DNA from: Dermatophagoides farinae
Lineage: Eukaryota; Arthropoda; Arachnida; Sarcoptiformes; Pyroglyphidae
Length of the DNA stretch: 64,000 nucleotides
NCBI RefSeq assembly: GCF_024713945.1
Contig: NC_134679.1
Location: 5,461,001-5,525,000 of the forward strand
Direction: 5' to 3'
The notes beneath the pieces are model-generated. The model did no database searches and had not been told where the DNA came from. It worked only from the letters and a program-made list of their open reading frames with translations. Within the stretch, counting starts at the first letter, position 1. Every line of letters begins with the position of its first letter. The position numbers and the translations under genes are program-made. Of the stretch, positions 1 through 64,000 are shown piece after piece.

Positions 1-1788
1 TTTTTTTCTCATCTGATGATGATGATGATGACCATCATCACCATGACCGTGATCGTATTTCAAATCAACAAAAAAAATTGAAAGATTCAAAAAAAAATAA
101 AAAAATGTGATTATATTATGCATCAACTAATAACCCATATCAAAATGGAAATCGAAAAGAATCCGGCTCTAGCCATTCAATGATAAATATAATAGAACTA
201 GGTAAATAAATTGTCATTCAAACAAAACAAAATTTCACCATGTTTTTTCACCAATCATTCAAAAATGATAAAACAAGATTTGAGAAAAAATCATTGAAAA
301 AATTACATCAACATCATAAAATATTGTCCACACTGGCGGCATTTGATAAATAAATAAAATCATCATCATTCTTTTAATCAAAATCGCTGTTCTTGAAAGC
401 TAAATGAAAAAATAATGATTATGATTATGATGATGACTAAAGAGAGAGAGAGTCTAAAGAAATGATTTTCATCACTAATTATTGAAAGGATCATAAAGAA
501 TCCATTGCACTTTTGCAAAGTTTTAAATTCACTTTGTTTATCATCATCATAATAATAATAAACATTACCCAATAATAATATAAAGTGAAAGGAAATGAAT
601 ATTTCTTTATTATAGAAGAAATCCATACCCTGATGATATGTTGTCTATGTAATATGTATTTTTTTAAAGCTTTAAAAAAATTAGCTAAATTAGATTTAAA
701 AAAAAGATAAACACAATAACCATAACAATAAAGATAAAGATCAATAATGATGATGGTGGTGGTAATAATTTGAAATGAAGTTGTGTTTTTCAATTGAAAA
801 GAGAAAAATTTTTCTCCCATTGCCCATTGGATATGGACATGAATTTGAAAATCAAATATTTTCAAGAAAAGAAAGCAGATGATATCATTATATTATCGCT
901 GTTGGTGATTATGATGTCCGAAGGGTCGTCGATCCATTTCAGGTGGACACCACGCACACAAACACATATATCTAATGATATAATCTTATGATGATGATGA
1001 TGATGGGAAAAAAACAAATTTTTTTCCAAATGTTACAAATAATGATAAAACAATTCCACCACCGCCAACTATATCTCATTCAATTCATCATCATCATCAT
1101 CATTTTTTTCTCTCTATGTGCAAGCTAAATTCTGAATATGGGGTTGACACATTTCAAATGGACACAACAGACAGTTTCCGACGAGAGAAAAATAAAATTC
1201 AATAATTTCGAAATAAAGAATGTACAAAAGAGAAAGATAACTTGAAAGCTTATACATAGATTAAAATTTGAATTAAACGATAAAAACCATCAGAGAGAGA
1301 GAGAGAGAGAAAAAAAGAAAACTATTAGAAGAAACAAAAAGATAGCCGAATCGTATGAATAAAAAGATGATGATAGGGATAAGCTTTTAACGAGAAATGT
1401 TGATTTTTAGAGATATAAAAACAAAAATCTTATTGAAAATTATTATTATCATTAAATTAAATTTTCTAAATTAGATTGCAGAACTTTGAAAGATGAGAAA
1501 ACAAAAAAACAAAAAAAAAATTTGATTATGGAAATTAGATCTAAAAAGAAGATTATATTATCAATGCAATGAAATCACAGATGATGATTATGCAATGGAT
1601 GATTTAACATCCTCAACCTATCTATCTATCTATCTATCTACCTATCAGGCAATCCTTCCTTACAACGATTTCATTTTCAAAATTGATTAATGTATTTTTG
1701 ATGATTAAATTATTCACTCAATATTGAATATATATGGAGGGGAGTGGATTGAATGATTGAATGTGAAAAAAATAACATTGATACTTAC
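1..1788. other. Intron sequence of the dachsous gene (gene continues beyond window)
   Basis: This stretch follows the donor site of the seventh dachsous exon and contains no cadherin-like reading frame on either strand. It is AT-rich, with GAT/ATC trinucleotide runs and a CTAT tetranucleotide tract near 1617-1643. Open frames here are short and low in complexity. Confidence 0.7.
1617..1643. repeat. CTAT tetranucleotide microsatellite
   Basis: Several consecutive CTAT units lie about 145 bp past the last visible dachsous donor. A similar tract occurs at about 17487-17508. Confidence 0.8.
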
Positions 1789-3859
1789 ATCTTGTATGAA
1801 AATATGTACCAACATTTCTGAACTTAATTGTCCACCATCGATAGCAACAACACGTATTTGATATTCATTTCTTGTTTCATAATCTAATGATCTACGTAAA
1901 CGTACATGTCCAGTATGTTCTTCAATTGTGAATGGAAATCGTTCACGATCATCACTATCGTGATTAGTAGCTGGATAAAGTTGATAACGTATTCGACCAA
2001 AATTATCAGCATCATAATCAATTGCATACGCAACGAATACGGTACCATTATCTATTGGTATATTTTCTGGTACACTAATTTTCAATGTTGGACTAGGAAA
2101 CATTGGAACATTATCATTCTCATCCAATATGGTTATGTTTATCTGTGTATGAGCATAACGATATGGACCAGGATATCGACCAGTATAGGCTTGAACATTC
2201 ACTAATAGATAGGAATGTTTTTCACGGTCAATCAATGATGATTTTACACTGATTGTTCCATGTCTTGGATCAATAGTAAAATAGCCATCCGGATCGCCAG
2301 AATAGATTGAATATGAAATTGGTTCTTCCTGATGAAGATCATCGTCATTAATGGATGATTCAATTTTAGCACGAACAGTACCAACAATAGCACCTTGTGC
2401 TACATTTTCAATTACTTGAAAATTAAATTGTCGTTGAAGAAATATCGGTGCTGGAATCAAATGGCCAATTGAATCGGATTGTTGTGGAACAACGGAAATT
2501 AAAACCATTGCTGGTTCCAATGATTCACGACCACCACCATCATGTGCTGTTATCATTAATTTATATTGTGTATGTGACAATGATCCAGGTAATGCAGATA
2601 ATGGTTTCAATAGGAAAATTTCACCTGTTTTTCGATCAATATCAAAATAATCTTTTTCATTACCCATTTTAATTTCATATTCAATTTGTCCAAATGATGA
2701 TCGCGGTGAATCAAGATCAGTAGCAGCCACAATTACTAATGGATTAATTTGTTTCGATGATGATGACTGTGATGATGAATATGATGGTTGAACATTTTCA
2801 CCAACACTAACTTTATATTCACGTGGATAGAATATTGGTGCATTATCATTGGCCTATGTAGGTGAAAAAAAAACCAAAACAATAAATAAATCAATCAATC
2901 AAATTTGAATGTAATCCTTTTATGTTATAAAAACAACAACATCAATTCATAATGGGAATATATAATTTATATATACATGATATATGAAAACTATGATGCT
3001 ACCGTAATGATAATAGTGAATCACATCAATCTTAATTTTTGTTTATATCTATTCTTTTCTATGAAATAAATCATATTGGATTACTACTTACATCAATTAC
3101 ATGGATTTTAATCATAGCGGTTGTTGACAATCCACCTGTATGATTGAAAAAGTAAAAAAAAATAAAAAATAAAAAAATTATGACAATTTTTGTGCTAATA
3201 ATGATGATAAAAGATAAATAAAAATTAATGGTATGTATCAATTTCTTAGGATTTGTGAATTGATAAAAATCAAAAGATGAAATCACAAAATTATGTGTAT
3301 TATTAATAGAAAAAAAGCCACATGGTTTAAAATGGTTAAAATATCAAACAAGCCAACAACAACAACATCCTCATCATCATCATCATTTGTGACTACCACC
3401 TGCTGTGGTGTTGAAATTTACAATTCATAAACATTTCATCATCATCATCATCATCATCATCGAGGATAAATTACATTATAAACCAATATATGAGATGAGA
3501 TTTGACTACATTTGAATTATATCACAAACATACTCTATTTACTGACTGACTGACTGACTAAATGAATGAATGAATGAATGACTTGATTTTTTTTTTTTTT
3601 GGCAATGGCCCCCCTCCTGAGGTCCTGCAATGTGTCTATATGAAGACAATGTTTCCACCACACTAACACTGATGATGATTGACCATGATCATCATAGAGT
3701 GAACAAACTGATGAATGATGGAATCAGAGATTTTTTTGAATCCAAAAGCCATTCATTTTGTTGTTGCTATATTTGTTGTTATCTGTTTTTTTTTATTTTT
3801 GAATATTCATAAATTATCCTATGTTGTCATATTTCATTTTTTTTTGATCGTCTGTCTGT

Positions 3860-3891
<32 letters not shown>

Positions 3892-4700
3892 GTAAAAACA
3901 GAAAAAATAGCAAGATGATTTTATTATGTTGCAGATAAAAAAAAATTGTAAAAATATTTCAGTCAAGATAAATAGATATGAATTTTTTTTAAAAAAATAT
4001 TGAGATATTAATAATTCAATATTAAGATGATGATGATGATGAAGGATAAAAAATATGATAACAAGATCAACAAAAAAAAAATCAACAGGTGACATCAATG
4101 AAAATAAAATGAACCAGAAATGATGATCCAAGAAAAAAAGGATAGAATCAAATATTTTTAGCTTGAAAATTGAGAAAATTTCCATAATTTTTTCTTAGTT
4201 TGGCCATCTCTTTCATCATCATCACCATTATTGACTATGTGGTTATCTGATCAGAATGGACAACAACAACAAAAATGAATGCGAATAAGAAATGATCATG
4301 ATCATTGAGACAGATAACAGATATTTCAATAAATAGACTTTCACTGGGAATATTGAAAGAACCGAATGTGAATTCAAGTTTTTAAATATCGTCGAGGACC
4401 AAAAAAAAAAAAAAAAAAACGAACTTGAAAAGATAAGAAGAATTTCATGAAAAAAAACCAACCCTGAACACATTGTGTGCACACATAAACACAAACAGCA
4501 TTCGTGTGTACCAAACCAAACGAGACTGCATATCTACATTATCATCATCATCATCATTCATGCTTTAAGGCATCATTACATAACATTTTTTATTACTTTC
4601 AAGCCAAATGTCACCATCGTCGACCATCGGCCAACCGAATGACATTTTATTTGATTTTTTTTTCTTCCATCATAATCAGATATATCTGGAAAATTTCAAC

Positions 4701-4733
<33 letters not shown>

Positions 4734-7700
4734 AAACAAAAAAAAAAAAAATAAAAATACACACATCAGACATCTAAATATTCAACAGGACAACAAGAAT
4801 CGATAAAAAAAATGTCTAATCTAAATTATTATTATCTACCACTATTTTTTTTATAGTTTTATAGAAAAGACAAAAAAAAACAAAAAACAAAAATTATGAC
4901 ATTTTGTCTTGTGCATGCTAAAATGTCATGACCTGAATTGAAAAAAAAATTGGTCATAATAATAATAATAATAATAATCATTATGATTGAGATGATGATG
5001 ATGATGACAATGAATGATAAGACAAAAAATTTTTTTTTTGTCAATGTCACAACAACAAACATACATCCGATGATGATGACATCATCATCGAAAAATAGCC
5101 ATACAAAATCAAAATGATGATGATGATGATGATGGCAAATAATGATAGCCTACTAGCCTGATGTTGGTAGTGGTAATGGTATGGTGGATGGATAAGGCGC
5201 GGTTAAGGAAAATAATTCAACCACAACAACAACAACAACAAAAAAGATTATTCAAAAATGGATTCTGATACACACACATACACGCAGTAATCCATCGAAC
5301 AAATGTCATAATTATTATGATGATGATGATGATTATCCATATTCGTTGACAGAAAATTGTCATCATCATCATCGTATAAATTAGACATTTTGTCAAGTAC
5401 AAAAAAAAACAATTTGTCAAAATGAAAATGCTATAATTATATATAGTGTGCGGTAATAACAATCATTTGTATATGTTAACGGGATTTTTCAATGAATTTT
5501 TGTTTTTTTTTATTGGTGACAATTCACACAAAAAAAAAAAAAACAATTTTCACACACACCTGTTGTACCTTCCCATTCAATTCACATTCATTAATAATTT
5601 TCATAATAGGAATTTTTTTCTCGATTATTCAATCATTTCTCCTGACTATGGTGTGTGTGTCTGTCCAACTTATCGATTCAATTTTGATTGAATCATCGAA
5701 TTTTTTTTTGTTGTTGTTGAGATTGTTACTTCCTCAATTTTGTTGTTGTTGTTGTTATCTTGGTCGTGATGATCTCAAGGTAAGAAAAAAAAGAGAAATA
5801 CCAGAATGACAACAACAACAACAACAAAAAAGCGAGAAAATTAATAGCAATTTGAAGAAATGATTAAATTTAGGATGAATAACTGGATTTACGAAGCCAT
5901 TAATTTTTGAATCAACTTTACTACTGTGTGAATAATATGTGTGCTTTATGTTCTCAACTATGTTAAAAATGAAATCTTCATTTATGTTACAATGAAATTT
6001 GTTTTTTTTGCGAAGAAAAAATGCGAAGAAAAAAAAACTACTTACCTCGGTCAGTTGCCATAACTGGTAAATCGAATACACGAATCGATTCATAATCCAA
6101 TTGTTTTTTCAAACATAATTCACCGGTATTCGGATCCAAACGGAAATGATCAAATAAACGTAAATGTTCATGCTGTTGTTGATGATTATTATCCAATTTT
6201 TCTTCACCATCATTATTTTGTAATAGACGTGGTTTACGTGATGATAATCTATTACCATTATCATCGGCCATCATCATGGTCATTGGTGATGATAATTCTA
6301 ATGAATAATTTACCATAGCATTTATGCCACAATCAGCATCGATTGCTTGTAAACGTAATAAACAATGACCAACAGGTGTATCTTCAATGATTGATACATT
6401 ATAAAAACTTTGATCAAATATTGGTTCATTATCGTTGATCTAAAAAAAAATTAAAATGAAAATAAAACAAAACAAAAAATCAGTTTCAATCAATCAAATC
6501 AAATCAAATCGATTTCAAATAAATAAATAAAAAAACGAAAGAAAGAAAAAAATTACAAATCGAATCATCATATGAATAACTTTCGTACTTTGTGAATGAA
6601 TCTGTAATTTTTCAAAATTCAAATTCTTTCGCAATTCGAGTTCAAATTCAAATCAACTACATAATTATGATTCGAACGAATAATTTAAACATCAAAAAAA
6701 ACTCATCCATAGATAATGAAGAATAAGACGATTGAAGAAAAAAACAACAACAACAACAACAAAATAAAAGATTTATGATGAAAAGATTTTTTTTTTATCA
6801 CCGCTGACAAGTGGAAAAAGTAAAAAAAAAAAAAAAGAAAATCAAAGTGATTTACCACATTTTCTTTCTTCTTCTTTTTTCGTTTTAGTTTCTATCTGGC
6901 CAACTACATAATCTTTAAATAAAAAAATTTGAATAGAATAAATATGGTGTTCAAATGATAACAGAAATCACCATCATCATCAAGAAAAGAAAAAAGCGAA
7001 AAAACAACAACAACAAAAGAAAATTGATGATAAATGGTGAGTTGATTAATTAATTAGTCAGGGATAATTAATTAATTTGAAGAAAAAACAAAAAAAAATG
7101 ATAGTGTTCGATTAGGAACGAGATTAAAAAAAAAAAAATTTTTTTTGTGAAATAAAAAAGTTATTCTTGGTTGGTCAGAAAAGAATTTGTTTTTTTTTGA
7201 TGAAAAAATACCAACGAAAAAAAAAAATTATGATCATCAAGACTCAGGCGAGAGCCAAAGATTCTTTTTAAAGCTTGAATTATACAGGTTTTTTTCATCA
7301 TCATCATCATCATCATTTTTTCAGGCAACAAATTCGTGAGTTTCGTTCATTTTTCTCTTCGTTTTCGTTGGTGTGGCGACTGTGACCGACCGACCGACCA
7401 TAGAAAGAAGAAAAATTTTTCTTTTCCTCAATCAACCAACCTATTCAACGATAATGGCTATCGAATGATGGCATGATGATGATCATCATCATCATCATCA
7501 CCAGCCTAATAATAATGATGATGATGATGTTGAAGAAATTCATTTGCCAAAAAGTATTCGAATGAATGAAATTCTTTTTCCACTACACATTTTTGTTTTT
7601 GTTTTTTTTTTTGGCATTGTAATTGGGCGTTGTCATTTTGTAAATGTTTGGAGAGGAAAAGAAAAAAGATGAATGAATTTTCACAAATCGACAAAATTCT

Positions 7701-10623
7701 AAGAATTCATCATCATCATCATCATCATCAACATCAGAAGCTTTGATTAGATTAAAATTAGATTAGAAACAAAAAAAAATTCAGACTTTTTCTTCATCAA
7801 CAAAAAAAACAAAATTATAAGTGAATTCTGTGCATAAAAGGTAAGGTCAAAGGTAAAGTTGTCATGATGTTTTTATATATAAAAAAAAATTTCTGATTAT
7901 CAGATTTTTATCTCTCAAAGATAGAATTTTACGTCATTTATGGACATTATCATCATTCTATATATGTGTGTGTCTGTGTGTCTATATGTCTGGATCTTGA
8001 TATACCATCTTTGTTTCTAATGTGAATCTTTTTAGTGAAGAAGACACATTAGAAATTTAGAAGATAATCGTAATGTCTAATTTTCGATTTACAATCATCC
8101 ATCATAATTTTCTCTTGTCTCGCTATCTCTCTCTCTTTTTAGGTTCTCCAGATACACACACACACACACACACGTTTTTTTTCACGGCCTTTGTGTATGT
8201 TGTTGTTTTTTTTTACCTTTCATTTTAACTTTTTATTTCTCCCCATTACGACTATTTCTCAAAGATTCATTTTATCAACAAAAATAAAAAAAAACCTGTA
8301 CTATAAATGATATGATGATGATGCTAAAAGCAATGTTTATGAGCATCATCATCAACAATAATCTCGATCGAATGCTACCACCATCATCATCGTATACTTT
8401 TGACCTTTAGTGATTTAATTTGTGTCTGTTTGTGTATGATAGCATCCAGAAAAAGAAAAAAAAAGTTATATCTTTGAAGATTATTATAACGATTAATTAT
8501 GGATGATGATGATAATGATGATAATGATAAAATACTATCGGCTTTTTTTAAATTGATAAATCTCATAATAAACTTTTAAGGGTAAAGAAAGAAACAAAAA
8601 AAAATGTAGGTTGCAATAATAATAATAATAATAATAATAGATTCCAAACACTTTTTTTTACCAAGGATTATATGAATGAAAGATGTGAAGAAAAAAAAGG
8701 GTTACACTTCCTATTACTACTACTATTCCTATTTTGTAGTCATATATAGATTACATCTTTTTTTGGTGTTCACGTTTTTTCACACACAATTTTTTTTTTT
8801 ATTTTCGAGCAAAAACATTCAAATTTAATTATAGAACTGAATTGAATAATTCAATCAAATGTAGATAGAATGAATACAATGTGCTACAATGTATATAACA
8901 ATGTTTGAATGATAATCAAAAAAGAAGAAAAAAAAATTTGTCATTGTTTGATGACAACAGCAACAAGTGTGAGAGACCACCAAGGCACCATCACAATCAT
9001 CATGATGATGATGATGGCTATCCATTATTACCCATCAGCAAGCGTTGATGATTACAACAACAATTAATTATCAAACACACACACAGGTAACATAGGTAAC
9101 ATTAACGCCTCAAACAATGAAAATGATGATGATAATTATGTTGACAAACAAATGATTTTTTTTTGCTCTATAGAAAAAACACAGAATTTGATTTTAAGAA
9201 AAAAATCAATTCAACATGCAACATTTCAATCAACTTTTGTGTGTGTGTGTGTATGTGTGTGAAATGAATGAAAAAACTATTACAATTTGGGTAGAGAGAA
9301 ATTCCATGGTAGCGCAAACCCCTTAATATATGTCTTTGACCTTAAAAAGTCACCATCATTATTATTGAATTTTTTTTTTGTTCGTTCAAAATTTCAATCC
9401 ATTTTTTTTAAATATATTTCCCGTTGGTAATGATCAAACCTGGTTTTATTTAATTTTTTTTTCAGAATGAAATGAATAAATCATATTTATTGTGTGATTG
9501 TAAACAACAGAATAACAACAACAGAACCTGAAAATTGAAATTGCAAATAATAATAATAATAATAAACAATTTATATTGTGTGATGATTCAAATTCAAAAC
9601 CAGTCAAACATGGCATAGTAGTAGTAGAGTTACCACCATCATTATCATCATGAATGAATGAATGAATGAATGAAGAGAGAATACATCAATAATCAACACC
9701 AATACTAACACCACTACTAAACTAAAATTGATTATTAGTTTCGGTTCAGGTATGTGATAAATAAGTAATTTTGATATTATAACAACAGCAACTTGTTTGA
9801 TTCAGATCAAAACAAATTGAAAAATGGTTCCATCTCAATTCCGGATGCTTAATCCTCAAGTCTATTTTTGTTTTTGTTTTTGTTTTTCTTTTCAAAACGA
9901 CACAATATGGCTTATAGCTCAGCAAGTTCCTCATCACACAAAAAAAAAACGATTTTCGAACCAGTTTTTAATGTGTATTATTTTTTTTTTGTTTTTGAAA
10001 AAAATAATGATAACTTTTTCATTCACATAGGTTTTTTTCAATTGTTTTTTTTTGTTGCATCAAAAACAACGGGAAAACCGGGTTCACACAGAAAAATCAC
10101 CGTGTGTATGTGTGTGTGTGTGTGTTTTGGAAGAAAATCCTAATTTTATGACCAAATTTTTCATCCCTTTTACGATTATTGGGTACAGCAAAGAAGAAGA
10201 AGAAAAAAATCTTTAGAATTAAAAGAAAAAAAAATTTTTTTGTGTTTTTTCCCATCGACAACAAAAAAATTGTCAAATTATAAATTGAAAAAAAAAATCA
10301 AATGAACAAAACTTACATCATTGATTGAAATGATCAATGTTGTTGTCGCTGTGAATCCTATTTGATGATCAGGATTATTTTCATTTATCGTTGTTCGTTG
10401 TTGTTGTTGTTGTTTTTGTTTAGTTGAATCAATGTTTAATGAATCACAAACAATAATAATCAATTCAGGTTCAGGATCCATTTCACAATCAATCAATGAA
10501 TGTGTGGTAATTAAACCAGATCGATAATCAATTTGAAACCATTTTGTTTTCATTGTCATTTGATGTGTTGTATTTTTATCATTAAATGCACGGAAATAAA
10601 TCATTTCATCATCATCATCATCA

Positions 10624-10655
<32 letters not shown>

Positions 10656-13600
10656 TTTGGGTATTAAAAATGCATAGGTAAGCATTGAATCTGAATCACG
10701 ATCATTAGCTGACATTTGAAATACTTTGGATCCAATATCGGCTGTTTCTAATAATGTTGTACGATAAACAGATTGATCAAAATAAGGTGCATTATCATTC
10801 ACATCGGTCACTTCTAATTCAAATGTTGTACTAGTATTTTGTGGTGGATAACCTTTATCACTGGCCATCACTGTTAATTGATATTTAGATCTACGTTCAC
10901 GATCCAATTTACCGGTGACAACAATTAGATAAACAATTTGATCAGCGGTTTTCAAACCAAATTCACCATCTGATGCACCAAACAATGAAACACTAAGACC
11001 ATTATATGGTGAAAAACGTTTTGATGATGATGATTTTTTCAAAAATGATGAATGTAATGAATGTGATGATGTAGCATGAATATCGGCATCATTAACGGAA
11101 ACACGTGCAACAAGATCACCAATTTTGGCATCTTCAGCAATTTCTGGTTTTGAATTTGATGTTAAATATAGAATATTTATAGTCGGTTGATTATCATTAA
11201 TATCGGTTACACGTATTGAAACAAATGCTGATGTTTCTAATGGCTGAACACCTTGATCACGTGCAATTATAACTAATTCATGTAGATCTTGTGATTCATA
11301 ATCCAATGGTTTTATAACATATATCCATCCAGTATGACGATTGATGGCAAAATATGATGAACTATCCATTATCGTTGCACCACCATTACCCATTATGGCT
11401 GATGATGATGACGATGATGATGATGATGATGATAATGTTGGATTTGAATTAGATTGTTTAGTGTGAAGCATATAAACAACACGACCATTATCACCATCAT
11501 CATTATCGATGGCCGTTACTTTTAGCAATGATGTACCTAATGTAACATTTTCCGATACAGATCCATAATAATGATTTTGGCTAAATATTGGTTCACAATC
11601 ATTATGATCAAGCTATAGTATACAAATGAAAAAAAATTTCGAAAAAAAATGAAAATTTAACATTTAAAAATTCAACAAAAAAAGGTTAATCTGTAATCAA
11701 AGTTAATTCATTAATTATGACTTACGATAGCAATTTTAACCAATAGTTGATCTTTCAATGGTGGTTGACCACCATCCATTGCTTCGATAATAAGATTATA
11801 ATTGGCCAATGTTTCACGATCAAGAACACCATTTACTTGAAGATCTAGATAAAGTATATCATCTTTTTCTCGGTGACTAATCAAACGAAATGCATTTCCA
11901 ACATTTCCCGATACAATACGATAGGTTTGTGTGCCAAAAATTGCTTAATGTGGAGAGAAAAAAAAAGTTGAATGAAATTATTTTTATTGATATGTTTTTT
12001 TTTCACAAATGACCACCCATAATAATGATAATGATAATGATATGATAACTTACCACGATCCAAATCGATAGCCGGTGGTAATGTACGTTTAACATCTTTT
12101 GGTTTACTATTTTCCGGAAATTCAAGTTCAATTTCACGAGTTGGAAATCTTGGTGCATTATCATTAACATCTTCAATGTTCTGTGAATAAAGAAAAATAA
12201 AATTAGAAACAAACAAGATGATGATTAGCCATTAGATGTTAATATTATTATTCATCATTATTTACAAATCGAATTCAAATGAATCAAAATCCTATGATTA
12301 TACAACTTTGAAGTAGAAGTAGAAGAAATAAAAAAAACAGTAGCCAACACACACACATACACACATCACAAATATTGGCAAGCCTTATATCATTATGATG
12401 ATGACCACGATCATCATCATCATCATCGAATCGAATCAAATTGAATTGAATCGAATCATGGGGGGGGGAAAAAAAGAAAAATCCGAAAATGAATAAAAAA
12501 AAACTCGAATGAAATTAAACAAGACAACAAGACTAACACATCACCAGCAATAAATGATAAACAAAAGACAAAACGAAGAAAAAACATCATTCCTATGGCG
12601 CAAAATAAAAAAAAAACAGCATGTGGTCATATAATATAATATTGAATAATGGATACAGAAGCCACAGGCACCAAAAGAAAAAAATATCAACAACCACAAT
12701 CGATTGGTTGATTGGTTTTAGAAATAAGAAAAAACATCATGTCTTTGGGTCATCATCATCATCATTATTATTGATGATAAAAAAGGAAAGAAAAAAAAAT
12801 CGAAAATTCAAATCTAGGCTATAAATTGCATGTGATACCAAATGGAAAAAATGTATGTGTGTTTTTTTTCCACTTTTAGCACGTGGTTTTATTATTCCAT
12901 TCAATTCAATTCATTCATTCATTCAGGGTCATTCACATTTTTTTTCCAAGTTTTTCCGGATTTCCAAATTTCATCAATCTACTCAAACAAAACTCAAATT
13001 AAATTAACATCATTTGATCATCATCATTACCCGAAACAAACGCACACACACACACATCAAAATCGGTTTATAGTAAATGTCAAAAATGATTCCAAATAAA
13101 GTTAAACCAGAAAAAAAAATTATCTTGATTTCAAAAAAAAAAAAAAAAAATGAGGAAGCAAAATTCCAAATCATTCCATTTGGAAGAAAATTTTCGTAAT
13201 CATCATAATTATGCATAAATTAATTTCAATTAATGTCAAATGTAAAAAAAAGATGAACAAAACAAAATTCAACCCGAAAAAAATATGAATTTCAAAATGA
13301 TGATCATTTGAATCTAAATGTAAAAATCTATCATCGGACAATAAATTGAATATACATAGAAATAAGTAGTGGTCATTCAATAAAACGAATGAACGAATGA
13401 CCGCCAAAGCCGCCACCACCGCACATCAATCAATCAATCAATCATCACAATTATCAGACAAAATCAAACAACGTAAAAGAAATCAAAAATCGGTCAAATA
13501 CCTTAACATACATACATACATACATAGTTGTCTCTTGTCTATTAAAAAAAAACCAGAAAGAAAGAAATCGAATCGAATTAAGTTTTTTTTCTTTTTTTTT

Positions 13601-14802
13601 TTTTTTTTTTTTGGTTGAAAAACCACGTTATTTTTCTTGTTACGCTATGTTGTCATTGTCATTGTCGAACAAGAGAATGGTTGGTTGTAGTCAATTTTTC
13701 ATCATTATCATCATCATCATCGTTATCTTGTCCATACACACAAGAATGCTACCTGTCTTGGCAGAAAAAAAATAAAAATCTAAAATACACATGGTCGAGA
13801 AAAAAGATTTTCAAAGATTTTAACCTTAAAATGTCAAAATAAATCAGAACAAAAAATCTATTATTATCCACGAGAGATGTAGAAAATTTTTTTCAGATTT
13901 TTTAATTTGTATGAATGAGAGAAAAATTGTTTGATAGAGAAACAACAGAAGCATCTCCTCTACAATGGTCATCAACGTTCATCTTGGAATTGTTTTTGTG
14001 AAACGAAAAAAAAAACTGAACAATCATCATCCATATATGCACACACACACACTGTATCATTGGTGATGTTTTTTGTTGTTGTTGTTGTTTTGTTTTTACT
14101 TACAATTCGAATATGAATATTGATACCAGTCAATGAGATGGCAATAAATGAATAATATAAACGACGTTCACGATCCAATTCAATTGCCGTACGTATTTCA
14201 CCTGTTGATTGATCAATATTAAGATCAGTATCAACCGATCCTGATGAATGTTGTTGTTGTTGTTGTTGTTGAATTGCTGTTGTTGATGTTTGTTTTGTCG
14301 ATATGATCGATGATTGTTGATCAATAATATCACCATCCGGTATTGGTACAATTAGAAATGGTGGTTCAATCGAAATCGCTTCATTTGGTGATTTAATTAT
14401 TCCAATAAATGATCCAACAGGTACATTTTCAGTAACTGAAAATATTAATTCTAATTGACCAGATTCTGATGATGATGATTTTGAATGATTATCAGCTGCA
14501 GCACAAAATAATAACAATAATGAATTTGATAAAAATAATAACAACAATACAAAAAATAACATAATATTCGATGTTGATGATGTTGATAATGATCGATGAC
14601 TTGATGAGATGAATTTTGGCAATTTTTTTGATGATGGTGATAACACCTGCTGCATTTGATGATGATCATAAGAATCCATCATCATCAAACGTTTGTAACG
14701 ACCACGAGTTCTATATGATGATGTAATCATCATTGTATGATGGTTATAATGATGATCATCATCATCAATTATTGATTTCATTTTCAATGATTTTGGATTC
14801 AT
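1789..14802 (-). CDS. ds: Dachsous-type giant cadherin, N-terminal part (seven exons, 3' incomplete)
   Basis: Exons (minus): 14104-14802, 12054-12180, 11726-11943, 10317-11612, 6046-6439, 3092-3135, 1789-2853. Each is bounded by GT/AG and together they give 1281 in-frame codons. The product begins with a long polar leader and a hydrophobic signal segment (about residues 81-102, FFVLLLLFLSN), followed by about nine extracellular cadherin repeats. These are marked by calcium-linker motifs such as EDVNDNAPRF, TDINDNQP, TDVNDNAPYF, INDINDNEPIF, ANDNAPIF and DENDNVPMF, plus many LDRE/LDYE motifs. The order and wording of the repeats (for example AFVSIRVTDINDNQPTI, YSIYSGDPDGYF) match what I know of arthropod Dachsous, the ligand of Fat in planar polarity and Hippo growth control. 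The EC2-EC3 linker is degenerate (LDHNDCEPIF). The last exon ends at a donor (1783-1788), so the remaining cadherin repeats, membrane span and tail lie outside the window. A Met nearer the signal segment could be the true start. Confidence 0.9.
3136..6045. other. Dachsous intron 5 (about 2.9 kb)
   Basis: The intron lies between the 44-bp exon at 3092-3135 and the exon at 6046-6439 and has a GTAAGT donor and an ACAG acceptor on the minus strand. It holds long homopolymers (poly-T near 3860-3890, poly-A near 4702-4751) and many ATG/CAT repeats. I see no nested gene; the ORFs inside consist of repeat-encoded residues. Confidence 0.75.
4702..4751. repeat. Long poly-A tract with short interruptions
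   Basis: About 30 uninterrupted A residues are followed by A-rich sequence with single C interruptions. It could be an old retroposed tail or simple slippage; no element body is recognisable beside it. Confidence 0.6.
6440..10316. other. Dachsous intron 4 (about 3.9 kb)
   Basis: The largest intron in the visible gene, flanked by a GTAAGT donor (10311-10316 on minus) and a poly-pyrimidine AG acceptor (6440-6441). It contains CA/GT, ATG and AAT microsatellites (for example CA at 8155-8173, GT near 9239-9261). No coding potential is supported. Confidence 0.75.
10603..10657 (-). repeat. Coding Asn/Asp microsatellite in dachsous EC5
   Basis: ATC/GTT trinucleotide runs inside exon 4 encode a mixed run of Asn and Asp within a cadherin repeat. 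The repeat is transcribed and translated in frame, so this is a coding microsatellite inserted into a loop of the EC domain. Confidence 0.8.
11398..11439 (-). repeat. Coding poly-Ser microsatellite in dachsous EC3
   Basis: A GAT/ATC run is read on the minus strand as about twelve Ser codons, followed by an Ala-Ile-Met stretch. It lies between beta strands of the third cadherin repeat. The trinucleotide unit keeps the frame, so length variation would add or remove residues without disrupting the gene. Confidence 0.8.
12181..14103. other. Dachsous intron 1 (about 1.9 kb)
   Basis: The intron separates the signal-peptide/EC1 exon from the short exon at 12054-12180. It has a GTAAGT donor at 14098-14103 and a TTCACAG acceptor. 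It contains ATC, ATTC and ACAT repeats and a 16-T tract near 13600. No nested gene is visible. Confidence 0.75.
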
Positions 14803-17800
14803 TTTATTGTGGGTAAAAAAAAAATTACAGAAAAAAACAACAACAATCGATTATATCGAATGCTAGAATCATCATGTGGTTGTTTAATTCGAAAACAAAA
14901 AATCTTTTCTAAACGAAAAAAACATTGAATACAGGAAAAATTTTTAAAAAAAAAAATTTAAACATTCAAAATTTAGAAACACACAAAAATTACAGACACA
15001 TATGTTCACAATGGCAAAGAAAAAAAAAATACACAACAAATATCGATATGAACTTGTTGAATGACTGAATCTGAATGAATGATTAAATTCAATGAAAAAA
15101 GAATAAGAAAAGCGAAAAAAAAATTGTATTCACATGTATATATGTGCATTTGGTCTATAGACATATACACACACACTAGAAAACATGGTCACATTCTTTT
15201 CTTTTTTTTTTGGAAAAAAAACATGCAAGACTTGAAATTCAAGTCGATCTGTTTTTTCGTTTGGTTTCGAAAAGTTTTCTGTCGTGGACCACGACGACGA
15301 CCTACCACCAATCGACAACTATGATGATGATGATGATAGTTGCGCTCTCACCTTGTTTGTTGAGATATTATTGAACGACAAAAAAAAAAAGAAATTGCCA
15401 TAGCTGACGACCAAAATTCATGTTTGTGTTTTGTTTGGGCCGATGGCTAATATGTGTCCATTGATGGTGATGCCACCACTACCACCATCACAACATACTA
15501 TAGTAGTCAAAAAAAAAAAGAACACCACATTCCACAATACCCATCCATCCATCTATCTATCTATGATCTGATCTATCCGTCCATCATTGTGTGTGTGGAA
15601 GCATAGGTTATTATCATCAAGATATGGTCGTCGTCATAGTCGTTGTTGATGTTGATGTTTTTTATCGCTTCTTTTTCTCAATAACTGTGTAGCTTTTTTT
15701 TGGTATTTGTATTTGCTCTCTATATCATCATCATCATCATCAATGTCCATTCACCTTTTTTTACTACATTTCATGTACCTCTCTCTTTCTCTCTTTTCAT
15801 CGTTTTTTTTTACCTATGGTCTCTCTCATCATTGAACGCTAATTGCTTGTTGCTTTTTTCAATGTTGTTGTTGTTGTTGTTGGTCTGGACGACGACTATA
15901 GTTCTCTCTTATTAACGTTTTTTTTCAAGTTAGGTATTTACCTCTGGTCCATCCATTGCCATATTATAATACATGCAAACACACACGCACGCACACACAC
16001 ACACACACAATAATAATAATCGACATTGTCCATAATCAACAGGGACATAGCATGGTAAGAAACCTTCATTTTTTTTCACAACTAGATGATTTTACCAAAA
16101 AACTTGCCATTGAAAGAAAAAAAAGCTATACTTATATGCGTATGCTTTCAATGTGTTTTTTTTTTTTAGTTTCTTAGTGGGGTTGTATGTTTTTTAATGG
16201 TCTGTCTGGCTCCAGTATGCTATATGCCCTATGTCTTGGTTTTCTATCATTCGATCGATTTACATTTTACATTTACATTATTATTATTATTCAGTAATTT
16301 TGGTCTTTGCTTACAAAAAACTTTTTTTTTGGTTTCAAACAAAACCAAAATAAAAAGAATGAAAAATTCAATTTCAATTCAAACAAGTGACCCATACACA
16401 CCAAATACATGGACCTATTACTATTATCTTGATTTTTTTTCCTGGATCGAAAGCGGAAAATGGTGACAACATAAAAAAAGTGCATGTAAAAGAAAATATA
16501 TTGATTATCGATTGATGAAAAAACATTTTACTCTCTTTAAAACTTACGAAAACTTTTGTGATGAAAATCGATAATGGTAATTCGAGATGTTCGGTTTTCC
16601 AATTTTTTTTTTAATTTATTGAAATTTGATAAAAAAAAACTTCGCATGCACACCAAGATTTGTGTGATCAAATGATGAATGTAAAAGAAATAAATAAAAC
16701 CACAATTCACATACGGTAGATCATAAAGAAAAATGGACACATAACAAACCGGAAATGTCTGTTTATTGTTTAGAAATTGATAATGTTAATTTATCATCAT
16801 CATCATCATCATTGATTAATCAACAAACAAATTTTAATGAAAAGTCACTGTCATCAAAATTAAATCAAGCGAATCGTATTCAATTTTCGATTGTCTCATC
16901 ATCATCATGAATGTCTAATTATGACAAACACACACACACATTGTAAAAAAACCAACAATTATGATGATGATGATGATGATATTTTGACTAATTTTTTCTC
17001 ACCTTTTTTTTCTCGATTCTATAATACAAAAAATTTCCATTTGAAATTCACTTGGCCATTGGCACGTTATTCTCAATAATAATAAAACGGGAAAAAAAAA
17101 TTCAACCGCAAAAAAAATCAATGATTCGAGGTTCTAAAAGGTTTTTTTTCTGTTTACTTGTTTCAATAGATATTGTTATCTTTGTTTTTACTGTTGTTGT
17201 TGATCGGTATACGAAATATCATAAAGATGTTGTCATCGTCATTTGATTTTTTTTATTTTAGCTCTTTTTAAGCTTGTCATTACAATAATAATGTAAAATA
17301 CAGGTATGCCTGTATTGGACATTTATTTATTTTTTATCGATAAAAAAAAATCAACAATCAATGATGGTGACACAAAACACAACCCTGTTCTTGTTCCTTT
17401 TTATTCAGTGTGTGTGTGTGTGTGTTGTTGTTGTTGTTGTTGAAGAAATCAACAACAAAGTGGTCAATCTAAATAACTCGTGGACTATCTATCTATCTAT
17501 CTATCTATGTGTGGTTTTTTTCGCTGGCAAAATTCTCTCAACAAATTACTTACTAGATAAACTTTGCTTGATCACCAGTCACTATGTCTGGCTGGTTGGT
17601 TGGTCAGTTTTTTTTCTATTCTATTTTACTTTCCAGATTCGTTGTCTGTATGTTTATTCAAAAGTCTTTTTCTTTTTTTTTTCGTTGTTGAAAAAGATTT
17701 TTTTTTGTAAAAACAAAGCAAACGAAAAAAATCGCTAATCACATGGCTTGCGGGCTATTCATTTTTTTTTCTTTTACTCAGTGGTTATGTATGGTGTATG

Positions 17801-18714
17801 TGTGTGTGTGTTGTTCCACCATAATCACTACAATCACAAATAATCAACCACCATGGTCTATTTTTTTCTAGTAAAAAAAACAAACCGAAAAAATCGAACC
17901 AATTTTAAAAATCACCACCAACAAGGTCATCATCTGAATGGTTTTTTTTAAACTGAATAATTCAGATATGCAAAAAAAACTGCTTATTTCAACAACAACA
18001 ACAACCTTTTTTTTCTATGGAAAATTGTCGATCTCAGAAAGAAGAAGCAAATGAAGAAAAAAAAAATTGAAATGAAAATGAAAAGAAAATTCTTCAAAGT
18101 CTAATGGACCGTGGCGTGTGTGTGTGTACACGCACCATAGTGAGATAATAACAATATATGAGGGCAAAAGTAGAAAAAAAACACATAACTTACCTGTGTC
18201 CAAACAAAGAAGATATTGTTATGTGAAAGATTTCAATTCGTTTCAAAACGAATCAAATATTGATCAATTGATTGATGAGAAACGAAAACGAAGAATCAGG
18301 TTTCATCATCATCATCATCGTCATTTTTTTTTGTTGAACGAGCGGAACTTCTTGAACTTGAGAAACACTTGTTGATCACATGTTGAATTTGATGAAATTG
18401 TTTTTAAGATTTTTTTCCGATGATTACTTTATAATGATGATGATGACGGCAACGATGAATTAAACGAGTTAATTGAATTCATATGTAGTGGACACACACA
18501 CGAACACATTGGAAGATTGTCGTTTGTTGTTGGCGTTTCGGTGGATTGGTAGATAAATTTTAAAAAAAATTTTAGAAAACAAAAATTATCATCACCATCA
18601 TCAATGAAAAAACAAACAACAACCATATCCACCAAGTTTATTTGAAATTTTCTATGATTTAAGCCACAAAAGAATCGTATCTTGATTCGTATCGTCGTTG
18701 CGAAGGAGTCTGCC

Positions 18715-18745
<31 letters not shown>

Positions 18746-19398
18746 AAAATGAACTTTTTTTTATATTCAAATTTAATGTTTTTTTCCCCCAGTGAGGTTT
18801 GAATGTTGATTTGGATGAACACCGAGACATTAGAAAAATTGAAAAATTTTTAAAAAAACCACATTCGATACAATAACAACAACCACTGCTTGATAAAATT
18901 TTGATGATGATGATGATGAATTTCTTTCATTCGTTTGAATTTGAATCAAATTTTTAATGATTACTTAAGTTGAAATAAAATTCTTATCTTATACGAATAA
19001 ATGATAATATTCCACTTTCGTATTTATTTCCATTCAGATCATCATCGCCATCATCATCCACCAAGAAAAAAAAAATGTCTTCATTTTGATTTTTTTTTAA
19101 AAAGGTAAAAAAGGGGCCGAAATCATTGAAAATCAAATTTTTTTTTTCATTCAACGATCAAAATTTTGATAATTTTGAAAATGAAAAATTTTTCAACGCC
19201 AAATTAGTATCAACAAATTACTTTAGGTGATTGTCATTTGACGTGAAGCAGAATTTTTCAGTTCATTCACGACCAGGAAAAAGGCCTCAAAATAGACCAG
19301 ATGGTTCCAATATGAATTGGAATCTTTTTTTTGTCACAAAAAAAAAACTGAAAAATGAATGAAAATTTTATTTCGAAATTTTTAAAGCATAAATTTTT
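14803..19398. other. Gene-poor region upstream of dachsous
   Basis: No coding sequence is supported here. The ORFs are short and encode repeat-derived residues (runs of His, Ile, Phe, Lys). The stretch is rich in ATG/CAT, CA/GT and CTAT microsatellites. It presumably holds the dachsous promoter and 5' UTR exons, but I cannot place them from sequence alone. Confidence 0.6.
18715..18742. repeat. GT dinucleotide microsatellite
   Basis: An uninterrupted GT tract of about 14 units in the gene-poor region. Confidence 0.9.
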
Positions 19399-19557
19399 TG
19401 TTAAGAATATAGTCAGACTTGCAAATAAACAATTTAATAATTAATTTATAATAATTTATAACTGTGAATATGCTTGCAAATATATATATGAATCTTAAAC
19501 GTAAATTCAATTACGAACATAACGTATGATTGTTGTCAACAAAGCACCACTTCAACA
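19399..19557 (-). repeat. Candidate 3' LTR of a copia-type element
   Basis: On the minus strand the segment starts TGTTGA and ends TTAACA, which are typical inverted TG...CA LTR ends. It is immediately preceded by a G-rich stretch (minus strand ACGGGGGAG, plus 19558-19566), the usual form of a polypurine tract. At about 159 bp it would be short. No second LTR was found near 20350-20560, so the LTR assignment rests on its ends, the polypurine tract and the adjacent Gag remnant. Confidence 0.5.
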
Positions 19558-19566
19558 CTCCCCCGT

Positions 19567-20350
19567 TTTGATAAAATCATACAAAGGCAAATTTTCATTA
19601 AATTTCTTCTTATTCAACAATGTAGAAGAATTTGAATTATTCGTTATTGTTGTCGCGGCCAAAGACGTATTTTGAGCAAAAAATTTCAAATTTTTCTCTC
19701 TCTCTCTCTCGAATCTCAATAATAAGGATTCAAACTGTTTACATCAGTTTCTGATCTTCCGCCATTTATAGATGTCAACCATTTTACACATCTTATCATA
19801 TTCAGCCAGTAAAAGAGCTCGTACTTTGGAATTGATAAAATAACTTGGCAGCTTAATATTTTTATCAGCAAAAGCTGCAAACAATTGTCGTAACTTAGCA
19901 AATCGAGCCTTGGAACTTGATTGTATCAAAATCTCGTAATAACTCCCAAGCAGACTTAGCACCTGGACCGCGATATTTTCTGTCCAATTCACTAATCATT
20001 TCTTTTGGATTATTACATTCCATAATGCTTTATAAATCTTCATTAGTAACTGACAATCGTATGATATTATTGACCTTTGCGTGAGGATATTGATGGATAC
20101 ATACTTTTTCAATAATTCTTTCTCTTCAATCTTCTTTCGTTTTGACGATTATTATTCAGGCATAATGTCAGCCAAAATTTTCAACTCTTGACTAGTGAAA
20201 ACAAAATCTAATAATTTACGGACAATAATAATAATAACTAATAACATGAGCGGGAACATGATTGAAATCTTTTTATATGATTTAATTGCCCACAATAATG
20301 CGAAACAAAGAAGCTGGATCAAGTTTATATTTCCATTTTGTGACAACAAT
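19567..20350 (-). pseudogene. Decayed Ty1/copia-type Gag remnant
   Basis: Minus-strand translation gives copia-Gag-like blocks in different frames. Near 20285-20341 there is NINLDPASLFRIIVG. Between about 19990 and 19740 there are pieces such as FAAFADKNIKLPSYFI and, in another frame, NGGRSETDVN. Frameshifts and stops separate the blocks, so no functional Gag can be made. No protease, integrase or reverse transcriptase follows before the candidate 3' LTR, so the internal region has been deleted. It is an old, inactive insertion. Family recognition is from memory of copia Gag architecture and was not tested by search. Confidence 0.6.
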
Positions 20351-22664
20351 ATTTTCTTTTGTTAAATGTCGATTATGTCGACATTACAGTGACATTGTTT
20401 GTTGTCGATAAATTGATAAATAATGTTTATCCGACCAGAATATTGACAAATCAGCATAAATCACCAGAATAATTAATTTTTTACATTTAAATTATTGCAC
20501 ATCTCATCCATTTGTTTGCTAAATATACGATATATTCTATAAATTTATTGTAAATACAATCTTATGGGATAATTTGAAATAAAAAAAAAAATAAATGTTC
20601 ATTTACATTGATATAACAATAGTCATTTTTTTTCTCACCTTTTCTCACATCATTTTGACCATTTCCATCTTGCAAAACATTATTTTCATAATCATCATGA
20701 TGATCCACATAGATCGTGTGAAAGGTCAAAGTTTTTGTTTTTGTTGTCATTTCTACTTTTATATTTAACCAAAACATAAAAATACGTAGATTACACAGAA
20801 TGTGACAGAAGAAAATGACTAATGATTCCGATCATGATGATGATGATAATTCGAACAAACAAAAAAAAAACCACAGGAATATATCGTTATAATATTAGTA
20901 GCCAGACATTCTAATGTTGTTTTTTCGGGTAAAATTTTTATCCAAGTAAAAAAAATTATGTGGATTTTTTTTACCTGGCTACCTGAATGTGGCTAGTAAT
21001 CATTATTATTATACACAACAACTGATGATGATCATGATCATGATTCAGATAAACGAGAAACGAACGATGATGATGATGATGATGATGATCAACGCAGACC
21101 ACCACCAATGATCAATGATTTTCTTTTTTTTTTTCTCTCTCTCTCTCTCTCTGTGTTCATTCAAACTGGATGAAGGAATGTTTGATTCATTTTTTGTTGT
21201 TGTTGTTGTTCTTCAGCAGGAACAATAAATAATAAAATGAAATGAAATGGAAATTTATCTATCAATCAATCAATAAATAATCTATTTGTTGAAAACAATT
21301 GCTGTTTCCTGTTTGTTTGTTTTTTTTCATATATTTGGCAAGAGCATCAATCATTTATTTCGATTTTTTTTTTTGAAAGGTGAAAGTGATTTTTTTGTCG
21401 GGTATATAATAGATGCGAACAAAAAAAATCCTTGAAACAACGAACCAGACACAAGTCAAGTTATGTAATCGGCATCATCGATAGAGAAAACATCTTTTTT
21501 TTTTAGAGACAGGAATGCTTATGATGATGAAGATTTAAATGTTGATAGAATGAACAAAAATAATTGAACAACAACATTATCAAATTCGTATACAGGGTGA
21601 GTGGTATGTTAATTGTATATCATGTAGTTAGCATTATCATCGTGAATGATATCTTGTATTTTTTTTTCAACATTTGTTTGTTTGTTTGAACATCTTATTT
21701 TTCGGCTGTTGTTATTGAATTGATAGTAATGATGATGATTGGTCATTATTATCATCATGCTGTGAGAAATCAGACTTTGGCCAATGATTGAACATTGATT
21801 GAGATAATTTTGATTAAAAAAAACTTCAAAGAAAAGTTTTGGGTGATCAAAATTTCGAAATGATTTTCGAAATGAGCTGCTGTTTCTTGTTGTAGCATGA
21901 CCGATACGTTTTTTTTCCACCAAAATTCTTTGAAGTTTTTTTTTCATACATGAAATGTATGTTTTTTTTTAGTATTTTAATTAGATCATCACTTTTCGGT
22001 GAACAATAACACATCCTGAATTAGTGGTGGTAAAATCACGACACATACACAGCTTCTATTTTTTTCAATTGTGTAATTTCATCTTTTAGATGACACGGAT
22101 CTTGTAATGATTTATTTCGTTTTTTTTTTCACAAATTTCGAAAATTCAGAAATCATTATCATAGAAACAAAAATTGTCAATTCGATTTTCGAAAAAAAAA
22201 AATTTCCGTTTGACTGACTTTCATTTCGTTCAATATTCATTACAAAAAAAAAAAATATCCACATTGTTCTTGATCAAAATGAGCAAAAAAAAAATGAACA
22301 CGTACATATAGTACGTGAAACACGAAAAAATTGATTTTTTTTTTGGTTTCAAACGGAAATAGCTAAAATTATAGATTATCATCATTATATGATCATGAAA
22401 CCATTGTGATGATGATCATTTTTCAAGGTCCAATGATTCAACATATTTTACCATGGATTTGGGTTTCTTTTCTCTATCTCAAATTTCAAAAAAAATTGTG
22501 CTAAACTTATGGATCAATAATAATTTAGAAATAGAGAAAAACACACTAAGATCATCATCATCATCATAATCATAATCATCATCTATCTAACGATGAAATC
22601 GTAATAAAAAGATCATCATTTCAAATCGAAATATTGTATTCATTGTAATAATATTGTGAGGAGG

Positions 22665-22689
22665 GTCATCGTCGTCGTCGTCGTCGTCG
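22665..22689. repeat. CGT/TCG trinucleotide run
   Basis: A run of TCG/CGT units. It is notable because CpG-containing triplets are rare in this AT-rich region. Confidence 0.7.
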
Positions 22690-23083
22690 TTGTTTGAAAT
22701 TAAAATCGACATGAAAAAAATGCTTTCCACGATGATGATGATGATGATGATTATCTTTGTCGCTTCAAACATAGACCAAAAACACGGCAGCCCTGCTTAT
22801 TTTGGCTGCGAAATATCTGGCAAAAAAAAAAAAGAAAACATTCAACAGACCAAACCGAACCGAGCGAACATTTTTTTCTACCTGATGATAATGACTTTAA
22901 ATCGTAATGATATGATTCGATGTTCATTTCTTCTTTTTTCTTCGTTTCGTTTACGATTCAAATTCGTGTGTTTTTTCTCTAGTTGCAGTTGTTGTTATTA
23001 TTGTTATTATTATTATTATTGTTGTTGTTGTTGTTGTTGTTGTTGATATTGGTAATATGAGATATTGCCATTCATTCAAAGAG

Positions 23084-23085
<2 letters not shown>

Positions 23086-23119
<34 letters not shown>
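23086..23119. repeat. CT dinucleotide microsatellite
   Basis: An uninterrupted CT tract of about 17 units, the longest dinucleotide run I saw in the window. Shorter CT tracts lie at about 19698-19710 and 21134-21152. Confidence 0.9.
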
Positions 23120-23121
<2 letters not shown>

Positions 23122-26007
23122 TCCTCTGGGTTCGATGTTCTTGGCTTCATGGTTTTTCATTCTTTTTTTTTCTCTCTCTCTCATCCACTTTTTTTTTAAA
23201 AAACTCAAGATAAAAAACTTTTCAACTAACGATGATGAGTTTCTATTCTTTTGATTTGTTTTCAGAATTTCATCAACCGAGGTTTGTTTGTGTCGGTGTT
23301 ATTTGCTTCTACCATCATCATCATCATAAGAAACTAGTAAGAAATGAGAAAAGAAAAAAGACTTGGTTGGTTAGTTCGTTGTATCCATACAAACCTATCA
23401 TTATTTTCCTATTATTATCTTACTGAGTATTTTCATTTCAAACATTTTTTTCCCAATTCGTTCATCATCATCATCCGATATTGACGATGTAGAATAGGAA
23501 CAAACACACACACACACATACACAATTCAGTTGTTGGAAATCGATGATTCACATATAAAAAAAAATCATAAGAAATGAAATGAAATGGAATCATATTTGT
23601 GTGAAATAGCAACAGCAACAAAGGGAAAATAATTTTTTTCCAAAAGGGGAAATAATTTTTTGCACATCTTTATTCTCTTCCTGTTTTTTATTTAGGATGT
23701 TTTTCTTTCTATAAATGAAAATAATGAAAAACAGATACCAGATATATTGTGTTTCCATGAATTGATGATGATGATGAATGACTTATCGTGAAGACAATAA
23801 ATACCCTCCTTGACAATAATAATAAAATTTACAGAACGTGAACATTGTGGATGAGATGGACTATTCAGTTATTGAAATTGAAAACAAAAAAAAAAAAAAA
23901 AAACAAAACCAAATGAAAGAATGAAAAGAAAAAAAATTCCAATCAAGTATCATCATATATAATGGACAACAGCAACAAAAAAAAAAAAAAAGACAAAGCA
24001 GATAATAAAAACCAAAGATGAAACTATTAGAATCAAAAAACAAATGTAATGGTCACGCAAAAAAATCATTCCGTTGTTTTCACGAAATCATAGGAAACAA
24101 ATTTCATCGCATTTTTTGTTTTGTTTTGTTTTGTTCTGTCCCTATCCATCATTATCATCATCATCATCATCATCATCGTCATCTTTTGAACATAATGAAA
24201 ACGCAATTTACCAGATAAAAAAAAAATGAAGAAAGACAATCTTTATTCATAACCTCGAAAATTTTTTTTTTCATTAAAAAGAATTGAATTTGTCTTATTT
24301 GAATTCACTCTCACTCATCATCAGTGGTCATTTTGGTGTTTGTCCAAAATCATGACAATTGAAAATGATAATCATCACTGATATATGATGATAATTCAGT
24401 AGGTATGGATTTCAATTTTCGTTTATTAAAAAAAAAATTCCTTATCAATTGTGGTTATTTTCAATCATCGTTTTTTTCCATCTTTATCATTGTCCTTGGC
24501 ACAAAAAATTTTTTGAATAACCAAAAACAAAACAAAACAAAACAAAAAAATATCCATATAGATGTAATGACTAATAATGATTGTCGAAAGATTTCAATAT
24601 TTAACCACAAATGGTTATATGATTGATTCATTCATTCAATGATGAACAATCACCATCTGTCAATTATTAATAATTTTTCATGAGTCAATCATCATCAACT
24701 ACATCAAATTAGCATCAAATTAAAATTCCATAAAGGGGCATTGTACATATAATGAATGGATGGATGGATGAATGAATGAATGATTGCAATGACAATATGA
24801 AATCAAACACACAAAAAAATAGATGGGTCGAATATATGAAGAATCTTTATTATTGTTTCGAAGAAGCATTTTTTTTATATAATGATTTAGATAAGGCTGA
24901 TGATGATAATCATGTGAACCAAATATTAAAAAAAAAACGATATGAAACAAGAGATGATGATGATGATCACATCGTAAAAAGAAGATATAAAAACGACTTT
25001 TTTGTTTATTTTTTATTATTATTTTTATCATTTCATTTTTTTTTGATATGCAAGAAAATGGAAAAAAAATCGTCACAATAATAAAGAATGAATGAAAGAA
25101 AAAAAAACTAAAAATAATGATTGTGATAACAGAAAAAAAAACATTACAAAACATTCATCCATGCCATATATACATCAGGTATGTAGGTAGGTAGTAACAA
25201 CAAATAACAAAACAAAATTTTTTTCCCTCTCTTCTCATCTCATCTCATCTTGATTATTGTTTTGTCTCTGTTTAGCATTTGTGATGATAATATAATAAAC
25301 AAATTTATGATGATGATGAACAACAACAACATCATCATCGTCGTATCCATCGGGTTAATAGGGATGATTGACTTTTCTTTTTTTTTCATATTGACAAACT
25401 AATTTCCATAATGAACAACAACAACAACAACAACAACAACAGAAAATTGATGACTAAGAATGATTTTTGTTTTGTTTTGTTTATTCGATTCAGATCACCA
25501 AAAAAAAAATTTGTTTATGGATCGTGTGTGGGCCTGATGATGAACAAATGATGACCTTGTATCGAATCGGTCAATTTTCCCCCCATCTATATTCGTAAAC
25601 AACAATAAAATGAAATCGATTGGAAATGAAAAAAAAATCAAATCAAATCAAAATACAAGAATCAAAACAAAATGAAAGTTGCTCAGATACAATAATCGAA
25701 TGGAATATCAAAAAAAGAGAAAAAAAACAATGATTGAACAACCGAATGGGTTAAAAAAAAAGTCTGGACAATATAAGAAATATTATTATCAAAAAACAAA
25801 AATCAATTGCGTGCCTCATCATTCGTCGTCGTCATTATTGTCGGAATCAAGTTTCGCGCTTCAATCAAAACATCGACAACAACAACAACAACAACAAATG
25901 TTCCCAATTCTTAGTCAATCAACAAAAAGAAAAAAACATCTTTTGTCCAAAACGATTATTTTATCCATAGAGCTAGAGAAAAAAAAACGGCAGCGAGATG
26001 ACCTCGA

Positions 26008-26037
26008 GATGACCAACCAACCAACCAACCAACCAAC
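26008..26037. repeat. CCAA tetranucleotide microsatellite
   Basis: Six or more consecutive CCAA units in the gene desert, followed by AAC repeats. Confidence 0.8.
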
Positions 26038-29000
26038 AACAACCTGTGAGAATTCAAGAAAAAAAAGTTTATTTTTCAAAATTGAAATGATAATAATAAA
26101 AAAAAATTGTTGCATACCAGAATTCCTTCCAAATGGTGTGTGTGTATGATATTTTCTTCTTCCACTTTTTATTTTCGTTTTTATGATGCCATATTTCATA
26201 TTTTATCGTTGCTTCTCGTTGTTGTTGTTGTTGTTTTTTGCTGTTGTTGTTGTTGTTGTTATTGTTCACTGGCGTTATTATTATTATTATTATGATGATC
26301 ATTATCTCATTTTCAGATATTTTTTTTGCATGTTTTTCTTTTCTACCAGCTGTATACCAGTCCAAAATGAAATGGTCCAATGTGTTGCACACATTTATGA
26401 TGATGATGATGATTATTACCATTTTCACAACGAAACAAAAAAAAAAATTTCCTTTTGTGCCACTGTCTGGTGGATGTGTTTATTGTTTCGTTATTATTAA
26501 AACGTTTTTTTTTCTGCTACTGTATGTTGTATAGTCATAGTCATCGTTGTCGATATTGTTGTTATTATTATTGCTGCTTGTGATCTTTATCCACATTTAT
26601 CGTTTTTTTTTATCGGTTCAATTTGTTTTCATATATATGATGATGATGATGATCAACATTCGATTTGATTTTAGAGCCAAAAAAAAAAATCATTGTTGCT
26701 GATCGGAAAAAATTTGACCAAAAAAAAAAAAGATCAGACACCACCTGTGTGTGTGTGTGTGTCTGTGTGTGTATTCAAGCTGAAAACCAAAATTTTAAGT
26801 GGTTATGACTAGTACATTATGATCATTTATTGACAGAGGTGAAAGTCTTGCTTGTTCACGGTGTCAAGTGGTTTGACAAACATTTATCATCATCATCATC
26901 ATCGTCAATGGAATATATTTGGATGATGATATGATTTTCCCATCGATGAAATTATGATTATCGAAAGCGAATACACAAACAATATATATAATGTGTAGAA
27001 ACAAATTAGCTATAATGTGGAAAAGTTCAAGGTTCAAAATTATAACCATCATCGAACACAATATATATGGTACTTGACATTTTTGGTTCAAATTATTCGG
27101 GTAAAAACACTTGATGAAAATGGTCCCGGAGAAAAGGAAAGAAAAACGGAAATTGAATTATTATTAATACACTACAAATTATTATTTTTTTTGTTGTTGT
27201 TGTTGTTGTTGGGTCAACGTGTTTTCACAAACGCTTGGCCTTGAATTCTTTCGTGTTTTCAGCAAAACAGAAAATAGCCAACCGAAATCATCAAGATCAT
27301 AATGATGATGAGTTTGCCATATATCCATATGGTGGCCACACCTGTACACACGGCTATTTTCCTCTTGAAGAAAAAAACTATTCGATATCCATATTGCTGA
27401 TGATAATGATGATGATGATGATGATATTGCAAATTAAAATTCAATTTGTCTTCATTATATTCGATAAATATCGTTGCAGCAATGTTTTATCATCAAAGTT
27501 TCTCATCTATGTTGGTTATGGAAATAAGAAAAAACAAAACAAAAAAAATTCAAATTAGATCAGAGTGAAACTTGTTGTTTCGGTCAAGAAACTTTGTGAA
27601 ATTTTCAGTTCTATGTGATTATATTCTGACCACATAAATAATGTGGGTGTGTGAAATGATGACGATAATAAATTGTTTGTGTGGGCGTTGTCCGTATTCA
27701 TTATTGAATCGATGCTTTTGCCCACAAAAAGATGATGATGATGATGATGATAGTGAAAAAAAACCACTTAGCGCTTTTGTAGTTTTTTTTGTTATGAATT
27801 TTCACTTTTTTTTACAGGAAAAAAACCAACCAACCAAAAATCAATCCAAAAAGAGTTTCAAGTGTCCATTATTCTCTTTCTCTCTTTTGATAGTGATCAT
27901 TTTACCGTCGTAGACGACCATGGGCAATATAATAATAATATGCCGACAAAGACAACATAATATGCCGCCGGTTTTATCATCTTTGTCGAATTCTCACACA
28001 CACACTGGACGAACCAAAAAAAAGAACCCGAAAAAAATGACCCAAACGAATTGGTATATGAATCTCTTTGGTCTTGGTGTTTGTTTGTTTGTTTGTTCAA
28101 CTTATTACACGGGATATAATAACAATATATAAGTGTTACTGGTTGGTTATGGTGTTGATGGTTGTTCATCTTATATATATATAATCATCAATCCATCTGG
28201 GTAGTATATATGCCATTTATTTGTTTTTTTTTTGTACCAAAAGACAGTATTGGAATATTTTTTTTTTTTTTAAACTTCAATATTTTTCCATTCGATGACA
28301 ATTGTTCTTTGTACTTTTTCCGTCAATATTACTGTACAGTACAGTAGAGTAGAGTAGAGTATGTTTTTTTTTCTTCTTCTTCTTCTTCATCTTACCCGAT
28401 AATGTACCTTCATTATGTTGACTATAGATGGTACACAAACAAAATGAAAATAAATATATTGAAAAGTGAATTTAAATAATAACAACTCAAATAGTAATAA
28501 AAACTGATCTAATTTGTCGCAAAATTCACAAACAACCCTTTGATCTTTGTTTACTTACTTTGTCCCGAAAACAAGAATACACCAATATACACGCGAACAT
28601 TGAATGTGAATCAATCAGAAACAGTGTATTGACAATGACAGTGAAAACAAAAATCAAACGAAATCTTTTTTGTTTTGCCCTACTTTTAATCTAATGTTGA
28701 CATCTTGATTTTTTTTCACATTTTTTTGATTCGTTTCTACAAACAAAACCAATTTTGAGATGAATAACAACAACAACAACAACAACAATAAATTGAGCCG
28801 AAATTCCATAGAATGTCGATTTTGAATTGCTTTTTCGGTTGTTGTTGTTCTTTTTTTTGTGCACTCGTTTTGGCACTTGACTTTGGAATTTATTCATTCC
28901 TCCGGGCATTTATTAAAAGGTAGAGATACCTAATGGAGAGACCAAGAGAAGTTTGTTTGTTTGTTTGTTTGTTTGCTGTTGTTTTCTATATATCGTTCAC

Positions 29001-29414
29001 TAAATTTTTTCCAATTGAAATACAATTTTTTTCTGATTCTTAATCAAAAAAAAAATTATAATCAACATTTTCCAATGGGTAAATTTTGATTGTTTAAATC
29101 GCCAATAATCAGAGTAAAAACAATCATCTATGAATGACATTTCGAATATATTATGACTAATAATAATTATGATTATGATGATCAGAATCATTCGATGATT
29201 GATTTGTATATGCCTAAAATGTGTGATCATGATCGAAAGACTTGTTGAAAGACATCTGTCGATTTTTTTTTGGATGGAAAACATTTGTTTTGATTTTTCT
29301 GGAGCTGTGTAGTAAAAAAACAGGGTAACTCATCATCATTATTATGATTATCGTGTGTGTTTTATTTTTTTTTATGATGATCGTCATTTTGGTTTGTTTG
29401 TCCATTTAATAACA

Positions 29415-29451
<37 letters not shown>

Positions 29452-29591
29452 AACACATATCATTAGCAGCTGCATATCATTTTCGTAACAACAATCACAA
29501 AACAGCAGGGTTCTCTATCAATTTCAAAGATTTTAGCCATGATGATGATTAAAAAATTAATCGGTTTCCAATTTTTTCATAGAGCAAATAC

Positions 29592-30020
29592 TGCCATCTA
29601 GTTTCAAAAGCTAGAAATAAAAAATTGTCTATTTTAACTTATTGTGCTCTGTAAAATATAAATAGTGTAGTGTATTTTTCAAAAATTGAATTGAAACTGT
29701 GAAAAAAACACGTTTTTTTCTAGTTCCGTGCGATAGTTTATTTCACAGAAAAAGTTTGTAATTTGATTTAATGTAATTTTGTTTCGTTTGTAACCAACAT
29801 TCGGTAAGAAATAATTATTAATATTTGTATCAAAATAGACGAGAATAACACATAATTTTCACATATAAAAATATCGTGCTTTATTATTATTTTAAATTTG
29901 CTTTTATAATAATTTCAATTCATAATTTGTTTTGATTTAACAATCGTATGTACAAATCTAGTTTCAAAAGCAAGAAATAAAAAATTTTAACTCATTATGC
30001 TCTGTAAAATAAAGATAGTT
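29592..30020 (+). repeat. Direct repeat pair (about 70 bp) with TATA-like core
   Basis: Two copies of a segment beginning ATCTAGTTTCAAAAGC and ending CTCTGTAAAATA lie at about 29596-29665 and 29955-30017. The left copy contains a good TATA box (TATAAATAG, 29657-29665); in the right copy that site is altered. They may be duplicated promoters or remnants of LTR-like ends. The ORF at 30108 starts about 90 bp after the right copy. Confidence 0.55.
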
Positions 30021-30107
30021 TGATCTGTTGCTTGACGGTTTTTTTTCGTTCCACCACTCAATTGTTATTGTTTCAAGCGACAAAATTTAAATTTCGAAAA
30101 TAAAACA

Positions 30108-30377
30108 ATGTCTCAATCAGAAAACAACATGAGCGGTTCAGAAGTCCAACAACAACAACAACAATCTTTACAATCTTCTATGGGTGATGAAGAATTGCGT
30201 AATTCGTCCATACTTACGAATACACGTTCATCAGGCTCATTATATTCATCAAAAACTATGCTTTCAAGCAATGAAGGGACTGTAATACACAATAAAACAA
30301 TGGCCGATGATTGTTCAACGATGGCTGATGAAAAACCAACATCATTTAATTTAGTATTAAATTTAAAAAAATTTTAA
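30108..30377 (+). CDS. Small hypothetical ORF, C-terminus related to the protein at 35574
   Basis: An 89-residue frame starts at a real ATG. It is rich in Ser, Gln and Asn, with a poly-Gln stretch. Its last 18 residues (MADEKPTSFNLVLNLKKF) resemble the N-terminus of the small acidic protein encoded at 35574 (MADKNQQDKKPASFYLTLNF). The DNA is similar across the same stretch, and this copy stops where the other continues. A further MADDC-like block lies at about 30443. I read it as a truncated, rearranged relative; expression is unproven and it could be a pseudogene. Confidence 0.35.
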   Translation: MSQSENNMSGSEVQQQQQQSLQSSMGDEELRNSSILTNTRSSGSLYSSKTMLSSNEGTVIHNKTMADDCSTMADEKPTSFNLVLNLKKF

Positions 30378-30551
30378 AATGTAAGCTTTTCTATATATAG
30401 AATATATTCATAATGAGTTTCGAGAGTGTGTATCTGTGCACAATGGCCGATGATTGTGGGTTAAAACAGCCAAGACTGAAAATCGCAAAAAAAAACAAAA
30501 ACAGCAAAATAAATTGGAGCAAAAAAAGAGAAAAATGAAAATATTTTTATA

Positions 30552-30990
30552 ACCTAAAAATTTAGCATCACCACTAGCATCTATTCCTGAAAATCAAACA
30601 GCATCATCATCAAGATCCAATTTAGACGAAATTCTCATTGATGATTCATACTCATTTTCACCTTCATTTAAAAACTTTCCAGCATCATCATCAAGATCCT
30701 GTTATGAAGAAATTCAACAAGAATTTGTGAATGACGAATTTAAGAAGAATTTACCAATGTTTTATGATGATAATAAGATTTTACGATGTCAAAGTCGTTT
30801 TGATAATGATTTTACATATGATGAAAAGTATCTTATTGTTTTACCAAAAAGTCCATTTACGATTTCTTTCCTGAATTATCTCCATGAACAAGACGAACAT
30901 GGTTCAGTTAATTTTTCATTATCAAGTATACGAACGAAATACTTTCTGCCTAAAGCAATACAAATGTTGATCCAAATCGCAAATACGTAA
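30552..30990 (+). pseudogene. BEL/Pao-type integrase N-terminal fragment
   Basis: An open frame of about 146 codons without an in-frame ATG. Its second half has the pattern of the zinc-binding region before a BEL/Pao integrase: FYDDNKILRCQSRF, then YLIVLPKSPFTISFL, a His-rich LHEQDEHG, and SSIRTKYFLPKA. A stop at 30988 falls where the Cys pair should begin, and a frame-shifted continuation (APLERGGMD) follows. The first half contains two copies of an ASSSRS segment (about 30601 and 30681). No LTRs, protease or reverse transcriptase are present, so this is a fragment and not a working element. Confidence 0.6.
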
Positions 30991-31584
30991 GACCGGCGCA
31001 AAAATTGGCCCCATTGGAGAGGGGAGGAATGGACATAAAAAATGACAACCGTCACAGTCGAGATTAAGGTTCACTCGTCATTGTTATCACCATCATCATC
31101 ATGTGCATAGTCATCATTGAGCATGTGCTTTCGCGCCGTTTTTTCATGGTCGCTGTTTGAGCAGCAGACATCGATATCATCATCATCGACATATCAATCA
31201 GTACACATCTTCGATTATTATTATTGTCATTATGATCATCATCAGCATCAACATCGCAAAATGAATTGGTTGATACTTTCTTTATTATTGTGATTATCAT
31301 CGTGATATTGTTATGTTTACGTTTTCTAATCAATTATTTATTTTCTTGTATTAAATTATACTCAATAAAATCAAAGTTTATTTCAAACCGGCCAGTGATA
31401 CGAAGTTTTTTGTCTAGTTGAATCCAGTAACGCGTACGTTGATTACGTCGACATCTCAGCATCGCGTATAAGACCAGTGCCATCTGATCCTCATCCTAAT
31501 CGCCAGATAAAGCCAATAATGTTAAATTATCCATTGATATTAATCAAGCAAAAGTTTTTATAATAAAACATTATCAAAGCTACA
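30991..31584. other. Decayed sequence between BEL fragment and DNA transposon
   Basis: The first 60 bases look like a frame-shifted continuation of the integrase fragment. The rest is repeat-rich, and about 31386-31510 is unusually CpG-rich (CGCGTACGTTGATTACGTCG). No intact gene is present. Confidence 0.45.
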
Positions 31585-31604
31585 CACAGAAAAAAAAGTA
31601 ACTT

Positions 31605-31676
31605 GGAGACTGGTCTCCAAATTTGGCGTAATGCGTAAATCGTCAAATTTGGAGACCAGTCTCCAAATTTGGAGAC
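31605..31676. repeat. Left subterminal GGAGAC/GTCTCC repeat cluster
   Basis: Five copies of GGAGAC or its complement fall in 72 bp (31605, 31613, 31651, 31659, 31671). Most are paired as the palindrome GGAGAC-(C/T)(A/G)-GTCTCC, flanked by CAAATTTGG. These could be transposase-binding sites. Confidence 0.8.
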
Positions 31677-31905
31677 CCGTATTTTTGAGTAAACGACTAA
31701 ACGATTTGACTATCGATAGTGTCGTTCATCACGATTGTTGCAGCAATTTTGACCCCCTTTTATTCCCTTTACCCCCCATATTAATTTAATCCATATATAT
31801 TGAAATTTAATTGATTTTATTGAAATATTAATTTAATAAAAATTGGAAATAATAAAATACATCCATATTTCACATCCCAATTGCGCCATACAACGTTAAT
31901 TGTCC

Positions 31906-32233
31906 CGTTTGAAATAGATCCAATGTTCGCGGTCCATGTTCAAAGACAATGTCCAAATTCTATCCGTGGTTCGAGATTCAATTTCCCAATTGTTCGCCGG
32001 CAATCCTAAGTGAAGATAAATATTAGTTGTTTGTGCAATTAATCTATTCATTTGCTTACCATGACCATTTGAAATAGGTCCAATATTCGATGTCCATGTT
32101 ACAAGACAATGTCCAAATTCTATCCGTGGTTCGAGATTCAATTTCCCAATTGTTCGCCGGCGATCCTAAGTGAAGATAAATATTAGTTGTTTGTTCAATT
32201 AATCTATTCATTTGCTTACCATGACCATTTTCA
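31906..32233 (-). repeat. Tandem 160-bp exon-plus-intron duplication
   Basis: Two adjacent copies with a 160-bp period. On the minus strand each unit contains a CACTTAG acceptor and an open exon of about 105 bp (encoding for example LEPRIEFGHCLVTWTSNIG); in the right-hand copy the exon ends at a GGTAAGC donor followed by a short AT-rich intron. The left-hand (downstream) copy carries a stop in this frame and lacks that donor. I do not recognise the protein family. Confidence 0.65.
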
Positions 32234-32246
32234 AGTATGTGTTCCA

Positions 32247-33290
32247 TCCCATGAATCTTCGACTTATAATCATGTTTTCGATCGCTTCATTGATTCCAAA
32301 GATTCAATCAGCATCAAATTCAATAGGAAATAGCTCAGATCATGTTCCTAAGCCTAATCTAACCCTAGCCTAACCTGTTATCATGTGTTGAACATGGCCA
32401 AACTATTCTTGAATTGAATGCTGATGATCAATGGAACCGCCGAATTGATCTTGAACATAATCATCAATCGAATTTCAATTTGATGATTGTAAAATTTCAG
32501 GAACAAACCTAATAAAAAAAGATAGACCAATCTTTATTAGATATGAAGAATGAATATGTCGACTTACCGAATAAGTTGCTCCAACAACTCAATTCAATGC
32601 AGGCCTTTGAGAAATTTAAGTGTTAGAATCATTGATAGCGAAATTAGAAAGTTACCTGATGATGACCAGATATCCACCAATAAATTTGTAATGTTCGGCA
32701 TCATTACCATGATCGTTTTTATAAAGACGGCACCAATTATATGTCTAATGATGATCATTGATCATCAATGAAAATTTTATGCTTCAAAAGACAAGGAAAA
32801 TTGTTAGCATTTTCAATCTAAGGCAAAATGTAAATTACCTCATTGACCATGTTTTCACATATTAATCCGAATTCCATACATTGTCATACATCAAGTATAA
32901 TGGACTCTGAAAAAGAAAACTTGAAAAGGATATGATTGAATACAATTTGGTGAAAACAAAATGTCATAAATACATTTGAAAGTCATCGAAAATGGGATTT
33001 GTTCGCCAACTTGTATCATGATTACATGATGACCGAACCAAACGATCTTCATCGATTTCGTGGCCAATTTTTGATCTTAGACCACAATAACTTTGAACAA
33101 AGATAATCTTGAATCGATTAAATTCTTTGTTCCAAAATTTACTGCAAAAAACGAAGATTAAAATAGAGAAAAATGAAAAAAATACCACGACATGATCACG
33201 AACATAGCGCAAAGTCGAATGAGGACAACCGTCTTTGACGATCGTTGAGTTTTGTTCGATTTTTTCAACGGTCAAATTCAAATTTGTATG
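32247..33290 (-). pseudogene. Exon-like debris of an unidentified gene inside the transposon
   Basis: Minus-strand segments look like exons: a block with KDGCPHSTLRYVRDHV (about 33192-33281), a block beginning after TTTTTTGCAG near 33142, and smaller blocks near 32780-32910. The best splice joins create stop codons and the frames do not connect, so no intact protein can be supported. It might be a captured host gene fragment or a decayed transposase. Confidence 0.3.
32347..32375. repeat. Short telomere-like CCTAA-type array
   Basis: About 29 bp composed of CCTAA/CCTAAC-like units (CCTAAGCCTAATCTAACCC). It resembles degenerate arthropod TTAGG telomere repeats but is short and may be chance. 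Confidence 0.4.
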
Positions 33291-33644
33291 GGAATAGAAG
33301 GGGAAAAGAAGCGCGCAGAATTTGCATTGAAAATAGTTACATCTATATGACTATGCGCAGTTGCTCATTAGTTGGACTTTAGAATTTTAGGCGGCAAAAT
33401 GAATGCATTGTTTTTGCCATAGATTTAGCATGAAAAATGAATAAAAAATCAACTTATATGATAGATATTATCATATCAGCTACATAATTGGTGAAAAAAA
33501 TTATGATGTAATTTCAATGGAACGTAAAAATTGACCTTTATCACATGTTGATGATTAGTGATTTGAGCCAAAGAATTTTCCCCACTGTTTGATAAATTGG
33601 TGTCAATTTGTCAGGATTGATTGATTGATGGACTGTAATTTCAT

Positions 33645-34170
33645 TCAAAGTCGAGCTATTTATTTATTTATTCAATAAAAACCCCTGTACCTCAAAGATG
33701 GGGGAAGAAAATAAATTATAAATTTTTAAAATCATATTTAAAGAATTATAGCCAAATACATAAATTCTCTTTATGTAGATTTACACAACATTGATTTTCA
33801 ATTAAAGTTCGTTCAGCAACAAATCTTGGACCAGTATTACCACAAAAACAAGACGACTTATAACGATAACCAATTATATGCAGGTAAACATTGAATTTTC
33901 CTTGTCCCGATAAAAACTGAGGGAATACAAAATGTAGATCAATAAGAATTATTTTACGATCATATACAGATGGAAAATTTTTTTAGTAACTTTGCCATCT
34001 TCACTCATTATCCATCTTATATTATAAATCATGATATTTTTCAAAAGATATTAAGCCAAAGAAATTGGACGAAGATTGTAAGAAAAATAAGAAAAATTTG
34101 TCGCATCTTTTATATATTGGTCAGCCAATTCATTGCCAATAATACCAGAATGAGATGGTACTCAGTGAAA
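33645..34170 (-). mobile_element. 3' end of a non-LTR retrotransposon (I/R1/Jockey-like), decayed
   Basis: On the minus strand, near 34170-34100, an RNase H block reads VPSHSGIIGNELADQYIKDA, with the expected preceding Trp changed to a stop. Downstream, around 33910-33820, is LSGQGKFNVYLH followed by SSCFCGNTG, the usual C-terminal Cys region of these elements. It ends in a GAATAAATAAATAAATA tail near 33660-33675. The body carries stops and shifts. It lies wholly inside the larger DNA transposon, so it inserted into that element or was carried by it. Confidence 0.65.
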
Positions 34171-34670
34171 AAAATATATCAATTCTGAAAAATGTTTGAT
34201 TTTTATGCGACCGAAATAATGACCAACAAAATTTAATCAAAGTTGAATGATATTCTCGTCACAAAATTAAATTCAAAAACAATAACGTTACTACTATTGT
34301 CAATCTGCATATATTTGATTATTCAATTCGAGTTCAATTCAGATTTTGCTGACATGTTAACTTCAATAGTTTGATTATCTCAATGATATGATGGTGGTGG
34401 AATATTTGCATTCATGGATGTTTGATTACAGATTAAAAAACTTGGTGGCACATGTACAATATTCCGTTGTTGTTGTTAATGGTGTTGAAAATTATGATGT
34501 TGTAATTGTGGTGAAATTATCATCATATTTGGTGAATCGTTTTATAAAAGAATTGATGATGATGAATCAATCATTATAGCAGGCTGATGACGATTCATGA
34601 TGGCCATTTTTGTAGCCATTGATTGTTGAATTGGATGACCATCTTGATCATTATCGATATCATCATCGTT

Positions 34671-34848
34671 TTAGTGAATTGTTTCTCCTAAGTTATATCT
34701 TTGTAAAAATCCAATTAAATTTAAAATTTTTAACGAACAATTGAAAAACAATTTTTAGTGAATTGTTTCTTCTAAGTTATGAATTTATTTTTGTAAAAAT
34801 CCAATTAAATTTACAATTTTTAACTAACAATCGAAAAACAATCGAAAT
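34671..34848 (+). repeat. Tandem duplication of about 84 bp
   Basis: Two neighbouring copies start TTAGTGAATTGTTTCT (34671 and 34755) and share AAAAATCCAATTAAATTTA and AACAATTGAAAAACAAT-like blocks, with a 5-bp insertion in the second copy. It lies next to the right subterminal cluster of the transposon. Function unknown. Confidence 0.75.
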
Positions 34849-34888
34849 TTATCAATCATTGAAGACGAATCTTCAATATTGAAGACCA

Positions 34889-35028
34889 GTCTCCAAATTT
34901 GATGTTTTTGGTCTCCAAATTTGGCGATCACTCTTCAATAATGGAGACCAGTCTCCACTTCTCTTCATTTTTGGAGTCAGGTCTCCAAATTTGCAGATTT
35001 TTCCCTCCAAATTTGGAGACTAGTCTCC
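34889..35028. repeat. Right subterminal GGAGAC/GTCTCC repeat cluster
   Basis: Seven copies of GGAGAC or GTCTCC fall in 140 bp (34889, 34911, 34943, 34951, 34981, 35015, 35023), several in palindromic pairs and next to CAAATTTGG. They mirror the left cluster, as expected for binding sites near both transposon ends. Confidence 0.8.
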
Positions 35029-35137
35029 ACACTTTTTTTTCTGTGACATCATACGGAGTCCGCTTTTTCAAAAACTTTTTACCGATAGATGGCGCTGAAA
35101 GCATTCTCAAAAAGCACTGCTCAAAGGCATTCCCTAA

Positions 35138-35222
35138 AATAAAATTTATTTATTTATTAACCAGCCTGGTACAGACGCTTCGCGCCAGTCCAAACTGGCC
35201 CTGCGGGGCTGACTAATTGACG
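35138..35222 (-). mobile_element. Possible short retroposon 3' end with AATAAATAAAT tail
   Basis: On the minus strand a GC-rich segment able to form a hairpin (GCCAGTTTGGACTGGC) runs into AATAAATAAATAAAT. Such tails are common at non-LTR or SINE 3' ends in arthropods. No protein block is visible, so this is only a tentative call. Confidence 0.35.
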
Positions 35223-35330
35223 GTCATCTATTTGATACAAAAGCTGCATCAACGCGCGAAGCTAAAACAATTTAAAAAAAGCATTATCAAAGCTACATCA
35301 TACGGAGTGCGCTTTTTCAGAAACTTTCTG

Positions 35331-35344
35331 CCACTAGATGGCGC
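35331..35344 (+). promoter_or_regulatory. CTCF-consensus-like site
   Basis: CCACTAGATGGCGC matches the conserved animal CTCF core (CCASYAGRKGGCRS) at every position. A weaker copy (CCGATAGATGGCGC) lies at 35082-35095 in the sister repeat. A match by eye does not show binding. Confidence 0.45.
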
Positions 35345-35401
35345 TGAAAGCATTCCCTACTGTTGGATGTATACACACAGACACTAATCCGCTTACTCTT
35401 T

Positions 35402-35410
35402 TATATAAAG
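35402..35410 (+). promoter_or_regulatory. TATA box of the small acidic protein gene
   Basis: TATATAAAG lies about 165 bp upstream of the ATG at 35574. It is a good TATA match in a plausible place, followed by an AT-rich leader. Confidence 0.5.
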
Positions 35411-35573
35411 TATGATGATGATGATGATGATATATATATAGTATGATGTTGATAAATAAAATTTCGTTTGTTCGACTATATATACTCAAATAGTCACAAA
35501 GAAATAGCCGAAATACTGAGTACAAAAATCCGTGAGTCACACTGTCACACTTTATTTTACTGTGAATTCAACG

Positions 35574-35951
35574 ATGGCCGATAAAAATCAACAAGATAAA
35601 AAACCAGCATCATTTTATTTAACATTGAATTTTCTGAATAGTATTCAGTTTAAATCAATGCTTTATGAAAAAGAATTGAAATCAATTGAAAATTTTGATC
35701 TCAATATTGGTGATATATTGAAATCGAGCCGCCACCAGGATGATGATGATGATTATAATGACTTTGTAACGAAAACGATAGCTAAATCACGCGAATCGCT
35801 CAAAAAAGAATCATTATTATCGACAGTCGAATATCGACGTTGGGTTAACACAATGGAATCAGTTGAAGAATATATGGAAAATTTTGCCGAATTTATTGAC
35901 GATGAGTGTAAAAACTTGACAACAGAAGATCTGAACAAATGTCCATATTAA
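35574..35951 (+). CDS. Small acidic protein of unknown function
   Basis: 125 residues, starting at an ATG in good context (CAACGATGGCC). An upstream in-frame codon at 35532 is not ATG. The protein is charged and acidic, with an Asp run (HQDDDDDYND) and a likely helical C-terminal half (YRRWVNTMESVEEYMENFAEF). No signal peptide or membrane segment is seen. An AATAAA signal follows at about 35998. I do not recognise the family. A truncated relative lies at 30108 on the other side of the DNA transposon. Its long undisturbed frame and mixed codons suggest a real gene. Confidence 0.6.
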   Translation: MADKNQQDKKPASFYLTLNFLNSIQFKSMLYEKELKSIENFDLNIGDILKSSRHQDDDDDYNDFVTKTIAKSRESLKKESLLSTVEYRRWVNTMESVEEYMENFAEFIDDECKNLTTEDLNKCPY

Positions 35952-36239
35952 TATTCATAAAAAAAATTTCATTTAAACAAAAAAAATCTTTGTAATAATA
36001 AATAAAAAATTCTTTCAATTTCAACCATTCTTTTTTTCCGAGCATGCGTCTATTTTGATCCGACTCATAGTTATGAGTTGTCTGTTTTATTCATGCGATC
36101 ATCAAATATCTTATTATTTTTACCGGATTATCCATTTATTGATGCTTGATTGATTTGCTCAAAAATGAAAATAATAAAATTTCTGTAAGAAAAAATATTT
36201 CTTGATTAGCTTTCGAATTTGCCATTCAACTCAGAAAAT
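35952..36239. other. Intergenic spacer before MOGS
   Basis: This contains the poly(A) signal region of the small acidic protein gene and the short upstream region of MOGS. No coding sequence is seen. Confidence 0.6.
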
Positions 36240-38705
36240 ATGATGATGATGCAATCAACGAATAAACGTCAACGAAAATCAAAAAATCAGCCACCACCAC
36301 CGAAAATACTGGAAAAATTAAAACGAAATCATCATCATCAAAGTCATCATGAATCGTTGCCATCATCATCATCTTTTTTCTATACGAAAAATTCATTATT
36401 TTTTCATCTAATAATATTCATACTAAGTATTTGTATTGGATTTTTTGGCTTCTCATTTTTTATCATCAATCCAAATACTAGACAATCAACGTTTATACCA
36501 TTCGATTCGAATCAGACATTTCCAGTCTATGATATATTTCCATCTTCGTATTCGAACAATCCATATTGGAGTAGTCTGATTCCAGGTCATTATTTTGCCT
36601 TACGATCTTCAAGACCCAATTCAACATTGGTTAGTTTAATGTGGTTTCGACAGAAACTCAGCCAAAATGATGGTGGTCTACCCATACGACATCTTTGTCG
36701 ACAAGATGATAAACTAAATACATATTATTGGAATTATAATGATTTACATAGTTTTGGTCATCAAACTTTAATCGATAACAATCTACATATAAATACTAGT
36801 TTTATTCGATTGAATGATGCTATTGTTTCACGAATAACAATCATCGATGCATTTCGAACCAAAGAATTGAATTCAATTATTCTATATGTGGCTGCCGAAA
36901 ACAGCAACGACGACAATCTAACTTTGTTTCAAGATGATCATAATCGTATATGGATTAAAGTTCAGAGCATTCAATCGGAAAATTATCATCTAAATTTTCG
37001 TATAAATAAAGGTGATCAAATTCTACAAAGTTTTCTAACAACAAATTCTTCATTAGATCGTTTGGAACAAACAGTAAAATCACATTTATTTTTCTACAAA
37101 CATGATGGCCATACACTATTTGTTATATCAAATTCTGAACAGGAAAATACTATGTATCGATCCAATTTCATAGCATATCAAGTAATTTTCAATCAATCAA
37201 TCGAAATTGACATATCAATGTTTTTCAATGATACAACTGAAAGCCTGATGTCCATCGATGATTTTGATTATGATAATGAAATGAATAAACATCAACAAAA
37301 GTTCCAAGTTGATTTTAATCAAAAATTTCATTTTGGTCATCAAATTTCAGCGGAAAAAATTCACTTTGCTCGTACAATATTGAGTAATGCAATCGGCAGT
37401 ATTGGCTATTATTATGGATATTCATTGGTCGATTCGGAACAATTTCCAATAGCTCAACCATATGGACCGATTCAATTGTTGGCTGTTGCACCATCTAGAT
37501 CGGTATTTCCACGTGGATTTCTGTGGGATGAAGGATTTCAACAATTATTGATTAGCCGTTGGGATCCAAAACTTTCAATGGCCATCATAAAAAGCTGGTT
37601 TTCATTGATGAATGAAAATGGATGGATACCACGTGAAGTGATACTTGGTGATGAGGCCATATCACGTGTGCCAAATGAATATCTTGTTCAACATTCTTCC
37701 AATGCAAATCCACCATCATTACTTCTTTCCATTGAATCATTAATCGATAGACAACAATTTGATCGTGAATGGCTTAAAGAAATTTATCCACGATTATTTC
37801 GTTGGTATCAATGGTTCAATACCACACAGACTGGTTCTCAAAAATTTCCATTTACATTCCGATGGCGTGGTCGTAATTCGACAACAAAATTGGAACTTAA
37901 TCCAAAAACATTGGCTTCCGGTCTAGATGATTATCCACGTGCTACACATCCTAATGATGATGAAATTCATATTGATCTTCGTTGTTGGATGGCATTAGCA
38001 TCGCGATTAATGTCGAAAATTAGTAAAGTTCTTGAAATCGATGATAAATTTGAAGAATATTATCGAATTCTTAGTGATAATAATTTACTTGAACAATTAC
38101 ATTGGTCGGATAAATATCAAATGTTTTGTGATAAAGGATTACATTCGACAAATATTAGTCTTAAAAAAATTCATAGTGGTAATAATGATGATGATCGTTC
38201 TTCGTGGGTCTTCGAACGACAAGTACTTACACCACCTCATTATGAATGTGTTGATGAATTTGGTTACATAAGTCTTTTTCCATTCATTATGACATTGCTT
38301 CGTCCAGATAATTCAAAATTGGAAACAATTCTAACAAATATAGAGAATCCAGAAATTCTTTGGACACCATATGGACTTCGTTCATTATCACAAAAAAGTT
38401 CATATTATAAAAAATATAACACTGAACATGATCCACCATATTGGCGTGGATCAATATGGATCAATATGAATTATCTAGTGTTGAAAGCATTGAATCATTA
38501 TTCAAAAATATCTGGACCATATCAAACACAAGCAAGACAAATACATTCACGTTTGAAAGCTAATCTAGTCCAAGCTATTCATACGGAATTTATTCGTACC
38601 GGTTATGTTTGGGAACAATATCAAGATGATAATGGCCATGGACGTGGTGCACATCCATTCACCGGTTGGACATCATTAATTGTATTGATTATGGCCGATG
38701 ATTGA
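36240..38705 (+). CDS. MOGS: Mannosyl-oligosaccharide glucosidase (glucosidase I, GH63)
   Basis: A single-exon frame of 821 residues. The frame is open from 36219, but that codon is TTG, so the first ATG (36240, one of four Met codons in a row) is the better start. The protein has a basic cytosolic tail, one signal-anchor helix (about residues 54-80, FFHLIIFILSICIGFFGFSF) and a large ER-lumenal domain. Typical family blocks are present: YWSSLIPGHYFALR, RGFLWDEGFQQLL (about 422), GLDDYPRA (about 561), YWRGSIWINMNYL and HPFTGWTSLIVLIM near the end. The enzyme removes the outermost alpha-1,2-glucose from the N-glycan precursor. Length fits the family. It converges on SLC38A9, with stops 187 bp apart. 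Confidence 0.95.
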   Translation: MMMMQSTNKRQRKSKNQPPPPKILEKLKRNHHHQSHHESLPSSSSFFYTKNSLFFHLIIFILSICIGFFGFSFFIINPNTRQSTFIPFDSNQTFPVYDIFPSSYSNNPYWSSLIPGHYFALRSSRPNSTLVSLMWFRQKLSQNDGGLPIRHLCRQDDKLNTYYWNYNDLHSFGHQTLIDNNLHINTSFIRLNDAIVSRITIIDAFRTKELNSIILYVAAENSNDDNLTLFQDDHNRIWIKVQSIQSENYHLNFRINKGDQILQSFLTTNSSLDRLEQTVKSHLFFYKHDGHTLFVISNSEQENTMYRSNFIAYQVIFNQSIEIDISMFFNDTTESLMSIDDFDYDNEMNKHQQKFQVDFNQKFHFGHQISAEKIHFARTILSNAIGSIGYYYGYSLVDSEQFPIAQPYGPIQLLAVAPSRSVFPRGFLWDEGFQQLLISRWDPKLSMAIIKSWFSLMNENGWIPREVILGDEAISRVPNEYLVQHSSNANPPSLLLSIESLIDRQQFDREWLKEIYPRLFRWYQWFNTTQTGSQKFPFTFRWRGRNSTTKLELNPKTLASGLDDYPRATHPNDDEIHIDLRCWMALASRLMSKISKVLEIDDKFEEYYRILSDNNLLEQLHWSDKYQMFCDKGLHSTNISLKKIHSGNNDDDRSSWVFERQVLTPPHYECVDEFGYISLFPFIMTLLRPDNSKLETILTNIENPEILWTPYGLRSLSQKSSYYKKYNTEHDPPYWRGSIWINMNYLVLKALNHYSKISGPYQTQARQIHSRLKANLVQAIHTEFIRTGYVWEQYQDDNGHGRGAHPFTGWTSLIVLIMADD

Positions 38706-38892
38706 TGATCTCAAATTTCCCGCCCTCTTTTTAAAATTTTTCCTCTGTCAACAAAAAAATGTCTTCTGCAATTCTGTTTTGTATATTAAAATTGAAAAAA
38801 AAATTTTATTAATAAAATAAAAAATCATTGATTTTTGATCGTTTCAAACAAACAAACAAAAAAAAATTATTTTACAAATCACAACCATTATT

Positions 38893-40656
38893 TTAATCAT
38901 GAACAAGAAATTGTGCAATAAAATTAGCTATACCCAATATTATCAACGAGAATAAACATCCCTTTAGGAATGGATGTAATGGTTTTTCAATCACATTTCT
39001 AGCCTTTATAAATGTCATTGTTGGCAATATGAATATCAATATCATACCAGAAAATGATCCACAATAACGAATAATTGTACCGATTTGTGGATAAAATTCG
39101 GCAAACATACAACCAATTGTCAAAAGACAAACATTAATGATAATGGTACGTGTGAATGGATAACTTATTCGTCCAGTATTCGGATCTTTGAATAATTGTA
39201 AAACCTGAACACGAAACATGTAGACCAACAAAGGAAATAGGCTTAAAACTTGAAGTAGTAAAAATAATCGAGTAATAAAAGCGAATAAATCATTTGATTC
39301 GAAATTGTCAAGAAAATTATCTTTGATACATTGTTTCGATAAAGGAAAGCTTATATAAATGATGATCGAAATGAGTAGATAAGTTACGGATACAAGGATA
39401 TAAGCAATAGCCAAATCTCGTAGATTATGCTTTGGATTCTTTTGTGTTTTAAGCAATGTAGTCAAACAATTATGAATGAACATGGCCAATGACAATACAC
39501 CAGTATAGATGGGAAAATTCCAATCAAATAGATGAACATAAAATTCTGAATTTGAATCGAATGAAATATTGATGAAATTCCATGAATAAGCTTTAAACAT
39601 TGCAAATATTAAAAGATAGAATACAGAAAATGTTCCAATAATATTGAATTTAAGAAAAAAATTAACAGATCGTAAACAAGTAATTGGACCAATGAATATT
39701 ATCAATATAACGGGTACAACAAAATCCAGATTAGCCATAAAATGATCATATCTTTCATCTGTCCCTTGGCTAACATTGACGATTGGATTACATACAACTG
39801 ATGATGTATTCAAACCGATTGTCATGTTAAGTATTTGAACTTGATAAATAAAACTAATCACATGTCGTAAGAAATTGCTCATCAATACCCAATATACAAT
39901 ACAACCGCCAGCCAATATAGATAATGATGATATTTGTGAGATTTTATGTGCCATATTTCCCAATAATAATGAACATAAATCGGTAAATTCATTCACTTGT
40001 ATGGAAAGTATTTTCGGAACTCGTATAACAAGTGAAGCGGTAAAAAAACATAATCCAGTCATTAATAGAATTATTAGAAATCCACCCAATAATCCGGCTT
40101 GATGATATGCCCATGGTAAACAAAGCAATGATGTACCCATCATCATGTTCCAAATGGCAAATATTGTTACAATAGATGATTGGCGAGCTTCAGATGAATT
40201 TTCTACTTGAAAAATTGGCACCGATACTTTTGGCAATATAAAATACCATGGAATCACATGATTTGGTATGATGAGAATATTTTCATTACTTCGTTTATGT
40301 TTGTCGAAATTTTCTGAACTATTAAACAGCCGATTATAATATCGATAACGATGATAAACGCTTGCTTCTTGAATGATGGCTCTATTTCCGTTGTTGTGGT
40401 TCATATTTACCGGAATTTTCAACGAAGAACTTGTTGCCAATGATGATGATGGTAATTGTGGTTCAAATGTTCCATAATCATATTGGCCAACCAGATCACC
40501 AGATGGTGGATAATAATATGGTAACCGGGTGCTTGGGGCCGATGTTAATGACGATGATAATAATGCTGATGATGACAGTTGAGGGTGTATAGAATTTTCT
40601 TGACAATTTGGCGATGAAGTTGATCGCCGAAGAATTGATCGTTTTCGATCATTCAT
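38893..40656 (-). CDS. SLC38A9: Lysosomal amino-acid transporter/sensor SLC38A9
   Basis: A single-exon frame of 587 residues. The frame extends upstream to 40674, but that codon is GTG, so the ATG at 40656 is chosen. A Ser-rich cytosolic N-terminus of about 160 residues precedes eleven or so membrane helices. Diagnostic blocks match SLC38A9 better than other SLC38 members: SSIVTIFAIWNMMMGTS, IVYWVLMSNFL, FIHNCLTTLLK, RDLAIAYILV and FLDNF. The family exports amino acids from lysosomes in an arginine-regulated way and signals through its N-terminal tail to Rag-Ragulator and mTORC1. The tail is longer than in human. The family call is firm; sensor function in this species is inferred. Confidence 0.88.
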   Translation of the reverse strand: MNDRKRSILRRSTSSPNCQENSIHPQLSSSALLSSSLTSAPSTRLPYYYPPSGDLVGQYDYGTFEPQLPSSSLATSSSLKIPVNMNHNNGNRAIIQEASVYHRYRYYNRLFNSSENFDKHKRSNENILIIPNHVIPWYFILPKVSVPIFQVENSSEARQSSIVTIFAIWNMMMGTSLLCLPWAYHQAGLLGGFLIILLMTGLCFFTASLVIRVPKILSIQVNEFTDLCSLLLGNMAHKISQISSLSILAGGCIVYWVLMSNFLRHVISFIYQVQILNMTIGLNTSSVVCNPIVNVSQGTDERYDHFMANLDFVVPVILIIFIGPITCLRSVNFFLKFNIIGTFSVFYLLIFAMFKAYSWNFINISFDSNSEFYVHLFDWNFPIYTGVLSLAMFIHNCLTTLLKTQKNPKHNLRDLAIAYILVSVTYLLISIIIYISFPLSKQCIKDNFLDNFESNDLFAFITRLFLLLQVLSLFPLLVYMFRVQVLQLFKDPNTGRISYPFTRTIIINVCLLTIGCMFAEFYPQIGTIIRYCGSFSGMILIFILPTMTFIKARNVIEKPLHPFLKGCLFSLIILGIANFIAQFLVHD

Positions 40657-41835
40657 GTTTAAAGATTCTCTCACTTTAGCGAATTTGTTTTTTTCAAATT
40701 ATTAATGCTAATGATCATCAAAATAAAAATTTGGTATCAAATATCAAAATTCAAGAATGAGGAAGTTTACACATTGTTGTCGCCTTCTTATTAATCGAAT
40801 GATTTTTCTCGATATGATAAATGGAAATTAATTCAAACTCAGGTCATTCATTCGTCTATCACAATCGATAAATATATTTTGATTTTTTTCCAATATAAAA
40901 AAAATTTCTTCATTCGATACACCGCGATCGATTAATAGATGGATGGATGGTTGGAAGGATGGGTTGCATATATTTATAATCGATCGAAATATAGAGATTG
41001 ATTGATCAATGATCGGATAGGTTGATTGGAAACAATCAAAAATTTTATCAATTTTACTTGCACATATAGCTTTTATGTCAATGTGATCTGATTTGATATT
41101 ATGCATGGCCCATTAATACTTTCTTCACATTATATTCGATCAAATATTGATCGATTAATTGATTAATTGATTCGACTATTTAGTATCATTGAGTATTTCC
41201 CAATCATCATCCAACCATCATTGCCACAAGTTCGAGTAACACTTTTGACGTGAATTTTTTCACATTAAAGTTTTCTGCATTTGTCACATTTTTGCTCTTG
41301 TAATATCAAATCGATTCATGATAGACAGACAGGCGTTGTTTATCAATAATAAAAAAAAATTTCCTGATCAATGATATCAACGATTTTTAAACGATAATCA
41401 GAAAAAAAATATTGGCCAAATTTTATTTAATTTTCTTCCCCAAACACCAACTCAACAAACTCCCTAAAAAAATGATAAAAAAAATTCCCGATCAAAGTAA
41501 CATTATTTGTCTACAAAGAAAAGCATACCAGAAAAAATAAACATTCAAAGATTAATGGAAAAATTTTCCAAAAAATTATGACGCATCATGGAAACGAAAC
41601 GAAAAAATTGTAAACAAAAAAAAAATCTTATGGATCGAACACAGAAATTTTTTTTTTAATAACCTAATTGTTCAAATAGAACGTATATATCTTAATCCCG
41701 TTATTGTTACAAAAAACAAAAATTGGATTAAATAATCAAGAAATTTATTTGCCAATTTAAAAAAGATGAAAAAACAAATGAAAACAATTTGATTCGATTT
41801 AATTTGGTGTGTAATTCCGATTGATTATATAGCCA
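40657..41835. other. Intergenic region
   Basis: AT-rich sequence between the 5' end of SLC38A9 and a small ORF. A 92-codon minus-strand frame (40828-41106) has no recognisable features and I do not call it. Promoter elements for the two flanking divergent genes may lie here. Confidence 0.5.
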
Positions 41836-42114
41836 ATGGATAATAAATTTCAAAGTTTTCTAATTTTCTTAGCAATATATGTTTTTGTCGTAACAATTGT
41901 CATGATAATCACGATATTCTTATTACATTATTTTTGTCTTACTTTTCCCGAATCACCATCATCATTATCATTATTGAGCCATATTAAATCATCACATTGT
42001 GATTTAGATGAATCACCAAGTTTAATTAAAACAATTCCTACAGATATTCTTGATGATAATATACAATCGAAATATAAACCGGATACTATAATCATTTCTG
42101 CAACGAGAAAATAA
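41836..42114 (+). CDS. Small single-pass membrane protein, hypothetical
   Basis: A 92-residue frame with an ATG in good context (AGCCAATGG). There is one strong hydrophobic helix at about residues 8-34 (FLIFLAIYVFVVTIVMIITIFLLHYF), followed by a polar, Ser/Asp-rich tail of about 55 residues. The balanced composition, quite unlike the repeat-encoded ORFs elsewhere, favours a real gene. AATAAA overlaps the stop region (about 42111). It converges with EMC2. No family is recognised. Confidence 0.45.
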   Translation: MDNKFQSFLIFLAIYVFVVTIVMIITIFLLHYFCLTFPESPSSLSLLSHIKSSHCDLDESPSLIKTIPTDILDDNIQSKYKPDTIIISATRK

Positions 42115-42277
42115 ATGTCTTGTTGTTGCCATGTGTGGACATATATTCATTTAATTTTAATTTTAATAATTTGAATGCAATGTGTGTTGGTGTTAATTAC
42201 TACTATTTTTAATATATACTAATACATCTCTTGGGTATTGATTTTTATGTGTTCAATCATTTACAATTATATTAAAA

Positions 42278-43321
42278 TTAATTTGAAATAGACAATGCTT
42301 CTAATGCCGAATCAATATTATCGATCAAACGTTCGTTTGCTTTTTCAATCGAATTTGATGATGATAAATTTTTCTTATAAATATTGGAAATCTGATTCGA
42401 AGCCCATTGAGCTAGTAGAATGTATTCCTTCTTTTTAGATGCTGTCGTTTTTGGTGATGTTGCCAATGCATTTGATGATAATATCAAACCATAAAGTGCG
42501 TGAAGACTTGATGGTTTTAATTTTGTTGCCTGTGCATAATATGAACGTGCCAATTCCAATGAATCACCTGTTCCTATTGTATATTGAATGTCAGCATATC
42601 GTTCATGATACAAATGATTATGTGGATTTGATAGAATCAATTCTTCAACACAGAAAGCAGCTTTAGCATATTCTTGTTCTTGAATATAGAATTCTGAAAG
42701 TTGAATCCATGCTTCATGATCATTCATAAAATTTTTTAGATAATCACATGATGCTTTAATTGCAAGATGATTCTTCCTAGTAGCGATTAAAATGGCAATT
42801 TTACGTTTATGTAACAACGAATTCGATTCATCATTAGCAATCAGCTCATTATATTTGGCTATAGCATCATCATAACGTTGTGTCAATTCCAATTTAGCCA
42901 TCATTCGAAGTCGTTTTACTCGGCTACTATTAGGAAATTTGTTCAATAATTGTGTTATACAGCTTTCGATCAATGTTTTATCATGAAGATCCATTGCGGC
43001 TACACAAACTTGTTCCAAGACTACCCATTCTGAAAAAAATTAGTTATGAATTCAAAATGAACCCAGAATCATTGGATAATACATACTTTCGTCACCGAGA
43101 TATGAACCAAGATCTTTGGTGAGCCATATTTGACGCACTAATTCCGAATTACGAGCATTTTCTTCGCGCCATTTTTGTAACAATTCTTTTGATTCTGTTT
43201 TCATAAAATAAAATTCGATTGATTTCAAGGAAAAAAATGTGAATAAAAACCAAACACACATACCTCGTTTACTCAATTTTGATACAAATTCATCACAGGA
43301 TTCAAATTTATTCGGGTCCAT
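42278..43321 (-). CDS. EMC2: ER membrane protein complex subunit 2
   Basis: Three exons (minus): 43264-43321, 43087-43194, 42278-43029, all GT-AG. They join to 918 nt and 305 residues, close to the usual 297. TPR-rich blocks are characteristic of EMC2/TTC35: HEAWIQLSEFYIQEQEYA, KAAFCVEELILSNPHNHLY, ERYADIQYTIGTG, ARSYYAQATKLKP and ALYGLILSSNALA. EMC2 is the cytosolic scaffold of the ER insertase that places tail-anchored and multi-pass proteins in the membrane. Introns are about 69 and 57 bp. The 5' end faces the 3' end of eEF1A, about 430 bp away. Confidence 0.93.
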
Positions 43322-43750
43322 TATTGATAAGATAATTTATTAAATATGACACTGGAATGATTTTTTATGAATTGAGTAATGATTGGATGCTCAATATTGA
43401 ATGAATGTTATTATGAATATTATTGTTGAAAAAATAATGAATCATCGATGAAGAAAATTGCAGGGAAATTTAAAAACAAAACATGCAAAAAAACTTTCCA
43501 GAATACAAATATCATCGTCACCAAGGGGAACTGGATATGTTTGTGATCTGATGTTGGTTTGCCACGTTCATTCGATGACTAGCAATATCATATCAAATTC
43601 TAAAAACGAAAATCAAATACAAAAGGCATTTTTTTCTTGGAAATTTTTATTTTTCAAAACTTATTAATCATTTTTTTTTTGTTTTCCAATATAAAATGAA
43701 AATTGTTTATTGAGTTGTATTTTTGTTTCAAAAATCAATCATCATATGTA
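43322..43750. other. Spacer between EMC2 and eEF1A, including the eEF1A 3' UTR
   Basis: On the minus strand an AATAAA lies at about 43707-43712, downstream of the eEF1A frame. The rest is AT-rich. A good poly-pyrimidine AG acceptor occurs near 43600 and is discussed with the eEF1A C-terminus. Confidence 0.55.
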
Positions 43751-45348
43751 TTAAATGTGTTGGGATTTATAATTGGCGTATGTGATGTGTGTTTCAAGAG
43801 AGAGAGAGAAAAAGAGCGAAAAGTGAATTGCCAGACGGCCCATAGAAACAAAGAAACGTATTCCAGGTTCGAGGCGTTTGGTTACTTTTTCTTTTGTGCC
43901 TTTTTCAGCAGCCTTGGTCACTTTACCACTGGTAGCTTCTTTCGGTTTGACAGCTTTGATGACACCGACGGCCACGGTTTGTCTCATGTCACGAACGGCA
44001 AAACGACCCAATGGTGGGAATTCCGTAAATGTTTCGACACACATTGGTTTGGTTGGCGCCAAATCGATAATGGCGGCATCACCTGATTTGATTGATTTGG
44101 GCATATCTTCCAATTTTTTTCCTGAACGACGGTCACATTTTTCCTTGATTTCCTTGAATTTGCAAGCGATGTGAGCTGTGTGGCAATCCAACACTGGAGT
44201 GTATCCATTGGAGATTTGGCCTGGATGATTCAATACAATGACCTGGGCAGTGAATTCTTCACATCCCTTTGGAGGATTATCTTTGCTATCACCAGCCACA
44301 TAACCACGACGCAATTCCTTGACGGAAACGTTCTTGACATTAAAACCAACATTATCGCCAGGGACAGCTTCTTGCAAGGCTTCATGGTGCATTTCGACAG
44401 ATTTAACTTCAGTGGTAATACCAGCTGGAGCAAAAGTAACGACACAACCTGGTTTCAAAACACCAGTTTCAACACGACCAACGGGCACGGTACCAATACC
44501 ACCAATCTTGTACACATCTTGCAATGGCAATCGAAGTGGTTTGTCAGTTGGACGAGTTGGTGGTTCTTGGGCATCCAAAGCTTGCAACAAAGTTTTGCCT
44601 TCAAATTTTTGTCCTTTTCGTTCAATCGACCATCCTTTAAACCAGGTCATGTTGGTTGATGGGTCCAACATGTTGTCACCGTTCCAGCCAGAGATTGGGA
44701 CAAAAGCGACGGTAGCCGGATTATAACCAATCTTTTTTACATAGGCAGACACTTCCTTTTGGATTTCTTCGAAACGAGCTTGAGAGAATGGTGGTTCGGT
44801 GGTGTCCATTTTGTTTACACCAACAATCAATTGTTTGACACCCAAAGTATAGGCAAGCAAAGCATGTTCACGGGTTTGACCGTTTTTCGAGATACCAGCT
44901 TCAAATTCACCAGTACCAGCAGCGACAATCAAAACAGCCACATCGGCTTGAGAAGTACCAGTAATCATGTTTTTGATGAAATCTCTGTGACCAGGAGCAT
45001 CAATAACAGTTACGTAATATTTTGGTGTTTCGAATTTCCACAAAGTGATATCAATGGTAATACCACGTTCACGTTCAGCTTTTAGTTTATCCAAAACCCA
45101 GGCATATTTGAAAGAACCTTTGCCCATCTACATATACGTTTAGTGATATGAAAAAAAATCATTTAAATATGAGAATCAAAAAATTAAATACTCGATAAAC
45201 TTACATCTTGAGCTTCTTTTTCGAATTTTTCAATGGTACGTTTATCGATACCGCCACATTTGTAGATCAAATGTCCGGTGGTTGTCGATTTACCAGAATC
45301 GACGTGACCAATGACGACAATGTTGATATGAGTCTTTTCTTTTCCCAT
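43751..45348 (-). CDS. eEF1A: Translation elongation factor 1-alpha (with apparent C-terminal extension)
   Basis: Two coding exons: 45205-45348 (48 codons) and 43751-45127. GTP-binding motifs are intact: GHVDSGKS (14-21), DAPGH (91-95) and NKMD (153-156). All three domains are collinear with the family. The protein delivers aminoacyl-tRNA to the ribosome. As read, the frame gives 506 residues. The expected end, GTKEK at residue 462, is followed by 44 unrelated residues before a stop at 43751. Removing one T from the T5 run at 43886-43890 would place a stop directly after residue 462, so the extension is probably caused by one extra base (assembly error or real variant). Codon use is richer in C- and G-ending codons than in neighbours, as expected for high expression. 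Confidence 0.93.
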
Positions 45349-46389
45349 CTTGTTTCAAAAACGAATTATATATTTTAATGATGATGATAATTCAAAACTA
45401 AATTTGATAAACAAAAAAAAAGATGCAAAAAAATATAAATTTGTAAAAAAAATGCTTCAAATTGTAAATGCGTTATGTAAAACAAAAAAATTATCAAACA
45501 CACACACACACTATGCGAAACTTTTAAATAAAGAAAGCAATAGTAAAAAAAAAATGCAGTATTACCACCAAACACACACAGATACAGCACAAGAACACAC
45601 TGAGAAAAAAAAGCAAAAAAAAAATTGGAAAAAAAGCACACCGTGTGTAACAGAAATGCAATGCCGACGGAAGTGGCGCTTCAATCGTCAAAAAAAAATC
45701 TTTAACACAAATCATTATAAAAAATACAGTGAAGACACTAGGTGGCATGTTTTAATGAATGAATGAATGTATGTATGTAAAAAAAAAATGCAGCGTGGGC
45801 TACACATACACAATGGATAATACTGCATACGTGTATTCATACAATGAAACAAAACTATTAAAGCGCAGAATCAAAAAAAAAAAAAAAAAAAACTAAAAAG
45901 GAAGAACCACCACCACACAGAGATGTGAATTTTGTTAACACACACACATGCTTCTTTTTCAAGACAAATCCGGATACTTGTTTCGTATGAAAAAGAAATG
46001 CATAAACACGTTGAACGAAACAAAAAAAAAAAAAAAAGAAATTCGAAAGCAAAAAAAAAAACCTGGAATATCAATGATTGTAATTGCAGAAATTCGGAGT
46101 AAAAAAAAAAAATTTTTAACTTGATAAAAAAATTTGATATAAGAAAAAATCATTGAAAAACTAGAAAAAAAATCTGATCTAACACAAAAATCATCTGTAA
46201 TTGATGATTATGATGTGATTAAAATGCAATGAAAAGAACGGATTGAGAAATGACGAATCCTGAGACGGAAATATAGAAATTGAATTTTCATTTTTTTTCG
46301 CATCTCAATCCGAATTAAATCAAAGTTAATTGAATAGAATGATGGTGAATATAAAAAAGATAATAATGAAATAAAAATCAAAAACTCAC
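45349..46389 (-). other. Probable 5' UTR intron of eEF1A
   Basis: On the minus strand a GTGAGT donor lies at 46384-46389, and an AG sits directly before the ATG (45349-45350) after a T-rich stretch. eEF1A genes commonly have a 5' UTR intron of about this size. The body is repeat-rich (CA, poly-A) and has no coding sequence. Confidence 0.55.
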
Positions 46390-46422
46390 TTTAAGATGCG
46401 TGAAAAGATAGCGTGGAAAAAG
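46390..46422 (-). promoter_or_regulatory. Putative eEF1A non-coding first exon with TOP/TCT start
   Basis: The minus strand reads CTTTTTCCACGC from 46422, a terminal oligopyrimidine-type start, and the exon would end at the GTGAGT donor. Such starts are typical of translation-factor and ribosomal-protein genes and confer growth-linked translation control. The start was chosen by pattern only. Confidence 0.45.
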
Positions 46423-47001
46423 AAATCAAAGTACAAAAATTTTTTTACAAACGATAATGAAAAATTTGAAAAAAAGACGTGTGAACAACATGCACAACAA
46501 ACGCCAAATAAACTGAAAGCAAAATGTGCATTGTAGTTTTATTCATTTGCCGTCGTCGTTTTTTTTATGTTGCTATTTTTATCCAAGTAAGTCTAAAATT
46601 CATAAACTACGTTTGCCGGTAATTTTTCACAATCATCGGATAATGAACACATTGAAATTCATATTAATGATTAATAATTAAAGTGAAATTAATTTGACCA
46701 TAAGTGTGACATGAAAAATTTCTATTATTAATCAAAATTGTAAGGTTTAAAAGTGATAAAATTTTCATCGTAATTCATGAATTAAGATTTAGGTATTAAT
46801 AGCTGACATTTAGTCATCCTTGACTTATTCATATAAACCATGATACCATGTGGATTTGATGATGATTAAATTCTCTATTCTCTGGGTTCATCAATTTCAA
46901 TTTTTTTCAGTTTAATTTCCACAATACAAAAGCTAAAGGTAATTATCTTACTTTCTCTTGCATCTTTTATTGATTTAATAGCCTAATAATTAGTTAAAGT
47001 C
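46423..47001. other. Divergent promoter region between eEF1A and MRPS14
   Basis: About 580 bp of AT-rich sequence between the putative eEF1A start (minus) and the MRPS14 ATG (plus). A possible tiny 5' UTR intron of MRPS14 (AAAGGTAATT to TTTAATAG, about 46939-46981) is visible. Confidence 0.4.
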
Positions 47002-47662
47002 ATGACATTGATACTGAATAAATTAGGAAAACAAATCAAACAAACGATTCATTTGGTCAATGGATCAGCAGTCAATTTTATTAATAATCAATCACCGTTA
47101 AATTTTGTTCGTTTTTTGGCATCAAAATCAGGAAAAAATCCATTTCCACAATATATTAATCTTCCACCTATTTCTCCATTATCTGGTAAAGGTCATACAT
47201 TTGAAACACGAATTGAACGTAAACGAAAAATTGAAGATCCAAATGTACCAAGTTTAAATTCAATTAGTGAATTAAAATGGGCTACAACACGTATGTTGCG
47301 TGATGTTCGTAGACGAAGAGTATTCATCGATTATTATCCATTTCGTCAATGTTATTATAATATGAGAAAGAATCGAACATTGCCTGAATCTGTTAGGGTT
47401 CGTGTTTTTTTTATTTTTTTTGTTGGAATTTTCGTTATTGACTAATCTTTTTTTTCGCTATTCTAAATCTATTTAGGAAGAAGCATACAAACTTGAACGT
47501 GCATTACCACGAGATTCTATGTTTCATTTATTACATAGTCGTTGTGCTATAACTGGTCGATCACGTGGTGTTGTCAAACGTTATCGTATGAGTCGTTTTT
47601 GTTTTCGAAATTTTGCCGATTATAATCAACTTTCTGGAGTGATTAAAGCTTGTTGGTCATAA
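47002..47662 (+). CDS. MRPS14: Mitochondrial ribosomal protein S14 (uS14m)
   Basis: Two exons, 47002-47397 and 47477-47662, give 193 residues. The C-terminal half is the conserved uS14 core: ATTRMLRDVRRRRVF, ALPRDSMFHLLHSRCAITGR, SRGVVKRYRMSRFCFR and DYNQLSGVIKACWS, which matches the family's end. The N-terminal 90 residues are variable, basic and lack acidic clusters, consistent with a mitochondrial targeting region. The donor could be GTTCGT at 47398 or GTTAGG six bases earlier; both keep the frame. The protein is part of the mitochondrial small subunit. TSEN34 follows 135 bp later on the same strand. Confidence 0.9.
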
Positions 47663-47797
47663 TTTTTTTTTTGTTGGCTACAAATAATAATAATAATTTC
47701 AATTTAATTCGAAAATCGACTGTAGTTTCTTTTTGTCTTAGTTTTTGTTTCATCATCAAATTCATCAAATTCAATTAATATTTTCGTTATTTCAAAA

Positions 47798-48793
47798 ATG
47801 ATTAGAGTTAAATTCTCTCACGGTCTTTATATGATTTGGAATGCAAATGGTAAGATGATAATGATGGTTTTTTCATTTAATTGATTATTCTATTGAATAT
47901 TTTTAGATGCTGTTGAAATTCGTGAAAAATATCGTATCATTGGCAGTCTAATTGGAACATCACCCATACATCCGCGTCAAAATGATAGCCATGGTCTGCC
48001 ATTAATTCTATCGGATGAAGAAGTTCGAACATTACATTCAATTGGTGTAATCGAAATTATTGAACAATCATTTCCCGCTAAACTAAATGATCCAAAATTA
48101 TTATCATATTATAATGATTCATTGAGAAATTTTCGTGAAGAAAGCCTTCAAAAATTTATTGAAGAAAGACGTGAACAAATCATTTCAAATTTAGATAAAA
48201 TTGTTACTGGTAAATTGAAAAAAAATAAATTACAAATTGAAGGCAGTGATTTAGAAGAATATCGACAAAAAATTCTTGATGAAATGCTTTCAAATATACG
48301 TGAACCAACGGATAAAGATCTAGAAGATCGTGTACGTTTCCATATTCAATCACAATATCAACAATTCAAAATGGAACAAACAATTCAATTACCATTATTG
48401 CAACCATATGGTTTAGAAAGATTAAAATATCTAACATTTCAACATTTTTGGTCACGTGGTTATTATCTAACAAATGGATTGAAATTTGGTGCACATTTTC
48501 TTGTTTATGATCATGATCCAATATTATTTCATGCAAAATTTATTGTATATTGTTGCCCAAACACCGATGATTTCGAACGTTTCAAACAGCGTATGATACA
48601 AGCTTATGGACGTTTGGGTAAAAATGTTCGAAAAAATGTGATCATTGTACATTATGAACAACCAATGAATAGTGGTGGTGGTGGCGGTGATGATGATGAA
48701 AAGATCCAATTGGAACACGTTCAATGGAATCCGATGCTTTTCACCGAAGAACAACAACATCATGATGCTAATTCCAATGATATTCAATCATAA
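47798..48793 (+). CDS. TSEN34: tRNA-splicing endonuclease subunit Sen34
   Basis: Exons 47798-47849 and 47907-48793 give 312 residues. The N-terminus has the Sen34 block IGSLIGTSPIHPRQ-NDSHGLPLILS. The C-terminal catalytic domain reads YYLTNGLKFGAHFLVYDHDP-ILFHAKFIVY followed by GRLGKNVRKNVIIVHYE. This gives the Tyr, His and Lys expected for the endonuclease triad, as in FLVY-DHDP, FHAKF and VRKNV. A charged linker of about 100 residues joins the halves. The subunit cleaves the 3' splice site of intron-containing pre-tRNAs. A Gly/Asp run (SGGGGGDDDE) near the C-terminus comes from repeat expansion. It probably shares a short intergenic promoter region with the end of MRPS14. Confidence 0.9.
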
Positions 48794-49000
48794 TTTTGTT
48801 AAATTTGTGAAAACAATTAATTTTTAATCATTCAAATAATACCAAAAAAAACAATAAAAAAAAGAAAGAATAAAAAACAATGACAATTTCAAAACAAAAT
48901 ATTGATTCGAAACTTGGATAAAAAACAATACTTTTCAATCATTACTCTTGACGAATGATCAAAGATCAAGTTTGAACAAAAAAAAACGATCAACTTTATA

Positions 49001-49489
49001 TCACCAAGATTTAAATGGAACCTGAGCCAATGTCCATCGTTTACGTTTTCTTTTTGGTTTTGATCGCACCTCATCATTGTCATTGTTTTTAGTCATTGCT
49101 GAAGAATTTTGTGATAAAAATGATAAACGATTATCACTAGTTGATGATGATGATGATGATTGTAAGTTTTGAATCGATGATAATGCTTGACGTTCATTTC
49201 TAAGTTTTCGTTTTAATCTTGCACATTTCATATCAATTGGCCAATTTTCTTCACCTTTAATTTGTTTAAATTTACGTAATTTTTCAATTGATTTTGAACG
49301 ACGACGATTTGCTTTTGGCGTTTGATTTCGAAGAATGTCATGCCAATGTCGACAAACACATGATATTGTACGAAGATCTTTTGGTCTCAGATTGGCAAAA
49401 ATCTTTTCCAATATGTGTGGATAATTCTGTAATTCCGTTATAAAATCGATTCGCACGTTAATTGTTGACAAATAATTATCAGTATTCAT
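49001..49489 (-). CDS. Short F-box protein
   Basis: 162 residues from the ATG at 49489; the frame continues to 49531 but from a GTG codon. An F-box lies at about residues 17-55: HILEKIFANLRPKDLRTISC, then VCRHWHDIL. The remainder is basic and low in complexity (RRRSKSIEKLRKFKQ, a Ser run, KPKRKRKRW), with no leucine-rich, WD40 or zinc-binding domain visible. F-box proteins recruit substrates to SCF ubiquitin ligases. The layout loosely recalls short Rca1/Emi-type proteins, but the zinc-binding region is absent, so I give no symbol. It is head-to-head with RPLP0. Confidence 0.75.
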   Translation of the reverse strand: MNTDNYLSTINVRIDFITELQNYPHILEKIFANLRPKDLRTISCVCRHWHDILRNQTPKANRRRSKSIEKLRKFKQIKGEENWPIDMKCARLKRKLRNERQALSSIQNLQSSSSSSTSDNRLSFLSQNSSAMTKNNDNDEVRSKPKRKRKRWTLAQVPFKSW

Positions 49490-50050
49490 GGTATATGAAA
49501 CATTTTGAATTTTCAATTGACGATGAAACACAAAAAATCAAAAAAAAAATGAATTCAACAAACAAACAAAAAATTCTAAATATCGAACATTTTTTTTTCA
49601 TGGATGTACGAACAAAACGACCAACAACCAAAAAAAAAAACACAAAATGAATCTCATCTGGTTGTGACTTGTTCAAATTTCTTTACCTCAAACACCGATT
49701 TGATTGGTCGATTGGCGGTTTAAGCACCGCCCAGAATTTTATTCGAACTGGTAAATGACTATCGCGATTGTCATAACAATCGATATTTTTTTTTTGTCAC
49801 GTGCATTATTATTATGCTCTTCCTTTTTCCTTTTCAACAACACACACACACATCACATCAAAAAGGCACGTTGTGTTAAACGAATTTGATTTTTCCCATT
49901 TTTTTTTGTCTAACATTTTCCCAACTTAATTTGTAAGTCGAATTGAATATTTCCAATTTTTCATTTCATTATTAAAATCTGATTTTTGGTATATAGAATT
50001 TTTTTAGATTTGTCCTTAAAAGTTTCAATCCTTGTTTCACAAATTTAACG
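49490..50050. other. Divergent promoter region of the F-box gene and RPLP0
   Basis: About 560 bp between opposite-strand starts. It holds a pyrimidine tract (49817-49835), a GTAAGT donor (49933) and two AG acceptors (49995-50007) that could form a short RPLP0 5' UTR intron. No ORF is supported. Confidence 0.5.
49817..49835 (+). promoter_or_regulatory. Candidate TCT/TOP initiator of RPLP0
   Basis: CTCTTCCTTTTTCCTTTTC is a nearly pure pyrimidine stretch upstream of RPLP0. Arthropod ribosomal-protein genes start transcription at such TCT-type initiators. The exact start is not provable from sequence. Confidence 0.5.
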
Positions 50051-51059
50051 ATGGGCAGGGAGGACAGATCTACCTGGAAAGCCAACTATTTCACCAAACT
50101 TTTGGTACGTATTTTTTTTTCTTATTTCTAAATGGTTTTTTCAATACATTTTTTTTCTACAGAGTCTGTTGGACGAATATTCGAAATGTTTCATCGTAGG
50201 TGTCGATAATGTCGGATCGAAACAAATGCAAACGATTCGTCATTCGCTTCGTGAAGATGCTGTTTTATTGATGGGCAAAAATACGATGATCCGTAAGGCT
50301 ATTCGTAGCCACATCGATAACAATCCGGCTTTGGAGAAATTGTTGCCGCATATCAAGTCCAACATTGGTTTCGTTTTCACTGAAAAGGATTTGGTCGATA
50401 TCCGAGATAAAATTTTGGACAACAAAGTTCAAGCTCCAGCTCGTGCCGGTGCTTTGGCTCCTTGCGACGTAAAGATCCCGGCGCAAAATACTGGCTTAGG
50501 TCCGGAAAAGACCAGTTTCTTTCAAGCTTTGTCGATTCCGACTAAAATTTCAAAGGGTACTATTGAAATTTTGAATGAAATCCATTTGATCAAGAAGAAT
50601 GATAAAGTTGGTGCTTCTGAAGCCACTTTGTTGAACATGTTGAACATCTCTCCTTTCACTTATGGCTTGGTAATTCGTCAAGTATACGATTCGGGTACCG
50701 TTTTCGATCCTGAAATCTTGGACATTACACCGGAAGATATTCGTATGCGTTTCTTGCAAGGTGTGCGAAATGTTGCCGCTGTATCGTTGTCGATCGGTTA
50801 TCCAACCTTAGCATCGGTACCGCATTCAATTGTAAACGGATTGAAGAATTTGATTTCGGTTGCATTGGTCACCGATATCGATTTTGAAGCCGCATCGCGT
50901 GCCAAGGAATATTTGAAAGATCCATCGAAATTTGCTGCTGTAGCTGCACCGGTTGCTGCTTCCGGTGATGCTTCAGCTCCTGCTGCAGCTGCCGAAAAGA
51001 AAGAAGAAGAAGAGGAGGAAGAGGAAGATGATGACATGGGTTTCGGTCTTTTTGACTAA
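50051..51059 (+). CDS. RPLP0: 60S acidic ribosomal protein P0 (uL10)
   Basis: Exon 1 (50051-50104, 18 codons) joins exon 2 (50163-51059) to give 316 residues, the normal length. Family blocks include [43 protein letters not shown] and [12 protein letters not shown]. The C-terminus is an Ala-rich hinge, a Glu run and the P-stalk tail [11 protein letters not shown]0 anchors P1/P2 dimers and recruits translational GTPases to the large subunit. The intron after codon 18 is 58 bp. AATAAA signals follow at about 51139. Codons are enriched in C- and G-ending forms, like eEF1A. Confidence 0.97.
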
Positions 51060-51203
51060 GAAAATGAAATCGTTTTTTGTATTGTATATCTCTTTTTATT
51101 GAATGATGATGAATATACAATTCAATTTTATTTTGAAAAAATAAAAATAAAAATTGCAATGGCACATTTGGTTATTGTTTGTTTGTCTATTATTATTCAA
51201 TGT

Positions 51204-52734
51204 CTAACATTTTTCCATAGCTTTGATTAATTCACGTACAACAACATCATTACCTCGGAGTGATTGTCGTTCATTCAATAAATTTCGGCAAACATCATTT
51301 GCACCAGCACGAACAGCAGCCACTAACATCAATTGATTGAATACATCTCGTTGAGCATCGCTACCACCCATTTTGAGCAAATCATTTTTGATGGCCATCA
51401 ATCGATCTAATGAACATTGATATTTTTCACGTTTAAAATCAATCATTGATTGTAAAACCTGTTCAGTAATATCGATCCAATGATCTTTGATGATACCGGT
51501 AGATTTAATTAATCGAAATCCTTCCAATAATTCTTCGGCTTTTTCTAGTCGATCATTTCCAAGACAGGCCATCGTAAAATGAACAGTATTAAAGCCAAGA
51601 ATATGATCCTCAAAATGTGGTTCGCAAACACTGTATAATGATTGCCAATGATTACCGCTGTATTTTTTCGGAAACAATAAATCCAACCGATAAAGCAATG
51701 AAGTAGCATCGACAATATCCAACATGTTGCCAGATTTTTTAGCTTGTGGTCCAATTCGTGATTCATAGATCGATGATGCTGATTCTGGCCGATCTAATTC
51801 AATATGGAACAATGACCAATGCCAATAATTATGGCATGCTAGATAATTACAATCTTTCCAATCTTTTTCCGTTTCATAGATGGCAGTGATTCCTTCATCC
51901 GTTCGTTTTTGCATCTCATGAACATGAGCCAAAGCATGTACTGCCCAAGCATCTTGGGGAATCTTTTGTAAACCTAATTTTGCTTGCTTTTCAGCTTCAC
52001 TATAACGACGATGTTCTTCCAATCCAAATGAATACATACCGTGAATGTATCTGTGATAAAAAAAAATTTGTCCAAATGTAAGTAATATGTTGATTTCGAT
52101 GATCAAAGACTTACCCTTGAAGTGGATCTTGATTTGTTTCCCATTTTGAATAAACTCTTTCAATTGAATCCAAAATGTTTCGTTTGTCTCCCAGATAAAA
52201 ATAAACATCATGAGCTAATTTCAATGCAAGCATATCGGTTGGATATTTTTGAAGGATTTGTTCCCAAATTTGACTGGCTGCAGCCATGTTTCCATTAGCA
52301 AGTAAATCAAGTGCTTGGACATGAGCATATTCACGCCATTCTATTGCAGATTTACATTTTTCGGCCAATTGTTTCAAATCTATTAGTTCGGCATTTAGTT
52401 TCGGATCACGACGAATACTTGTTCCGGTTCCAATAAGATCAAGACCAATCGATAATGCTCGACCAAGAATGAAATTCGGATCTTCGTTTAACATTTTTTC
52501 AACAGTTGTAGCCATACCAATGTCATCATCATACCATCCAACATACTATATATGTGATTGATATATATAAGATATAAGTTTGAATTTCCATAATTTTTTT
52601 TCGATAACCAACAACAATACCTGAGTCAAAGCAGAATCGAATAGTTTAACAGCACAATTTGAACTAGTACTTTTGATCGTTAGACCTTGATCACTCCATT
52701 CTTGAAGATCACGAAAATGATGACGAAGTTTCAT
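51204..52734 (-). CDS. TTC38: Tetratricopeptide repeat protein 38
   Basis: Exons (minus) 52621-52734, 52115-52545 and 51204-52050 join in frame to 463 residues, near the usual 469. Recognisable blocks include HFRDLQEWSDQGL, LALKLAHDVYFYLGD, YIHGMYSFGLEEHR, DAWAVHALAHVHEMQKR and CNYLACHNYWHWSLFHIEL, the conserved core of TTC38. TPR-like helices run throughout and no signal peptide is seen. Biochemical role in this family is poorly known. The 3' end faces RPLP0 with only 144 bp between stops, so the two 3' UTRs probably lie very close together. Confidence 0.92.
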
Positions 52735-52980
52735 GTTTTTTTTTTATTTTCAATTCGTTAATTCGTTTAATTTTATTTATATGAGGATGATGTCGTCTTA
52801 GCAACTTGTTGAATTCAAGGTAAATAATTTGTTTGTATGTATGAAAAGTATATTGTTTGTTTGAATATTCATAGAGGACGGATTCGGATTAATTAATTAA
52901 TTAACTTGATTGATTTCCTTCACATTATTATTAAGACGGAGGAAAAAAACGCTATTTTTGACAAAATAATAAGCTCATTT

Positions 52981-54146
52981 TTAGAATAATTTTCCTTTCA
53001 ACAATTGCATATCTTCATGTGTTTTTCGTTTGACTTGTTGATCAAGTTCAATTAGATGTTGTTTAACCATTGATTGTAATGTTGAATCTAATTCGGATAC
53101 ACGTTGAAAATCTTTTCGGGCTTGATCAACATTCCATACGGCTGAATGTGCTTTAGCACGACGATATAATGCTTTGACGTTTTTTGGATCTTTTTCCAAC
53201 ACTTCATCCGTATGTCTTATGGCATCATAATATTGTTGTAGATAGAGTTCACATTGTGATAAATTACAAAGTAATGGGATTTTTCCAAGATCATAATTTA
53301 ACCAATCTTGATCACCTGGTTTTTCCCTGGTCATTAATTGTTCAAGAATGGCCAATGCTTTACGATATTTAAATGATGCTTCTTCAAATTGTTTAGCTGC
53401 AAACAATTGATTACCAACTCGTTGTAAAACTGGAATATTTTCCTGCATCTCGTTTTCATTCATCAACCAGATTTCTTTGTCAACATCATTAGGATTTTCC
53501 ACACGAATAAGTTCGATTGTAAATCGAAGTTGTTTTGGTGATCTTTTATTGATAAGATCATCAAGATCTTTATGGCCTGTGCCAGCTTGTTTAGCCATGC
53601 CTAATGTTTTGGAATAAAATAATTTAATTTAAATTAAAATTTAGTTATTACAATGAATAGTAACCAGGACTGACCACAACAATGAGATCGTTTTGCTGGA
53701 TCATCGTGATTATGATCCTGTGGATTAACAAAATTTCTATACGATTTCGATAAAAGTGGATAAACATCACGGCAAAGCGTCCAATCCAAACTTAATTGTG
53801 ATACCTCACCTAAACGCATATGTTTGATCCATTCTTCCCATAATGGAAATTTAAATTGTTTTCCAATAAACAATTCCATCGGTTTATTCGATGATTTTGA
53901 ATCATCAATCATTACCATATCGGATTCATCATCATCCGAATACGAAGCTTCAGTTTTAAAATGAAATGTTACCTGAAATTGTTTTTTTTCAATGATAACG
54001 ATCATAAAATTCACAATAGAGAATATACTCACCTTTGTTCCATTCGAATAATCTTGAACATCACCTTTTCCAGGTATCAAAACTTTACGTTTACGAATTA
54101 ATAGATTAAATAAATTTTCTTCGATCGATTTTATAGGATCGTCCAT
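52981..54146 (-). CDS. AIP: AIP-type co-chaperone (aryl hydrocarbon receptor-interacting protein)
   Basis: Exons (minus) 54033-54146, 53675-53972 and 52981-53600 join in frame to 343 residues. The N-terminal part is a degenerate FKBP-type domain: VLIPGKGDVQDYSNGTK, FHFKTEAS and PMELFIGKQFKFPLWEEW. It is followed by the AIP-specific SHCCG-MAKQAGTGHKDLD junction. The C-terminal half has three TPR motifs (GNQLFAAKQFEEASFKYRKA, YDAIRHTDEVLEKDPKNVKA, AHSAVWNVDQARKDF). AIP proteins bind Hsp90 and hold client receptors in the cytosol. An acidic insertion (SDDDESDMVMIDD) lies in the FKBP domain. Introns are 60 and 74 bp. Confidence 0.92.
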
Positions 54147-54430
54147 TTTGTTTTCATTTCAGTCGTTCAGCCGTTCATTAGCTAAATTTTATTTTTACTT
54201 CTATATATAAATAAATAAATAAATAAATGCAAACAATCCATGAAATCCTGAAACAGCTGATGATTGACGTCATTTCTGAAAACTATAGTCAATGAAATTA
54301 TTGTGATTCCAAAATTTTCAAACGGTTTCAAAAATATTTTAATCAGAAAAAATTATATTATTTTGAATATTACAACAATAATTAATTATAAACAAAAAAA
54401 AATTTAGCCTAAATATTCGAAAAAATCCAA

Positions 54431-55085
54431 TCATTTCTTTTCACCAAGTTTCCAGGTAAAATAAGAATTCCAAATTAAAGCAAACATTGATGCAAATATG
54501 GCTCTGAAAAAAATGAAATTTCTATTAGTAAATATTCATTAATTTTTTTTCAAATTACCGATAATTTAATGGAATCAGATAAAAATTTGCAATTTGAACG
54601 GCAGGCCAAATTTTGTAGCTAGCCATCATGATATCAACATAATTATCGTTAATATTTTTACAAATCTCATCCATTGATTTTCGATTCATTAGACCCAATA
54701 TTGGCAAAGCAAACAGATTAATAAGTGGACTAAAAGTTGATTGATCAATGATCATTTTTTGCCATGGTTTCAGAATGATTTGTTTCGAATGGCCAAAACT
54801 TCGATCCAAAAACCTATACCACAATGATATGCATGGTCCCTGTGTATTTTTAAAAAATAAAAAAAATAAATCAACATTCATAACCTTTCTAAATGATGTA
54901 CATACAATATAAACTAGACCGAACAAAGCAAATTTTGCCGTTCTTTTTACAATAAGCTCTGGTTGTTTTTCAATCAATTTTTGGGCAATAATATCACCGG
55001 TTGCAACTAAACAAGCATTGGTAATGCATTGAGTTTTAATTGGATGTTTAATCATCACACGATTATATGCACGAAATATGTTCAT
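54431..55085 (-). CDS. Mpv17: MPV17 family inner-membrane protein, copy A
   Basis: Exons (minus) 54906-55085, 54559-54839 and 54431-54503 join to 177 residues (human MPV17 has 176). Typical blocks include FRAYNRVMIKHPIKTQC, TGDIIAQKLIEKQPE, KPWQKMIIDQSTFSP, YKIWPAVQIANFYLIPLNYR and IWNSYFTWKLGEKK. Four hydrophobic segments fit the family. MPV17 is a mitochondrial inner-membrane channel-like protein linked to nucleotide supply and mtDNA upkeep. A close paralogue (copy B) lies 254 bp upstream on the same strand with the same exon phases. Confidence 0.92.
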
Positions 55086-55339
55086 GATTGATTTTTGGAT
55101 GATGTTTGGATAAAATTTTACATCAATTTCATCATTTCAAATTATTAATTTTTGTAGCGAATGATTATCATTATTTAAACAGCATGCATGCATGGTTCCA
55201 TCAATATTAATATCAATTGATTGATGATGGTGTAACATAATTTATGAATTTTTATGCATGATTCGAATATTTTTGTTTCAACCTAAAAATTCATGATAAT
55301 TTATTCAACAACAAAATAAAATGAAAACAATTTTCTACA

Positions 55340-56006
55340 TTATTTTTCTTTTTCTCCCAATTTCCAAGCTAAATATGAATTCCATGCCAATGAAAATCCC
55401 GATGTAAATACGGCTCTTTGATAATCAAATAAAGTAAGTTATATTATTGAAAATATAATAATCGATCATTATATTAATGATAAACACATTACCGGTAATT
55501 TAATGGAATCAGATAGAAATTAACCATTTGTACGGCAGGCCAAACTTTGTAACTATTTTTCATGATATCCACATAATTATCATGAATATTTGTCTTAATT
55601 GCTTTGAATGATTCTTGACTCATCAAGCCCAATACAATGATGGCCATTAAATGAATAGAAGGATTGAATGTAGCTTGATCGATCATCACTTTTTGCCATG
55701 GTTTCAATAATAATTGTTTTGGTCCAAAACGTCTGTCTAGAATTCGATACCAAACAGATATAGATGGTCCCTTGATATATGATAATTATATTTGATTGAA
55801 CTTAAATTATTTTTTTTTGTACTTACAACAAATAATAATCCAAATAATGCAAACTTCACCGTTCTTTTGACAATCAATTCCGGTTGTTTCTCGATCAATT
55901 TCTGTGCAATCAGATCACCAGATGAGACCAGAAATGCTGTTGTTAAACATTGTGTTTTGATGGGATGATTGGTCATCACCCGATGATATGCACGAAAAAT
56001 GTTCAT
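55340..56006 (-). CDS. Mpv17: MPV17 family inner-membrane protein, copy B
   Basis: Exons (minus) 55827-56006, 55493-55770 and 55340-55415 again total 177 residues. Exon 1 is 60 codons in both copies and both introns fall at the same positions. The first 50 residues differ from copy A at few places (for example FRAYHRVMTNHPIKTQCLTT). Blocks include KPWQKVMIDQATFNP, YKVWPAVQMVNFYLIPLNYR and AWNSYLAWKLGEKEK. Both copies keep full-length frames, so both are probably functional. This is a recent-looking tandem duplication. Confidence 0.92.
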
Positions 56007-56232
56007 TATGTGGATATTATGATGATAAGTTGTTACAAAGAAATTTTCGTTTTTTTTAGTACAGAAAAATTACTATTATTTTATTTCAAAGTTATTGAGA
56101 AAATTGTGATAAGAATGAATGATTGATTGAAAAGTTTTTGTTTTATCAACAACAAAATCAATCATCATGTGAAATATGTGTAAGTGAATATGTATGTGTG
56201 TGTGTGTGTGTGTGTTAGATAATAATTTCAAT

Positions 56233-57657
56233 TCAATAGCATTGAAATGGAACTAAATGATTAAAATCATTTGTAATTAATCTAGTAAATAGCTGAAAAA
56301 TGTCTTTGCATCCACCACCATCACTATTATTCATAATTGTTTGAATGGATTGGAAATATTTCTTCGTCATTGGTACCTCTTCTCGTATTTCTACTGCTGT
56401 TTGTGGATTATCCCGGTAACAAATATCGATATATTCCAATAACTTTTTAACGAAATCTTTAATCCATACAAAATTTGATTGATTTGAATAATTAGACCAT
56501 CTACTACTACTACTACCACCACCACCACCACCGCCACCATTTGGTTTGAATAATTTACTCATTGCGTTATATGGATCATCCGAATCCGAGTCATCACAAT
56601 CAAGTTGATCAAGATTTTTGTAATAAATTTTGCCACAATAATTGAATCGTGAATAGCCGAAATCGATAATTTTTGCTTCAAAACCCATCGAAAGAACTTT
56701 ATATTTCTTTGACATATAAACAAATTTGATCCAACGTGATTTAGTTTCTTTACATATAATATTATCGATATGAAGATCACGATGTTCAAAATTATAGATA
56801 CTTTCAACAATAGCTATACCAATAACGATCTGTTTGAATATCGATATCAACGCTAATGGTGTGATTATTGTTCGATCCATTAGTTCACGAAGTTTTTCAC
56901 CACAATGTTCCATAATGATAATAATGGTTTCTAGAACATTATTCATTGGAAGACGATTCGTATCCGAAGATGGCATGATTGATTCGAAATTAATCAATGA
57001 TTTAGCTTCATTATTGCAAAGATATATTTTGTATAGAAATGGAAAACACTTTGTTTGAAAACGATATCGTTTCCGTGGACGTCTCGATTCAACAAGTGGT
57101 TCTGGTTGATCCTCATCATCACTATCACTTGTATCATTTGAATCAGATTGCCCTTGCCGTACAATCAAATTTGAAACATCGCCATATTCATGATCACTTT
57201 CCACGAGTGATTGATTTTCGTTTATTGTTATACCGGAAGAAAGTTTGGATAAAATTTTTATGCATAAAGCCTCTTTATAGATATCACCATAACTCATTGC
57301 CGATGAATAGATGTTTGCGGCTAATTTTTCTGGCAAACATCTTATGGTTTTAATCATTTTTTCGGTATAACGTCGTCCACGATACATAAGAATGGCTTTG
57401 CCAAATGTACCAGATCCAAAATATTCAAAACGTTGTTCGATGAATTCATCGATATTAAATACTTGTCCGAAATCCAAAACTTTTTGACAATCAACAATTT
57501 CAAGTAATTTTTCACGAGCTGGTTCATTTTCAACCATATTTTTCAATTCTATATTCAATAACTCGATATTCGATTCGAAAACATTTTTCGATTGATCTTT
57601 CGCCTCTTGTTCGCTTAATCGTTTTTTCAATTCAGCCAAAAACTCATCATCGTCCAT
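56233..57657 (-). CDS. Haspin-like protein kinase
   Basis: A single exon of 474 residues from a good ATG. A charged N-terminus is followed by a glycine-rich loop (EYFGSGTFGKAIL, about 78-90), a Lys-containing strand (YTEKMIKTI), an acidic insert (about 170-190), the catalytic loop EHRDLHIDNIICK (about 289) and KIIDFGYSRF (about 330). A poly-Gly/Ser stretch follows and the C-lobe is short. HRDLH..N is the haspin-type catalytic loop, for kinases that phosphorylate histone H3 Thr3. True haspin has DYT where this protein has DFG, so it is either a haspin relative with a canonical metal-binding motif or another atypical group. It is divergent from the arrestin genes, with 520 bp between starts. 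Confidence 0.75.
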   Translation of the reverse strand: MDDDEFLAELKKRLSEQEAKDQSKNVFESNIELLNIELKNMVENEPAREKLLEIVDCQKVLDFGQVFNIDEFIEQRFEYFGSGTFGKAILMYRGRRYTEKMIKTIRCLPEKLAANIYSSAMSYGDIYKEALCIKILSKLSSGITINENQSLVESDHEYGDVSNLIVRQGQSDSNDTSDSDDEDQPEPLVESRRPRKRYRFQTKCFPFLYKIYLCNNEAKSLINFESIMPSSDTNRLPMNNVLETIIIIMEHCGEKLRELMDRTIITPLALISIFKQIVIGIAIVESIYNFEHRDLHIDNIICKETKSRWIKFVYMSKKYKVLSMGFEAKIIDFGYSRFNYCGKIYYKNLDQLDCDDSDSDDPYNAMSKLFKPNGGGGGGGGSSSSRWSNYSNQSNFVWIKDFVKKLLEYIDICYRDNPQTAVEIREEVPMTKKYFQSIQTIMNNSDGGGCKDIFQLFTRLITNDFNHLVPFQCY

Positions 57658-58110
57658 TGTTCAAATTCGAATAGAATGTAGTTGAATAACCAAGGCAATA
57701 ATAAAAGAAAATGGTTGAAATTTCACAAGTATTTTAGCTTTGTTATGTACTCTTGCTCAATCATAGTTCATGTAATTAATTTAAATCCAAATTCGAAATT
57801 CACCGACTTTCAACTTCACTATAACCACAATTTGACCATCCGTTCATGCTCATCAACTTTTATAAGCCAATGGGACATTCATTTACTGATATCAATGCAT
57901 TTCATGTCGATCATATAATTCTTGTACCAATTTCGACACAATATGAATAAAGAATTTCAATTTATTCAATTTATACAAATTATAGTGATCCATCATTTTT
58001 AGAACAAATACAAGAAGACAAACAACAACGTCAATTTATCGAATAATGATTGATTGACCAAGAATTGTATCACATGAATTCTTTCATCAATGTCTAAATT
58101 ATAAAAAATG
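57658..58110. other. Divergent intergenic region
   Basis: Lies between the haspin-like kinase start (minus) and the arrestin-domain gene promoter (plus). A 78-codon frame at 57682 has no recognisable features. The region is AT-rich and probably regulatory. Confidence 0.4.
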
Positions 58111-58144
58111 TATAAAAAGAAATGAAATGTTTCAACGATCATTC
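58111..58144 (+). promoter_or_regulatory. TATA-Inr core promoter of the first arrestin-domain gene
   Basis: TATAAAA at 58111-58117 is followed by TCATTC at 58139-58144, matching the arthropod initiator TCAKTY, with A+1 at 58141, 30 bp from the TATA start. This spacing is textbook. It implies that the ATG at 58127 lies upstream of the transcript and that 58178 is the true start. Confidence 0.6.
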
Positions 58145-58177
58145 AGAACAACATACAAACGCACAGTGCAGTGCACG

Positions 58178-59340
58178 ATGATTTGTCTGAGGCGAACATT
58201 GGTTAAAGTGACACCATTATTGAAAATATCCGTTCAATCATTAGAAATAATATTGGATCGTGAAAATGCAACCTATTTCGGTGGTGAATCCATAACTGGA
58301 CATTGTAAAGTTTCATTGGTCGATATATTAGATGTGGATAAGATTAAGATAAAATTTTTTGGCCAAGCTAAAACCTATTTGGAAACGAATAAAAGCCGTA
58401 ATGCAATCGAACGTGAAAGATTATTTCAACAATATTTCTGGCCAAAAGACCGTATGTTGGGTTCTCCATTGAATTAATGTTTATTTTATGTGCCAATTTA
58501 ATGTTTTAAATTTTTATGAATTTTAGTTTTACCACCGAATCTGACCGCTGGTTTTCATAAAATTCCATTCAGTTTCATTGTACCGGTCAATATACCAAGT
58601 ACTTTTAAATATACATTCGATAGTCATATTAAATATAAGATTAAGGCCATATTTGGATTGACAATCAAATATATGAAAGTAACGATTCTAACTAATCCAA
58701 ATATTTCCATTAGTAAATTATTGGTAAGTTTTATATATTCGCTTATTCAATTCAAATGAATTTCATTTTTTTTCAATTCCACACACCTATATACTAGATA
58801 CCAGTTTGTGCATCAAAAGAGAAAAAAATCGGTATAATTGGTTCACGTTCAGTTTCATTACAATGTCGTTTACCACGAATTGGATTTACACTCGGTCAAT
58901 TCATACCGGTTATGTGTTTGGTTGAAAATCATTCGAATAAATTGCTAACATTAAAAGCTATACTTCATCAACAAATTTTCCTAATGGCATTATCGGAACG
59001 TAAAGTTTGTTGCCGAAAAGTTCATAAAATAATTGGACCAAATATTAAACCAAATTCAAAATTTGAACAAATTGTCAATGTATCATTACCTGAACAATTA
59101 CCGATTGTATTCGATACATGTAATCTGGTTCATATTAATTATATTCTCGATATTTATCTTGATATTCCGATTGCAGTAAATCTTCACTGTCCATTACCCG
59201 TAATATTAACCTATCAACAATTGGATATTGAACCAATCAATCTATTTAAACAATCAACAATATCATCACATAGGCTTTCGTTATGTTCATTTGATTGTAA
59301 AGAAAATGCAGATGATATAAATGTTGATAATAATGACTAA
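58178..59340 (+). CDS. Arrestin domain-containing protein, copy 1
   Basis: Exons 58178-58451, 58527-58723 and 58798-59340 give 337 residues. The frame opens at 58127, but a TATA-Inr pair at 58111/58141 places that codon upstream of the transcript. The N-terminal arrestin fold starts with LEIILDRENATYFGGESITG. The middle has PPNLTAGFHKIPFSFIVPVN-IPSTF, and the C-terminal arrestin fold has LPRIGFTLGQFIPVMCLVEN and INYILDIYLDIPIAVNLHC. Alpha-arrestins act as adaptors that link membrane proteins to NEDD4-type ubiquitin ligases. This copy lacks a visible PPxY motif. It shares intron positions with copy 2. Confidence 0.88.
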
Positions 59341-59870
59341 TGATAAATTGGCAACAAATCCATTTTCATCAATGACAAAAAAATATTGATTTGTTGCCAT
59401 AGAATTTCCAAAGATATGAATTTTCCATACATAACAATTGATTTGTTTATGAAAAAAAATGAAAATTTGATAAAGTTTTCATAGCATACACAAGATACGC
59501 CTCCTATCAGCATTATTTCTTTTTCGAAAACAACAACAAAAAAATCCAGATATATCTACTTGGAACAATCATCAACAACAATTATTATTTCCATTTTAAA
59601 ATTATGACGTAGTAATTGTTATGATGATGTAGTGAGCACAGTTTTCTAGGAGTTTTCATCGATCATCAACTTAACTATAGTGGCAGCATTGTGGATGTCG
59701 TCACTGTTTAAGAAAAGATCTTGCAATATTATTTGACTCATTCATTTCGATTTCTCTTTCATATGTAACCGTTTCAGATAAATATAAATAAATCAAAAGA
59801 CTAAATTTCGATTTCGATATTCATTTCTATTTTGCAAGAATCATCTTGATTCATTATATACCAAAACATC
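59341..59870. other. Spacer between tandem arrestin genes
   Basis: Contains a possible TATA box for copy 2 (TATAAATA, 59783-59790) and an Inr-like TCATTT at 59821, 40 bp away, which is looser spacing than copy 1. No ORF is supported. Confidence 0.45.
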
Positions 59871-61238
59871 ATGAACATCATACGATCATTATTCGAAAAT
59901 CGTATAAATTCATTATCCATCATTTTGGATCGTTCGAATCAGACTTTTTATCCTGGCGAAATAATCACTGGTCGTTTAGTTTTTACATTGAGTGAATCGA
60001 TCAATCAAGATGGTTTGCAATTATCATTCATTGGACGTGTGAATACATTGATTCAAGTGTCACATCCTAAAACTCATCATCATGGTCAAACTATTACAAG
60101 AAGTGGAAACAATACTACCATCATAACAACTGGTAATGTTAATAATCATCATTCTGTGCATGAAAATTACGAATTATTTCGACACGTTTTTCAATTTGCA
60201 CCAAATGGTATGTGTGTTTTGATTTTTATTTATTTTTTTTTATACATATGTTATATAATTATGATCTTTTTCTGCTCGATAGGCATTAGTTCGAAACTTG
60301 GACCGGGAAATCATGAGCTTCCATTTCAATTCATCATACCAATCAATGTTCCTAGCACATTTCAATATAAACGATGGGCTTATGTTGAATACCGTATCAA
60401 AGCCAATGTTGGAGGCAAATCTAAAGAATTGGACATTCAATTAATGGGTTTTCCTTCGGTTGCACCAAATGAACTTTATGTAAGATTTATTTATTCGAAA
60501 TATTCGAAGATTTAAATGAAAATTGCAATTGTTTTCGTTTTTTTTTTATTTTAGGCTCCTGTACAGGATGAACAATCCAAAACGGTTGGTCTTTTCAATG
60601 GGAAAAAATTAACAATGCGATGTCATATACCTCAAGCTGGATGGAAAATTGGTAGTACGATCCCTATCACTGTTAATATCGATAATTATTCGGATAAAAT
60701 GATGACATTAAGCGCCTCGATCAAACAAGATATTCAAATATTAGCCCATAATCATCGTGAAACATTTCGTGAAAAAATTCTAACAACATTCGGTCAACAA
60801 GTTTCAGCCAATTTTATTGGTGGCCAATATCAAATACAGATTGTTTTGCCAAAAGAAGGATTACCAATCATTCATAATAATTGTCGTACAATACAGATAA
60901 ATTATTCTATTGAAATCAAACTGGACATTCCATTAGCTATCAATCTTTATTGCAAATTGCCAATCATTTTAACTAATCAACAGTTGGATCCACAACAACA
61001 ACAACAACAACCATTACCTAATTATTATCCACAACCTGGACAAATGCAACAACCATTTGGTCAACCACCAGCTGCTAACCCAAATTTTGTATATCCATCA
61101 TTAGATCCAAACAATAGTGGTGCACCATCGGCACCACCGATTGGTTTCGTTGAGGCACCGCCACCATATTCTGAAGAATTTGGCAACAATTCACAAACAC
61201 CAATAGCTCCTTATCCAACATTACCAATGAAAGGTTAA
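59871..61238 (+). CDS. Arrestin domain-containing protein, copy 2 (with PPxY)
   Basis: Exons 59871-60207, 60283-60479 and 60555-61238 give 405 residues. Exon 2 is 197 nt in both copies and intron phases agree. Arrestin-N begins LSIILDRSNQTFYPGEIITG, and the middle has LGPGNHELPFQFIIPINVPS. The C-fold has MRCHIPQAGWKIGSTIPIT and IQINYSIEIKLDIPLAINLY. A Gln/Pro-rich tail follows, ending in APPPYSEEF (about 378-386). This is a PPxY motif that binds WW domains of NEDD4-type ligases, and a second proline-rich segment closes the protein. It has the usual alpha-arrestin (ARRDC) layout. Confidence 0.92.
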
Positions 61239-61730
61239 ATAAATAAATTCTAAATTCATTGATTGTTTATTTGATTGAAAAAAAAACCAAAAAAAAACCA
61301 ACGGTTAGCAACAACAAACAGAACTCAATAAAAATAACATTTGATGTGAAATTTATTGGCGGCGTTAGTGTGTGTTTGTGTGTGATATGTAAACGAAATT
61401 CTTGCCCCATCGACAGCTGTTACTATTTGTATTATATATTTTTTTATTGCTATTATTAAACCTGTGTTTGCATCATTAATGCTGTATTGCATTCATTTGG
61501 ACAATAATAATGATTCATTTTGATTTTGATCGTATCACTAATGTCTACGAGATGATAGTAACTAATATAAAATCCAATGTTTGAACAGTTTTTTTTTGAT
61601 TCATTTGGCCATCACATTCACAGTTGCGCCTACGCCCTTTATTTTGATTGAAACCATTTTAATAACGTGTTGTTCATTTATCGAATTTCTTTGTTTCAGT
61701 GAATAGAAAAAATAACGCACACTAAAAAAA
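61239..61730. other. Spacer between arrestin copy 2 and the serpin gene
   Basis: About 490 bp of AT-rich sequence holding the 3' UTR of the arrestin gene (AATAAA at about 61239) and the serpin promoter. No coding sequence is supported. Confidence 0.5.
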
Positions 61731-62914
61731 ATGGCAAACGACAATCACAACAATCAATTGGTAATAAAATTGACCAAAAATCTTCATGAATCGGGTAAAA
61801 ATTTGGTACTTTCACCATTCTCATTGACAACGGCAATAGCAATGGTATTGGCTGGTGCCAATACCCATACCCGAACTGAATTAGTTCAGTTTCTATTCGG
61901 AACAAAAATGACAAACAATGAAGACAGTAAATTAATGTTGGATAACTTTACCAAAGATTTACAAGTATTCATACAGGCAAACCAAAATGTTTTGAACAAT
62001 GCAAATATGCTTTACAGTAATAAAAAGTAAGTTTTTTTTAGTTTAAATCAATTTTTTCAATTATTAATTCAATATTTTTTTGTATTAGTTTACAAATGAA
62101 AGACGCCTATGTTGATTTGTTGATCAAAAAATTTATGGCAGTGGCTAAACAATTAGATTTTCATGATACGAATGCCGCTTTGGCTGAAATCAATGGTGCC
62201 GTAAAGAAAGCTACTAAAGATATGATTCCCACATTATTGGATCAAATCGATCCGGAAACTCGTGCTATATTGATTAACGCTATTCATTTTAAAGGTCTTT
62301 GGAAATATCCATTCAACAAAGAGGCCACATTTGATAGTGATTTCCGTAAATCCGATGGAACCGTCATCAAAGTGAAGATGATGAGCCAGAAGAAAAATTT
62401 TGCTTATTATCAATGTGAAGATACTGGCTTGAAAGCTTTAGCGATTCCATACACGGCCGGATCGATTTCGATGGTGATTTTATTGCCTGCCGAAGGAAAG
62501 ACTATTGAAAGCGTTTTGGAAACAATGCAAAATGACAATAATTTGTCACAAATTCTAAACAAAATGGACACTTTAGATGTACAATTAATGATGCCTAAAT
62601 TTCGAATCGAATCTACACATCATTTGATACCACATCTAGTTCGATTGGATGTGAAAAGCATTTTTACCAACGAAGCCGATCTTTCCAGTATTAGTTCAGA
62701 GAAATTATTTGTTTCTGATGTAATACAAAAAGCAGTGATTGAAGTGAATGAAGAAGGTACTGAAGCTGCAGCCGCTACAGCAATCATGATGATGCGATGT
62801 TGTGTAATGTTGGACGAAATCTTTTTCACTGTAGATCGACCATTTGTTTACATGTTAATTTCCAATGATCGTAAACATATTTTATTCACCGGTGTTTGTG
62901 AAAATCCAAATTAA
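61731..62914 (+). CDS. Serpin (intracellular, group-27 mite serpin-like)
   Basis: Exons 61731-62026 and 62089-62914 join in frame to 373 residues. Serpin blocks include NLVLSPFSLTTAIAMVLAGA, ILINAIHFKGLWKYPF and the C-terminal FTVDRPFVYMLISN. The reactive-centre hinge is EEGTEAAAATAI (about 319-330), which fits an inhibitory serpin. It is followed by MMMRCCVML, so P1 is predicted to be Cys or the preceding Arg. No signal peptide is visible, suggesting an intracellular protein. Serpins of this kind are known in house dust mites as a minor allergen group; I infer similarity only from the family. The intron is 62 bp. Confidence 0.9.
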
Positions 62915-63445
62915 AATTAATCGATTTCGATCATTTATTGTTCACACATCTTGATCAAGTATTTCTGTTTTCTTTGAATAATACGAATCTTGAGTTTTTT
63001 GATGTTTTTCTTGAAAATATTATATTAAATAAGATTCTTGAGTGCTGACAAACCAAAATAAATTGCAAAAATACCACATTTTAAATAAGGAATTTATTTT
63101 ACTCGTGGCGCCACCTATAATCATGAATTTTTATGACCACCTGTTGAATGCTTAGGTATGTAGTTTTTAAGCCAATAGATGGCATTACTTACAAAGATGA
63201 AATTGTCAAAAAAGGTGAAATTAAATTTTTTCGTTGAAAAAGATCAGAATTTCTAATCTCCAAATTCTCATATACTGGGCACCATTGTATTGAAAATGTA
63301 TGATTTTAATTGGATAATCAATTCTTTTATAGATTAAAAAAATATCTATATATAAAAGGAATGAAAGTTTCCAGACTAGAAAATAATGATTGGAAAAAGA
63401 AACGTTTTGTTTTGCACATTATTATATAATGATGATGATGATTTT
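62915..63445. other. Intergenic region
   Basis: AT-rich sequence between convergent 3' ends of the serpin and RabGAP1-like genes. It contains a CTCF-core-like match on the minus strand (TATAGGTGGCGCCA, 63106-63119). No ORF is supported. Confidence 0.5.
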
Positions 63446-64000
63446 TCAATGTTCACTTTGACTACTATTACGTCGAAATTTATTGTTAATGTTTGATTGT
63501 TGTGGCTCGTTGTTTTGATTAGTTTGTTGACTATTCGATGATGATGATTCTGTTGATGATGATGCAATTCCCGATGAAATTGAATTACTTTGTTTCACCT
63601 GATTATGTTGATGTTTTGTCTGCGTTGATGATGATGATGATGAAGTTGCTGCATCACGTAATGATGATAATGTTTTAGAAAACCATGTATTATTTGCCAT
63701 AGCTGCACGTTCGTCATTTTGTGCTTTCAATAGATTCAATTCTGAATTGGTCGAATGCAATTTTCCAACTAGTTGCTACAAAGTAGAAAAAAATTTCAAT
63801 TGTAAAAATTGATTCAATTAATCAGAAAAAAACATACCCCATTACGATCTTCAGATTCAGCTAAAGCAATCTTTGTTTTAATCAATTCGGATTCCAAATC
63901 AGCGATTCGTCTATAAAGATCTTGTTTAGCTTGATCTTGTTCTTCATACTGACCATTACTATTATTATGATTATTATTCAGATTGATCGAATCATCATTT
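63446..64000 (-). CDS. C-terminus of a RabGAP1/EVI5-type protein (5' incomplete)
   Basis: Two exons: 63838-64000 (continuing beyond the window) and 63446-63775. An Asn-rich stretch is followed by a coiled coil, DLYRRIADLESELIKTKIAL-AESEDRN. After the splice come QLVGKLHSTNSELN and the short block NNTWFSKTLSSLRDAA, which resembles the TWF.(K/R)TL.S(I/L) ending of RabGAP1-family proteins. The tail is Ser/Gln/Asn-rich. The TBC domain that would prove the family lies outside the window. These proteins speed GTP hydrolysis by Rabs such as Rab6 or Rab11. Confidence 0.6.

Follow-up and report, generated by a model that had tools for sequence, protein, structure and literature searches.

The described systems closest to the mite transposon family analyzed here are the CACTA/EnSpm elements, which include Spm/En and Tam1 of plants and Tgm1 and Tgmt* of soybean. 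These have CAC..GTG tips and 3-bp target-site duplications, as do the mite copies that we call type a. In CACTA/EnSpm elements, as in the mite family, subterminal repeats, GC-rich in one part and AT-rich in another, lie just inside short tips; the repeats vary among CACTA elements and are bound in Spm/En by TNPA, and in soybean, again as in the mite, the repeat motif differs among subfamilies of one species (PMC2613891). The mite family departs from this group in its CACAG tips and animal host and in that no copy was found with a Tnp2 or TNPA gene, as well as in a motif that is a near-perfect 14-bp palindrome and a duplication length that shifts with the motif. The wider CMC-type group (CMCT: Mirage, Chapaev, Plavaka, and ESTA) also resembles the mite family, having mostly CA..TG tips and duplications of 2–5 bp; those of PlavakaB are 2 or 3 bp and those of ESTA are TA (PMC12730594). 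For the mite family, we make no assignment below the CMCT group. VANDAL elements with VANC target motifs are similar in that related elements carry diverged noncoding binding motifs (putative ones in the mite), but they are plant Mutator-like elements whose bound protein is an anti-silencing factor, and the excerpt of PMC10398659 used here mentions no change in their duplication length. As for mites, the original prediction that such a family is not widely reported is only partly right, since the paper on the scabies-mite genome mentions fragments of EnSpm (PMC4641413).

In the window, the whole stretch of 64,000 nucleotides of Dermatophagoides farinae DNA that was analyzed, the DNA transposon occupies positions 31585–35045 and is 3,461 bp in length. 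Its 15-bp tips are perfect inverted repeats (CACAGAAAAAAAAGT; 31585–31599 on the forward strand and 35031–35045 on the reverse strand), and the target-site duplication ACA flanks it at 31582–31584 and 35046–35048. The joined flanks have 13 matches in the genome: the two flanks themselves, eight that run across the junction, and three to the right side only. At all eight of these unoccupied paralogues the junction reads AAGCTACATC, with ACA occurring once in each. Leftward of the junction, the likeness extends for only about 20–30 bp. Five have a 9-bp gap beginning two bases to its right, and three match straight through, including the one at 35280–35355, outside the element. This last is the empty target that had been pointed out earlier; it is real and is one of several. 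The inverted ends, the ACA duplication, and the exactness of the borders likewise held up, except that the right end had been placed at 35354, which is the far side of this paralogue; the true end is 35045.

The tip by itself is weak evidence for a family. Exact tips exceed chance, numbering 40 genome-wide versus 8 for a reversed-pattern control, and 17 of the 40 lie within family copies or ends; among the other 23, which were inspected individually, family sequence adjoins three (L003, L007, and L008) and perhaps a fourth (L093). Perfect inverted 15-mers at most 6 kb apart are common in the window (2,154 pairs, of which the 40 listed are simple repeats). What supports a DNA transposon with exactly defined borders is instead the existence of empty sites and of other copies sharing its ends.

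Inside the left tip lies a subterminal block of type a (31600–31711, element bp 16–127) containing 14-bp palindromes; subfamilies b and c have different blocks at this position. The outermost palindrome, GGAGACTGGTCTCC, has one mismatched central pair (31605–31618, element bp 21–34), and the second is GGAGACCAGTCTCC (31651–31664, element bp 67–80). The interior (31712–34670, element bp 128–3086) includes two 160-bp direct repeats that are 94% alike (31905–32224), and parts of it are common to subfamily b (up to bp 3086) and subfamily c (up to bp 2669). The right region, past the likeness to b, spans 34671–35030 and holds an array of GGAGAC..GTCTCC units (about 34860–35028), a further GGAGACCAGTCTCC palindrome (34943–34956), and a perfect outermost palindrome, GGAGACTAGTCTCC (35015–35028). 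No Pfam match was found in the six frames of the element. A coding interior was rejected on this ground and because interior mismatches are about even across the three codon positions and most gaps are not multiples of 3. The window element is non-autonomous, with a noncoding interior.

A genome search for further copies found two other whole-element copies at 99% identity, C6:5130810-5134268 and C4:1895137-1898591. The window copy differs by 34 substitutions from each of these, while the two differ from one another by no substitutions and three gap events over 3,455 aligned positions. They have unrelated flanks and 3-bp duplications, and thus the family moved recently. Copy counts are lower bounds, as the whole-element search scored the best 40 of its 58 candidates. 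At least 18 copies run from tip to tip, with a summed span of 57,038 bp that includes C6:1266909, which holds other insertions, and C3:2374362, which was read in part. For annotation, this sum is about the same as the 55,004 bp given by the assembly paper for all DNA transposons (Table 2, PMC11074847), and overlap between the two counts may exist.

Beyond what had been predicted, the family consists of three subfamilies, a, b, and c, that share CACAG..CTGTG tips and interior and differ in end blocks and duplication lengths. The window copy is of type a. The 14-bp subterminal palindromes of the three (GGAGACYRGTCTCC in a, GGTTAGTACTAACC in b, and CGCGAGTACTCGCG in c) are unrelated in sequence and nearly equal in position, the first one beginning, on the left and right respectively, at bp 21 and 18 in those a and b elements that were examined and at bp 23 and 17 in c elements. 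In each of five elements, perfect 14-bp palindromes (at least five G+C) occur 2–6 times in the 800 end bases and not at all in the interior. With one mismatched pair allowed, there are 8–12 in the ends and 1–7 in the longer interiors, the latter having a sequence other than that of the end palindromes. Block alignments give z of 16–18 within a type and −0.2 to 0.6 for a versus b. Matching blocks at both ends are found in five b copies, one read in part, and six c copies, two of which hold other insertions. In the tree of interiors, nodes bearing on the number and direction of block changes have bootstrap values of 35–46%.

Duplication length sorts with block type. The duplication is 3 bp in all six full-size copies whose two ends are of type a (ACA, TTA, AAT, GAT, TTT, and TGC). 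Among 12 b and c insertions, one of them a 51-bp b micro-element, 11 have a 2-bp match and one has a 3-bp match, in a T-run (3 bp in 6/6 versus 1/12, Fisher p = 0.0004). This comparison leaves out a hybrid at C5:4647007 (TA, 2 bp), a 51-bp type-a micro-element (CA, 2 bp), a type-a mini-element (C7:3045996-3046111), a copy with a degraded left tip (C2:3659583-3660875), and lone ends. The result is similar without either micro-element (6/6 versus 1/11, p = 0.0006) and with the hybrid and type-a micro-element added (6/7 versus 1/13, p = 0.0012). Two cases run counter to the pattern: the type-a micro-element, with a 2-bp match instead of 3, and the c element C4:1716404, which carries later insertions and has no 2-bp match. 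The expectation that other copies would also have 3-bp duplications is thus borne out for type a and fails for b and c. Taking the last G of CTGTG as part of the duplication in b and c would yield 3 bp at C4:3816622 and C3:3217414; this shift of boundary was ruled out by inspection of the flanks at C10:115449, C4:2910494, C5:5307322, and C4:5756797, where it fails. Duplications are 8 bp for hAT elements, 8–11 bp for MULEs, and 5 bp for Transib. Among 20 insertions, with 8-bp flanks compared, the longest exact duplication is 4 bp, which argues against a hAT or Mutator-like element, and no 5-bp match was found, which argues against Transib.

By structure, CACTA/EnSpm-like would be the best filing, though an unproven one. 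In agreement with the original prediction, the tips are of CAC..GTG form, type a has the 3-bp duplication, and short palindromic units are arrayed in both orientations at both ends; the filing is weakened by the tip, which is CACAG..CTGTG instead of the classical CACTA, by the 2-bp duplications of b and c, and by the outcome of the transposase search. No transposase-bearing element with CACAG tips was found by profile, protein, and DNA end searches of the genome, nor was the expected full-length relative. DNA searches with a, b, and c ends tied none to a coding element among the scored candidates; of two lone ends followed inward for ~2 kb, one enters a 623-amino acid host-like frame and the other has no frame above 130 amino acids. 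Four genomic places match PF02992. Three are good and belong to CCCTGG-tipped elements; the fourth, L044, is a weak relic, and no CACAG tip lies within 8.2 kb of it. The c elements have a 141-amino acid frame that matched no Pfam family; its relatives in the genome are other c copies and fragments, with stops in most, and it may represent a gene that was captured or has decayed.

We consider it fairly probable that these elements are a non-autonomous chassis of the CACTA/EnSpm-Mirage-Chapaev kind in which other docking blocks took the place of earlier ones, the mobilizing enzyme probably changing as well. A transposase encoded elsewhere would cut at the CACAG tips, and, by analogy with the TNPA-bound repeats of Spm/En, the 14-bp palindromes just inside them would be putative docking sites that make the ends recognizable. 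Insertion would involve a 3-bp staggered cut of the target, filled in as the duplication that the empty sites reveal. During evolution, tips and interior would have been kept and the blocks at both ends replaced. Since b and c make 2-bp duplications, we infer that a different enzyme probably came with the new blocks. The specific version, in which the docking palindromes were swapped at both ends for ones serving transposases with another stagger (3 versus 2 bp), we put forward tentatively.

A less probable reading is that ends were exchanged through the homologous interior by recombination or gene conversion, with an element of another type as donor and without the element itself having switched enzymes. 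Two copies favor this reading. C5:4647007-4651122 is a natural hybrid, flanked by TA on each side, with a c block at one end and at the other an a-type right region that is 96% identical to that of the window copy and lacks part of the tip and first palindrome; C2:5950320-5953709 has an a right region at both ends. A single-end swap, however, leaves unexplained those copies, five of b and six of c, whose blocks agree at both ends, and such exchange is a mechanism for a switch rather than a full alternative to it.

Less likely, a single promiscuous transposase might move all three subfamilies, with blocks turning over fast by repeat expansion and concerted evolution and duplication length set by chance or local sequence. 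Rapid motif turnover is seen in VANDAL tandem repeats (PMC10398659), and PlavakaB shows both duplication lengths within a single lineage (PMC12730594). Evolution is also faster in type-a blocks than in the interiors between them: comparing the window copy with the C3:3154 copy, the interiors differ by 2.4%, and the left blocks are 83% identical with gaps counted (94% over gap-free positions). Drift therefore accounts for part of the block divergence. Chance or local sequence, however, fits poorly with duplications that sort by block, and a-b block likeness is at background while the window interior differs from those of five b copies by only 2.7–5.3%.

It is improbable that the 926-amino acid EnSpm transposase of the CCCTGG elements moves the CACAG elements in trans. 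Its frames are the only intact PF02992 frames found in this genome, and it was itself recently mobile, as two copies are 100% identical over 4,870 bp; both have TA on either side, a duplication of 2 bp like those of b and c. A third copy is broken and has flanks that do not match, a TA duplication leaves the 3-bp ones of type a unexplained, and the tips and subterminal repeats of these elements have, by eye, no evident likeness to CACAG or the three palindromes. A genome search with this protein matched its own copies and fragments. The PIF/Harbinger superfamily favors TWA targets with a 3-bp duplication, and membership is very unlikely here, as TTA at one copy is the single TWA among six type-a duplications and sister subfamilies b and c give 2 bp.

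Non-autonomous transposons are often more numerous than the elements responsible for their movement, and at stake is how they survive the loss or silencing of their driver. With one core, three end codes, and two duplication lengths in one small genome, the mite family makes driver switching directly testable. If a change of driver did occur, duplication length would be a fossil record of the enzyme that moved each copy.

The element occupies positions 31585-35045 of the window and is 3,461 bp in length, with perfect 15-bp terminal inverted repeats (tips) and an ACA duplication. Its target is one copy of a dispersed repeat. A search of the genome (62,435,336 bp) with the joined flanks returned 13 matches: the two flanks themselves, eight that cross the junction, and three to the right side only. 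The junction in all eight unoccupied paralogues fetched is AAGCTACATC, with a single ACA, which fixes both borders and upholds the 3-bp duplication described in the original prediction. Five of the eight have a 9-bp gap starting two bases to the right of the junction; three, including the copy noticed in that prediction 249 bp to the right, have no gap there. The right border had been placed at 35354, which is the far side of an unoccupied paralogue; the actual end is 35045.

Further copies, which the original prediction proposed to look for, exist: a genome search located two other full-length copies, on contigs C6 (C6:5130810-5134268) and C4 (C4:1895137-1898591). These two differ from each other by no substitutions and three gap events over 3,455 aligned positions, and each differs from the window copy by 34 substitutions. 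They lie in unrelated flanks, with duplications TTA and AAT, respectively. The members of a shorter pair (1,830 bp; C4:3203296 and C1:4082922, with duplications GAT and TTT) differ by one substitution. The near-identity of both pairs points to very recent transposition and hence to a functional enzyme in the recent past.

The tip CACAGAAAARAAAGT, with small variants, is common to three subfamilies (a, b, and c; the window copy is type a), as is, in part and to a large extent, the interior (element bp 128-3086). Interiors of differing types are 2.5–7.0% apart, and that of the short type-a pair is 10.0–13.6% from all others (19 copies, up to 677 positions). Each subfamily has its own block between tip and interior, built on a 14-bp palindrome: GGAGACYRGTCTCC in a, GGTTAGTACTAACC in b, and CGCGAGTACTCGCG in c. 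Among five elements examined across the three types, the first palindrome in a and b starts at bp 21 from the left end and bp 18 from the right, and in c at most two bases from these positions. Block alignments within a type score z of 16–18 (300 composition-keeping shuffles each), whereas a and b align at background (z −0.2 to 0.6) and c aligns weakly with the others (z 2.1–2.6). Unlike blocks thus sit at near-equal positions, so the end sequence has been rewritten and the layout kept. The interior tree does not group the type-a copies in a single clade, and the most divergent pair is among them; a may therefore be the older type, although bootstrap at the nodes that bear on this is 35–46%.

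The length of the target duplication goes with end-block type. The flanks of all six full-size insertions bounded by type a on each side match over 3 bp (ACA, TTA, AAT, GAT, TTT, and TGC), as originally predicted for other copies, but the prediction does not hold for b or c insertions: 11 of these 12 match over 2 bp, every match composed of A/T only. Two of the 11 extend to 4 bp (in TATA and in a T-run), and a 3-bp match occurs in one of the 12, in the T-run. The difference in 3-bp duplication is significant (Fisher p = 0.0004; 0.0006 without the b micro-element), and the probability that flanks of this base composition match by chance is 0.084 over 2 bp and 0.024 over 3 bp. There are two exceptions: a 51-bp type-a micro-element has a 2-bp duplication (CA), and the type-c insertion at C4:1716404, which is 9.9 kb through later insertions, has no 2-bp match. 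Later insertions within this element (C4:1716404-1726316; loci L018 and L039) and within type-c C6:1266909-1270285 (L065) comprise the frame of a Gypsy-like LTR retroelement as well as Tc1-like fragments.

One element (C5:4647007-4651122, TA/TA flanks) carries a c block at one end and an a right region at the other, showing that ends can be exchanged. In a derivative at C2:5950320-5953709 (L025 and L026), inverted ends of ~700 bp are both type-a right region, 97.6% alike, with duplication TGC. A type-a micro-element (C2:4834044-4834094) and a type-b one (C5:2854983-2855033, with the tip's first base changed) are both exactly 51 bp long; in each, the right tip is followed by 2 bp, a single palindrome, 5 bp, and the left tip. 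We infer that these are the product expected from joining two ends at their outermost palindromes, for which annealing repair after a cut would be one possible route.

Family ends also occur beside open frames. A relict type-c end on the minus strand (window 35458-35564, tip CACAGTAAAATAAAG, 80% identical to the c right block) means that the window contains ends of two subfamilies; it lies directly upstream of the ATG (35574) of a 125-amino acid open frame. At C3:3154804 (L023) and C3:3150589 (L024), ends lie within ~10 bases upstream of the ATG of a 355-amino acid frame, and at C4:1521313-1521432 (L070) an ATG follows 16 bases behind an end fragment, its frame still open where the sequence piece stops. 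These may reflect a preference for insertion near gene starts or the use of ends as leaders. The two type-a left ends on C3 (C3:3148082-3155998) have a common flank, TCTCATAT, and similar neighboring frames, which suggests a ~4.2-kb tandem duplication with host-like frames inside it.

The element is non-autonomous, since its longest stop-to-stop frame is 128 codons, its six frames have no Pfam match at E up to 1, and in five pairs of copies the substitutions are spread about evenly across the three codon positions and most gap lengths are not multiples of three. One short frame searched alone gave Pfam matches short of the cut-off (E 0.04–0.15). No transposase-bearing element with these tips was found among the candidates scored in genome searches. 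A 141-amino acid open frame by the right end of c elements (L049; C4:5760225-5760647, minus strand) is identical in two copies, has decayed relatives at C3:24746 and C7:4920738 (43–59% identity), and has no Pfam match. A 4,870-bp EnSpm-type element with tips CCCTGGTAGTGCGAAAA and TA/TA flanks occurs at C1:3950346-3955215 (L045) and on C5 (L046) in 100% identical copies with an intact 926-amino acid frame of the transposase family PF02992; C9 holds a third, broken copy. This animal EnSpm-type element was recently mobile and is probably autonomous.

Passages of PMC2613891 describe subterminal repeats of Spm/En bound by TNPA, with TNPD as putative transposase, and note that both may come in trans. 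By analogy, docking would take place at the 14-bp palindromes and cutting at the tips. A new palindrome with the same tips would then change docking specificity, and a changed duplication length would imply a different cutting geometry. Taken together, the two changes point to a probable change of enzyme.

Subterminal motifs are described as varying among plant CACTA-type elements, in soybean within one species (in part of PMC2613891), and as turning over rapidly in VANDALs (in part of PMC10398659). Sections of PMC12730594 give the CMCT group (which includes Mirage, Chapaev, Plavaka, and ESTA) CA..TG tips in most cases and 2–5 bp duplications. A portion of PMC4641413 mentions EnSpm fragments in the scabies mite genome, and the portions of PMC5805368 matching the terms looked up held nothing on DNA transposon classes. 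In a limited search of open-licence literature, neither this family nor an end block tied to duplication length turned up. The family is new but its kind is known, and its unusual part is the coupling of end block with duplication length.
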